NCBI RefSeq assembly: GCF_026151205.1
Contig: NC_087074.1
Span: 6,758,001-6,822,000, forward strand
Direction of reading: 5' to 3'
Origin: Bolinopsis microptera
Taxonomy: Eukaryota; Ctenophora; Tentaculata; Lobata; Bolinopsidae
Length of the DNA: 64,000 bases
Shown: positions 1 to 64,000 of the stretch, one piece after another
How positions within the stretch are numbered: position 1 is the stretch's first letter
Layout of the letters: each line of letters starts with the position of its first letter
Translations under genes and position numbers: made by a program
Notes under the pieces: model-generated
Database searches by the model: none
Told to the model about the DNA's origin: nothing
The model's input: only the letters and a program-made list of their open reading frames with translations

Positions 1-1572
1 GTGTGTTTCGCATGCAGCCACAAACACACAGACAGACAAACACACAAACCCTCCTCCCGGACAAGCCGGCCTAGTAGCGGGTATGTGATACGAATAGCTT
101 ACATTCCTTAACCCGGACCACTAATAAGCAGTCCCCGGTCAAGATATCGCGGTAAAGTCAACCCGGAATTGGTCTGCAGTATTTGCTGTTATTTTCCGGG
201 TAGGTCTCCCCGCTACCTCATATCTACATACAGCCTGGTCTTTAGTACCTGCTGGATCAGGTGTCTGGCGTCTGGTGCACTCAACATATAACCCCCCCCC
301 CCCCCCCCACCATGCCCAGTGCCTCCCCCCCCCCCCCCTACCCAGCTACCCTGCCGACACTCAGTAACCCGGCCCTAAGCTTTGAGGTCCAGCTCTGTAT
401 TATACAGATTAGTCTTCTGAGGTCTGGGGATTATAGCTGTTTTAGCAGCTGACCCTTCTTGCAGGAAGTCACTAAGTGAGTCAGTTATACACTGATTGAG
501 TGACTCAACATGTCACTAATTGAGTGAACCTCTCTGCATATTATTATTCTCATCACCTCCCCACTGTAGGGTCAGTGTTCTGTTCTTTATTAGAGGCTGG
601 TAGATTGAGTGATTTTGTATGTAAGGAGTGTGCAGGCCAGTAACTGCCTTACAAATGTAGCACTTACATCTCTCCCTCTCTGATACGGGTCCCGGAATAA
701 ATTAACAAATTAAGGATTCATCCTGTGACTGAGACTGAGTTTGTGCACCGTTAATTCAATAAGTTAGGGCGCAATTTAGGCGATGTCTTTGATCAGGCCC
801 CTCAGAAAGCATCAGGATACCAGAGAAAGTAGTGGTCACTCAGAGAGAGAGAGAGAGAGGTATAAATATTACATAATGGTGGTTGTAATATCTGAGGGAA
901 GGTGTGAAGCGCACGTTTCATTCGACACGTGAGCAGTTAACCCCGTCAACCAGAGTCCAGAGAGAGGGAGAGAGGGAGAGAGGAAGGGAGGAAGGGAGGG
1001 AGGGAGGGAGGGAGGGAGGGAGGGAGGGAGGGAGGGAGGGAGGGAGGGAGGGAGGGAGGGAGGGAGGGAGGGAGGGAGGGAGGGAGGGAGGGAGGGAGGG
1101 AGGGAGGGAGGGAGGGAGGGAGGGAGGGAGGGAGGTACTACCGATAAGTAGAGGTAGTATATGTGCTGTGACATAGAGATTTAAATAAGAGGGATCTTTA
1201 TAATAATGAGATAATGAGATGCTACATCCTAGAATTTTAGATGTCGTAACTTGGTGACTATCAAACCATTGATTATGTCTGAGTAACGCAGTTTGGTGCA
1301 TGCTGAGAGGAAGTTGTTAGTGAAGGTGTGGGAGTAAACATTGTTCCTGATCTCCAGGCTCTATCAACCTCCCAATCATTGTAACCTTACAAGATTTCAT
1401 CTAAGTAGGGCTTCCGACTGATTAGCACTCTGATTGTGAAACTTGTGAGCGAGTGAGTGAGAGGGAGTAACCTGGTGATTGAGAGTATTTTATAGTAGTG
1501 CTAACTCCAGGTACAGATTTATATTCTATATATTACTATATATATAAAGTACTTATCCGTGACTACTTTCAG
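1..1572 (+). other. Axin intronic/upstream sequence, no exon recognised
   Basis: I see no coding exon here. The stretch holds poly-C runs near 290-345, short GA repeats near 842-858 and the long GGGA tract listed separately. Because the first recognised axin exon starts in phase 2, at least one coding exon must lie upstream, either here unrecognised or left of the window. Confidence 0.5.
960..1135 (+). repeat. (GGGA)n polypurine microsatellite
   Basis: About 175 bp of nearly pure GGGA/GAGG repeat, purine-only on the + strand. Open reading frames through it in both directions are artefacts of the 4-bp period. It sits in the 5' non-coding part of the axin locus. Confidence 0.95.
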
Positions 1573-4500
1573 CAAATCATCAACTGGCAGCAACGCATCG
1601 GCAGCCTTTGACAAGTACTACTCGTCTAAAAACTCACAGATGAAATCGAACAAAAAGGTGAGATCTCCGCTTCAGTAACCTCCCTACCTAATTATATCTC
1701 ACTAAAGACACCCCCGTGTTAATATATCCTTTGTGAAATCAGTGGCAGTCTGAGCCCGGATATATTTAGGCTGGGAACTACCACAAAACAATACTGCTCG
1801 GGTTAGGGCACGAGGGCGGCAGAACACTTCTCTGCAGGGCTGGTAACTTTGCCCTTAAAATAGGGCACTGCTAATAACGGTGTTATCCACAGCTAATGAC
1901 AGGGTAAGCTCACTAGTTTGTAGCACGTGAGCGGGTCTCGTGTTTGCTAATTGAATCCCCTGTCGCAGGATCAGCTTCACTGATTCCGGGTCTGAGTGTG
2001 GGTAATGATGGTACAATGGGGGCCGGTTACTGGGGCTCCGACCAGTGCTGTAGTCGGCACACAGGGCGACTAGTCGGGTCGGGACACTAAGGGAGGGAGG
2101 CGGTAACTGCGACAAGTACTGTCCTAACTGTTAATAGTCCTACTGACTGGCCCCTGTTAAGGGTCCTGTTAGTGGGACTAGTCGGACACGTACACCTCAA
2201 CAAGGAACATATCCGGGCACGTACAGCTAGGACCTCCTACAATATCCTGGCTCTGACATTATATACTAGGTTAGCACTGAGGCCAGTCTTTACTTCTACT
2301 GCTCAGTGCCGTAAATCTTCAACTAGGTTTGGAAAACTGCAGCTAAATTCATGAAAATCCTGTTTTTATGATCTCCTGACGGACAAAACTGACCTCTGAA
2401 TCTGTAATAGCAATCTCGCCTACTCTGGAGGAGCAATCATTGAGCTGGATTTTATAAGAGTTCCTTTGTTGAGCCCTGCTTTTAGCACATCAGTAAGTGA
2501 GTCTAAGAGAGGGCTCTGTTAGAGCACACTGTTAACTAGAACACTGTTCACCCTCTCTCTCTCTATCTGTCATAGTCAGTGTTTCCTAGCCGCTACCCTG
2601 GCCTCACATGCCTCCTAAATTACGCCCTTTTGATGGGCCAGACAATTGAATTTGCCATTAACTGCACAGAAATAGACAGAGGGCTCACTAATCTACCGTA
2701 TTATTGATATTTAAGTGCTGCCGCCGTGTTTAGCTCTTTGGAAAACCGCCAGTGTCGGACCAGTTTCCTGGACACGGTTTGAAATATAGAGGACTTTGTA
2801 GTGGGTTAACAAGGTCCTCTATAATATAGAGGACCTAGTTCACTGAGCTCTTAACTTATTACTGTAGACTCCAGAACTGCGTGGATACATTCACAATGTA
2901 CCGTCTCTGTCCTGCCTTACTTTCGGATAATATCTCGTCACCTCTGCTAGTGTTTAGGAACTCGTCACCTGTATCTCCGGGCATCAAAACACTGCCCTGG
3001 TAGGATTCTGTCGCGTAATAATGAGTGACTTTGTGTGAGATCACGTTTTGATATGCTGGCTGATACGAGGTGAAGTGCGGTGGAGATACCATATGTGTGG
3101 GTTAACCCTGTAGCGGGTCTAGACTGTCTTACACTGATAGTACACATACCACCCACAGTACGCACTATAGAGGGCATTGTCCTATCTTATCTAATCTTGT
3201 GGCCTGCTTTTCAGGGCAGGGGGATATTTTAGTTATTCATATTTATAATGTAATCTCTTTTTCATCCTTAGCTCCTTAGATATTCTGGTCTAAGCTGCAT
3301 GTCCGGAAATTATTCTCCATAAATAAAATAAAGTGACTGAATATAAAGACATTTGAATGGGACTGAGTATTAAGATGTGGACCCACTGACCCAGTCAGAC
3401 TGCACAGGTGTGTTATCCACGTGATGCCCATTTAAGGTGTGTGTACCATTACTACAATTCCGAGGAACAGGCAGTAAAACCAATTTCCTGGCCCAGCAGG
3501 GAGGCAGGCAGTTTATATAGTACCTATAATCAAATCACGCCCTGACAATTCTCTCTACATGACTCCTCACTCTAAATGCTGTGTTTCCTAAGTAGAAACC
3601 GTTATAAGGTATAATCTTATTAGCTACACAGGGTTAAGCCGCGCGCACGTGCACACCCTGAACACACTGGTGTCTGTGTGAGTAAACTCTTTGTGTTTAT
3701 TCATGCAGAAAATATGCTGTTTAGACGAACCCAAGTACGTACCCATGTGAAGCTAGATACGCTCCGCAGAGCAGGCACAAGGCCTGATAACTACAGTCTG
3801 CCGCTACTCCGCATGCAATCCCAAAACAAGAATGTTCCAGACGTCTGAGTACATTTAGGAAGCGCTACTCTGCATGCAATTCCGTGTCAGTTGGAGCGTG
3901 ACCACTGACCAGAGTAGCTGGGTACCTGGTGACGGTTACCTAGTGACCGTTACCAAGCGACACTGGGTGTCTTATTATCTAACGGTTCACTGCTCTCCGG
4001 TATCACCATGACTGTGAGGTGACATGATGCGTAGTATCAACACAGCAACTTGTGTAACAGAAATATTTGTGATACGGTCGAGAGCGGTAGGGGTATTTCA
4101 CCTTTGATAGTATTCCGAGCACTAACTCTGTAAATCTTGTTTCCATTCCTCCAGCCTGGATATCAGGCTTGTGATTGGTAGGTGTGTGTCACGTGGGCCC
4201 TTCTCTCACACCTGATTGGTCCAAATGTTAATTAGATTCAGAAATATAACTAGAGAGCTTGGGGAGGCGTTAAATCGGGAAATTAGCAACTTTTACTACC
4301 GTAGCTGAATAATAATGTAACCTTGGCTGAGTATAATCCGGGACACTATTTTTAGTGTCACCACTCAACCTCTGCAGTCTACACCTTGCTCCAACGCCCC
4401 TTTTAAAAGTTTTATTAACAGTCTTGAAACACTTCTTGATACTCAAAAATAGAGTCCACATATCTCGTCGTCACGATTTCAACACTTGACTGAGTATGAA

Positions 4501-6749
4501 AAATGTAGAGGGTAAAGAGATACCATGTAACTTAGTCACGTGTTAACCACCTGTTATGTCACATGTTAACGAGCTACTCTTTTCAGAAAGGTGTGGTTAA
4601 CCCCGCGAAGCTGATGGAGGAGCTCCTGCCTAGGTTGGAGATCATATCTTTGGAGCAGAGCATGAGAGTACAGAACTTCGGCAGTCTCGATCAAGGACCT
4701 CATGTAAGTCAAACTTTGATGTTTTTAAATGTTCTGAATTAGCTCACTCTAGTTTCAACGTGACTTATTATGAAGTTCGGAAAGCTGTATTACTCCTCAA
4801 TTAACACTATATCTCGCTAGGGTGGAGACACGCCTGTTGTAGTTCTGATGCGGAAGAAGGAACGAGAGGGAGAAGAGGAGGGCCCCGTTGACATGGGGAG
4901 CCTGAACCACATGACCCACCACTCTCTCCCTCAACAGATGGTCACCAGTACTTTACAGCCCTTCACTCAACCCCAACAACCTCCCTCCTCTCTCTACCCC
5001 TCCTCCCAACCAGCCCGCCCCTCTGATAAGCAGCAGTGTGTGAGAGAACGGAGCGCCAGTACTCAGTCTGTGGAGGCCATGGTCTGTGACGAGGAGGAAC
5101 CTGTAATCAGGCAACCAGAACAACAACCCTCTGAACAACCTGCCCGGCCCGCTTGGACAGAGCAGGTAACTGCCCTTGTAAAATAACACTTTTGCTGGTT
5201 TATATATCGGGTTTTTACCATATCGGGTTTTTACCATATCAAACGCGGGAGGATTTCACTTTGTAAAAAGGAGATATCGGATTATTGGTAATTACTTGCA
5301 CCTAGCACTATTTGAACCTAGCACTCGCCTCGAATACTGATTATTGGTAATTACTTGCAGTATATTTGAACCTAGCACTCGCCTCGAATAGTGATTAGTG
5401 ATTACAGTATCTGATATCCTACGTGCCCATATCCATAATGAACTATTTAACAGAGATCCCCCCTCTCTCTCTCTCTCTCACCCTCTCTCTATCCCCTGTT
5501 TCATCCTGGTTCACGGATAGGAGATACAATCGAGTTACAAATCTGTGCTCTGGTCACTACATTTCCACTAATACCATTACCTGAACCTCAGCACAGAATG
5601 AGATATTTATCTCCCCCCTCATTACACACCTCATATCATATTGGTAACTTTGTTATCTTCTATTCCCCCTGATAAGCTTCCCTCGTGTTGTGACGACCTA
5701 GTAAAGAATATTATGAAGGAGTAAACTGATCAGCTTCTCTTTCAGACGACGCAGCAAAGTACAGGGAGTGGTCAAGCGCGTTCAAGCGATCCTAACCGGT
5801 GAGTTAAAGAGCTAGCCTCTCATTATTATGTTATTAAACGTATATCTCCTCTCTCTCCTCTTCTCGTTCCTGTAGACGTTAATTGAGTTTCGCAGTGAGC
5901 CAGGTTATCCGTTAACTGATAGATATCGTACAGTTTAGCTGCAACATAAACAACTTTGTATTTGTAATTATGTCATCAATATGAGGGCTTCTCTAGAAGG
6001 TTGGATGGGATAGAATGTTTACAGTATTGTAATATTTATCAAGACCGCGCTTTTCTACAGAACAATTTCAGTCAGACCCTTAAAATCACCGTAATCACCT
6101 TCCAAATCTCCGTAATTGTAAAAGCTCCCTCAACCATCCAAGTCTACACTCCACGAAGCTTGGGACTTGAAAACCAACCCCACATTTAGTGAGCTCGAAA
6201 AAGAAGCATTTAATTTGGTGGATGGAGCTGTCTGATGAAAACGAGGGACACTTAGTACTGGTCACCCTTCTGATCACGCTCGTTAATCAGTCTCGACATT
6301 CAGAGATCCCCCAGCCTCTAACCCAGCTTACCATGATTTGTTAGTCTTCCCAGATGCACTACAGGGTCACGTGATCACTATGGTTACCTAAGAGTGCCCA
6401 CGTGATCACAATGTCACGTGATAGTAGTAACACGTGCGGATATTATGAGCTCTTCTGGCTCTGTGCGGTGTTTTTGTCGGTCTCTCCGTTGTTTAAGAGA
6501 GGCCAACTCTTACACAACACACACACAGGATGTATTGTGCCTGTTTATTAAATGGCACTAAACAGCGTCACCTGTCTCATTACATCAGCTCGAGCTATGA
6601 CGTCATCAGAGAGCTGTGATGTGATCAAGATATCACCCTTGTGAGGTGAACGCTCTGTAATTATATCCTGCGTTTCATCTCCCCAGACCAGCTCTATTTC
6701 TGTCTTCGAGTTAGAAAACAAGTGACTCGTGGTTACCTAAGAGGTGGAG

Positions 6750-6780
<31 letters not shown>

Positions 6781-9434
6781 AATTGGATCGCATTATCGTG
6801 CGTTTGATCTTTTCCCGAAGTTCAGGGGACACGTGTTGTGTGATGTCTCTGAAGAACATGTAATCGCTGTGCCTAGTGTGGTGCTCAAACAAGTGTACAC
6901 AGATATCGGAGGAGCGGCGTACTGTACACAGTCACATATTTATCTTAACAGAGAACTTGCCGATGTGTAGACAGTAGGGCTGCGAGGGGAGACCACGTGA
7001 TCTTATCAGGCAGGGCACGTGGGCTGGAGTTCATGGCACGTGGGCAAACTTCCATCAAGCTTCCAACAATCCTTGCTTACAATCCATTAGCTTTTACCAG
7101 AGGTCAAAGAGACCTGCCCTCTTTGAAGTTTGAGCTTAGTGGAACTGTCAAAAATCTTAGTGATGTATCAAACCCTGAATATCGTATACACGAGAATATG
7201 TAATGAGTGAATTGTGTCTGAAGTAGGGTGAAGTGAGCGTGAAGTCGGGTGAAGATACCAGGTACGGTCTACTTAAGTGCCGGGTATACTCCCTCCGGAC
7301 GCGAGACCTAACTCACCCTGTTCTTTGTTGTTGTAGTGTACAAGGGCTCCTTTGAAAGCTGCTGAGTTTTAAATTTAGTCAGGTGTTATTTCTGAGGTGG
7401 TGGTAACCTCGTGCTGCACGGCTCCTCAGAACAGTTTAAACCTCACAGCAGCCGCCCGCCCCTCCCTGCCTGCTAACGGTCTGTGATAGGTTAACCTCGG
7501 CTCCTTTCACTGTCGTCCTGATTTTCTGGGCTATCTTAAATAAAGTGTACAGAAATAGTGTGACCCGTGTGTTGACCAAGCTCCACCAGGGTTAACTCCC
7601 ACCTCTCCCCTCTTTCTACGTAATCTCAGTGATCTGGTCCGGAACTGCTAGTTTGAGTTCATAGCGGCGACCTCTGGTATGACAGATAACATGGCACATA
7701 CACTGTTCACCGTCACGTGACACACTGTTCACTGTCACATGACCCGGTCGGTTGTAATTAATGAGGCCGGTCTGTTTGAACTGTATCCCTTTACCAGCTG
7801 GGCCGCCCTCACCCTCCCTCCCTGCTCGGTGTGTCAACACTGTTTACCCGGTCATCCTCCCTGTTTTGTAACTGTTAATTAACACTACTTGGTGTCGGGG
7901 GCTGGAGAATTGAGGATCGGGTCCTGCTTGGAACGAGAGGAGATAAGATGAAGGAGATAAAACTGTAAGGTTCACAGTCTAAACCCAAATACGGTGTCCT
8001 AAAACACAGTACAACACTGATACCCCCGTCTGCTTGAGCGATAAATTGTCTGCTGAATATCTTCTGAAGCTAACATATTGCCATTGGAGACAGTGGGACA
8101 GCTTGCAATCAGTCGTGTTCCTGTCTGTTGGATTCTGCTGCCTCCCCACTGAGAGACTATCCGACCTGGCCGACCTGGCCGCTCTCCTGTGTATCCCGCA
8201 CATCAAAAGGAAACCTTCCCCGGCTTAGTCATGTCAAAGAAATGAACTGATTAGAACAAATTTAAGATGCACTCCTTTAGGGCATGATCCTTATTATATA
8301 AATTATATCCTTTATGTACGGGCATTAGTGAGGATTATGTAGCGAGATTATTTATGATTTTGCCGGATAGTTTTATCCGAGGCACGCTGTCGAGCCACTT
8401 AGTAGTATTTAATTACAGAAAGTTTACTTCAAAGCGGCCAACCTTTGTAGCTAATCGCTCCTGCCTGTCCGGATCTACTCCGCAAGCTTTGATGGAGAAT
8501 ATTTTGCTAAATTGCTCTTTAGGCTCCGCCAGCAGATCAAACGTTGCAGCCGTTACAAAAGAGACCCGATATTTTCATAAACCTGCTCATTAGGTCAAAC
8601 TCTTTTTAATCATCTCCAGCAATCACACGATCTACTCGTATTTACATGTAGGGGGAGTACACCCCCCTCCCCCTCCCACTTGTAGCTCCGTTCTGGCTCA
8701 CTGTGATTCTCTGGAAATTAAAATACTTTGAAATGTTCATGTTGTAAGCGATATTTTCATATATGTTCTGTATTCTGTAAACTGAGAAGTTTCAACTCAT
8801 TCTGACGAACTCTTTATTTCAGAGCCCCCGACGTTCAGATAGCATATACCTACAGTACAGACTCTATATGTTACGTGAAAGTGTTGCCGGGACCGAACGT
8901 GACCTTGCAACAATTCAAGGAAGTTGTGGCTTGGAACAATCCTGTTCCAAATTCTAGGTAAGTTCACGATCAATGATCAGATCTTGGGGAATGTTTAAGG
9001 AAGTGAAGTTAATACAAAAATGTCGATGGATTTTAGTAAGGAAAATCACATTGTTCACTGTGAATCGTTGGAGTAATCTTGGTCTCGGTTTGGACCAGAT
9101 GTCGTAATTGTTAGTGAAGAAGACAGTGCAATCTGTTGAATATTGCAACATATGACCACAAGAACTATTTTACAACTCACGACGAAACCGTGCAATCTTT
9201 CGTCATGCACGGTCAGCCTTTAAAAAGAGCGAGCCCTAGCTATTCAATTACACACATATTTTCAATCATGTTAATAATATTGTATTCTTAATCTGGTCTT
9301 TTTTCAGATATTTTTTCAAGAGGCAGTTGCCTGGAATCGGAGAGGTACACGAGGAGATCAGTCTAGATAGCTCCGCGCTTCCCTTCTGGGCTCCCAATAC
9401 GATATTTGGCCGCGTGGAACGCGGGCTGGACTGA
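1573..9434 (+). CDS. AXIN: Axin, C-terminal part (six exons, 5' incomplete)
   Basis: Scaffold of the cytoplasmic beta-catenin destruction complex in Wnt signalling. Exons by GT-AG joins that keep one frame: 1573-1657, 4587-4703, 4821-5165, 5746-5798, 8823-8957, 9308-9434; 286 residues plus stop. Exon 2 has NPAKLMEELLPRLE and exon 3 MRKKEREGEEEGP, resembling the axin segment PEKFAEELI-RLE ... RVRMEEEG of the GSK3-binding/acidic region. The last two exons form a DIX domain: VTLQQFKEVV, then YFFKRQ, ending IFGRVERGLD-stop, matching axin VTLGQFKELL, YYFKK and IIGKVEKVD-stop. DIX mediates head-to-tail polymerisation with itself and Dishevelled. The middle exon is a low-complexity P/Q/S linker. I found no clear beta-catenin-binding helix. 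The RGS domain would lie upstream of this window. Poly(A) signal AATAAA at 9512-9517. Identity rests mainly on DIX plus exon order; Dishevelled is excluded because DIX is C-terminal. Confidence 0.88.
2812..2836. repeat. Perfect 11-bp inverted repeat in axin intron
   Basis: AGGTCCTCTAT and its reverse complement separated by AAT. It could form a small hairpin. No function is assigned. Confidence 0.6.
5206..5395 (+). repeat. Short tandem duplications in axin intron
   Basis: Two copies of a 16-bp unit (ATATCGGGTTTTTACC) are followed by two imperfect copies of a unit of about 58 bp that starts GATTATTGGTAATTACTTG and includes TTTGAACCTAGCACTCGCC. Confidence 0.75.
5799..8822 (+). other. Axin intron 5 (3 kb) with CACGTG cluster
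   Basis: No further exon could be supported. Eight CACGTG hexamers lie within 6368-7042 (6368, 6399, 6415, 6431, 6830, 6994, 7016, 7037), and another occurs near 7713. An (AC)n microsatellite occupies 6750-6777. The E-box cluster may be an intronic regulatory element; that is inference. Confidence 0.6.
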
Positions 9435-11460
9435 AAGATTCAGAAATGATTCTTATCTTCTGATACACCAAAAGACTGAATGTTGATCATAGATCTATTA
9501 ACTCGAGAAACAATAAAGCCCCTTCATTATATTTGACTGAGACGATCAAGTTGTTAGGTAGATCAGTAATGTGTGATCTTGTTAGAACTCACGGGGGGTT
9601 GTCATGACTACCCCCCAACTCACCCCCTGCATGACAGAAAACAGATTGTAACGACATTTGTACGACTATTTATCAATATTTCTCGTGTATTAAACCTAAC
9701 ATAAGCAAAATTATCGAACTTCGCTAGATGGGTTAAACAATTTTATCTGTTTTGTACTTTAGTTATTTCTACTCACTGCACACGGAAACAGTGTTCTGTG
9801 TTTAGGGACGGTTACCCCTCAGAATAGTTAGTGTCCGGGGTTGCGCAATTGTTAGCCCAATCAACACTAGTTCCCATTGGAACATCTTCAACGGACTGCG
9901 ATAACAGTTCGCTGAGTTTTATATTTCCAAACAATCAAACGATGCAATGCTGTACTTTTAATATTTTTAGTTTTATTTAAGATAATGTGTTTAACTTCGT
10001 CTCTACCATCTCTACACTCTGCAGTCTACAAAGCGATGAAGAAAAGAAACCCGGCATTGTAATTTCTCTTGGATGAGGAGTTTACGACAGCAGATATGTT
10101 GCACTCGTCACTGGTATTTGTTATGGCTAGTCTTGCTCTGTTACAATTGAGATAGTTCATCCCACTACTGTCAACCCTATCTAAATAACCAGGCTGGCCT
10201 TGTCAAGCTCAGTATCAGCGCCACTAAGCGTGATCTTTGCAAAGTTATTTGTATTCTACCGCCGCCATGAATTCACGACGTCGATGCGCGGCGCCTGTAT
10301 AGCTCTCCATAAAGCTGTGCATTAGGCTGCACGTTCATTTATGTTTTTTATTTTCCAATTACTTAAAAAACTCACTGATTAACAATCATACAATATATTG
10401 CAATTTATAAGCTCCTGTGGTAATAGTTATAAGAGACATTGAATTTCCTGGTCAACTGTCGACCTAAGCCGCGCATTTTACATCACAATTAAAGCTGAAC
10501 GATAGATATTATTTTTGAAAAATAAAATTTTGTATTTCATTGGAATTACTTTTTTAAAATATCATTATGTAAGCATTCAAACTTTTAAAAATGGTTACTG
10601 GGCTCAAGGCTCAGCCTGTCATTCCGCTTAATTTCTATTCGTGTTATATTTACAATTTATGTTTATGAACATTATAGCCTGGGGTCCTTAAGTAAAACAA
10701 AAAATGCGGTCGCTTTTCTTTTGTGGATGGCCGCTCAACTTCCCGATCTGTGATGGCGTATTTTATTTTATTCAACAATATAACCTGGGTCCCCAATGTT
10801 TGCTGTTTATAAGTATGCAGATATAGTGCAGTGACAGGCCGAGCGCCGCCCAGTTAATTCCATATTGAAAATTTGAAAATCGTGTAGCCGTATGTTAATT
10901 ATTAAACTTTATTGTTTATGCAACCTGACACGGATCTGTGCAAAATAGTAATACTGACAACAATATGCTATCAATTAGTGCTTGGTGGGATACGTACATA
11001 TCATCGTGAAATTAACAATTTACTTGGTCAGTTCAGTGCCGCGCGACAACAATTACTTATTTAATTCAGAATATCTCGCAAAATGACTTTGCGCAGGCTA
11101 TACTACTATATAATAGTTAAAAACGTGTGCGACATGTTGGCGCGCGGGCTTGTCATACGTATGACCCGCCGCGCACGAAGTGCGCGGCTCCCCCGTATCG
11201 TCAGGACGATAAAGTTTTACCATAGTGAAACGACCGTGGGGGTCGCAACGTGATACAAGCGCGGGCACGGTTGTACGCTTGCAAGCACGCATGGTCGCAA
11301 AGCTACCATATACTTTTAAAAACCTCGTTCGCTAACCCTTGTCCTTGACTCTTATGTGCATTCGGCATTTTGAGTCATGGATCGGGAAAAAATGGTTAAA
11401 GCAAAAACAAAACATTTTTGTTCTTATATTGTTTTGAATGACATTGTGACCCCAATTGTT
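9435..11460. other. Repeat-derived intergenic DNA
   Basis: No gene recognised. Around 10600 and 10830 are short copies of a repeat with core TGACAGGCTGAGCGC (or its complement). The same core recurs near 62762 and 62961, so this is an interspersed repeat family. Confidence 0.55.
9512..9517 (+). terminator. Poly(A) signal of axin
   Basis: AATAAA 78 bp after the axin stop codon, the expected distance range for a short 3' UTR. Confidence 0.7.
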
Positions 11461-11461
11461 G

Positions 11462-11648
11462 TTTCACCTGTACCGTTTATACGATACAGGGTGCGGCCCC
11501 CTGTATCGTATAAACGGTACAGTTGATTGACGATGTCAACCCTTCCAGATCGTTGCTTTGCAGAACAACGATCTCGATGCGAAGCAAGAATGCTAGTTTG
11601 CGCGGCGCGTCGAAGCGGCGAAGTCCTCCAAACGGTACAGGTGAATTT
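11462..11648. repeat. Nested inverted repeats, 22-bp perfect arms
   Basis: 11470-11491 and 11499-11520 are perfect 22-bp inverted arms around a 7-bp loop (TGCGGCC). The arm sequence with its flank (CACCTGTACCGTTT) recurs inverted at about 11631-11646, enclosing a further 110 bp. This looks like a small foldback or MITE-type element. Confidence 0.65.
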
Positions 11649-11869
11649 ATTTTTATATAGCGCACGTCGGTTCAGTCGATTAACAATGGACAAGAAAATA
11701 AAAAAGTGACAATTAAATTAATGCACTTGGATAGAATGATGCACCTGATATGGGTATTATATTGAAAATATTTACTGTCGGTGATCAACAATTTATTTTT
11801 CCTAAAAAGTTATATCATATATAGCATATTAACGAACTTACAAATACATTTTGCGTGGTGTATTACTTC

Positions 11870-12600
11870 GTTCACCCGTATGATTGATGGATTGGGACTC
11901 ATGACTTACAGAGAGAGACTGGATAAGCTGAACCTCACATAACAACCCTGCTTGAACGCAGGGTTCGTGGAGATCTCATTGAGATGTTCAAGATCCAGGA
12001 AGGCTTTGTGGGTTATGGTTCCGATTTATTTGGTCGTTCTGGTAGGACCGTTGCTGCTAGATCAAAGACGCATAGATTCACCACAAATGAGACTGATTTC
12101 TTTGCCCAAAGGGTCTTGCGCTATTGGAACAGTCTTCACCTAACCATGTGCTTTCGCGCCACTTCGGGCGCGCTTGTTTTACCGCCGTGAGGCGGGCGCG
12201 CGCTACTGCAAGCGCAAGGGCTCTGGATAGAGCAAGAAAGTCTACCACCACTTGTGAAAGCTAGTGAGTCGGTTACTGGTTTCAAAAGGGGATTAGATGC
12301 CTTTCGGCTTCATGGATATCAGGCAAATAAGCTTGGCCACTACTGGGAACTGTCATATATATGACATCTTTGATAGGATAGATGTGTCTGTGTCTAATAG
12401 GAATAGTTATGTAAGTTATATGAAAGAGAATCCATTGGTAGCTAAGAGGAAGAAGGTTAATATCAAAGGTATTTAGTTGAATTTTTTAAAAGTTTGTAAT
12501 TATATGGTTTCAAACGTAAAGTGTTCATTTTCAAGGAATTCCTTTTTGGTATGCCCAGAGAGGCATTATTTATAATGTTATGTTATGTTATGTTATAGTT
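11870..12600 (+). mobile_element. LINE 3' fragment (RT C-terminal region), decayed
   Basis: Broken frames read LMTYRERLDKLNL, then RVRGDLIEMFKI, GRTVAARSKTH, FFAQRVLRYWNSL and finally VTGFKRGLDAFR. This is the typical tail downstream of the reverse transcriptase in CR1/RTE-type LINEs. It ends with (TTATG)n at about 12578-12598, a usual LINE 3' microsatellite. An unrelated GC-rich segment (12141-12232) splits the coding remnant. Confidence 0.7.
12141..12232 (+). repeat. Short GC-rich interspersed insert
   Basis: This segment interrupts the LINE remnant between WNSL and the following conserved part. Its second half, GCGCGCTACTGCAAGCG followed by GGGCTCTGG, recurs at about 63482-63510, also after a CCATGTG start. 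It behaves as a small SINE-like unit. Confidence 0.5.
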
Positions 12601-12804
12601 ATACGTACTGCAGAATATCAAATTAAAAAAAGCCCTCTTATCGCAGTTAACGGTAGTTATCGGATAATATTTGTGAACGAGTTCAACTACAAACTAGCAA
12701 GCGTTTTACGCAGTACAGTATAAATTCAAGGAACAAGAAAACAATTTTTTTTAAAAAGATCCCTCAAACATCACACACTTCAAACAAACACCCAGACTTT
12801 ATTG

Positions 12805-15085
12805 TAAAGGCAATGATGAGTGATGTTCAAAATCTGACCATCCTCGCCCACCAACTCAATCCCAAACTCATTCTTTGCTAGTTCCTCAGCCCACTTAACC
12901 CACAGTGGTCCACCAGGCTATAATTGAACCAAAATCGAGTGTCATGAAATTCTGTTTATTTATTTGTTATTTATCATAAATTATCAGCCGGTACATATGC
13001 TGAAGACGATAATTAAAAATCTTTCAAAATGTGGAAATGATGTACGATAATATCAACGATTTTTTTACACAGTCCGAAATTCAAGCAATTAGCAGTAAAA
13101 ATTGGCCTACATCTGACTGGATATTCATAAAGCAGTCTATATATGCATTTACTTACTCTTGTTGTTGCTGTTGTACGTGTTGAATACCTGTCTAATGAAA
13201 AAAAATTCATGTTGATATCTATTTTGGTTGATTTTTCATTTACCCTCAAATTTTAGACCCACTTTTAAACTAACATTTTGGTTTTAAAATTAAAAAATGT
13301 TAGGTAGTGCGCTCGAGTGCACCTAAACCACCTATGGCATCCTAAAGTTCAGATAATTATCTAACTAGCCATAAAAAATTCAACCTGGGACAAGCTGGGA
13401 CTTTTTTTTAAATCAGCCACGCCCATATTTGGTCCCAATTATCCCATTTATGCAAAATCACCTTAACAAGCCCAAAGCCATGCTTTGGGGTGCTTTACTT
13501 GTAGCTTCTAGTCTCCTGAACACAAATATAAAGTTTTATCAAAATTTGAAAAAAATTGGTTGAGTTATGAGCAAAATACTATATGACCATATTTGGGCAT
13601 ACGCGCCAATTTTGATAGATTTTTATAGATTTTAGCCCATAAATTGGCCAATTATCAATATTTTTGGATGAGACAAATTTTATATGTTAGGTAAGTTTAT
13701 ACTTCACATTCTCTATGAATATCAGCTCAATATCTACCTAACTGTGGATTCTGTGTTCAAATAATGGCAAAAAATGAACAAAATTGCCCATAACTCAGTT
13801 CGCGACATTCGCGAAACTGATTTCGCTCAAAATAATGTAACTCAATAGGGTTTCAATATTTTTTTATGAAATTTTCAGAATCAACGTAGAATTGCCTAAG
13901 GACCTTAAGTTGTGGAGTAGAATTTTGAGTCAGGCCTTTTAAACAAATTTAGCGGCCAAATTCTAAAATTTTCAGGGTATTTTTGGAAAAAATCAATTTT
14001 TTGATTTCTCATTTTCAGCCCTTCTGGTATATTTTGAGGTCTTGTAAATGCTTTAAAACGTCTTTTTGGGCGAAAATACTCCAGAAAACATCTCCTGAGA
14101 CAACAAAATGACCTAGAAGGGGTCTATTATAGCCTGACCCCCCTTCGCGGACCACTGTGTAACCGCATCAGCATCTACATTCTACATTCATGTTTACCCC
14201 AGCCAATCTCTCCCGGTTATGACTCACAGAGTAAGCCCGAGAGTCTATCTAGGGCAGACAAAGCCTCTCCAAGGTAATCCTCCCCAAATCCCACCTTCAA
14301 TAAACTCCGAGCAAATGCCTCCTTGTTCTTCAACAGAGACTCGTAATTTAACTGTATGACCTGATATCTGTCCTGTCTTGAGTTTCAAACATATAAGCGT
14401 GGATCTGACTCAGCACTAGGAAACACCACACTTCATCACCTTAATCACGTTTTACCTTCTCCCAAATACTTCGGTAGTTTACAGGAAACTTGGATTAATA
14501 GCCCAATTCCCTGCAACTTCAAAATATTTTTCTGAGCCTACAAGCTTTTTAAACGATAGCACGGTCGGTTGAACAGAACAAAACATGAACATTTCCTTGA
14601 TTCCAGGCAAGGCTTGGTGTAGGAGAGGGAGCAGGGACAGGGTCTGAAGACCCCAAGGCTTAATGAAGTACAACTTGTCAGGATCAGGACAAAGAAGAAG
14701 AAAGGTTGCTCTGACGATCTCTAGATACTCCACGGTTTTACGACTAGCAGGGTAGTCCTCCTTGTTGAACATGAGAGCCAAGTGGAGGACTGGAGTGGAT
14801 TCTGAGAGTACCACACTCTGGTTAGTACTGAACATCATAGCTGCAACTAGAGTAGAACCACATCGTCATGGGTTATGTAAATAAGAGATGTTTTTAATAC
14901 CGTCCCTCTCTGGTTTGCTTCTTAAATACTGGAACACTGTACTGTGAGAAGCAGTCAAGACCTCCTCTGCTGCAGAATGTTGGATGTTGTAAATGAAGGG
15001 ATATTTCTCTGTGTTGAACTTGAAGATGTCCACCTCTGGTTCGGTCCTCACAAAACAAACTCATCCTCTGTAAAAATTTGTTTCT
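12805..15085 (-). pseudogene. Sulfotransferase-like pseudogene split by a transposon
   Basis: This is a reverse-strand paralogue of the intact gene at 22371-23612. It covers roughly residue 83 to the C-terminus, so the 5' part is missing. Long stretches are nearly identical to the intact copy (for example the LHLALMFNKEDYPASRKTVEYLEIV region), but the frame is broken by small indels. The P-loop-like segment corresponding to HNPGRCGSTLV is disrupted at about 14866-14880. A 1,259-bp element sits in the C-terminal coding part. Near 15080 the similarity stops within AT-rich DNA. Confidence 0.85.
12901..14159. mobile_element. Non-autonomous Transib/RAG-like element, CACAGTG ends
   Basis: Both ends read CACAGTGGTCC inward. 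They are flanked by the 5-bp direct repeat TAACC (12896-12900 and 14160-14164). Removing the element and one TAACC restores alignment with the intact sulfotransferase copy, so the boundaries are exact. A second block, CAGGCTATAAT, follows at position 14 from the left end and position 24 from the right end. The interior is AT-rich with no transposase-like ORF. CACAGTG equals the RAG recombination-signal heptamer; Transib and RAG-like transposons have CAC-ends and 5-bp target duplications. hAT (8-bp) and Tc1 (TA) do not fit. Confidence 0.75.
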
Positions 15086-15687
15086 CTAAACAGAGTAAAA
15101 GAAAACAACAATTTCAAGAAAACAACAATTTTATTTAGTATCAATTAAAGCAGACAAAAATATATTTTATATATATATAACTAGCACGAACTTTAGATCA
15201 GATATCTTAGGGGACTTGGAGTAGCAAGAGATTGACTAGAAGGTATATACCTTTTACAAAGATACGTCGAGAAGAATCCAGGGTGATACAGGATCGGAGA
15301 GTGCAGACCAAAAGTTTACGCACCCACCTTTGCCTCCTGAGTTCTTGGTTGGATAGAAATTTATGCAAACTTGGTCGTTTATACTCCAAGTCCCTTTCTT
15401 AAAAGAAGTAGTATTAACTATGTCTAGAGTTAGCTTCGTTCAATAATAACAATATCAATATTATCAATATCAATACCAGATAAACCTACCGAATAAATTA
15501 TTAAATATCAATCAATTAATTCATTCCGATAAGAAATTTTATAAATTTAGATATTTAGTATCTAAAAACATTACAACAAATGGTTAAAAAATGGTTAAAA
15601 AGCGCCCAAAATCGATTTGAAAGATTTTCTGTCTATAGTACAATCATGATAGTAATAGTAAGTGTGCGCCGCTGCAATTAGACTTGA
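15086..15687. other. AT-rich intergenic stretch, nothing recognised
   Basis: Non-coding, AT-rich, between the sulfotransferase pseudogene and the 3' end of the LINE. The LINE 3' UTR may extend into it. Confidence 0.4.
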
Positions 15688-18600
15688 TTACTGCAATTTA
15701 AAATTGTTTGGAGTCCAAGTATCGTTTAAGTCAGCTGCCTGTGCTTGTATTAATAGTGCTTTTGTTCTCAGTTTTATCAAGCTAATGGACGTTTCTAAGC
15801 AATTGCTTGAAGTTAAAATTTTTTTATGAACAGCGTTCCAAAGCTTGGCTGCATTAAACAAAAAGGTATTTGATTTATTTAAGAGAATAACCGTGAGACT
15901 CGTTGCACGGTTTGAAATGTTGATAGCCTCATAAAGGGAGTATGGGCAGTGGTACTTGATAATCTTAGAAAATTCTAAGATGCAGTGATATTTGTACAAG
16001 TTTTGAGCCGTAAGTATTTTTAATCTATTAAAAATGGGTTTTGTATGTTCCTTTTCAAAGTGTTTATGGTCTAGTTTTTGCATACCGTATGGTCTAGTAC
16101 GTGCACATGTTGATTGTTTATCTAAATATGAGTCAAGGTCGCCAAAAAGGATCCTTATACAGTGCTTCTGTGTGATGAAAAGACTATCATTGGACCGTTC
16201 TTTGAGGACAACACCCCACACACTTATACCATAACTGAGATGTGATTCAAAAAGAGCATTATATATTTTCAAATATAGTTCAGAAGGTATCGAGTGCCGA
16301 ATTCTGCAGATTGCACCAGTCATAGATCGCAGTTTTTTACGGATGTAGTGCATGTGGGCAATCCAGTTTAGCTTACTATCTATAACAACACCTAAGAATT
16401 TGGTATCCTTGACTTTAGTAATAACCTTACCATTGATGAATATTGATCTAGATTCATCTAGCAGGATAGCAAATGGTCTGGTCCGTGCACAGGTGTCATC
16501 ATATTCAGAGGCAGGTTTAAAATGTATGTAGCAGCATTTGGACATGTTGATATGAAGTAGATTACATTTCATGTAAATCGAGACATGTTTAAGTACTAAG
16601 TTGGCTTTTTTGTATGTTGCTTCTCTAGATGGTCCTGATATGAAGATATTAGTGTCATCAGCATAAAGTACAAATTTCACCTCACTGTCTGAAAAGCAGT
16701 TTACTATATAACATACTGCTTTCTGTTAGTCAAATAGCTTTTTAGTAAGGCAAGTGCTGTGCCCCTAATACCGTAGGAATTTAATTTGCATAAAAGAATA
16801 TCGTGATCAAGGGTGTCGAAGGCTTTGCTCAAGTCAATGAATATCCCTAGGACATGTTTATTGCTTGCCAGAGACTTAGTAACGGAGTCTATAGATTTGT
16901 GTAGAGCATGGGTGGTAGAATGGCCTTTTCTAAATCCAAACTGTGAGTCTGTTAGTACACCTTTAGATGTGAAGAAATTATAGAGGCGTTTATAAATAAC
17001 CTTCTCGAAGATCTTTCCAAATAAAGGTAATATTGATACAGGCCGATAATTTTCAATGCATTCTTTATTGTCTTTCTTGTAAATAGGAATAACTTTACCA
17101 GTTTTAAAAATACTTGGGAATGTACCACTTTGTATACATGTGTTGTAAAGCCTAGCCAAAGTACCTGCAATGAGTTTTGCCGGTTTTTTTACAACAACTA
17201 CAGGTATGTCACTGGCCTTACCATTTTGAAAATCTCGGATCACCTCGATAATCTCGTTTTCATTAGTTTCTTCCAGGTATATGGAGTCAGATACCGAATT
17301 AGACATAAACTGAGCAAATGATTCTACTGGTTCCAGAGAAATACTATTGTTTGACAGTACATTTTTATTGAGATTACTTGCAAGAGATGTAAAATATTCA
17401 CAGAATTTGTTAGCAATTATTCGTCTGCAAGTAACTCTCTGGCCATCTATGACAAAATCGTCTTTACATCTAGATAAATTTTTGCCACGGAGTTCATTTA
17501 TAATTTCCCAGGTCTTTTTTGAGTTCATGCTGTACTTCTCGAATTTTTGAGTATAGCACATAGCCTTTGCCATCTTTATTGAGCTCTTGAGAAACTTGTC
17601 GAATTCCTTGTAGTATATGTGCTTGTTTGGATCCCCATCAGGTAGTTTTAATGTACAAGTCTTCTTCCATTCGAAATACAACCTAGCTTTCTTGTCGATG
17701 GAGTTAATGAGGCCCTGGGTGATCCAAGGGTTGGTTATGCTGTTACGTTTAGTGGTTCTAGGAGTTAGAAGTTTGCAAGACAAATCTATCTTTTCTTGAA
17801 ATAACTGCACGAAAGAGTCAAATGTGTTACAGCTGTGGTGGAACCTATCTATATCGTTTTCTATTTCAAGACAGAGCTTCTCTAAGTTAGCATTACTATA
17901 GTCGTAGTGTATAATAATTTTTTCTGATGAATCAGGTGTTGGCACAGAGTCAGGGGAAAGTTCAATAAGAGTGAATATAGGGTGATGGTGGGAGATCTTG
18001 TCAGATATCACACCAGAAATAAGGGATTGATCTACGACATTGGTATGGATATTGTCAATACAGGTCCTGGAACAGCCAGGCATTTGGTGAGTTGGTAATG
18101 ATATGGTTGGTATGAAGCCGTTGTTGAATATTATTTCTTGAAATTTGTCCTCTGATGGAGATGGGTCGTTCAAAATGTTAACATTGAAATCACCAAGAAT
18201 ATATACTTTTTTGCCATTCAGTTTTGAGAGAATACATTCATACGCTTTGTTGAACATCTCAAGTGATGCGTTTGGGGGACGGTATATAACCCCTACGACA
18301 GTTGGATCTTGCAAGCTAGTGATTGATACAAACAGTGATTCTATGTGTTCATTACAGAGAGATAAGTCAGTGATTTTGTTAAAGTTAAGGGAATCGTGTA
18401 GGTAAAGACACACTCCTGACCCTTTACCCTTGAACTGGTTTTTCTCTTGGCAAAAGTAGCGTGATTGGTAACAAGAGGAGTATCCGTTAAGCTGATACAG
18501 AGTTCCATTTTCGGGATTAGTGTTTGTTTCTGCAAGGCCGATAACAGAGAATTTGTGGTCGATACAAGACAATTCAACTGCAAAGTTGTCAAAGTTTGAT

Positions 18601-18758
18601 GCATTTCCATCAATATTTAGAAATAATTTGGACAAATATTTAGCTGAATTTTTAGGTAGGATGGTGGCATTCAACTCTGTTATTGAGAATGTTTTGCAAT
18701 TTTCAAGAATCTTTGAGCTATTGTAGATTGATTGATTGAAATAAATTTTCGTGCACAT
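15688..18758 (-). mobile_element. CR1/L2-like LINE, endonuclease-RT ORF with RT deletion
   Basis: 18758-16704 encodes 684 residues: an AP-endonuclease domain (AETNTN, VVGVIYRPPN, ILGDFNVNI), a linker, then reverse transcriptase start (NYRPVSILPLFGKIFEKVIY, FGFRKGHSTTHAL, FIDLSKAFDTLDHDILL). 16680-15688 continues with KFVLYADDTNIF and the thumb/C-terminal region. Between YLTNRKQYV and VNCFSDSEVKFVLYADD the usual block with the GVPQGS-type motif (about 40-45 codons) is missing and the frame breaks, so this copy cannot make a full RT. The endonuclease also reads SHHHPIF where SDH-x-P is usual. This is a dead member of a Jockey/CR1-superfamily element. Confidence 0.88.
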
Positions 18759-19629
18759 ACAGAATGAATGGTTGATAATTTAATATATATGTAGACCAAG
18801 GTCTGTGCACGGGATGCTTCCTGGAAGAATCCAGTTCTTTTAGCGGGGCACCCTACCTAAAGCCAAATTGAGATATAATAATCATATTCCTAGAGAAATA
18901 ATCAGAAATCGAATACCAATCAAATAATATGATATATAGGAGTAGTAACCATATTTACTATGCAAAATGCCCCAACCACATAGTGTAAAGTTATATAGAA
19001 TTCAAATTCCATATCATCATTAAACCTCAATAGTCAATATAATAGCCCAAGCAAAATTAAATAACTTCTTATATACCTTACTGTCATACTACAAATTAAT
19101 TAAACATTTGAAATCTGTTAACCAGAGAATAAATTTCTAAACCTAATGCAAGTGAAATAATTTAGATGCAATAATGAATGCCTAATGTGAGTATCATCTG
19201 TCAATGTCCTTGTAAAAAAGTCTGTAAAAGAGATATGAGTAACTAATATAGAAGAAAAAACAGGAAGTTGTCGTCTGTTGAAAAATAAATAAAATATCTA
19301 GAATATAAATTAGAATATAAAATAACATTCAGTCAATGTGTCGTTAATAAACTGTACAATTATCAAATGTTAAAACTGGGTGATACAGTCACCAAAAATA
19401 AATACTAAGTATAATAAGTAAATAAATTAAATGTGGTCTATAAAACTACCACTAGGTATAATAGGTCAATAAATTAAAAGTGGTTTATAAAACTACCACT
19501 GTGCGAACCCTTCCTCCAGTTAAAACATGTCAGTCATGTGCAAAATCAATCAAAAAAAGGTAAAAAAAGGGAAAATCCTTTCGATACATCAATTATATAT
19601 GCCTCAGATTTAAAAGAATTAGAAGATAC
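18759..19629. other. AT-rich DNA between LINE derivatives
   Basis: No ORF. It contains an imperfect tandem duplication near 19385-19500 (ATAAAACTACCACT twice). It could be the 3' UTR of the upstream LINE derivative on the minus strand or the 5' UTR of the EN-RT LINE. Confidence 0.4.
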
Positions 19630-20301
19630 TTAGTTATCGTCGACTATGATTGCAGTGTAAAATTTGTCATATGAATTGTCGACGGTATAATTAGGGTCTG
19701 TTGTTATAGATGAGAGTAGCTGTTTCTTATACGAATCACTTAAGCTTTTAACATCGGGCAGATTTCGTAGATCTGTTGGAACATTATTCCAACATTTTGC
19801 CCCCAAGTATTGAAAGTTTTTATGTGATGTTGATCTATTAACATATAGGTTGCAGCTTTCGCCGCTCCTACTACCTCCTGATATGTAACTAAATTTGTTC
19901 ATAAAGTTTGTAGGACAATTGTCATGGATGATTCTAAACATATAATTTGACAGATGGAGTTGTCGTCTAAGATGGAGTGGTAACCATTTCATGTCTCTAT
20001 AAACATTAAGGCTGCTCTCTGTTTGTGGAAAGATAGATTCAATATAATTAACTGGCTCATCATCAATGAGGCCATTGTTTGCAAAGTGGGGAGCTTGGTA
20101 GAAAGGGTTATACCGAACGATATCATTGGCATCAGTGCATATTTTGCAGTATGTTGCATCTCGAAATTTGACTATGTTATCATCAGTTTTGCATTTTTTG
20201 TGCATTATTTTGTCACACATCTGACAAGTTATGAATGGATGTCCAGCACGCACAGGTCTATTGCAGCAGCAGCAAATTTTGCATATTAGTTTGGCTATCA
20301 T
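19630..20301 (-). CDS. LINE-derived ORF: PHD-like finger fused to RT C-terminal segment
   Basis: 223 residues. Residues 7-57 are a Cys/His-rich PHD/RING-like finger (CKICCCCNRP, CQMCDKIMHKKC, YCKIC). About 30 residues later comes DMKWLPLHLRRQLHLSNYMF and KCWNNVPTDLRNL, the pattern of the segment downstream of LINE reverse transcriptases. The endonuclease and RT core normally between these parts are absent, yet the frame is open throughout. The start codon overlaps the stop of the SGNH ORF in an ATGA arrangement. Best read as an internally deleted, non-autonomous LINE derivative. Confidence 0.65.
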   Translation of the reverse strand: MIAKLICKICCCCNRPVRAGHPFITCQMCDKIMHKKCKTDDNIVKFRDATYCKICTDANDIVRYNPFYQAPHFANNGLIDDEPVNYIESIFPQTESSLNVYRDMKWLPLHLRRQLHLSNYMFRIIHDNCPTNFMNKFSYISGGSRSGESCNLYVNRSTSHKNFQYLGAKCWNNVPTDLRNLPDVKSLSDSYKKQLLSSITTDPNYTVDNSYDKFYTAIIVDDN

Positions 20302-20897
20302 GACATAACTACGGATCTACGAGAACGTGGGGAAAATCTTTTTTGGGCCTTGGTAACATCACTGAACAACCTCCCATCAACAGGGCTACCTAGGATCTTA
20401 TGGGCAATTGCCCGGGAGAGTTTAAAGATACCACTTGACCCCAGGTGGATTGGGTCATCCGGCTTCTTGTATCTACAAAACTGCTTGTCCAGTAGACCCT
20501 CCTCATCAACAAAACTATCAAAATCTAAAGTGCCTATTCTAGTATTAGTATTACAGTACCCAAATAATAAACTATTAAACTCCATGGCTCTGTCATTCAG
20601 CCAGGAGGACCTAGTTGGAAGGATGGGTGAAACTATAACTTTAGAGTATGGACACATATCACAAATATTCTTGAGCTTCTTTGTCAGCTCATTAGCCCAA
20701 TGTTTAACATCACCCCCTCCCCTCTTGATATTATTTACACCACAGTGTACTACAACGTTCTTGTATCCTACACAAAGAAGAGGGTCTAACTGATCTATTG
20801 TGAAACATTCAATTCTTTTCCCAGGCAGTTTGTGACCAAATGTTCCTGTACCAGCCCCAAATTTGAGGAACCGGGTGTTTGAATCACCAATAATCAA
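20298..20897 (-). CDS. LINE ORF1-type SGNH/GDSL hydrolase
   Basis: 199 residues starting MIIGDSNTRFLKFG. The GDSN block I, the VVHCGVNNI block (GxND-like block III, here GVNN) and the C-terminal DPIHLGSSG block (DxxH, block V) are visible, which defines an SGNH-hydrolase fold. Such esterase domains occur in ORF1 of CR1/L2-type LINEs, often beside a PHD finger, as here. Its stop overlaps the start of the next ORF (TCATGA). It is transposon-encoded, not a host esterase. Confidence 0.75.
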   Translation of the reverse strand: MIIGDSNTRFLKFGAGTGTFGHKLPGKRIECFTIDQLDPLLCVGYKNVVVHCGVNNIKRGGGDVKHWANELTKKLKNICDMCPYSKVIVSPILPTRSSWLNDRAMEFNSLLFGYCNTNTRIGTLDFDSFVDEEGLLDKQFCRYKKPDDPIHLGSSGIFKLSRAIAHKILGSPVDGRLFSDVTKAQKRFSPRSRRSVVMS

Positions 20898-21785
20898 TGT
20901 CGCATTAGTAAAGAGTCACGTCTTCTCTATCCAAATAGGAAACGTCTTTTAAACCCATAAACTTCTGGAGGAAGTAGCTTTTTTTATTAATCATGGCATA
21001 AATAGAACATTTAAAGTAACTGTCCACATGTATTTGATTCTCAAAGTCTGTAGTAGTAAAACACATTTTTTAGTAAAACAAATTTTATTTCATACCCACA
21101 ATCAATTCATATTTAGTTCAAATATTTAAAGTCAAAATAACCATTTCACATAAGTGGTTATATTATTATAAAATAATTTGTGATAAATTAATAAATTAAT
21201 TTACACTCAAAAATGAACAAAATATACACAATTTTTACCTAGTGCAACACTGGTTCAGCGTGCGGCTGATCGAAAAAGTTTGGTTTGCATTTACTAACTA
21301 CAGTGTACAGCGTACATGAAAAAATAACTGACTGAATCTTTTAATACTAGACACAATTTAATTCAGATGTTGTTCAATGAGTTAGCCACAAAAATGTTCA
21401 AATTATGTAGGAGGGTAAAGGACACAATTGCTAGTAGTGCTTCTTTGTGCCCGTAGACCAGGAAGTAAACTCAATAGTCAATATATTATGTTTAGTTGAC
21501 TGTTATTTATGATCCTAGAAAGAAATTTACCTACACTGCAACTGCTACCTTTCACAGTTTAAACATGGGAGTGTATGAATTCTGATCTCAGTTGCAATAG
21601 GCATGAGGCAGACATCACTGGAAAAGTTTTTTACTTAATAGGAATGGAATTTTCAATATTAGATTTTTATTCCTTAGTCAGTTTTATCATTGATTTTGTT
21701 GTTTCTTCAGTTCAAATTCATTTTTTGTTTCTGGTATTTTGTTCTGTATTTTGTAGACAATATGTGTGATGATGTGATGTCATAA
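20898..21785. other. AT-rich intergenic DNA, no gene seen
   Basis: No convincing coding potential. The left part may be the 5' UTR of the minus-strand LINE derivative. It leads into the pyrimidine microsatellite. Confidence 0.4.
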
Positions 21786-21794
21786 ATTTAACTT

Positions 21795-22290
21795 TACTCT
21801 ACTCTACTCTACTCTACTATAATCTAATCATCTACTCTACTCTACTCTACTCTACTCTACTCTACTCTGTACTCTACTCTACTCTACTCTACTCTACTCT
21901 ACTATATTTCTCTTCTCTTCTCTTCTCTTCTCTTCTCTTCTCTTCTCTTCTCTTCTCTTCTCTTCTCTTCTCTTCTCTTCTCTTCTCTTCTCTTCTCTTC
22001 TCTTCTCTCTTCTCTTCTCTTCTCTTCTCTTCTCTTCTTCTCTTCTCTTCTCTTCTCTTCTCTTCTCTTCTCTTCTCTTCTCTTCTCTTCTCTTCTCTTC
22101 TCTTCTCTTCTCTTCTCTTCTCTTCTCTTCTCTTCTCTTCTCTTCTCTTCTCTTCTCTTCTCTTCTCTTCTCTTCTCTTCTCTTCTCTTCTCTTCTCTTC
22201 TCTTCTCTTCTCTTCTCTTCTCTTCTCTTCTCTTCTCTTCTCTTCTCTTCTCTTCTCTTCTCTTCTCTTCTCTTCTCTTCTCTTCTCTAT
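21795..22290 (+). repeat. (TCTAC)n grading into (TTCTC)n pentanucleotide array
   Basis: About 110 bp of TCTAC units (interrupted near 21818-21832) followed by about 380 bp of almost perfect TTCTC units. The second part is an uninterrupted polypyrimidine/polypurine tract. It ends 80 bp before the ATG of the sulfotransferase-like gene. The KRREE-type frame on the minus strand is a repeat artefact. Confidence 0.95.
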
Positions 22291-22370
22291 TCTACTCTGT
22301 ACCCAATCGATTAAACCATTTTGCATGCTTCACAGCTAATATTTAACTTAATTTTAAGGCAAGTGTTACT

Positions 22371-23612
22371 ATGTCTATGGTTTACTGGGCAATTAAAGGT
22401 TTCCTGGACAAACTGTCAAAAATGTTACAATTCATTGTATGGCTGCTCTATGGACCTCGAAGGAAAGATCTTGTAGAAGGCAGTGTACAGGGATATGATA
22501 TCCTTGCAGATATGAAGCCTGGGTTTGCAATGATTAATGAAAAAAGCTTCTTCCTCCACAAGTTTGTTGGTTTGAAAGACGTTTCCTATTTGGATAGAGA
22601 AGACGTGACTCTTTACTCTGTTACAGAGGATGAGTTTGTATTTGTGAGGACCAAACCCGAGGTGGACATATTCAACACAGAGAAATATCCCTTCATTTAC
22701 AACATCCAACATTCTGCAGCAGAGGAGGTCTTGACTGCTTCTCACAGTACAGTGTTCCAGTATTTAAGAAGCAAACCAGAGAGGGACGGTAAAAACATCT
22801 CTTATTTACATAACCCAGGACGATGTGGTTCTACTCTAGTTGCAGCTATGATGTTCAGTACTAACCAGTGTGTGGTACTCTCAGAACCCACTCCGGTCCT
22901 CCACTTGGCTCTCATGTTCAACAAGAAGGACTACCCTGCCAGTCGTAAAACCGTGGAGTATCTAGAGATCGTCAGAGCAACCTTTCTTCTTCTTTGTCCT
23001 GATCCTGACAAGTTGTACTTCATTAAGCCTTGGGGTCTTCAGACCCTGTCCCTGCTCCCTCTCCTACACCAAGCCTTACCTGGAATCAAGGAAATGTTCA
23101 TGTTTCGTTCTGTTCAACCGACCGTGCTATCGTTTAAAAAGCTTGTAGGCTCAGAAAAATATTTTGAAGTTGCAGGGAATTGGGCTATTTCCAAGTTTCC
23201 TGTAAACTACCGAAGTATCTGGGAGAAAGTAAAACGTGGAAAAGGTGATGAAGTGTGGTGTTTCCTAGTGCTGAGTCAGATCCACGCTTACATGTTGGAA
23301 ACTCAAGATAGGACAGATATCAGGTCATACAGCTACGAGTCTCTGTTGAAGAACAAGGAGGCATTTGCTCGGAGTTTATTGAAGGAGGTGGGAGTTGGGG
23401 AGGATTATCTTGGAGAGGCTCTGTCTGCCCTATATAAAGACTCTCAGGCTAACTCAGTTACTCATAAAACGGAGAAAGTAGCTGCAGTTAAAATGAGTAT
23501 AGATGCTGATGCAATTAGGTGGGCTGAGGAAGTAGCAAGGAATAAGTTTGGGTTAGAGATGGTGGGGGATGATGGTCAGATCTCAAACATGACCCATCAA
23601 TGGTTCAAATGA
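22371..23612 (+). CDS. Sulfotransferase-like protein, single exon
   Basis: 413 residues, intact. HNPGRCGSTLVAAMMFS (residues about 147-163) fits the PAPS-binding 5'-phosphosulfate loop, and MFRSVQPTVLSFKKL (about 243-257) resembles the 3'-phosphate-binding R...S segment of sulfotransferases. The N-terminus has a modest hydrophobic stretch (LQFIVWLLYG) but no clear signal peptide. The acceptor substrate cannot be told. The first ATG is used; similarity to the pseudogene starts at residue 83, so residues 1-82 are supported only by the open frame. A decayed paralogue lies at 12805-15085 in the opposite orientation, with two LINE derivatives between. The promoter region is compressed against the TTCTC array. 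Confidence 0.72.
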   Translation: MSMVYWAIKGFLDKLSKMLQFIVWLLYGPRRKDLVEGSVQGYDILADMKPGFAMINEKSFFLHKFVGLKDVSYLDREDVTLYSVTEDEFVFVRTKPEVDIFNTEKYPFIYNIQHSAAEEVLTASHSTVFQYLRSKPERDGKNISYLHNPGRCGSTLVAAMMFSTNQCVVLSEPTPVLHLALMFNKKDYPASRKTVEYLEIVRATFLLLCPDPDKLYFIKPWGLQTLSLLPLLHQALPGIKEMFMFRSVQPTVLSFKKLVGSEKYFEVAGNWAISKFPVNYRSIWEKVKRGKGDEVWCFLVLSQIHAYMLETQDRTDIRSYSYESLLKNKEAFARSLLKEVGVGEDYLGEALSALYKDSQANSVTHKTEKVAAVKMSIDADAIRWAEEVARNKFGLEMVGDDGQISNMTHQWFK

Positions 23613-24830
23613 AGTGAATGATGCTGTGCAATAGTTTGATTGGTGCTGACAGAGCTAGAGGTTCCCTACACAGTAAAACAAAGTTATATAAGTAGTACAC
23701 AAATTAAATTTTTAATCTTTTTATAATCAAATATTTATGTTATACCTGATTTGTTATGCTTGATTTGATATAATCTTTTTAAACATGTTTTTGAGCATTG
23801 TTAAAACAATTATTAAAAAATAGTTTTTTACAATAACTGTTTGCTATATTAAAATTAATGAGGTATTTTTATGAAAATGTTGATGATCTTATTATTCTGT
23901 TTTGATGTACGATTTGATTTAAAATAGTTTAGCTTTTCAATCTATTTTGCATGTACTCATGAAAAATACAATTACAAAACTTTGAATTGTATTTTTTCTG
24001 TTTAAAATTAAAATATAGTTATATTGTAATGATTCATATTATGCAACTTTAATTGATCTCAAGCCTTGTCTAACCCCTCAATCCTTCAACCTATAATCTG
24101 CTTTCCAGTAACACCATAACAGTTTCAAGTCCCTTATACACCATGAGCAACAATAGCTACACACATACTAAAAAAATGAACATCTGCTACAGAACGATCA
24201 TTGTAACCATATGCATATAATTGTCACAACCTATCATTTAAATAGCTGATATATTATGAGGTATAAGTGTATAAGGGTATAAGTGTGCTTCAAAGTACTT
24301 CTGCATAATTACTACCCTTACAATGAAGAATTTGTGATCATGATCTTCGGTAATACTCCTGTTCGCGTTTACATTTCTTGTCCTGTTGGAATTTTAATTA
24401 CAGCTTCATAATTTCTGGTTATTTCACAGCCCACTTTCATTTGATTTTTCAAATTCTAGGTTTGTAGAATAAGAATGAGACAGAAATAATTGGGAAAGGA
24501 TTTTTGACTTGAATATGAATGCAGTTTTGAATAGGTGATTTATTATAAACATCGGTAGAACAGCATAGGATGCCATCTCCCACCCCTGCATAAAATTAAC
24601 TTTTTTTAAAAGCTCCACCCGGCCCCCATCACTCAACTCCTGCAGAGCTACTATACAAACTCACCTTTGCACTTTAAGGTTCACCTTTCACCTTTCGTCA
24701 AATTTTGTATGTTAAAATCAAATACAATCGATAATTATTGACACTTTTTATCAAAAATACATATGTATATTGAATAATAACATGATAAATTAGAGACAAT
24801 TAAACTGTTTCCTTTAGGTTATGGTTTTGC
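23613..24830. other. AT-rich intergenic DNA
   Basis: Nothing coding recognised. The right end has TTTGCAG at 24826-24832 directly before the RAB3GAP2 ATG, a plausible 3' splice site, so an untranslated or short coding exon of that gene may lie in this gap. Confidence 0.45.
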
Positions 24831-24834
24831 AGAT

Positions 24835-27800
24835 ATGTGTACTAAACTACAAGACCTTGGATTCTTCACAAGCATTGAAGATATCAAAGCCTTCCTGTTC
24901 AGTGATGAGGAGATAACAGCATCATGGCTTGATGCTGTGCAGTATTCATTGAGCACTAGTGGTGACTTGATTTCCTTCCTTTACAAAAACCGTTTGATAA
25001 TAACTAAATTAAAGGAAAGTGCCGATAACAATACAGTTGAGTATGACATCACTCACAAAGGTGTTATTGCAGATATAAATGAAGAGTCTGCATCATGCTT
25101 GCTGTCCCTCTCAGTGGCATTACAGCAGAAGAGTGTTGGAGCCACAACCCTCATTAAAACAAGCACGTGGAACTGTATTGCTGTGGGCTTCACTTCCGGG
25201 TATTTCAGAATATATACAGAAACTGGTGTTCAACTGTTTGAACAGATATTTCACCCTCAGCCCATCAAGTCTATGAAATACTGCCTGCCGAAAGTACTGC
25301 AGGACGAACTGCTTGTTATATATGACGACATTCTCATTGCTGTAGATGGTTTCAGCTTGTATCAATGTCTCCGGTTTTGTAGAATGCAGCAGCTCCGGAC
25401 CACTGCAAGCCCAAATGCTGCTAAGAACATCAGTATATCCTTCAAGAAATGGTCACTTCAAGATCAAAAGTCTACAACTGATGTTGAATTTTATGGTGTG
25501 AGAAATACGACCCCATTCGAGCACCTTTACCAAGCATCGTTAGCTGGAGGTTCTGCAAACTATATCGGACAAGCAGGACTTGGGCCTGTTTACAACTATG
25601 TAGCAGTGGGTAAAGGACCCTTCATTGCTCAATACTGTCCCTCAGAACAGGCAGCACAGCCCATCATGTCAGAGGTAGTAATGAACGTAGCTACCAAGCT
25701 CATGTCTTATATTCCTGGATCTAGTTGGCTAACTGGCTGGTCTCAGGCTGCAAAAGAAAACCAGATCACCTTTGAGCCCCCAATTGCTATAACTAAAAAC
25801 ATATGTATAGACGATCCTAGAAGAGAAATTGTTTCAATCAAGGCGTCCCCCAGAGGAAACCTAGCTGTTTTAGCGGATACATTTGGTAGACTCTTATTGC
25901 TGGATGTTGCTAGCATGATTCTAGTTAACATTTGGAAAGGATACAGGGATGCTCAGTGCGGGTGGATTGCTGTGCCTTGTGAACAGGTTCATAACTCTAC
26001 AATCAGGCCACAGCACACATTGTTCCTCGTGATATACGCTAAAAAGCGTGGTATTTTGGAGGTATGGTGCCCCTACCAGCACTACAGAGTAGCTGCGTTT
26101 AATGTGGGAAAGAAAGGGGTACTCTTATCCAGCATGTACGGAGCTCTTGGAGAGGGATCCTTGTCTTCTCCTCTCGCAATCCCAGCTTGGAGGCCAGCCA
26201 AATCCTGCTGCTTTCTAATCAAGGAAACTGGCAAGGTGATAAATGTCAGTGTTCCATTTGAAAGCTGTCTCGGATTGGAGTATCTGCTTTCACTAGAAGA
26301 TTCCAAGTTGGTTAACAAAGCCCTAGACATTGTGCAGGCTGATAACTTTTCTCCTGAGCATGCAACTGAGATTGATAATCTTGTCCAAGAAATCAAGCTA
26401 GCAACGAATGTTTGGACAGTTATACAGGCTGTATTTGATTCTCCTCACATATCTTTATCCTACAAAACAACCTTGTGTAATTCTATCATGGCTGACATTT
26501 CTGGTTCCAAAGAACTTTGTCAACAACCTGAGTTTATAAAACTATATCAATCTTGTGATGTGTTTACCAAACTATCAACCCTCTACAGTAATGTTACTGA
26601 GCAATGGAAGGCAACAACTTTCTTGAGCTCATCAAAACAATCCCCTCTACTATCAGAAATTCAACCTGTCATAGAAACTTACTTTGGAAAAGCAAAGATC
26701 AAATCTTCTTTTGAATTTCCTGGTGTTATAGAATTTAGTAAGAGTTTTGTGATAACCCGAAACCTTAACTCCATTGATGAAAAATCAAAGTTGTCAATTG
26801 AGCTGCCTGATAATCAGAGGGAAACTGTATCAAGGTTTTTGACTCTGTTGTTCCTTTATTCAGAAGATTGGATACCAGCATTTGATCAGCTCTTGAATTG
26901 CGGCATGTCCCTACCACTGATCTTCACAATGTTCATTGAGGCTTGTTTAACTCTAGACATTCAGATCTCCTCTCAATTGTACCAGTCACAAATATGTGAA
27001 GTTATCCAGCATATTCTCTCAAAGTTTGATAATCCGAAGGAATGCTGGGACATCATGTTTGATGTTCTTAAGTCCAGTAAAAATGTTTGCCACGGTCTCA
27101 TCCTAGCGATATACTGTCAGGCTATAGCCGTTGTAACCCTCGAGTTCACCACCACAACATTTGAAACAGAGCAAGACAGCCACAAGGTAGACAGTGACAG
27201 TGACAGTGGTGAGGAACAAGAATGGGTGGCCCTGGACCCGGAACACGAGCAGTGGTACACAACACGGCAACAACTCTCTGATGTCCTCCATCTCCAGATA
27301 AACACGGGGGTCGACTGTACTGTAAATACGCTCCTACGATCTAACAATCAAACTGTTACCCACGTGGTTGCTAACCATATCATTGAGAATGATCTTATTC
27401 AGAACGTTATAGACTGGGTAGAGAGGTTAAGGAACCACAAGTTAGAGGAGGGCGAAGTTAGTGAACCAGAGGAGGTGTTTGATGATAACCTAAACTGGCT
27501 ACTAAACGTAGTGCCCTGGTGGCCGTACCAACTCCATCCCACTACAATATCAGTGTGTCTGATTGAGTGTTTGATATTCAGGTGGAGTGCTGTGCTGGAT
27601 GAGCAGAGTCCTGATGTGGATGTGGAGTACCTTGTCTCCGCTTCTAAAGTCCTCCTCAGTCTCAAGTATGTAACAGTGCAGCAAGCACTGCTTAGTGTTC
27701 TGTGGGAAACCGTGTTTTGCTCAAAGATTAAGAAAATGTACGCTCTCATTGAAAAGGTTGGGAGGCAACCCAAGGACAGACTATGTGTGAAAGAGCTGTC

Positions 27801-28638
27801 TCTGACCCTGGCTTCAGTGATTGACTTTATATCTGTAGCCCGGAATATCCTGGTGAATGTAAACATTTCAACTGATCCCAGCGAGGATAGGCTTGTTGTA
27901 AAACAGGAGAACGTGTGGGCCTCTGACAGTAGGAGCTGGCTCCTACACAAAGTAGTGAGTACAGAACAAAAACTGAACCCTGACTTTGTCATACTCCACG
28001 CTCAAATAGTCACCTCTCTAGAGCTCATAATCTCCCTCAACATCAAGAACATCAGACCCTCTGTTCTCTTCCACTCCAAGTTCGCCAACCTCTTCTTCTC
28101 CCCTCTCACTACCCCCGGCACCTTCAAGTTCTCCACCACCCCCGACATAGACACCCTCCACGAACAGATGCTGAAGATGTGTGTAAAAGCTTCTGTGAAC
28201 TCTGACATGAACCTCACACCTTACCAAACCTCCTGGACATATCTCATTATAAACCTCGCTACACTGTGGGAGATTGCAGTACCTATACAATCATACTTAG
28301 CTGTGTTTTTATACAGTCTAGGTAAGTTTGATGAGGGTAACGAGATAGTGCTTACCTCTCTACACAGACCGCAACTAGGAGTAGAGCTGTTAAACGTGCT
28401 GCTGTCCCTTCTTGAAATGTTAATATTCCTTGACGAGACTAGTCAGAAGTTTTACCTGCCCGTGCTGACTCCTTCCTTAAGTAGCTGGCTCAGATCCAAG
28501 AGAGATCCTAATGTGGCGCTGTTGGATATTAAGACTGTATTCAAGGCGTTTTCAAATGTCTTAACTTGGGTTTCGGGTGACGACATTATTATTAATAATT
28601 CTAGGGAACTGCGTCTCAGCCTGTTGAAAGTGTTGTAG
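24835..28638 (+). CDS. RAB3GAP2: RAB3GAP2, non-catalytic subunit of Rab3 GTPase-activating complex
   Basis: 1,267 residues in one exon. Human RAB3GAP2 (about 1,390 residues) partners RAB3GAP1 as a GAP for RAB3 and a GEF for RAB18, in exocytosis, ER organisation and autophagy. Diagnostic blocks: VGFTSGYFRIYTETGVQLF (about residue 117), VAVGKGPFIAQY, FGRLLLLDVASMILVNIWKG with YRDAQCGWI (about 369), FLVIYAKKRGILEVW and AAFNVGKKG, all matching the conserved N-terminal region. A long helical C-terminal half follows, with an acidic SDSDSGEEQEW insert near residue 790. The ATG follows an AG acceptor-like TTTTGCAG, so an upstream exon is possible. The lack of introns over 3.8 kb contrasts with its neighbours. 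The assignment is firm; the exact N-terminus is less so. Confidence 0.92.
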   Translation: MCTKLQDLGFFTSIEDIKAFLFSDEEITASWLDAVQYSLSTSGDLISFLYKNRLIITKLKESADNNTVEYDITHKGVIADINEESASCLLSLSVALQQKSVGATTLIKTSTWNCIAVGFTSGYFRIYTETGVQLFEQIFHPQPIKSMKYCLPKVLQDELLVIYDDILIAVDGFSLYQCLRFCRMQQLRTTASPNAAKNISISFKKWSLQDQKSTTDVEFYGVRNTTPFEHLYQASLAGGSANYIGQAGLGPVYNYVAVGKGPFIAQYCPSEQAAQPIMSEVVMNVATKLMSYIPGSSWLTGWSQAAKENQITFEPPIAITKNICIDDPRREIVSIKASPRGNLAVLADTFGRLLLLDVASMILVNIWKGYRDAQCGWIAVPCEQVHNSTIRPQHTLFLVIYAKKRGILEVWCPYQHYRVAAFNVGKKGVLLSSMYGALGEGSLSSPLAIPAWRPAKSCCFLIKETGKVINVSVPFESCLGLEYLLSLEDSKLVNKALDIVQADNFSPEHATEIDNLVQEIKLATNVWTVIQAVFDSPHISLSYKTTLCNSIMADISGSKELCQQPEFIKLYQSCDVFTKLSTLYSNVTEQWKATTFLSSSKQSPLLSEIQPVIETYFGKAKIKSSFEFPGVIEFSKSFVITRNLNSIDEKSKLSIELPDNQRETVSRFLTLLFLYSEDWIPAFDQLLNCGMSLPLIFTMFIEACLTLDIQISSQLYQSQICEVIQHILSKFDNPKECWDIMFDVLKSSKNVCHGLILAIYCQAIAVVTLEFTTTTFETEQDSHKVDSDSDSGEEQEWVALDPEHEQWYTTRQQLSDVLHLQINTGVDCTVNTLLRSNNQTVTHVVANHIIENDLIQNVIDWVERLRNHKLEEGEVSEPEEVFDDNLNWLLNVVPWWPYQLHPTTISVCLIECLIFRWSAVLDEQSPDVDVEYLVSASKVLLSLKYVTVQQALLSVLWETVFCSKIKKMYALIEKVGRQPKDRLCVKELSLTLASVIDFISVARNILVNVNISTDPSEDRLVVKQENVWASDSRSWLLHKVVSTEQKLNPDFVILHAQIVTSLELIISLNIKNIRPSVLFHSKFANLFFSPLTTPGTFKFSTTPDIDTLHEQMLKMCVKASVNSDMNLTPYQTSWTYLIINLATLWEIAVPIQSYLAVFLYSLGKFDEGNEIVLTSLHRPQLGVELLNVLLSLLEMLIFLDETSQKFYLPVLTPSLSSWLRSKRDPNVALLDIKTVFKAFSNVLTWVSGDDIIINNSRELRLSLLKVL

Positions 28639-29158
28639 TTTTTAGTTCTAATATGACAAAGATTTTCAGAATGCAAAGATATACATTTTAATTTCTTTGA
28701 ATTTTCACTAATTTTATCATTTCAGTTTACGTGTTCTAACCTCTTTGTCGTTGCACTGAAAGTGGCTATTAGAATTTTCACGCTCTAGATGATTTCGCTG
28801 ATGCTTCTGTAGTTTTAGTTTTTATCGATGAAATTTTTGGTCGTGTGTGAATGCATTTATCTGGGATTGAGTTTTAGAATGTTTTGTGTAATCATGTTAA
28901 TAGTGAATATAAAACATTGAATTCAGTTTGTTGTTTATTGTGATTTTATTGACACATCTTACAATACTATTACATCATATTGCTACCTAATCAGTTTTTA
29001 GATACATCATAAAATACCATATTTCCGCATTTTAAAAATACTTTTAAAGTCATCGTACAGAATATTATGTCACTGTTTCATAAAATCATCACTCCGAGAA
29101 GCTTTAAAAGTTTAAAGTTCCACTCCATACCTCCATAAAATATTCTCTTCTGTCAATT
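28639..29158. other. Intergenic DNA between RAB3GAP2 and KCTD5-like gene
   Basis: AT-rich, no ORF. Presumably the RAB3GAP2 3' UTR and the KCTD upstream region. I see no canonical AATAAA close to the RAB3GAP2 stop. Confidence 0.4.
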
Positions 29159-29204
29159 CACGTGGTGTGATGTCACACCACGTGACGTCACAGCTATGAC
29201 GTCA
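29159..29204 (+). promoter_or_regulatory. Palindromic double E-box with two CRE sites
   Basis: 29159-29184 is a 26-bp perfect palindrome whose ends are CACGTG E-boxes. TGACGTCA (full cAMP-response element) occurs at 29183-29190, overlapping the right E-box, and again at 29197-29204. The block lies 360-400 bp before the KCTD5-like start codon. A promoter role is inferred from position and motif content. Confidence 0.6.
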
Positions 29205-29564
29205 CTGATCATCTTCTCTGTCTTATCTTTTAACCGTGAAGCCTCCCATATATCCCTCTATTGAAGCTTCATCACCTCTGTCTCATGTATACACAATACA
29301 TCTCCCGTGTGTGTGTATCGCAACATAAGTTCAATTAATCTCTCTTCTTACTCCGATAGCACGTATACATTTAGAGCTGTTATATTTAATATACGATGTA
29401 TGAAGTGGCAGATATACTAGATCATATGACATACCACCAACATTTGTACTGCTGCTCTGTATCAGTTACCTTCACTGAGTCCTACGTACGTGTTACTTTA
29501 GTGCTCCCTCTTGCGATATTTCCTTCTGTTTGACTTGATGTTTGGTTTATTATCTTTGTTCAGT

Positions 29565-31366
29565 ATGACCAGCGATGCCACCGTGACTAACGGACACACT
29601 AAACATGAATCTAGCAGCAAGAAGGAGTGGGTTAGACTCAACGTTGGAGGTCAGTGCTTTAATAATCAACATTCAATCAACTTTGTTGTTGTGTAATGTT
29701 TTCAAAGCTTGTAGTTCACTTTGTAAACAATGATGGATAAGTCTAGACTAGGATTCATAACGTTTGATCATCATGATTGCTTTAGTTCATCCCGCTGCGT
29801 CCTTGTAATGATATAATACCTGTGACTGATCCATCTGTTGATAAACACTGTGACTCTTATTATAACTTATTACAGGTACAACATTTCTAACAACAAAACA
29901 AACTCTCTGCAAAGATCCCCACTCGTTTCTGTGTCGGATCTGCCATGACGAACAACTGATCGACTCCATGAGAGACTCTACAGGTGATTGCTGGCCTAAT
30001 TAAGTACTTATGTAATTATCTAATGTTTGGTTCGCTGCACAACGTTTACTAGCCTTGGTTTGCAGCGGCAGTTGCTGGTAAATATAAATATAAATCGTCG
30101 GTAAATGTGCATTGTGCACTGTATTTTAGGATACAGCGAGGCTCTTAATTTATTTAGCTTAACTTTGCGTCAACGCAGCTATTGTATTAGAGCTTTTCGT
30201 CTAGAACGGAAACAAATTCTTCAGATTATTATGGAGCCAGAGTGACTCGCTAAACCTGGTTAAAACCTTTCCATCCCATTACATAACACTGAAATACAAC
30301 AAATTTACAATAAAATATAATATGTATGTTGACAGGTGTGGGAATGTGAACTCTTTAACTGGGATGTATTAAGTTACTAAATAAGTTATATCGCGACTAA
30401 ATCTATTGTTTAAATTGTACCAATATTTTACACAGAACCATTCCAGGTGCGTTTCTTATAGACCGGGACCCCGCCTACTTTGGTCCAGTACTAAACTATT
30501 TGAGACACGGCAAAGTTATTATCGACAAGAATCTGATTGAAGAGGGCGTCCTCGCTGAGGCGGAGTTCTACCAGGTTATTTAATTATAATTAATTAAATA
30601 ATTAAGTTAAAGTATTATAAGTTTCGTTATAAAAGAATGTTGTAGTGTGATATGTGATATTAAAGCGAGTCAATAGGTGTTTGATGATATGTCCTCGCGT
30701 ACGATTATTATCAGTATTCACAACTTTTCGTGGATTAGATATTCAAACGTCCTGAGAACACTACAAATAAACTTCCCGCTGCACTGGTCCTGGCAACACT
30801 TATAAGAGCTATTAGTTAATTAGTAGTTATTAACGTTCTAACATTTGCAGATATCCTCGCTGGTGAGGTTACTGAAAGTGAGGTTGAGGGAGAAGGACGA
30901 TGGTAACCAGAGCAAGAGAACTCAACAAGTTTACAGAGTTCTACAGTCCCACGAGGACGAGCTCACTCAAATGTTGTCTACTCTTAGTGATGGCTGGAAG
31001 TGCGAACAGGTACAGAACGGGGAAAGGGGTATGCTAGGGAGCTGAGGAGAGGGTCCTATTAACTATAGATACTGTGATTAAATTGTAGTATTGATTGTCA
31101 GCCAGGAAATAAAATATATACACTCCTTAAGTAATAAATTCTGTAATATAACTTGTTCTAGTACTATAAATAGTAACCTTTTATTAGTATATCATTGTAA
31201 TTATAGTAACCTGTAATATCACTATCTTCAGGTGATAAATATTGGTAGTGGGTACAGTTACGAATGTAACCAATCAGAGTTCCTTATCCTCGCCTCTTAT
31301 CAGCTCGACACACCCGACAGCGACCACTCACCACACAAATTCATCGACAAAATCCAACTTCCTTAA
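29565..31366 (+). CDS. KCTD5: KCTD5/KCTD2/KCTD17-class BTB adaptor
   Basis: Five coding exons: 29565-29649, 29876-29983, 30447-30574, 30851-31009, 31232-31366; 204 residues. The BTB/T1 domain begins [22 protein letters not shown], then [21 protein letters not shown] and [12 protein letters not shown]. The C-terminal half has [26 protein letters not shown] and [11 protein letters not shown], matching human KCTD5 ([33 protein letters not shown]). These proteins form pentamers and act as CUL3 substrate adaptors, including for G-beta-gamma. TTTGTTCAG immediately before ATG 29565 looks like an acceptor, implying a 5' UTR intron; an in-frame ATG at 29511 is therefore unlikely to be used. KCTD2/5/17 cannot be separated here. 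Confidence 0.93.
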
Positions 31367-33520
31367 ACTTTGATCCGCCCATTTGCTAGAATCATTCTGG
31401 CAGTACGCCAGTTTGCCAGCTGAGGTCGAGGGGTTTGGTGCGAGTTTGAACGCTGTCGCGAATATATATTCCTAGTGAGCGCTGCCGTCTTTTAGATAAA
31501 GTTTTGTATAATTTGTGGACAAATTGCAGCTCCCTCCTCGTGGAGAGAGACTGTGTTATTAGTGAAGCATTGAACTTCGGCCTTTTCAACTCCAAACAAA
31601 TCTAAAACATCCTCAATTTACGTGGTCCGGCCCTTAAATCCGGGATAGTTGGAGTTTGGTGTTTCGCCGTATATTTAAACTAACCTTTACTTCTTCTGTC
31701 CGATTGATTGTTAATTTGGCGGGGAAAACACCATCATGTTTTCAATGAGACTATTAGTATGAGCTCATTGAACTGCCCACTGATTGGCCAGTATTGTTAG
31801 TACAGTAAAAACTAAAACCCCGATTTACCGCGGAGTTTGGGAGAAAGGAAAATCGGGGTTTTACCGTGCTTTGATTGGTTAGTGAGATTGTTAGAACAGC
31901 TCTGATTGGTCAGTAGCTTTCTTCATGGTGTGACAAACTTTATACGCTCTTGTAAATTCTGAAATTTTCTAATGATCGCATGTTTTACTTTTAAATCTCA
32001 CAGCATGCCACGTTTGCCCAGATTGTTTGACTTTTGGAATTTAAAAAAGCATGCTTTGGTTGAAAAACAATATTTTTATGTTATGACTTATAATATTTAA
32101 ATCTTGAAATGTTGGTCCTAAAGGGGTACCAAAATATGTGAATGTGTGCCAATTTCGGTCGGATTGCTGACACTGCCAAGAATGATTATATATTTATATT
32201 GTTCAAAAAAGTATGTCGATAATAATAATAAAACAGCTGGTAAGTTAAGGCTTAGATAATATAGCTGTCAGCTATATATAAATTATAATGTAGCTATAAT
32301 AAAACATATTATGTAGCTATAATATAACATAGCTGTCAGCAGTCGTTGAAACATTGATTCAACCTTCAACACTCGCAATCAATGTATCAATTATTGTACT
32401 TATATCAGTGGAAATAAACTAGCATTTCTCCGAAATGTAGCCGAGGACATCGCAGTGAGAACATTACAATTATATCAGTACATACTGTATCTCATTTGTC
32501 AATAAAAAGCACTAGTACACGTATGTATGGTACTGTACGCGCCGTACAGTACCGTACATGCATATATTGTACATCGTGTGCTTCTATCGAATTCTATCGG
32601 ATACAAGACTGAACAAATTCTGATTTATCATTGTGCCCTTTTTCCTTTTATTGTTGAACATTCAGGAATCTAGCCCACCCCACCCTGTCTGATGTGTTCC
32701 GTACTATCGATACTACAATGTTTTTAATCTGAGGTTTTTGGGGTAGCAAGTGTAGGATTATTCATCTGATGATATTGTCCAGCAGCAGCCTACCAGGATA
32801 GTTCCCACTAGTTCCCACTAGTTCCCACTAGTTCCCACTAGTTCCCACTAGTTCCCACTAGTTCCCACTAGTTCCCACTAGTGGCATATGAATAATAATA
32901 TGAACATAATGTGATGAGGACTCAATATTAACAATGTATAAATGTGTGGTGTTTAGTAAGTAGTGTGTCATAAAGCTTGTTTCAGTTAATGTTTACTCGG
33001 GTTTTGTGTAGTGTGTATAATCTAAATTGTGAATTAAAACGTCATTATTTTCCATAACTTATATATATAACGTCTATTTAACGCGTTAGTTAATACTTTA
33101 TTTGTATTTACCGACAAGGATTTGTATCATTAAAATTCCGTGCAATATTGAATGTTGAAGTTGATACATTTTTATTTAACAATTTCGGATATCACATTAT
33201 ACATTTTCAACTCCCATGGCCATGATTTACTTATTCATTATACGATGAACATATTCTGAGATCTCATAATAATGCAGTATGCACCTATTAAATTCCCGAG
33301 ATGTACTAATAATGTACATAATATAATATATAATTATTAATTATATAATTATAATGTAATTTAGATCTTATTATACTTCTTTAGTCACTTCTTCACTTCA
33401 TCTCTTATAATATGTACTAGGATTTCATTTTCAATTTTGATAGTTATGATATTATAATTTTAAATGCTACAACAGTAGTTCGTGCGATGGAACGAATGCA
33501 AGTTATGCAAGTTATATCTG
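31367..33520. other. AT-rich intergenic DNA with small hairpins
   Basis: No gene found. It includes an inverted AAAACCCCGATTT pair (about 31812-31866), a perfect 11-bp inverted repeat GGTACTGTACG with a 3-bp loop (32529-32553) and the 10-bp tandem array listed separately. Confidence 0.5.
32801..32880 (+). repeat. Eight perfect copies of GTTCCCACTA
   Basis: A 10-bp tandem repeat with no variation across eight units, suggesting very recent expansion. Confidence 0.97.
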
Positions 33521-33528
33521 CATCCTAT

Positions 33529-34695
33529 CAGAGGCACATATTAGGTGCGATGGGTGCGGGATCGCACAATTTACCGTTTTCCGCACATTTCCGCATAATT
33601 TATTGTTTTCCGCACACTTCCGCACATTTTGTAATTTTCTGCATATTTTCGCATAATCTAGCGTTTTCCGCGTAATTTCGCATAATTTTGAAATTTTCGC
33701 GTTAAGATTTTCGAGTGTAAAAACCAAAATATGTTAAAAGTCGGGCCCTTTTAGGACCGTGACTCAGGCCCTTTTAGGACCGTGACTCAGGCCCTTTCGG
33801 GACCGTGACCCAGGCCCTTTTGGAACTCATACCTAGGCCACGTGACCCAGTTACCACGTGACCCAGGCCCTTTCGGGACCCTGACCCAGGCCCTTTCGGG
33901 ACCGTGACCCAGGCCCTTTCGGGACCCTAACCCAGGCCCTTTCGGGACCGTGACCCAGGCCCTTTTGGAACTCATACCTAAACCACGTGACCCAGTTACC
34001 ACGTGACCCTGACTCAGGCCCTTTTGGAACTCATGCCTAGGCCACGTGACCCGGTACCACGTGACCCAGGCCCTTTCGGGACCATGACCCAGGCCCTTTC
34101 GGGACCGTTACCCAGGCCCTTTCGGGACCGTGACCCAGGCCGTTATGGAACCCTCGTCGTTACCGTACTTCGATCATACCTGCAGCCCTTTTTATCGGGT
34201 AATGAGCTCTATTCGTTGTAGCGTTGGCTTTATAGTGGGCTTAATGGATCTTGGATCAAATGGTTTACAAGTACTGACGATCAATGCCAACAAGCGTGTC
34301 ACATATTTGCGATCACGCATGGGATCTGATCGACTCTATCAAGAGGCGTCTTCAAATAACTGTCTCCTGATCTCCACCAGATCAAGTCACTGTTCTCAGA
34401 TAACTGAATCTCAATATAGGTTCAATCATGGTCTTAGTAAAGAACTACACCCTCAGTAACACATAAACAGACCTACATTTGATAAGAGCGGCGGTTATAC
34501 GTTTAGAATTTCCAAAGTCCTTCAGAAAATGCAAAAGAAAACCGCACAATTCCCGCACAAATTTCGAAAAAATCGTCGCACATTTGCCGCATAATTGGTA
34601 AAAATTTACCGCACCTTACCGCACATTTTACCTTTATAGTCGAGTGCGGTACCGCATAATTTCGATTTTTTTACCGCACCTAATATGTGCCTCTG
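33529..34695. mobile_element. Non-autonomous hAT-like transposon
   Basis: Perfect 21-bp terminal inverted repeats starting CAGAGGCACATATTAGG, flanked by an exact 8-bp target-site duplication CATCCTAT (33521-33528, 34696-34703). CAG-AGG ends plus 8-bp duplication define hAT. Sub-terminal regions carry dispersed TTTCCGCA / TTACCGCAC motifs in inverted orientation, typical transposase-binding repeats. There is no transposase ORF. The centre holds a minisatellite (33748-34145) and about 300 bp of unrelated sequence. Confidence 0.92.
33748..34145 (+). repeat. Minisatellite inside the hAT element
   Basis: Imperfect units of about 22-24 bp built on AGGCCCTTTCGGGACCGTGA. Variants carry CCACGTGACCC. 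GC-rich compared with its surroundings. Confidence 0.85.
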
Positions 34696-34703
34696 CATCC
34701 TAT

Positions 34704-35579
34704 AGATTTAATAGATATGACTATGAGGTCAGGGTAGATATTGTCAGGGTAGATATTGTTAATATCATTGGTAGTTTGAACTGGATAGTTTTTATTTCGT
34801 TCTTATTTAATAATAAAAAAGTTCGTGTATACTGTATACATAATATTGGCTATTTCTTTTATACATCGTATTAAAACTTGGCTTGTTTTAATTTAATTAG
34901 ACTTTGCTGTGACAGCACCAAAATTGAAATAAAAGTCTCAAATATTATAAATTTTACGTTTTACACAATCTTTTCGGTATGATCTATAATGTGAATTAAA
35001 ACCTGGTCGAAGTTTGGGTGTGAATACTGCCGACCGTACAAATGCATAATTTCAAAAACTTTTTCCCATAATATGTAATTATATTACAATTTAAGATTAA
35101 ATTTAAAACTTTATGATAAAAGCCTTTTTAAGTTTTAAAATAACTTATGACGCTCTGGGTAGCAACCTGTATGTATTCTGGACCACCTTGTACAATGTAC
35201 ATGGTAAGTAACTTGTAGACTTCTCTTTGTAACATTACAAAGATAAGTCTACAGGCTGTTTATTCCGACCCAGCCAGTTCAATAATTTAACCAAATTTAA
35301 CCAATATTTATCCCAATATGAATAAATGTTAAAGTAGTAATCACGTCGTGAGTTTATTGTGGAATTAATAAAAATGTACTATAAAAAGTACTATAAACCC
35401 CGAATAAATTATCTCACGTATTCTCCAAGGTATTAATTACCGTGTAATTACCTTAATTACCGTGTAATTTACCTTATCTCCAAAGGTCCTAACAAATCAA
35501 GGGTCTGCTATACTTTTTGTCTTCTTCGACAGAAATTATATTCAGAACAGACACGTTCTGTTCCATAAGGCTAGTTATG
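34704..35579. other. AT-rich intergenic DNA
   Basis: No ORF. It contains an imperfect hairpin at about 35213-35254 (TGTAGACTT ... AAGTCTACA). Confidence 0.4.
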
Positions 35580-35584
35580 TCACT

Positions 35585-36410
35585 AATGTATAATGTAACA
35601 TTGTAACACTGATGTATAATGTAACATTGTAACACTAATGTATAATGTAACATTGTAACACTAATGTATAATGTAACATTGTAACACTAATGTATAATGT
35701 AACATTGTAACACTAATGTATAATGTAACATTGTAACACTAATGTATAATGTAACATTGTAACACTAATGTATAATGTAACATTGTAACACTAATGTATA
35801 ATGTAACATTGTAACACTAATGTATAATGTAACATTGTAACACTAATGTATAATGTAACATTGTAACACTAATGTATAATGTAACATTGTAACACTAATG
35901 TATAATGTAACATTGTAACACTAATGTATAATGTAACATTGTAACACTAATGTATAATGTAACATTGTAACACTAATGTATAATGTAACATTGTAACACT
36001 AATGTATAATGTAACATTGTAACACTAATGTATAGTGTAACATTGTAACACTAATGTATAATGTAACATTGTAACACTAATGTATAATGTAACATTGTAA
36101 CACTAATGTTGTAACACTAACATTGTAACACTAATGTTGTAACACTAACATTGTAACACTAATGTTGTAACACTAACATTGCAACACTAATGTATAATGT
36201 AACATTGTAACACAAATGTATAATGTAACATTGTAACACTAATGTATAATGTAACATTGTAACACTAATGTATAATGTAACATTGTAACACTAATGTTGT
36301 AACACTAATGTATAATGTAACATTGTAACACTAATGTATAATGTAACATTGTAACACTAATGTTGTAACACTAATGTTGTAACACTAATGTATAATGTAA
36401 CATATTGTAG
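35585..36410 (+). repeat. 26-bp minisatellite upstream of SRRM2
   Basis: About 30 units of TAATGTATAATGTAACATTG plus TAACAC, with shortened variants (ACTAATGTTGTAAC) around 36105-36180 and 36290-36380. It ends 38 bp before the SRRM2 ATG. Confidence 0.95.
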
Positions 36411-36447
36411 CTAGCCTACTCCTCTGATCAGCAAGAGAGAGTGTGAG

Positions 36448-38975
36448 ATGTACAATGGCATTGGCTTAACGACAGTACGAGGATCAGGGACTAATGGCTA
36501 CGTACAGAGAAACACGGCTCACATTTCCAACACAAGGACCAAGGTCAGCTGCTTTTAAATGCCCCTTATTATTTGTCCGGCCTCGGTGGCCTGACGGACG
36601 TTGGTTAAATTAGGGCCGATAAAGTTATAAACCGACTCTCAATTGATAATGTTATAAGTGTTATTATAACCACGACTAGAGTAGTAAAAGACAGGCTAAG
36701 GGGGCAGGGGGGGTCTTCAAGAGACTATTCGAAACTCTGTTTACTGCCCTAAATAAAACGTTATTAACGACAAGTTTTACATACTTGTAACAAGTATAAT
36801 AATGGGTAGTGTTACTAATATTACCCGTTGCAGTGATATATGAGTGGCCAAATCATTTCGTTTGACATACTCCATTATTATTATAATGCATTATAACTTA
36901 GCAATTTTATGTTGTTAGCTAACAATTATGTATTTAAATTATGTCCATAATTTATTGAAGCACACCACCAACAGTTTGATTACAACTACAACCTCTTCAC
37001 CAGTTTGATTACAACTACAACGATGACAAGGAGAAGGGTGTAACGATAAGGAAACCTAATAAAGCGATCTTGGAACACGAGCAGAAGAGAGCTGTGGAGG
37101 TGAAGTGTGTGGAGTTACAGGAAGTGCTGGAAAACCAGGGGTGAGTTAGCTGGGGTAACCAAGGGTGTGTTAGCTGGGGTAACCAGGGGTGAGTTAGCTG
37201 GGGTAACCAGGGTGAGTTAAGAGTTAGCTGGGGTAACCAGGAGTGAGTTAAGAGTTAGCTGGGGTAACCAGGAGTGAGTTAGCTGGGGTAACCAGGGGTG
37301 AGTTAGCTGGGGTAACCAGGAGTGAGTTAGCTGGGGTAACCATGGGTGAGTTAGCTGGGGTAACCAGGAGTGAGTTAGCTGGGGTAACCAGGGGTGAGTT
37401 AGCTGGGGTAACCAGGGGTGAGTTAGCTGGGGTAACCAGGGGTGAGTTAGCTGGGGTAACCAGGAGTGAGTTAGCTGGGGTAACCAGGAGTGAGTTAGCT
37501 GGGGTTATCAGGGGTGGGTTAGCTGGGGTTATTAGGGGTGGGTTAGCTGGGGTAACCAGGGGTAATCAGGGGTTACCAGGGGTGAGTTAGCAGGGGTAAC
37601 CAGGGGTGAGTTAGCTGGGGTAACCAGGAGTGAGCTAGCTGGGGTAACCAGGGGTGAGTTAGCTGGGGTAACCAGGAGTGAGTTAGCTGGGGTAACCAGG
37701 GGTGAGTTAGCTGGGGTAACCAGGAGTGAGTTAGCTGGGGTAACCAGGGGTGAGTTAGCTGGGGTAACCAGGGGTGAGTTAGCTGGGGTAACCAGGAGTG
37801 AGTTAGCTGGGGTTATCAGGGGTAACCAGGGGTGAGTTAGCTGGGGTAACCAGGGGTGAGTTAGCTGGGGTAACCAGGAGTGAGTTAGCTGGGGTAACCA
37901 GGGGTAACCAGGGGTGAGTTAGCTGGGGTAACCAGGGGTGAGTTAGCTGGGGTAACCAAGGGTGAGTTAGCTGGGGTAACCAGGGGTGAGTTAGCTGGGG
38001 TAACCAGGAGTGAGTTAGCTGGGGTAACCAGGGGTGAGTTAGCTGGGGTAACCAGGGGTGAGTTAGCTGGGGTAACCAAGGGTGAGTTAGCTGGGGTAAC
38101 CAGGGGTGCGTAAGCTGGGGTAACCAGGAGTGAGTTAGCTGGGGTAACCAGGAGTGAGTTAGCTGGGGTTATTAGAAGTGAGTTAGCTGGGGTAACCAGG
38201 GGTGAGTTAGCTGGGGTAACCAGGAGTGAGTTAGCTGGGGTAACCAGGAGTGAGTTAGCTGGGGTAACCAGGAGTGAGTTAGCTGGGGTAACCAGGGGTG
38301 AGTTAGCTGGGGTAACCAGGGGTCAGTTAGCTGGGGTTATTAGGGGTCAGTTAGCTGGGGTTATTACTTTATTAGGGGTAATCAAATACCAAGAGTGGCA
38401 AGATGCAAACTTGAATCATAGCACTCCCTACCTCGACCAATCCAAACATAATCCCTGGGAACACATAACTCGGCCATACTGCTCCAAATAATGAGAAGTC
38501 TATCAGAAGTGTTCCAATAATAAGAACAATGAATCCTAATAATGTGGTTAAAGCTCGAGACAGTCCCCTATCTGTCAAGTAGCCAAATAGCATGATAGCA
38601 AACGAGTAAAACACCCCACAAACCATTAATATTGTCCCTGTTACTTGAACGGTTTTCCGATAGCAGCCCTTAGTACTTTAGTATTACTAGCAGGAACCCG
38701 TATAATATAACCCTAAACGGTGTCAAGACTCAAAATATTAAAATAATTATTACCTATTTAATTGGCGTTTTTGACACCACTTGGGGGTCCAAATTTTAGG
38801 CTCTAAAATCATTATTCCTTGGCCAATTTTTTATTTTTTCATGCTGATTTGAAGGCCATTAAAGCATTTGACCCAGCCAAAAAAGTTCCAGTTGTATATC
38901 TTTTACGGTTTTTGCGGAAAGTCGCGTTAAAGTTGATGCCGTGGTGTCAGTAAAATGGCACAGATATATATATAT

Positions 38976-39011
<36 letters not shown>

Positions 39012-42000
39012 TATCGTCTCGCTTTATATATAGTAAGATTTCCCGATTTGACATTGTGAACTATACCAATAAAATAATAGGTACAACAAAATCGCCCTAA
39101 AGATGAGCCCCTAGTCTGAGTAGGGCACGATAAGCTTTCCCTTTAAGTTCAATAGATTTTTAATTTTAAGATGAGCAACTCCAATGATAACAAATACAGC
39201 AAACATAAAAGCTGCAAAGATAATGAACGTTTTTGGAAAAGAAAGTAAGTCCACTAGAGCAGATCCCATCAGAGGCCCAATAAAAGCTCCGATGAAGAAC
39301 CCTGCATTGTAAACCCCAGTCATTGCTTCAGTTGAGCGTTCCTGATCAGGCTGACCATCATGAAATACCAAGAGTGGCAAGATGCAAACTTGAATCATAG
39401 CACTCCCTACCTCGACCAATCCAAACATAATCCCTGGGTACACATAACTCGGCCATACTGCTCCAAATAATGAGACGTCTATCAGAAGTGTTCCAATAAT
39501 AAGAACAATGAATCCTAATAATGTGGTTACAGCTCGAGACAGTCCCCTATCTGTTAAGTAGCCAAATAGCATGATAGCAAACGAGTAACACACCCCACAA
39601 ACCATTAATATTGTCCCTGTTACTTCAACGGTTTTCTGATAGCTGTCCTTCATGTAAACGGCCAGGAAGTTGCCAACGAACGCCTCGTCTGCGGAAACAA
39701 AAGACATTACAACTATTCCAAGAAGAAGTATTGGCGGTCTGAGCAGAGATTTCATGCTGCTGGTGGTCTCGTTGGTCAAAGTGGTGTCTTCCTCAGATCT
39801 TTCTTTGGCACTTTCTGTTATTGCAATGATAGCTATTATGCTCATTATTTGATGAAGGGATCCTGAAGATTGAAGATGTTGTTATTTCAATTTGTTATTG
39901 TTTTCAAGAAAAAAAAATGTTAAACTTTACTCAGTTTTATACCCCATCTCTTTCTTTAGCCTATAATATATTGGCACCCAATTTGAATCGCTGAAGTATG
40001 AGAAATTAAATCTGGAGTTAAAACTCAATTTATAGAAGGTAATAAAAATTACTCTCACCCGTCACTACAAAAGGAAGATAGAATCCTCCTACATCGTAAA
40101 GGAAACCCCCCATCAAGGGTCCAAGTGCCAGGGAAGCACTGAAAGTAAGTTCATATATTGCCGTTACCATCCCGAGGGAATCTTTGTAAATTGATCCCAT
40201 GACTGCCACGACCATCGGTTCAGCTAACCCTAATGCTGCTCCTTGGATTGCTCTGGAGTATACAATCTATACTTGATCAGACACTTCCTATTAAACCTAA
40301 ACATTTTACCCAAAACTGATTTTGAAATAGGCAAATAGCCTTCAAGCTATCAATTTCATTCTATTTAGAAATGAAATGAATATTTTTATTTATTTAATTA
40401 CCTGGATATGAGGACCGATATATCAAACAAGACGTTATTGAACATGGGAATGACAAACACGATAGAGGAAAGAAAAAGGGCTACCCCACTCCACCCAACC
40501 ATCTTCTTCACAGTGGTTTTTGATGCCACAGATCCTGCTATTAGAGAGGTTACTGCGCCTACGAAAGGCAACGTCCCTGCCAAGACCCCACCAATAATAG
40601 CTCTTTGTTTGCGATTTTTTACGATCTCGTCGGTTAGGAAAGGAAGAGTGAGGCTGAAGTAGAGGTTCATCGTCAGAATAAGCAAGGAAAGTACTCCGAA
40701 TATTGCCGGTTTTTTAAATCTCTGCAGATATCTCAATGGAGCCGTTGGTTTGTCGGATTCTTCTATGATCATGTCTTCCATGTCTGAATCTGGAAATTAT
40801 GTGACTGAATAATAATATTATATTATAGTTTATAGATATTAGATGTGGATACTGGCGGGGAGGTGACAATTGTATGTTTACGTTTTAGGTGGCGCCTCTA
40901 TTCAGCAGGTTGTAGAGGAGAAGAGGTGATAATTGTTTGTTTACGTTTTAGGTGGCGCTTCTATTCAGCAGGTCGAAGATGTGATGAAAATTTTGTATTA
41001 TCGAAGGCTTGTAACCCTTGTAAATCCTTCTTGATACCCCCTCCTTCTTGTTACCCCCCCCCCCCCCCCCCCCCCCCCTTTGAAGGTCCCGAATTATTTT
41101 CAGAACGAAAGCTCAAAAATAACCGAGAAATCGACCTTCTTATTAACTCATTTTGATGACTGTTTCTGACCTTAAATTTAAAATAGCTTAAAATAGCTTA
41201 AAATATGGAGAAAAGTAGTTTTTAGAAAAACTTATTTTCGAAAATTCAAAATATTTTGTTCGCAAGTGAATTGCATGAAACGTGAAGAAAAATGCTTTTC
41301 AAAAAACTCCGTGAATTTTTCGTTTCAAGAATACTAAAATCACCAATATTTGTAGGCGGAGTTCAGTCAATCTCGGCAGATTTTAGTAGTCAGGAATTAC
41401 TCTGTGGAAAGGTCTGAAACTGAAAAACGTTAACCACACGATATTAGAGTTTCATAACTAATTACAGTAACTTAGCCTTATCGATTTTCACAGAAACTGC
41501 ACCGAAGGCACAGTCAAGATCGAACCGATAGCCTGCAGCTGTACTATCATTTTATTGATGAATCAGTCACTTCAGTAGGGTGAAGATAATCACATTTGTA
41601 ATAAATAAAACCTCTCTGTACCGTCAATTGTGCAAATCTAAACCGGCCTAGCTGGATTACCAGACCTATTCTTTTCCTCAACAATCAAACCGAGTTGTGC
41701 AAGAAATGTGATTTATCATAGTTCATATCGCAGCCAAACAACAAATTTAGGCACATTTTTCGTTTTTCATATTTACTGATTTTTCTAAAATGTTGATAGG
41801 AATGTGCTAGTGAAGTAGGGATTTGGCTGCAGGACTGGAATCGGTCAGATATCAATCAATCTTCCTTTTCTTAAGACCGGAACCAAGTGGCAAACAGGAG
41901 AATTAAAATCTTACTGAAAAATTTTAAGATTTCCGACCGCTTGGTGCTAAATCTCAGAAAATTTAAAAATTGTATCCTAACAGTTTTGAAATTTCCGATT

Positions 42001-45000
42001 TTGTGCACTTCATGTCATTAGACCCTGTGATCCTATGCTAAGGACCCGGCATATAGACTTTTTAACAGGATCAGATCTCGATACATGCTTTTAGGTCTCA
42101 AGATCAGACCGTGACCTATTTAACCCAATTCAGTAGCAAAAAACTCTGTACATCGCAGTGCACACTCAACTACACCCTGCTACTGGCATGAAGGCCGGGC
42201 TTTCATGGTGCCCAGTAACTCGTAATCCGTTTTATTGATCTATATTATAGCGTACGCTTAGCTGTATATTGACCACATTTGATATAATCACATACGACTA
42301 GGAACTCAGGAACCGAGTACCTGTCTGCAAAATAACCGCAACTAGCACATTTATATATGAGTTATCAACAACCAAACACCCTAAAATGTTTCCCTTTGAA
42401 GTTGTGGGAGAAAATGTGACTTTTGGCTTTGCAGATAAAAAATGAATTCTCGAAAAAAAAGTGAAACATGTTCAGTTTGGAGAGTAAGTAAGTTAAACTG
42501 GGAATGCCCCTTCCCAGGGACCACATCACCCCTAATAAACCATTAAATATCATCGGAGACCATGCACAGCCTCGAATTATAGTATAATGACTTCGAATAA
42601 ACCTTTTTTGTCTCTAAAAAAAGGCTTAGAAAACTAGATTTATTTACCTCATTTTACCTCATTTTACCTCATCCCAATTTTGCCTTTTTTGGCTGGCCTG
42701 GCCTCATGAGGTAAAATGAGGTTGACCCCCCCCCCTCTAATATCGTGTGGTTAACGTTTTTCAGTTTCAGACCTTTCCAAAGAGTAATTCCTGACTACTA
42801 AAATCTGCTGAGATTGACTGAACTCCGCCTACAAATATTGGTGATTTTAGTATTCTTGAAACGAAAAATTCACGGAGTTTTTTGAAAAGCATTTTTCTTC
42901 ACGTTTCATGCAATTTGATCACTTTTGGCGAACAAAATATTTTGAATTTTCGAAAATAAGTTTTTCTAAAAACTACTTCTCTCCGTGTTTTAAGCTATTC
43001 CGATCATTTTGAGCCAATAAAATATTTAAATTACATTTTTGCTAATTAGCTAATTGATAATTATCCAATTAACTAATTGTCTGACGTGAAAATTGTCTTC
43101 ACAAAAGTTTTTCCTCCTGATAAGATAAACATCCTCGATTAATCTGCAACCTTTTACGATGTTCACAACTAAAGATATTCGACAAACAAGAAAGGTGGTA
43201 AAAAGAGGTAAAAGTGGAAAAAGTGGCCTTAAGCTCTTAAGACACGTGGAAAAGTTTGGAAAAGTTGGTCAGCCACAAAGGGCACCTATTGAAACTCAAA
43301 AACGTCAAAAATCATTTGTAAGCTTCGTGTGTCGGCAGATCGATTTTTTCAGACGGATTTGTCTGTACTAAATCTAAACAACTAAAAGCTCAGTAAACGA
43401 AAAACGTCAGAACTGACATTCAAAATATGTACTAACTGGAAAAGCACAAATTTACAATTATTTCAACTTCTTGGAATTATGAACTATTGCCAGTGGCTAG
43501 TATAGCTTGTAGAGGGAGTTATGTGCCTCGCCGGGCTAAAGTAGTGGATGACCTTGCTGTACGGCAAGTTAAACAAGGATCTGAAACTACTAGGTTCCGT
43601 ACAGACTCAACTCTGCACCCGTGTCAATATGTTCATTATATGCAAGCCTCTTGATTTATAATAGCTCTTGCATTGCATACCTTAAGCAGTGTCCACGCAA
43701 CAGTAATACAATTTCAGACCCGGATCGCACACACAACATCTTACCCTACAAATTTGTATCATACTAAATCAATGAGATTTCATAACTCTATACAACATTC
43801 CCCTCATACGATACCTCCCCCTCATACGATACCTTTAAATACCTTCCCCTTTCTAACATTCCTGTATTAGTACCTCAGAACCCTATACGGCTATAATGAT
43901 TGATCTATAAATTATATCAACATTCTAGTACAGACAGATCCGTCTGAAAAAATCGATCTGCTGACACACGAAGCTTTCAGAGGATTTTTGACGTTTTTGA
44001 GTCCCATTAGGTACTTTTCCAAACTTTTCCACGTGTCTTAAGGCCACTTTTTGCCACTTTACCACTTTTTACCACCTTTCTTGTTTGTCGAATATCTTTA
44101 GTTGTGAACATTGTAAAAGGTTGCGAATCAATCGAGTGTGTTCATATTATCAGGAAGAAAAACTTTTGTTCAAACAATTTTTACGTCAGATAATAGGTTA
44201 ATTGGATAATTATCAATTAACCAATTAGCAAAATTCTAAAAAAATTTTATTGGCTAAAAATGATCGGAATAGCTTAAAAAACGGAGAAAAGTAGTTTTTA
44301 GAAAAAATTTGAAAATTAATGAATTAATTATTACCGGTTCTTTACTACCCCTTGCCCGACACTGTGCTCGTATCTAAATCTTACCCTTTCCCGTATGTTA
44401 CCCTTGTTGATTTTACTTTTAGCCGACCCGTTTCTCACGGTATAAAGCGTTTCATAAACCTCATTAAGAGCCATATAATATACACGTACTGTGTCGTATT
44501 GTGATTGAATATAGCTCGATATGTATTACTACTTAGTTTACATCACCCACCAAATGCCAGACTTTATTTATTATTTATTATTTAAAATCTGATAAAAGGC
44601 TATCTTTAAAGCACCTTTTTGAGCTGGAATTAAAAACCAACGTCCAACAAAACATAAACATCAAATCAGGAAAACATGTCAACGCAAATTATATGTAGAT
44701 AAACGTCCGATATGAAATATTATGTTACGATACTTCTATATTCGTCAGAAAACATCCAGTAAGATAAAAATTAACCGAATTTGAGAGTTATAAATATAAT
44801 GTAATGATATTGGGTGTATTCGTACTGAGTCTCAAACAGATAAAGGTCGTGGTTGTTGCATGTTAGTACAGACAGATCCGTCTGAAAAATCGATCTGCCG
44901 ACACAAGAAGCTTCCTGAGGAATTTTTACGTTTTTCAGTCCCATTAGGTGCCTTTTATGGCTGACCAACTTTTCCAAACTTTCCCACGTGTCTCAAGTCC

Positions 45001-48000
45001 ACTTTTACCACTTTTTACCACTTTTCTTGTTTGTCAAATATCTTTAGTTGTGAACATTGTAGAACTGTAGAAGGTAAAAGGTTACAGATTAATCGAGGGT
45101 GTTTATCTTATCAGGTAATTGGGATAATTACCAATTAGCAAAAAGATACATCTTTCATATCACTCATCTACGGTACGGTTCCAAAGCAGATTAGTTGTGT
45201 GTCCGTATCAGATGACGGGATGATGTAACAGCACTATAGGCCGTGAGGCCGTCCAGGTGTTAAAAAATAAATGTCGCCCTTATCTCGGGAATTCCTGATT
45301 TCTGTTTTTTTATTTTCTATTTTTTTATTGAAATTAATCATTGAAGGAACTTTAAAAGTTTATTATAATCGTTAGTTATAGTACCTTAAGAACGACGAAT
45401 TTAGTCTACCATAAATTTAGTCAAACTTTTGACTAAAATTGTTGTAAACCAAATTTATTGAGTCTAATTTAAAAGCAGACTAAAATCTCAGTAGATCATA
45501 TTATATGGATTTGCGTATTATAATTCGACAATTTAAGTTCGCCAGATATCACCCCTAGCCTGTCGAACTTCGGTACGTGTCGAACTTCGGTACGTGTCGA
45601 ACTAGAGTCCAGGTAGCGTACTCTAGTTCGACAAATAATTGCTGCTTGTAATCCAACAGCTATTGCCGGGTCCTCATCATACTATCATGTAGGATCACAG
45701 GGTTCAATGGCAGATAACAAAAATTTTCTGACATCTAGCAACCAGCGGTTAGAAATTCCAGAACTTTTTAGTATAGTTTTAATTTTTCTGTTTGCCACTC
45801 GGTTCCAAGGTCAAAAGGAAATCGCCGCACATGTGGAATCGTGATTTTTCCCATTCTCCGCGACAAATCGCGATTTTTGACGTTTGCCGCGACAAATCGC
45901 GATATTTTTTCAATTCTCCGCGACAAATTGTGCATTTTTATTTAATTCTGAGGACCAAATTTGCGCATTCTCCTTTAAATCCGAAGGCCAAATATCACGT
46001 TATTTATAAAGTTAAAAGTATATGGAACCAATCACAATCAGGGTAGCATGAAACATGAACAAAAGTAGTTTCCAGAAAAAATTTGAAAAAATTTCGACTT
46101 AGAAAATGTTCGGCCAGAGTCATTCTCGATAGGTACTTCGATGGCAGAGCTCCTGCTTCCGAGCTCGTATTGCAAAGGCTTTCAGCCAGCCTTCCGAGAT
46201 CGCATTATAATAATACGTATGTGATGTAAAATGTGTTAGGCATAAGGTTAGTTAGCAGGTAATCTATTCAGTGAGACTTGGGACAATGAGAACATTGGAC
46301 TACTTGTCCCAGAACCACGCGATTTTGCCTAGTTTGGCTTGTCGCGGCGCCGCGATTTTTGGCCTAAATAATCGCGATTTTCTTTTGTCCTTGGACTCGG
46401 TTCTGGTTAAGCTGACAGGAAAATAGATTGATATCCGACTGTTTCCGGTTCTAGACCGGTACTCGGTTTCTAGTCGTTTGTGATAATATAAAGTGTCATG
46501 TGGTAAGTGGTAGATATTTATATAGCGTACGAGTCTGCAATCTAGATCTATAAAACGGAGTACGGGTTGCCACGATAGTCATTTATCTCTCCGCTAAGTC
46601 TACAATTCTGCTAACTAACAATTGAGTTGGAGGTCAATTAAATGTTCATAGATATGGATTATCTAATACATAATATTTGAACAGCATGAGACAAGTGGAA
46701 AACAAACAAACGAATAGATTTCAAGCTCGTAAAGAATCGTTGCTTGAGATCGGAGATTTCAAAACTCTAGTTCGACAGTCGAAGTTATCTTGTCGAACTT
46801 TAGTACGTGTCGAACTTGAGTCCAGGTAGCGCACCAGGGGTGAGATAGTTAGGGTAACCAGGGTGAGTTAGCTGGGGACTGGCGTTATCATGGGTAACCA
46901 GGGGTAATCAGGAGTAAGTTAGCTTGGGTTACCAGGGGTAAGTTAGCTTCCTGGCTAGTAACTAGACTCACGAAATTATTGTCATTAATATCCCCATCAC
47001 GATAATCTTTTTGTTTGATTAGTTTCATGAAAACATTTTGTTAAAAGTAAACATTTTATAAAACTTACATCTTACATAAATACTTTTATTGGAAAATATA
47101 TTTTGATTCGTCACATAAATATCTTTGTCTAAAGTGTCCGGTACGCGTAGTCAGAGTACGGTTCGATTATGAGATTTCCCTTCATGTTCAATAGATTTTT
47201 CATTTTTAGATTTGCAATTTCAATAATAACAAATACAGCAAACATAACAGCTGCAAAGATAATGAACGTTTTTGGAAAAGAAAGTAAGTCCACTAGAGCA
47301 GATCCCACCAGAGGCCCAATAAAAGCTCCGATGAAGAACCCTGCATTGTAAACCCCAGTCATTGCTTCAGTTGAGCGTTCCTGATCAGGCTGACCATCAT
47401 GAAATACCAAGAGTGGCAAGATGCAAACTTGAATCATAGCACTTCCTACCTCGACCAATCCAAACATAATCCCTGGGTACACATAACTCGGCCATACTGC
47501 TCCAAATAATGAGACGTCTATCAGAAGTGTTCCAATAATAAGAACAATGAATCCTAATAATGTGGTTACAGCTCGAGACAGTCCCCTATCTGTTAAATAG
47601 CCAAATAGCATGATAGCAAACGAGTAACACACCCCACAAACCATTAAAATTGTCCCTGTTACTTCAACGGTTTTCTGATAGCTGTCCTTCATGTAAACGG
47701 CCAGGAAGTTGCCAATGAACGCCTCGTCTGCGGCAACAAAAGACATTACAACTATTCCAAGAAGAAGTATTGGCAGTCTGAGCAGAGATTTCATTCTGCT
47801 GGTGGTCTCGTTCGCGTTAGTCAAAGTGGTGTCTTCCTCAGATCTTTCTTTGGCACTTTTTGTTATTGCAATGATAGCTATTATGCTCATTATTAAATGA
47901 AGCGACCCTGAAGATTGAAGATGTTGTTATTTCAATTTTCTTTAAAGAAAAAAAATTGTTCAACTTTACTCAGTTTTATACCCCATCTCTTTCTTTAGCC

Positions 48001-51000
48001 TATAATATATTAGTACCTACCCAATTTGAAGTATGAGAAATGAAATTCGAAGTTAAAACTCAATTTATAGAAGGTAATAAAAAATACTCTCACCCGTCAC
48101 TACAAAAGGAAGATAGAATCCTCCTACATCGTAAAGGAAACCCCCCATGAAGGGTCCAAGTGCCAGGGAAGCACTGAAAGTAAGTTCATATATTGCCGTT
48201 ACCATCCCGAGAGAATCTTTGTAAATTGATCCCATGACTGCCACGACCATCGGTTCAGCTAGCCCTAATGCTGCTCCTTGGATTGCTCTGGAGTATAAAA
48301 ACCATACTTGATCAGACACTTCCTATTAAACCTAAACATTTCGCCCAAACTTATTTTGAAATAGGCAAATAGCCTTCTATTCAAGTTATCAATTTCATTA
48401 TATTTAGAAATGAAATGAATATTTTTGTTTATTAAATTACCTGCATATGACGACCGATACATCAAACAAGGCGTTATTAAACATGGGAATGACAAACACG
48501 ATAGAGGTAAGGAAAAGGGCCACCCCACTCCACCCAACCATCATCTTCACAGTGGTTTTTGATGCTACAGATCCTGCTATTAGAGAGGTTACTGCGCCTA
48601 CGAAAGGCAACGTCCCTGCCAAGACCCCACCAATAATAGCTCTTTGTTTGCGATTTTTTACGATCTCGTCGGTTAGGAAAGGAAGAGTGAGGCTGAAGTA
48701 GAGGTTCATCGTCAGAATAAGCAAGGAAAGTACTCCAAATATTGCCGGTTTTTTTAATCTCTGCAGATATCTCAGTGGAGCCGTTGGTTTGTCGGATTCT
48801 TCTATGATCTTGTCTTCCATGTCTGAATCTGGAAATTATGTGACTGAATAAAAATATAATATTATAGAGTTATAGTTTATTATTCCAGTATCATCACCAA
48901 TCTAAACAACTAAGAGCTCAGTAAACGAAAAACGTCAGAACGGACATTCAAAATATGTGCTAACTGGAAAAGCACAAATTTATAAATATTTCAACTTCTT
49001 GGAATTATGAACTATTGCCAGTGGCTAGTATAGCTATAATAGCTCTTGCATACCTTAAGCAGTGTTCATGCAACATTAATACAATTATTTCAGACCCGGA
49101 TCGCACACACAACATCTTACCCTACAAATTTGTATCATCCTAAATCAATGAGATTTCATAACTCTCTACAACATTCAAAATTCACAAATTTATTAATTAT
49201 CAAGTACGTTCTCCTCAGTATTATTCAAGTTCAGTGCGATAGTGCCTTGCTACGTAAACGCTACTTGAAACAAATTAAATACAAATAACACCTCACAAAA
49301 CTAAACAACACAAAAGCAACCACTTTATTCGATTTCTATTTTTTAGCCTAATCAGTTATAATCATATTGATAAGGCCTAGATAAAGAGATAAGGACACTT
49401 TATTTCACTTAATTAGTTAAGTATATATATACCACGAAAATCCAATTTTAGCTCATAATATAATTTACTTGTAGATCTAAATAGAAATCATATCACGATT
49501 CTGTAGCATACAGGACCTCCGGTTCTCGTGAAAGAATCTGATTTGAACTATAGTTTACAATACATTTCATTGTTTTATATACTATCAGTATCATAATCAT
49601 AATATTTAGCTCTAAATGGAATCCACTGTTACATCTAAAAACAAAGGACCAAGATCAAATGTTCAAGCTGCAGCGGCTGGTGTTACTCTCTTAGAAATAT
49701 TCGCACATGCTCATGGTGCCAAAGTAATGTCCATGTCAAATGTTTTAAGGATAATTTAGGCTGTACGAGTTGCTGTGAAAGTATCATTCCTGGATTTCAC
49801 GCAACTTACTATGGAATCTATGACGACTACAATAAACTTAATAGTGACATATTTAATCCGTATGATCAGAATAGTCGATTTAATCTTATTGGCGACGCCA
49901 TGACCAACGAAGAGCATCAATCGTATCTACATTTTTCAATGACGTATGTGACGAAATTTACATTTCTTGACCCTATTTTGAAGAACACCTCTGTTAGAAT
50001 TCAATGTTCTTCCAGGAATTATTGGTTGGTTATTTTTCAGCAATTAGAACTCAAGTTTAACAATGCTGAGTTTAATTGGACTAAGTTACTGAAATGTGAC
50101 GAAATTTACTTTTCCTGCCCCAACGGTATAATTTCAATGTGATGACAAATTGGTATGGGTTTCTATATTTCCTGTAGAAATCGATTAAAACCATTAAAAT
50201 TGTCCCTGTTACTTCAACGGTTTTCTGATAGCTGTCCTTCATATAAACGGCCAGGAAGTTGCATAAACATAGTGATTGTGAAAAACTTATACAAAGGATG
50301 CCACAATGCTCGCAACATGCCGCCACCTCTTACATGCCGCCACCACCTGAGCTGCAAAATTTGTCCACCACTCCATAGAAATTAGAATTAAAGATTTTAA
50401 GTGATTAAACCTCATTCTGTCCGATAACCATAATGATATTATAGCATAGGACTACTTGTTCCAGAACCACGTGCTTAAGAACAACTTGTTCACTTGAAGA
50501 ACTGCGGAAATTTCTGCGAATTCGCCGCGATTTTCGAGATTTTCGCCGCGATTTTGCCTTGTTTGGCTTGTCGCGGCACTGCGATTTTTGGCCTAATTAA
50601 TTGCGATTTTATTTCGACCTTGGAGGGGAAGGGGAAAGGTATCCACATTTATATGGTAGTGTTTTCGTATCACATTATCTATTACTAATGATTCCAATAC
50701 AGTCTAACCTAGCGTACTTGTAACTTGATACTAAAGATCTAACGCATATCCTAAAAGATGGCGTTGAGACATCCTGCTATTAATCTGATGATATGAGAAC
50801 TGAAAAAAAGTTTGAATAATACTTGACAAACTTATTACAACATTTAAAAAATAAATAATAAACCAAGAAAAATTAAGGAGAAAATGAAGATGAAGTCTCC
50901 TACAAAGTTATTATTCTACTACGGCTAAGACACGGTTACCCAAACTAAGCGGCCCAACCAAATTGTAACAACCCCCTCCCTTCCTCCCTCACCGAAGCCC

Positions 51001-54000
51001 GGGCCGATCCGGACCAACTCCTCTAAACTCTATAAACACTGAAGTTTATTCGAGAACAATGATCATGAATAAATTACATCCCCTTTCCTGCAAAGCTAAA
51101 GCTCAGCTAATCGTTTATAATATGCACTTATTAAATATCGGTTGTAAATGTAACTTCGTTCCCTTAAAATATATATTAACAGAAACTTCAAGTTTATTCC
51201 ATGAATATCATGAATCAACTTTATTTATTTATCTGAGCGTTGATACTAAATAGTAAAATACGCACCGTACATTCAGATAACAATTTAATTTCTGCTGCAG
51301 TCGGCACTCACTTCGGACAATGAAAAGATTCGTGATTACCTGGAAAAGGTGTTTGATAAAGAAGTACATAAATTATGATTTGTTTCTGAATTTCATTCGA
51401 GCTTATTCGAGTTATTAAGTTATTGATTATTGTAAACATTGAAATCAAGGTTTGATAAACAAGCTAGAAATACTGTCATAGTACACCAATATACATAAAC
51501 CAAGCAAACTCAGTAGCTTTAGGGGGATGTCAATCTTAATCCCCAGACAATATTTATAGAATATCGATAATAAATATTTAATAAACGTCGAAATTCATTT
51601 TTGAGTACAAGGTACCCAAAGATTAGTAACATATAAATTGGCTACCAAATTCGTTAATTCATGCGAAAGTGAAAGTATTATCATTTAATGAAAATTTTAA
51701 AATGTTCGGTACAAAAAAAGGTGATATTTTTCAATAAGTATTTAAGAAAGTTTTATTCAGTTGTATTCAAATTGTCCTGAATATCTGCTATCAATAACCA
51801 GTGCTATTTTATAGCTATATAATAGCCTCAGACATAATAATGTTCACTCCGTAGTCCTACTGGAAGCTCTGTGGACATCCCAGCTTAGGTATGTTCTGTA
51901 ACTTAGAGGACTTGGAAGCACATATCTTAGTTTCTACTTCCCAAGCAGGCATGTTAATCGCCGCTATGACGTCACCCTCAGCATCCCAGGTCATCATGGA
52001 ACACTTCATCGCGTAGGCTTCAGCAGCATTACATCCAGGCAGGAGGACCCTATCTACTTTAGGTATAACCATCCAGGGGTAGAGATCGTTTTGAATGTTC
52101 ATTCCTTTACACTGGTCATAAACACAGGCGTCAATAAAGGGTTCCTTGTCGTGCACGCAGTTCTCAAAGTCGTGGTTCCCAAAGATCTTGGCGCATTTCT
52201 CTTCCGCCTTCTTGAATTTCCTAGCTCCGCAGAGTGCCTCCATCTGGTCCATGGTAGGGGCTGGGGTTCCCGCATCACATTGCCAGTTCCTGTCCACTTT
52301 CAGACTCTCTGAGAAGACTATGAGGTTGCTGTTCTCCGTTCCCCACACATTCCAGTCGTTCAGGGGGTCCTGGTCGTTGTCCCCACAGAGCCCCTGAGTT
52401 TGGGCAGTTTGAGGTACTTCTATTGTTACTGTCGTCAGACCATCCCAATACACCTTCAGCCAGTCCTGCACCCCGTTTCCGTTTCCATCCTGCTGGTCTA
52501 ACAGAAGACTGACTATCAGTGTGGATCCTGAGAACTCCACGTCGAGCTCTCCTACTTTTATTGGTGATTTCAGCTGTACTGTCTCTATTTTCTTCCCCTT
52601 GTGGTTCACGATCCACCCTCTCTGCAACTCAACAGCATCTCCTCTGGCGTAGATAGTGACTGATTCCAGGCACACTCCCTCAGCCAGGTGGCCACATGGT
52701 CGCATTCTCCCGTAGATAAACCAGCTAGCGGCGTCTTGGTCCAGTGCCAAAACGTAATCACAGCTCGACCCAGGTAAATTGTAGATACTCCCATCAAATG
52801 ACACGATGTGAGGGTCCCCAAACACCTGACAAGAAGACCGAGCACTGCTGATCATGGTTAGCGCCCCCCAGTTTGGGAGGGATGTACTGCTGGACTCGGG
52901 ACTAGCTTCTGTTACACCGGATACCGGGTTATTCTGGGCCTTGTCAGGTCTCTGAACGTGAAGGTAGAACTTGGCTAGGTTAACATCACATGCTTGTAGG
53001 TCAGTGTCCTTGTTGATGCAAGCCCTGCATCTGTACCATCCCTCATCACTCTTCGTAACGTACTGCTTGGCGAGGTATATCTCTGCAGTTTCAGTGATGT
53101 CAATCCTTCCTTTCGGGTGACTTGGTCGAGATTTAGTGCTCTTTGAGTAATCAGCCCACCAGCCGTGCTCCGGACTGCTTAAGTCACGTGACTTGTCGTT
53201 CTCGTAGATCAGGCTCAGCTCCAGGTCGTGTTTAGGCCAGTGTGGCAAATGGTCCGCTGCATCCGAGGCCTTGCATTCAAATTCGACCATGTCTCCTTCT
53301 TTCACAGTTTTGCTCTGAGAGTAAGAGTTGAGAACTGGATATGGATGAGGATCAAATACTCCAATCTCATCCAGTCCCTCAGCAGAGGATGAGGATGTTA
53401 TTAAGGGCGAAGATGTGGGTTCTAATTCTGGAAATCCAACTGTTGGATCCAACTCAACATCGTTACTAAATGATACCGCGGCAGTGGCGAAGAACAGTGC
53501 AAAAAGCACTAAAACAACTTTTTGCATCATCACCCAGAAAACGACAACAAATCGTAAGCGCAGTAAATATTAAAAACGGGAATTTGTGCAAGAATTGATC
53601 TATTCTGTGCCCACAAATATCTTAAGGTCCTGATTATGCAAACTCTGCAATAATATCAGGTCCTGCAAGTAACTCAATTACACTTTTTATAACTTTACAG
53701 TTAAATGAGTTAGTGATAGCATTTAACGCTCCAACGTTAGAACTCCGTCTGATTCTGATCAATCAATCCCCAAAAATATACCACTATAAAGTTGCGATGT
53801 CTCGATGGTGCTGTAAATCATATTATAAATCTGCTTCAGACTCAGTATACACTGTATAATATAACTCAATTCTCATATTATTAATTATTATTGTTATTAA
53901 TACCAGTGACGTGTAGTATGTGAAAAGTATGTTCTTTTATTTGTGAAAGTTTGTGGAACGTCAATAACTTGTTCGAATCCTCTTATAAATCGTGGAATAC

Positions 54001-56738
54001 CGGGGAATGCCGTTTTTCACATTCCAGTAGTTTTTCTTGCAGAATAATGAAAAATGAGTTCGAATTACAATCTTACTATCTTACTATATATAAAGCGAGA
54101 CGATGTATATGGATGTGTTTATCCGTGCCATTTTACTGACACCACGGCATCAACTTTAACGCAACTTTCCGCAAAAACCGTAAAAGATATACAACTGAAA
54201 CTTTTTTGACTGGGTCAAATGCTTTAATGGCCTTCAAATCAGCATGAAAAAATAAAAAATTGGCCAAAGAATAATAATTTTAGTGCCCAAAATTTTGACT
54301 CCCAAGTGGTGTCAAAAACGCGAATTAAATAGATAATAATTATTTTAGTCTCTCGAGTCTTGACACCACTTTAGAGTTCTGGGTTAGACGGGTTCCTGCT
54401 AATAATAATAATAGTAATACCTTTGTTAAATTTACATAGCTGTGCGCCTGCTTAATCGGTTAATTTCGCAGGCTTGTTTCCTACAGGAAGTTATCTTTGA
54501 CCAGGGCCGGGATAGTCTATATTTTATTAAACTACTCTTAATTTCAGGTACACAGAGCTTGAGATTGCAGAACAGGTCAGCGCTCTGAGAATTAGCTTGA
54601 TGAACAGCGGAAAAGTGATCTCTAAACGCAAAGGGTATGTTACTTGGTTAATAAGTTAGTTACTATGTTGGTTACTAAGTTGGTTACTAAGTTGGTTAGT
54701 AAGTTGGTTACTAAGTTGGTTACTAAGTTAGTTATTAAGTTGGTTACTAAGTTGATTACTATGTTGGTTACTATGTTGGTTACTAAGTTGGTTACTATGT
54801 TGGTTACTAAGTTGGTTACTGAGTTGGTTACTATGTTGGTTACTATGTTGGTTACTATGTTGGTTACTACGTTACTTGACCGTGTAGCTGGGTATGTTAC
54901 TTGAGCATGTACTAGTGATTGATCTGTTTGATAATGCTCCCAAGATCAGCTGTGAAAACTGCTGTTGGTTTAAAACTTGCTAAAAACATACTGCAGGGCT
55001 CAGTTGTATCACTAAGATTTTATACATTTCTCTGTATGCCCATTACATCACACAATTAACTATTCAATTATTCTGCGTAAACACACAATAAATTAAGTAA
55101 TTAGTTTTCAATTTAGAGATATTAATTAGAATATTACCGTCAGTGAGACGCACCATCTGGCGGAGGCACAGCACAGGAAGAATGAGAAGATGAGGGAAGC
55201 GTTCGGTATCAAAGCTAAGGAGGACGGGGAGATTAAGGAGGATAGTTCGGATAGTTCTGAGGAGGAGGGAGCTGATAAGGAGAATGGGTAAGGAGCAAGG
55301 AGAATTTAATGATCTTTCAAACTTATGCTCTATTTATTTTTTACGATTGTTGATGCCAAGAAAGTGAACGGATAGATTTAGAAAATTCCAGGACATTTTA
55401 CGTTAAAGCAGTCATAAATCTAACGTGATCAATGATATGGCTAAGAATAGTAGAATTCCCGCACAATTTTTTCCATAATCTTATTACGATATCTTTACAA
55501 TATCTTTGCAAAAAGTACAAATTCCATCATAGGGAGGAGAAACCTGATAATGAGGAGGCTGAATCAGAGGACACTGACTCAGAGAATAAACTGCAGTAAG
55601 TCAAAAGTGTAATTAGTGTATATGTCTACAAACTTTGCTTGGTTTTAAAAATCTCCGTGCCCCCCCCCCCCCCTCGGGCCCCTATACTACAGCAGTACAC
55701 TTAGTTGAACACTGTTAACTTTTGAACAACTACAAAAACAAACCGAGTTGATAATGTTATAATTCAACATTTCTTCACAGGAAAAAGCCTAAGGTTTTGG
55801 ACGACGACAAAGAGTAAGTCGCATCGAAATTAAATTCTTAAATGATCATTCCATTAATAAACTCACTATCTAGCAAAACCACTAAAATTTCCTTGAAATT
55901 TCAATAAAATTTTTATAAATCTCAATGTATTGCGGCAGTATTTTCGGTAATTTCCAGTCAATTTTTATACCAATAAAAATACATTTTATCTAGATAAACA
56001 GATAACTTTTATTAACGAATTATCGGGGATAATTATCGGTTACGATTATCGGAGCGGATAGAGCATAGTTCTCAAACATCAGGTTGTTGAGTTATGTGGC
56101 CAAACCCTATTTTAAGGCTCTGGCAAGTAGCAATTACAGCACTTAAAATCAAAATAACTCTGCTTCTGATTGGAGTTAGGAGCTGAACTTGGGCATTAAA
56201 ATATCCAGAATCATCATATTAAGTGGGGTGGAGCATGGTTTCAAAGTCCTTGGATGTCAGGTTGTTGAGTTAGACTAACTCAGTTAGTAGGCCAAACCCT
56301 GTTCTTACGTTCTCGCGAGTAGAAAATACAGCACTTAATACTTAAATACTAGATACCTCTGCTTCTGATTGGAGTTTAGTGTTAAACTTGGCTATTAAAA
56401 TGTTCAAATTCTTCGCATTGAGTAGGATACTCAGACTTCAGGTTGTGTATTTATGTGGAGCCAAGTGCTCATCTTGGGAATTAAAAGTAGAATTTGGTTG
56501 TAAAGGCCCTACTATAGTTAATCTGGTGGAGTTCTACTTTTTTAAAACCCCAGTGCAGTGTGCAACTTTTAAAATACTTTTTTACATCCTTTTCACATAC
56601 CTTTCTGTACCAGAGAGAAAGAAAACAGGTCAGACCCAGGACGGAAGCGTCGTGGTAGTGAAGCTAGCAAATCGAAGTGGGAAGCAGATAACAGTACAAC
56701 ACGCTGGGAGCAGGACCGTGCAGACAGACGGGGCGGTA

Positions 56739-56772
<34 letters not shown>

Positions 56773-59700
56773 CTCTCCTTCGCCTCGCAGGGGGAGGAAG
56801 TCTCCTTCTCCCAGACGAGGCCGGGGGTCTGCTTCACCCAGACGCAAAAGGCAGTCTCCTTCACCCAGACGAGGCCGGGGGTCTCCTTCTCCACGTAGAG
56901 GGAGAGATCAGAGGGACGACAGGAGACGTCAGAGATCAAGGTTGGTACTCTTTCTAATTGTCCGTTATTTGTCGGTTTTCTTTGGTGACAGTGTACTGTT
57001 TTTAAGCTTTACTCTCTCGGTGATGATGACTAAAGCTCTTCAATAGTTCTGAATGTCTAGTGTGTTGTAGAGAGTTGCTATAAGTGCTGTATGAGTATCT
57101 TAGTTACTGTGGTTGGTGTGTCATTGTTCAATCCAGTGTTTTTAAACGACTCCGTGAACCTCTCCTTTTGTCGCTTTGAATAAAGATCGCTACTTTGAAG
57201 GGCAGACAACTTGTTTGTTTGTGGTGCACCTCAATTCTTAAGTAAGAAGGACAGACAACTTGTCATTGGTTTACATCACTCCTATAATATGGTACGACTA
57301 AAACAGTGACCAGCTAAATGGTGAGATGTCTAGTGTCACTTACACTAGTCTAAAGCGTACTGTTTACATGTGTAGAGCTCTCTATATGTAACAATATGTA
57401 ACACAATATTAATATATAACAATATGTAACACAATATGTAACACAATATGTAACACAATATGTAACACAATATGTAACACAATATGTAACCTAATATGTA
57501 CTGTAACACAATATGTAACACAATATGTAACAATATATAACAATATATAACAATATGTAATTATATGTAACAATATGTAACAATATATATAACAATATGT
57601 AACAATATGTAACAATATGTAACAATATGTAACACAATATGTAATTATATGTAACAATATAAATATGTAACAATATATAACAATATATAACAATATATAA
57701 CAATATGTAACAATATGTTACAATGTGTAACAATATGTAACACAATATGTAACAATGTGTAACACAATGTGTAACACAATGTGTAACAATATGTAATAAT
57801 ATGTAACAATATGTAACAATATGTAACAATATGTAACAATATTTAACAATATATTGTAACAATATTTAACAATATGTAACACAATATGTAACACAATATG
57901 TAACACAATATGTAACACAATATGTTACACAATATGTTACAGGAGCAGAGACCGCCCAGCGAGAAGAAGAAGATCAGGATCTTCAGGACGTGAAGACTCG
58001 CGCAGCAAGAAGAGGCGTAACGACTCAGCAGAGAGGAGGAACAGGGTCCGTGAGAGACGAGAAAGAGACAGAAGCAGTCCGTCTTCTCCTGTAAAAGAGA
58101 GACGAGAGAGGAGACGATCCAGGAAGGAGAGCGAGTCTAAAGTCAGGTGAGATTAGTATTGTTATTATGTATGAGGTCATTAGTGACGTCATAGTACATT
58201 TGACATTTTATTTAGTCTAGTTGGGAATACGAGAATTGAATTGTTTAAAATTCAAAAGATTACATTACTAAATATCTTGTTAATCGTCAAGGGCATCATC
58301 AGCATCTGAGGAAAGAGTTGTGAAGAAAAAGGACCGTAAAAAGAAAAAGGAAAAGTAAGCATTATTTTAAGGCGTTTTCTTTTTGTTTCAAGTTACTTAC
58401 TCAAGGTACTTGTTCTGTTTTTCACTGTGAAAATATCTTGATATCATATTACATGTGTAGTGCACGGGAAATAGGACATGTTTCTATTTTCAGAATAAAA
58501 GCAGAAAATGTTCGAAACCTTACATTAAAATTTACATTTGATATTTCAACGGCTTTCCGTTCCGGTAACATACCTGCCCTTTGATCCTTTGTACAGACTG
58601 TCCCTGATATTCTTTACCAGTATATTATTTAACAGTGACGGCGAAAAGTAATGTTATACTGAGCTTAGTTTAATGAGTTGCACATGTTTCAGGCAAGAGA
58701 AGGAAAGGAAGAGTAGGCAGAGGTAACTTTCATTCTTATTACTAACACGGACAGCCATCACTCTTTAAAAAGGATATTTTATGTGTGATTTTGTTTTTAA
58801 GGCTCGTTTTTATTTGGCGGAAATTATTCCACCGTTTATCTGATTAATATTTTCTTGTTTAGGTCGTCGTCAAGAAGCGAGAGCCCGGTCAAGAAGTAAG
58901 ATAATCTCATAACTTTAATCATGAGTTGAAAACTGCTTCTAAGCAGAAAATCAACCTTACCAACTTTACAATTTTCTAAATAAATATATATTTAAATATA
59001 TATTTAGATTATATTCCCCCTTTATAACCCGTAACAAGAGGCAAACTAACGCTGTGTATTTTAAAGGAGGCTATGGATTGAGACAACCTCCTTCTCACTT
59101 AGCCTTATAGTTATATTTTGAAGGTGAGATTATTGTATCTTCCTTTTCTCTTTCGCAATTCTAAACAGATTAAATAAAACAACTGTCCTAATAATACACA
59201 GGCGAAGTTACTAACCAGCCTAAACTGTAACGTTATAGCATGTGCATTGTGCAGTGTGCATTTACGTCACAACTCTACTCGTAATTCTACTCAAAACCTC
59301 CCAACGTATAGTGGAAAGTGCGCCAGAATACTAACACCTACTTTTAAGTTGGAATACTGATATGAAATCAAATAGGTTGCTTAAAACAATATGTCGACAT
59401 TTCAGAAAACCAGGAAATCAATAAAATTTCAGTAGATTTAGCTTAAATGACAAGTTCAGGTATTTCATCAGTGTGACATTAATTAGCTGACATTTATTGA
59501 CTTAAAACTCGGGATCACAGCGTCAATATGATCCAATATACGTTATTAAGTCTTGTTTTACTGTTAAATGTTTATTACCCTTACTCATTAAGAAAATGTT
59601 AACACGACATAATATTTTCAGGGACAAGAAGAAAAAATCCAAAAAGTAAGTTATCCATTTTTAAAATCTCATTGCAATTTTTTGTGAATTACAGTTCGAA

Positions 59701-61805
59701 TTTATTTAGCACTAATTTATATAATCACCAACCTCTTAAAAATCACCAACTTTCAACGTCATCCAACTAACATTTGCTTTCTTTCAGAGAGTCAAGCTCT
59801 GACCAGTAAGTTACAAGGGGACAAGAGAGGCTCACAGATCATTTAAAACATTGATATAATTTTTCCTTAAATTGATTTCTTGCCAAATATTTAAAGCTCA
59901 TATTCCCAAGCGGGCGCAAAGTAGACAATGTTTTGTTTAATCTGTTAATTTAATTTAATACAGGTCTGAGCCTGAGGAGGAAGTATCAAAGAAGCAGAGG
60001 AAACTCAAGAAGAAGGAGAAGCACGAGGTATTTTACTTTTTACTGATTAAACTTTAGTTCAAGTTTGCGATGCTTCATAAAGACATAATAAGAAGTCCTA
60101 TAAGAAAAAATCAAGATTTTATCCTCAAATTCAGGACTCAATAACAGCACTCAACAAATAAACCAGCTTATTTTTAGTGACCAGAAACTTGTTCATTTCA
60201 TTTTAAAGCCAGAATAAGAAATTAGTATATTTTGTTTAATTTAATTTTTAATAGGAGAAGAAGCTAAAGAAGAAACAGAAGAAAAGGCAGAAGAAAGAGC
60301 TGGAAAAAAGGAAGAGGCGTAGATCTTCTAGCGAGTCTGGGAGTGAAGAAGAAGAAGAGACAGTGAAACGGAAGAAGAAGGAGAGAGCAAGGTAACTTTG
60401 AATTACAAACACCTAGTCGCTTCATATTAATTTCAATGGTAAACTTTTATTTTGAGAAAGTTACCAATCATTCCTGATCTTACTATAAAGTAAAATATAT
60501 CGAAATTTCATTAAACTCTGTTCACAAAACCAGATTATGATTAAATTATTTCACAGTCCGGCGAAGAAGAAACGGAAAGAAAGCAGCTCTGAAGCCGCAG
60601 AATCTGAAAGTGAACCTGAACAACAAGCAACACATGAACCAAGTCCCGAAAAGGAGCCGAAACGAAGAGCTCGCAAATCTTCTAGTAGTCCCGAAAAGAA
60701 GAAAAAGAGACGGGGACGCAAGGAATCAAGTAGCCCAAAGAAAGCAGTCGTGCAGAAAAAGCGTGATAGTTCGAGTGGCTCAGAAGAAGAGGCTCCTGAA
60801 CAAGCTCGACCATCACCTTCTCCTGAAAAGGCTCGCAGAAAAGCACGGAAACCTTCCAGTAGTTCGGAGCCAGAATCTCAACAAAAAGCTGAAAAATCAT
60901 CATCCAGTAGTTCAGATAGTGAACCTGAAGTCAAAGATAGATCGCCATCAAGAAGCCCCGAACCAGAAAAACGAGCGAAAGCTCCTTCAAGCAGCCCTAA
61001 ACCAGAAAAGAGACGAAAGGCACCTTCGAGCAGCCCTGATTCGAAACAGAAACCTCAATCCCCGGTTAAAGAAGGATCCTCCTCATCCTCGTCGTCTGGA
61101 TCAGATTCTGAACCAGAAGCAGCCCCCAAGTCCCGGTCCCCCGCCGCTCCACAAAGTGCAGCCAGCTCCTCTAGCTCTAGTGAGGATGAAGCTCCTACAA
61201 AACAAGACAGCTCTAGTGACTCGTCTCCTGAACGTCAACAGAAAAGTCCTTCCCCTCAGAAACAACCCTCTAGGTCGCGTGATAGAAGATCCCGTGAGAG
61301 AAGGTCACGTGATAGCCCTGTGAGGAGGAGGGGTCATTCTCCGCCACGCAGATCTCCTCCAAGAAGGAGATCCCCTCATTCTCGGGACAGGAGAGATCGT
61401 GGTCCTAGACGATCACCTCCCAGATCACGAGACAGGTTTTCACGGGACAATGGATCACGGGATGGTAGACATGCTAGAAACAGGAGTCCTCCAAGAAATA
61501 GGAGTCCGCCAAGACGTGCAGCGCGAAGTCCCTCTCCTCCAAGGCGTGCAGCTCGAAGTCCCTCTCCTCCAAGTCGTGCAGTGCGGAGCCCTTCTCCACC
61601 AAGGCGTGCAGCGCGGAGCCCATCTCCGCCAAGACGTGCAGCGCGGAGCCCCTCTCCTCCAAGGCGTGCAGCAAGGAGCCCCTCTCCAAAACCCAACAAA
61701 TCACCTGTGAGACGAAGTCGTCAGAAGAGTCCTGAGAAGAGCAAACAATCGTCCTCAAGTGGTAGTTCTGCAGACAGCAGCAGTTCTTCATCAGACAGCG
61801 ATTAG
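36448..61805 (+). CDS. SRRM2: SRRM2/Cwc21-class spliceosomal SR-related matrix protein
   Basis: 16 coding exons: 36448-36543, 37004-37140, 54548-54634, 55144-55287, 55533-55595, 55781-55813, 56614-56940, 57943-58146, 58292-58354, 58693-58722, 58863-58895, 59622-59645, 59788-59805, 59964-60027, 60255-60391, 60557-61805; 902 residues. The N-terminus [20 protein letters not shown] matches SRRM2/Cwc21. The cwf21 domain follows ([19 protein letters not shown], then [14 protein letters not shown]), then [21 protein letters not shown] as in human SRRM2. The rest is RS-rich, with six copies of a 10-residue [10 protein letters not shown] repeat near the end and a final poly-S/D tract. SRRM2 is a nuclear-speckle scaffold and a component of activated spliceosomes contacting PRP8. 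Much shorter than human SRRM2 (about 2,750). Frame continuity over all joins supports the model; alternative joins among microexons are possible. Confidence 0.88.
36975..37021 (+). repeat. Tandemly duplicated 3' splice site of SRRM2 exon 2
   Basis: CAG followed by TTTGATTACAACTACAAC occurs twice, 29 bp apart (acceptors ending 36974 and 37003). Only the second gives an open frame into the cwf21 domain; the first would shift frame and reach a stop within 23 codons. Confidence 0.85.
37135..38372 (+). repeat. Minisatellite built from the SRRM2 exon 2 donor
   Basis: About 50 units of roughly 24 bp, consensus GTGAGTTAGCTGGGGTAACC plus AGGG. The first unit is the real exon end and 5' splice site (AACCAGGG|GTGAGT at 37140/37141). 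Most units keep AGG-GGTGAGT or AGG-AGTGAGT. In the exon 2 frame each unit reads TGA. Apparent ORFs (GELAGVTR repeats and the reverse TPANSPLV) are repeat artefacts. Confidence 0.95.
38384..38670 (-). pseudogene. Fragment of MFS transporter exon 3
   Basis: Near-identical to 39362-39650 (residues MVCG to [10 protein letters not shown] in the same frame), but cut at both ends and with substitutions (for example the CYSFAIM region reads FYSFAIM). It lies between the minisatellite and a Helitron-like element. A partial third copy of the transporter gene. Confidence 0.9.
38687..39038 (-). mobile_element. Helitron-like non-autonomous element, copy 1
   Basis: Read on the minus strand it starts TCTTACTATATATAAAGCG and ends GGGTTCCTGCTAG, inserted between A and T. 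A second copy in opposite orientation lies at 54079-54402. TC start, CTRR end, A/T target and absence of target duplication are Helitron traits. No Rep/helicase coding. A (TA)n run has grown inside (38967-39014). Confidence 0.7.
39111..40781 (-). CDS. MFS transporter, SLC18B1-like, copy A
   Basis: Three exons: 40781-40402, 40252-40059, 39862-39111; 441 residues. Twelve hydrophobic segments are expected; visible examples are [21 protein letters not shown] (TM1), [50 protein letters not shown] (motif C-like) and [18 protein letters not shown]. The layout with LPFLTDEIV after TM1 and YDVGGF resembles the SLC18/VAT branch of the DHA1 family, of which SLC18B1 transports polyamines in mammals; the substrate here is unknown. 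It lies antisense within SRRM2 intron 2. A near-identical paralogue is at 47129-48820. The C-terminus ends IVPYSD. The start is the ATG of [12 protein letters not shown], an acidic cytosolic tail. Confidence 0.8.
40782..41183. other. Upstream region of MFS copy A with poly-C run
   Basis: Contains two copies of a GTTTACGTTTTAGGTGGCGC segment about 60 bp apart and a C-run of about 30 (41047-41078). No gene. Confidence 0.5.
41184..43000. mobile_element. Inverted repeat pair (about 260-bp arms)
   Basis: 41184-41446 and 42738-43000 are long imperfect inverted copies (landmarks GGCGGAGTTCAGTCAATCTC and its complement). The 1.3 kb between them includes sequence that recurs inverted at about 45640-46560. 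Likely a foldback-type or composite transposon; no transposase seen. Confidence 0.7.
43082..45130. mobile_element. Three copies of a 270-bp repeat, first one inverted
   Basis: 43082-43372 is inverted relative to 43928-44200 and 44866-45130. Each carries CAGACAGATCCGTCTG (or its near copy), AATATCTTTAGTTGTGAACA and TTTTACCACTTT. The inverted pair encloses 43375-43900, which is itself a copy of DNA upstream of MFS copy B (48890-49185). Confidence 0.75.
45640..46560. repeat. Inverted duplicate of 41820-42290 carrying an insertion
   Basis: Matches the earlier block in reverse orientation (for example GATCACAGGGTTCAATGGC versus CATTAGACCCTGTGATC, and TATATAGCGTACG). It is interrupted by the 590-bp element at 45805-46394, which the other copy lacks. 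Confidence 0.7.
45805..46394. mobile_element. 590-bp TIR element with 8-bp target duplication
   Basis: Ends are CCAAGGTCAAAAGGAAATCG (left) and an inverted near copy finishing TTTTGTCCTTGG (right). It is flanked by identical ACTCGGTT (45797-45804, 46395-46402). The paralogous block at 41860-41890 shows the empty site (ACTTGGTT once). Internally it is rich in CGCGATTTT/AAATCGCG motifs. hAT-like by target length, though CCAAGG ends are unusual; no coding capacity. Confidence 0.85.
46838..46952 (+). repeat. Stray copy of the SRRM2 donor minisatellite
   Basis: Degenerate units of the same 24-bp repeat (CCAGGGTGAGTTAGCTGGGG, GTAACCAGGGG) lie 8.5 kb from the main array, just before the 3' end of MFS copy B, mirroring the array-MFS order at 37.1-39.1 kb. 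Confidence 0.88.
47085..47090 (-). terminator. Poly(A) signal of MFS copy B
   Basis: AATAAA on the minus strand shortly after the stop codon. Confidence 0.6.
47129..48820 (-). CDS. MFS transporter, SLC18B1-like, copy B
   Basis: Three exons: 48820-48441, 48287-48094, 47907-47129; 450 residues. Nearly identical to copy A in exons, intron positions and intron sequence, showing a recent duplication. Differences include [12 protein letters not shown] versus [10 protein letters not shown] in the central loop and a distinct C-terminal tail ([11 protein letters not shown]). AATAAA on the minus strand at 47090-47085, 39 bp after the stop, supports a proper 3' end; copy A lacks this. Same membrane topology as copy A. 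It may be the ancestral locus because it keeps the better 3' end. Antisense within SRRM2 intron 2. Confidence 0.82.
48890..49185. repeat. Duplicated block upstream of MFS copy B
   Basis: Matches 43375-43800 in the same orientation (AAGCTCAGTAAACGAAAAACG versus AGAGCTCAGTAAACGAAAAA; CGGATCGCACACACAACATC). It marks an extra partial duplication. Confidence 0.75.
49650..50142 (+). mobile_element. Fragment of a LINE ORF with Cys-rich finger
   Basis: One open frame reads [15 protein letters not shown], then [34 protein letters not shown] and ends IISM-stop. A C-x2-C...H-x2-C...C-x2-C finger followed by an aromatic linker is the usual start of ORF2 or ORF1 in several invertebrate LINEs. The start and the rest of the element are missing. 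Confidence 0.45.
50187..50262 (-). pseudogene. 76-bp fragment of MFS exon 3
   Basis: Near-identical to 47638-47713 (frame VTGTILM back to [15 protein letters not shown]). A fourth trace of the transporter in the same intron. Confidence 0.85.
50445..50625. mobile_element. Truncated copy of the 590-bp TIR element family
   Basis: Shares GGACTACTTGTTCCAGAACC and GCCTTGTTTGGCTTGTCGCG with 46290-46394 and ends CGACCTTGG, the family terminus. The left end is missing. Confidence 0.7.
50626..51750. other. SRRM2 intron 2, AT-rich, possible cryptic exon
   Basis: Non-coding apart from 51301-51347, a short stretch bounded by TGCTGCAG and AAAG|GTGTTT that could be spliced but has no similarity to the cwf21 domain in the required phase. 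Confidence 0.35.
51752..51757 (-). terminator. Poly(A) signal of the VWD gene
   Basis: AATAAA on the minus strand, 100 bp after the stop. Confidence 0.6.
51857..53533 (-). CDS. Secreted Ig-VWD-C8 domain protein, single exon
   Basis: 558 residues. Signal peptide at 1-24 ([18 protein letters not shown]). Residues about 65-195 form an Ig-like domain ([10 protein letters not shown] ... [13 protein letters not shown]). From about 234 a VWD domain: [35 protein letters not shown] near 384 (CGxC-like motif reduced to a single Cys), with a DGNGNGVQD calcium-loop-like insert. A C8-type Cys region follows ([39 protein letters not shown]). Such proteins are extracellular matrix, mucus or humoral components. 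No transmembrane segment. Antisense and nested in SRRM2 intron 2, with AATAAA on the minus strand at 51757-51752. Family name unknown to me. Confidence 0.82.
   Translation of the reverse strand: MMMQKVVLVLFALFFATAAVSFSNDVELDPTVGFPELEPTSSPLITSSSSAEGLDEIGVFDPHPYPVLNSYSQSKTVKEGDMVEFECKASDAADHLPHWPKHDLELSLIYENDKSRDLSSPEHGWWADYSKSTKSRPSHPKGRIDITETAEIYLAKQYVTKSDEGWYRCRACINKDTDLQACDVNLAKFYLHVQRPDKAQNNPVSGVTEASPESSSTSLPNWGALTMISSARSSCQVFGDPHIVSFDGSIYNLPGSSCDYVLALDQDAASWFIYGRMRPCGHLAEGVCLESVTIYARGDAVELQRGWIVNHKGKKIETVQLKSPIKVGELDVEFSGSTLIVSLLLDQQDGNGNGVQDWLKVYWDGLTTVTIEVPQTAQTQGLCGDNDQDPLNDWNVWGTENSNLIVFSESLKVDRNWQCDAGTPAPTMDQMEALCGARKFKKAEEKCAKIFGNHDFENCVHDKEPFIDACVYDQCKGMNIQNDLYPWMVIPKVDRVLLPGCNAAEAYAMKCSMMTWDAEGDVIAAINMPAWEVETKICASKSSKLQNIPKLGCPQSFQ
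54079..54402 (+). mobile_element. Helitron-like non-autonomous element, copy 2
   Basis: Starts TCTTACTATATATAAAGCG after an A and ends GGGTTCCTGCTAA before a T. Same family as 38687-39038 but in opposite orientation; lacks the (TA)n expansion. Confidence 0.7.
54635..54905 (+). repeat. 12-bp minisatellite on the SRRM2 intron 3 donor
   Basis: Units of GGTTACTAAGTT / GGTTACTATGTT start directly after the exon 3 donor (AAGG|GTATGTTACTTGG). Donor-like GGTATGTTACTTG recurs at the far end (about 54892). Confidence 0.93.
57385..57942 (+). repeat. AATATGTAAC minisatellite on the SRRM2 intron 7 acceptor
   Basis: Units of 10-12 bp (AATATGTAAC with optional AC) run for about 550 bp up to the acceptor, whose last unit is AATATGTTACAG|GAGC. 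ORFs across it ([10 protein letters not shown]) are repeat artefacts. Confidence 0.95.
61510..61690 (+). repeat. 30-bp coding repeats in SRRM2 last exon
   Basis: Six 10-codon units, [10 protein letters not shown] with small changes ([10 protein letters not shown] in unit 3), in frame with the RS domain. Confidence 0.9.
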
Positions 61806-61973
61806 AGTGACATTGTGACGACTTTTATCTATTTCAACCCACTGATATTACCGACCATTCCACTTTCAGAGTACAGTTTTGAGGCATATGGTTTTAATTT
61901 CTTATTTGATTAAATTTTGAGAAGTTGAAAGAATTTTGCATAAACTTTGTGTAACAACGATGGCACTGATTGT

Positions 61974-61979
61974 AATAAA
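61974..61979 (+). terminator. Poly(A) signal of SRRM2
   Basis: AATAAA 169 bp after the stop. Confidence 0.6.
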
Positions 61980-62560
61980 GGTTAACTTTTTTCTTGTTAT
62001 CACCCATAATATAACGATATACACTGTTTTTATTTGATGTTTGTCAAAATGCGGAATTTTGGTGTTTGTGCGGTGTCCAGTGTTGATCGTCTGGGAATCA
62101 GTTGACAAAAGCCACTGCCCCAATCCACTCGGACCTATCATCGGCTATTGCTAGTTTTCACGCTATTCTTATGTACAAATTCTATCTGGTCGCGCGCACG
62201 CACCATCTGATCTAGCCACTGCGCGCGCGTACATGGTTTTCACCCTCGCTCTGTGTTAGAATTATAGTGAGTGTCTCAAAAAGGCGACGAAGGTACTTTT
62301 GTTAATAACTCGCCTCAGGTACAACCTCGCGACATGAAATATCTCAATTCATGTGCTTTGGTGTTCTGAAATCTCTTGAAAGTTTCATTGCAAAAATCAA
62401 CCAGGAACCTGCTCATTTGGTATATTCATTTAACGGCCAGATAAGCACTGATTAGATTTCTTAAAGAGCTTATTTTATGGGGATGCTGTTGAGCACATTT
62501 GGCCGTTTTAAATTAGAACGTTTTGTTCAGAATTTTGAAATGAATAATCTTTAACCAAGT
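61980..62560. other. Intergenic DNA, nothing recognised
   Basis: No gene. A GCGCGC-rich spot lies near 62190-62235. Confidence 0.4.
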
Positions 62561-62565
62561 CGGCC

Positions 62566-62790
62566 GGGTGGTGTAGTGGTAACACGATCGCCTCCCAAGC
62601 AGAAGGCCCGGGTTCAAATCCGGTCGGATGCAAGTCGGCCAGTTACCAAGCTGTGATTTGGTACTCACCATCTGGCTCTTAGGACTAACTCCCCTTACAT
62701 AACATGGGGACCCCAGGCTAATATGTTCATTAACATATTAGAATAATAAAGATTCGGCGGAATGACAGGCTGAGCGCAGCCCAGTAAAAC
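62566..62790 (+). repeat. tRNA-derived SINE
   Basis: A tRNA-like head has A box TGGTGTAGTGG and B box GGTTCAAATCC, with anticodon-loop CTCCCAA suggesting descent from tRNA-Gly. Acceptor and T stems pair poorly, so it is not a functional tRNA. The tail contains TGACAGGCTGAGCGC, which is found elsewhere in the window without the head. Confidence 0.72.
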
Positions 62791-62817
62791 TCCCCAACAG
62801 CTAGTATAGCATTTTTT

Positions 62818-62959
62818 ATGCATCCTGTAAATTGCTTCTCCATTATTATGGGATGATGATCAATAACTATACACTTGACACTTAACGCATAACGGGTGAT
62901 ACTCGTAAAATATCTGTTCCATATATTATTATTAGGACTTCACATAACCATGTGTCTAC
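62818..62959 (+). repeat. 140-bp repeat, copy 1
   Basis: Begins CATCCTGTAAATTGCTTC and ends CCATGTGTCTACG; about 97% identical to 63315-63454. After it comes another TGACAGGCTGAGCGC core. Confidence 0.93.
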
Positions 62960-63314
62960 GGAATGACAGGCTGAGCGCCGCTCAGTAAAAGCAGTTCTGC
63001 TTAGACTTAGAACCGATCAAGAATTAAATCAGCACACGAAACCTGCAATAAATTGCTCTGAACAAGATTCCTGTGATATTTTAGAGCTCATCATCACATG
63101 ACCTAGAACAAGCCGATAGCATGAAAAATGCAGATCGAGATTTCAGAAAATTGTGAAAAAGATTCATGATGCTGCCACACCCTACTCGAATGGACCATTT
63201 TCTCGAACTCCGGAGGTCATAACTCTGTAACTCAGGCCCTGCGAATAATAAAATATGGCGTCCGTTCTTGATTTATTTACACTGATCACTAACTCTTGGT
63301 CGCCTTTTTTGGGA

Positions 63315-63454
63315 CATCCTGTAAATTGCTTCTCCATTATTATGGGACGATGATCAATCACTATACACTTGACACTTAACGCATAACGGGTGATACTCGT
63401 AAAATATCTGTTCCATATATTATTATTAGGACTTCACATAGCCATGTGTTTACG
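63315..63454 (+). repeat. 140-bp repeat, copy 2
   Basis: Direct copy of 62818-62959. It continues into the GCGCGCTACTGCAAGCG segment also present at 12190-12230. Confidence 0.93.
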
Positions 63455-63519
63455 CGTACTGCGTGACGCTTGCGGCGGTCGCGCGCTACTGCAAGCGAGA
63501 GGGCTCTGGTTAGATCAAT

Positions 63520-64000
63520 ATTAGGACCGTCGACGAGTCCAAGTCCAACTCGGCGCGCGTCCTGGTAGGTTGTAAACCTACAACTATACACTAAACTGTC
63601 ACGTGACTTTTTTAACATGTTCTCTAGCTGGCCCTGAATGACTATTCGAAATCCTAGCCCTCTTATAATCTGATCCTAACCCAATCTTTACCAAAAACAT
63701 ATGGCTATGCTGAAACCCTTACCGGTACCCTAACGAGAATCGACCGTAGAGGCCGTTTTTCGCCCATATCTCGCCAGGGGGGGGGGGGGGGGGGGGCATA
63801 ATTAATTAATTTAAACCTATGTCATGGGGGCTATTCGGAATCAGCGTTCGAAAATACCTTAATTCCCAAAAATTTGGGCGACAAAAAATTTGAGCGGGCC
63901 TCTCGCCCAAATTTTTTGCAGACCAAATTAATTGCATAAATCTTTTCCGTCTGCTAAATTTTTTGCTAACCAAACTTTTGGCATTTGGCCTGTGGCCCTG
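63520..64000. other. Right edge, repeat-derived DNA with poly-G run
   Basis: A G-run at 63777-63796 and several AAATTTTTTG / CAAATTTTTTGC inverted motifs near 63870-63930. No gene. Confidence 0.45.

Follow-up and report, generated by a model that had tools for sequence, protein, structure and literature searches.

The window analysed here, 64,000 nt of the lobate ctenophore Bolinopsis microptera (contig NC_087074.1, positions 6,758,001 to 6,822,000), carries what is very probably a non-autonomous, MITE-like Transib transposon, moved by cut and paste and mobilised in trans by a RAG1-like DDE transposase. Both ends of the element begin with CACAGTGGTCC and share a second block, CAGGCTATAAT(T/A)G, which is separated from the heptamer by 6 bp in the left end and by 16 bp in the right. 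The same 10 bp difference recurs in other copies of the family to which the element belongs (family A), and in three related families (B–D) that were found by searching the 264.65-Mb genome.

The features of the element are given in Table 1. The initial annotation had described an insertion with exact ends and a duplicated TAACC at these coordinates, and this is confirmed by the empty site in a paralogue of the interrupted gene. When the flanks of the element are fused with a single target site duplication (TSD), they align with the paralogous region (22347–23800) at 92% (920 of 1005 columns), and the alignment crosses the insertion point. The name sulfotransferase, also given to the interrupted gene, is not confirmed: Pfam returned no sulfotransferase match for the paralogue, and the label goes back to a P-loop-like motif recognised by eye. 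The consensus of family A carries no ORF of 100 aa or longer.

Table 1. Positions in the window of the family A element, its ends and its target site, with the evidence for each feature.
Feature	Position	Strand	Evidence
Left target-site duplication TAACC	12896–12900		Exact repeat of 14160–14164; empty site in paralogue
Family A non-autonomous Transib element (probable), 1259 bp	12901–14159	+	At least 15 related genome places; exact 5-bp TSD in 13/13 with both edges
Short end: heptamer CACAGTG	12901–12907	+	11/11 copies with both termini intact; also families B–D
Short end: 6-bp spacer GTCCAC	12908–12913	+	Same length in families B–D
Short end: box CAGGCTATAATTG	12914–12926	+	12/13 letters identical to long-end box
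Short end only: A-rich tract AAAATCGAG, nonamer-like	12931–12939	+	No long-end counterpart
Interior common to palindromic family with ends at TTAA	13414–13988		About 84–88% identity to L016–L030, consensus 514–1088
Long end: box CAGGCTATAATAG	14124–14136	-	Common to short end
Long end: 16-bp spacer GTCCGCGAAGGGGGGT	14137–14152	-	Same length in families B–D
Long end: heptamer CACAGTG	14153–14159	-	Sequence and genome pattern search
Right target-site duplication TAACC	14160–14164		Exact repeat of left; empty site
Paralogue of interrupted gene, stop-to-stop frame, 421 aa	22347–23612	+	Supplies empty site

Two other features of the window were noted. Between 15688 and 20915, on the minus strand, reverse-transcriptase ORFs lie beside an ORF whose match to GDSL lipase is weak and below the cut-off, and this region is probably a non-LTR retrotransposon adjoining the interrupted gene. 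Two highly similar minus-strand ORFs at 39111–39881 and 47129–47926, the first of them a Pfam MFS_1 match, are probably the result of a local duplication.

A whole-genome DNA search, in which 40 of 1257 candidates were scored, placed family A at 15 or more sites. The 15 copies compared diverge from their consensus by 1.0–4.0%, and the family therefore appears to have moved fairly recently. Both edges are present in 13 copies, and in each of these the 5-bp TSD is exact (TAACC, TATTC, CGCAC, CACAC, CCCCC, GAGAA, ATTGA, CACTA, GACAG, CGCCA, TACTA, ACTCG and ACAGC), of which CCCCC is uninformative because it lies inside a C run; L013 and L015 are truncated copies. The same search also yielded a second family, similar to the element in the interior alone. 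This interior (13414–13988) resembles a palindromic (foldback) family of about 1.36 kb (L016–L030), which has a G-run and TTCACCCTGA at its ends and is bounded by TTAA. Either one family captured the shared segment from the other, or both acquired it from a third source.

The heptamer CACAGTG is present on both ends in 12 of the 13 family A copies with both edges. In every one of the 11 copies with intact termini, a short end (CACAGTG, 6 bp, CAGGCTATAATTG) is combined with a long end (CACAGTG, 16 bp, CAGGCTATAATAG), so that the unequal spacing noticed in the window element is a recurrent property of the family; in copy L011 one letter of the long-end spacer is changed and the length is unchanged. 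Copy L014, one of the 12, retains the heptamer at its short end, but its box is cut through; its TSD (ACAGC) is exact. The exception among the 13 is L010, in which the first 10 bp of the short end are absent, and the element begins at an internal CAC that is flush with the TSD CGCCA (L010 1501). These two copies may have moved with broken short ends, or may have lost bases after insertion; the loss in L010 would be explained either by cleavage one helical turn inside the end or by a 3-bp microhomology deletion.

The ends were also located by pattern search. The family A pattern, CACAGTGGN{0,30}GGCTATAAT, which allows 0 to 30 bases between CACAGTGG and GGCTATAAT, has 29 matches in the genome. 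Short ends of 24 nt account for 13 and long ends of 34 nt for 14; the remaining two measure 33 nt, in L015 (truncated), and 43 nt, in a relic. The locus at C6:12890840 (L064) is classed as a relic. An indel confined to a single copy is ruled out as the source of the offset by the 11 intact copies and by these 29 matches. Chance is ruled out as the origin of the gapped end patterns, as those for family A, for families B and C, and for family D have 29, 116 and 14 matches, compared with 0, 2 and 0 in the reversed controls.

Families B, C and D keep the heptamer CACAGTG and the 6/16 spacers. Family B includes an autonomous element of 3927 bp (L066 3663–7589) on the same contig as the window, with the TSD TATCT, the short end CACAGTGGGCTACCATGCTAGCATAG and the long end CACAGTGGGCTGCGCGGGGGGGTCATGCTAGCATAG. 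Its first 498 bp, whole or in part, are matched at 90–99% in no fewer than 39 other places (with 40 of the 64 candidates scored), and the six family B places that were examined are all miniatures of about 1.1 kb with exact 5-bp TSDs. The pattern for families B and C was CACAGTGGGCN{0,30}ATGNTAG, and 99 of its 116 matches were typed, with one repeated end dropped. They comprise 43 ends of 21 nt, 44 of 31 nt, nine long ends of family D and three chance-like matches. When convergent neighbours within 6 kb are taken as pairs, all 37 pairs combine a 21-nt end with a 31-nt end, 32 of them with box B (including the autonomous element) and five with box C. A short-end variant, GGCTGG GATGCTAG, occurs in six of the B pairs; its length is unchanged, and its first box letter is unlike that of the long end. 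The unpaired ends make up 25 of the 99, and include two same-strand ends in the family C element L065.

The box D pattern identified seven short ends (26 nt) and seven long ends, the latter of 36 nt (five), 35 nt (one) and 30 nt (one). Five convergent pairs were recognised by eye, four with an offset of 10 bp and one with an offset of 4 bp. The TSDs are exact in all five C pairs and in four of the five D pairs, the fifth (TGATA/TGACA) matching at four of five letters; the D pair with the 4-bp offset was probably damaged later, because its TSD is imperfect. A 7.4-kb D pair (L093) was considered as a possible autonomous copy and rejected. It is a family D element with an exact TSD (TGGCT), split near position 381 by other DNA that carries ORFs of 535 and 1234 aa, reverse-transcriptase-like by eye.

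Across the four families, 53 convergent pairs were counted, 11 in A, 37 in B and C together and five in D. In 52 of them the spacers differ by exactly 10 bp, and each of the 53 consists of one short and one long end; there are no pairs of like, equally spaced ends. The 5-bp TSD claimed for the window element also holds throughout families A–D, being exact in 29 of the 30 copies read, with the thirtieth agreeing at four of five letters. For 29 target duplications of families A–D the G+C content is 54%; the 4-kb slices of the window range from 35 to 47%.

In families B, C and D both ends carry the same 13-nt box; in family A the boxes of the two ends are one letter apart. Between families the boxes are 1–6 letters apart; those of A and D have only 1–2 mismatches and are so alike that coupling from end to end is not distinguishable between these two families. 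Of the 12 distinguishing letters of the long spacer, up to seven are changed between families (those of A and C are the same), and the length is constant. The box therefore tracks within each element, and the spacing is held. A third block occurs in short ends only, and reads AAAATCGA(C/G) in families A, B and C and AAAAATGAG at the same place in family D.

The V(D)J recombination signal sequence (RSS) has the same consensus heptamer, CACAGTG, and an offset that is likewise near one helical turn (11 bp in the RSS, 10 bp here). Unlike the RSS, the ctenophore ends have no nonamer at 12 and 23 bp, and their 6/16-bp spacers lead to a different block. The RSS nonamer is ACAAAAACC, and the best matches to it are 6–7 of 9 letters in the short ends, at 20–21 bp, and at most 5 of 9 in the long ends. 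The initial description of the ends as RSS-like is thus accurate for the heptamer, but the box is not a nonamer, and the A-rich tract is found in the short end only, about 20–21 bp from the heptamer. The spacing had been reported as 12/22, because it was measured to the ATAAT motif; the 10-bp difference is constant, but the distances to the start of the repeated box are 6 and 16 bp.

The 10-bp offset is reasonably likely to be functionally required. A fixed offset together with matched boxes would be expected if one protein reads both boxes and the offset matters, but common descent could also fix the offset. Since the copies presumably share a founder, and families A–D are related, it could be inherited without being required. 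The element would then be a Transib with the spacing of its founder, in which the heptamer with a few adjoining bases is all that the enzyme needs, and the additional 10 bp drift along. This explanation disputes the role of the offset and leaves the identity of the element untouched. It is consistent with the exact TSDs of L010 and L014 despite their damaged short ends, and with the proposal in Martin et al. 2020 (PMC7204232) that the proteins of invertebrate RAG-like (RAGL) elements depend mainly on about 15–17 terminal bp and are rather insensitive to asymmetry of the terminal inverted repeats (TIRs). Inheritance without a role is nevertheless rather doubtful, as the offset has been kept almost without exception although the long spacer contains a slippage-prone G run, the letters of that spacer have changed between families at constant length, and the box has changed between families yet remained matched across the ends. 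In addition, the ProtoRAG transposon is described as dependent on spacer length and as favouring unlike ends (PMC8289069).

RAG1-like genes are present in the genome. The Pfam RAG1 profile (PF12940) scored above its cut-off at two loci, the sole two candidates for transposase genes as counted by the Pfam genome search. They are P0001, the protein of the family B autonomous element (NCBI LOC134813500, Bolinopsis microptera), and the ORF of the family C element L065. The latter matches 6pqn (E 1.3e-18), 6b40 RAG1L (1.9e-16) and RAG1 chains (6.5e-10 and weaker). The search answer names 6pqn as a DNA-mediated transposase, which we take to be HzTransib, and 6b40 RAG1L is presumably the amphioxus protein. 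P0001 carries the acidic residues D199, D301 and E563. In the alignments of the L065 ORF, 6b40 lines up at all three of these positions, 6pqn at the first and third, and RAG1 at the second and third; they are the positions of the catalytic acids of RAG1. The tail of P0001, CKHCDMRGHSRRWC, fits Cx2Cx3GHx4C and is thus of the CTT1 type. This motif is described in PMC7204232 for the CTT* tail of RAG1L proteins; PMC9435367 renames the tail CTT1 and reports it in RAG1L and in Subgroup I Transibs.

Both transposases were compared by tblastn with the 95 loci examined, and matched only L060, L061, L065 and L066, which represent two genome places. A RAG1-like transposase is found between ends of this type in family B (L066) and, rearranged, in family C (L065), whereas an autonomous element with the family A box was not found among these 95 loci. 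L062 and L063 share just the first 270–285 bp with family A, and L062 then enters an N stretch. The Transib or RAG-like identity suggested in the initial annotation is supported, since the autonomous family B relative has like termini and encodes a RAG1-like transposase.

The RAG1-like transposase, its CTT1-type tail and the lack of a RAG2-size gene in the family B element together lead to classification as a Transib. Within L066 3663–7589 there is no second gene of RAG2 size: beside the two frames of the transposase, those of at least 80 aa are of just 119 and 84 aa. The RAG2 profile (PF03089) had no matches in the genome, but its control also matched nowhere, so that this result carries no weight. 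A phylogenetic tree separates RAG1 and RAG1L from the 6pqn chain and the comb-jelly proteins (100/100), although it was built with pieces of three reference chains, 6pqn and RAG1 lie on long branches and are under half filled, and 8 of the 19 inner branches are open. RAGL elements also have the Cx2Cx3GHx4C tail and asymmetric TIRs, so that a RAGL family with both RAG1L and RAG2L might be considered in place of a Transib; this is very improbable, and was rejected because the 3927-bp autonomous element has no RAG2-size gene and the transposase falls outside the RAG1 and RAG1L branch. CAC termini are not specific to one transposon superfamily, but the chance that the element belongs to a different superfamily whose termini read CAC or CAG (CACTA/Chapaev, hAT or PIF/Harbinger) is negligible, given the 5-bp TSDs of the copies read and the RAG1-like transposase of family B.

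The features of a Transib that are found here are the 5-bp TSD, heptamers starting with CAC, a RAG1-like DDE transposase (families B and C) and an element free of any RAG2-like gene. More specifically, the element resembles a Subgroup I Transib (Tao et al. 2022; PMC9435367), although the tree only splits the Transib-side proteins from RAG1 and RAG1L. According to the main text of that paper, all Subgroup I Transibs have asymmetric TIRs, and they share with the comb-jelly families a RAG1-like transposase without RAG2L and the CTT1 tail; here, TIRs are asymmetric in all 53 convergent pairs and the tail is found in P0001. The main text of PMC9435367 does not assign the ctenophore proteins to a subgroup. 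As that paper had already described a Transib subgroup with asymmetric TIRs, the pattern is less surprising than the initial annotation held. Six Transib-like proteins in ctenophores are also recorded there, and the tree legend names Mnemiopsis leidyi and Pleurobrachia bachei. Transibs in ctenophores are therefore already known, and the detail of the one-turn offset may be new; in the parts of the literature consulted no statement of such an offset in ctenophores was met, and the TIR figure of PMC9435367 may show one.

Unequal ends are known from several related systems. Insect Transibs with 12/23-like termini include Drosophila Transib5 and Anopheles Transib2 and N1–N3 (Kapitonov and Jurka 2005, as cited in PMC8355894). 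They have the CAC heptamer and unequal ends in common with the comb-jelly families, but their second block is an RSS-like nonamer, in contrast to the box at 6/16 bp and the A-rich tract confined to the short end (PMC8355894). AanRAGL of Aureococcus has asymmetric TIRs, two shared blocks with 4/13-bp spacers and a 5-bp TSD, but differs in carrying RAG2L and in its offset of 9 bp (PMC9435367). ProtoRAG of amphioxus combines a heptamer with a second block at unequal spacers of 27/31 (PMC8289069), and 5 bp is its predominant TSD length (PMC7204232), whereas it has RAG2L and an offset of 4 bp (PMC8289069).

The following mechanism is proposed. Family A is very probably moved in trans by a transposase of the kind encoded by the family B autonomous element, presumably that enzyme or a close relative. 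The transposase would read the heptamer at the cut, and a second DNA-binding region would read the box. The synaptic complex would hold one end of each kind, with like ends pairing poorly, and the extra 10 bp, about one helical turn, would set the box one turn further out without changing the face of the helix on which it lies. Cleavage would leave hairpinned flanks, as is known for Transib and RAG, and the ends would insert with a 5-bp stagger. That a comb-jelly RAG1-type transposase, without RAG2, enforces the pairing of unlike ends whose boxes are exactly one helical turn apart is put forward tentatively, as a possibility that could well turn out otherwise. If true, it would mean that an animal lineage among the earliest to branch has a functioning counterpart of the 12/23 rule, independent of RAG2 and of antigen receptors. 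The 12/23 rule governs which antigen-receptor segments join. The observations suggest that the pairing of unlike ends matters in this old branch as well. The four families, with their common heptamer, co-varying box, 10-bp offset and RAG2-less transposase, provide natural variants for testing such pairing, and with them it can be asked whether it is intrinsic to the RAG1-type enzyme.

The autonomous element of family C (L065 4886–8756) has an unusual structure. Its body is inverted over the part that reaches from the long end to near codon 600 of the transposase gene, and ATATG is found at each of its outer edges. The long end lies directly against TGTGG within the transposase gene of the element itself, and the inverted piece terminates in TGTG from this site, adjoining bases that could be palindromic. 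By eye, the element sits in C2H2 zinc-finger-like repeats. Self-integration is an accident expected of cut-and-paste transposases, and L065 is tentatively regarded as one case of it, in which the long end attacked its own element.
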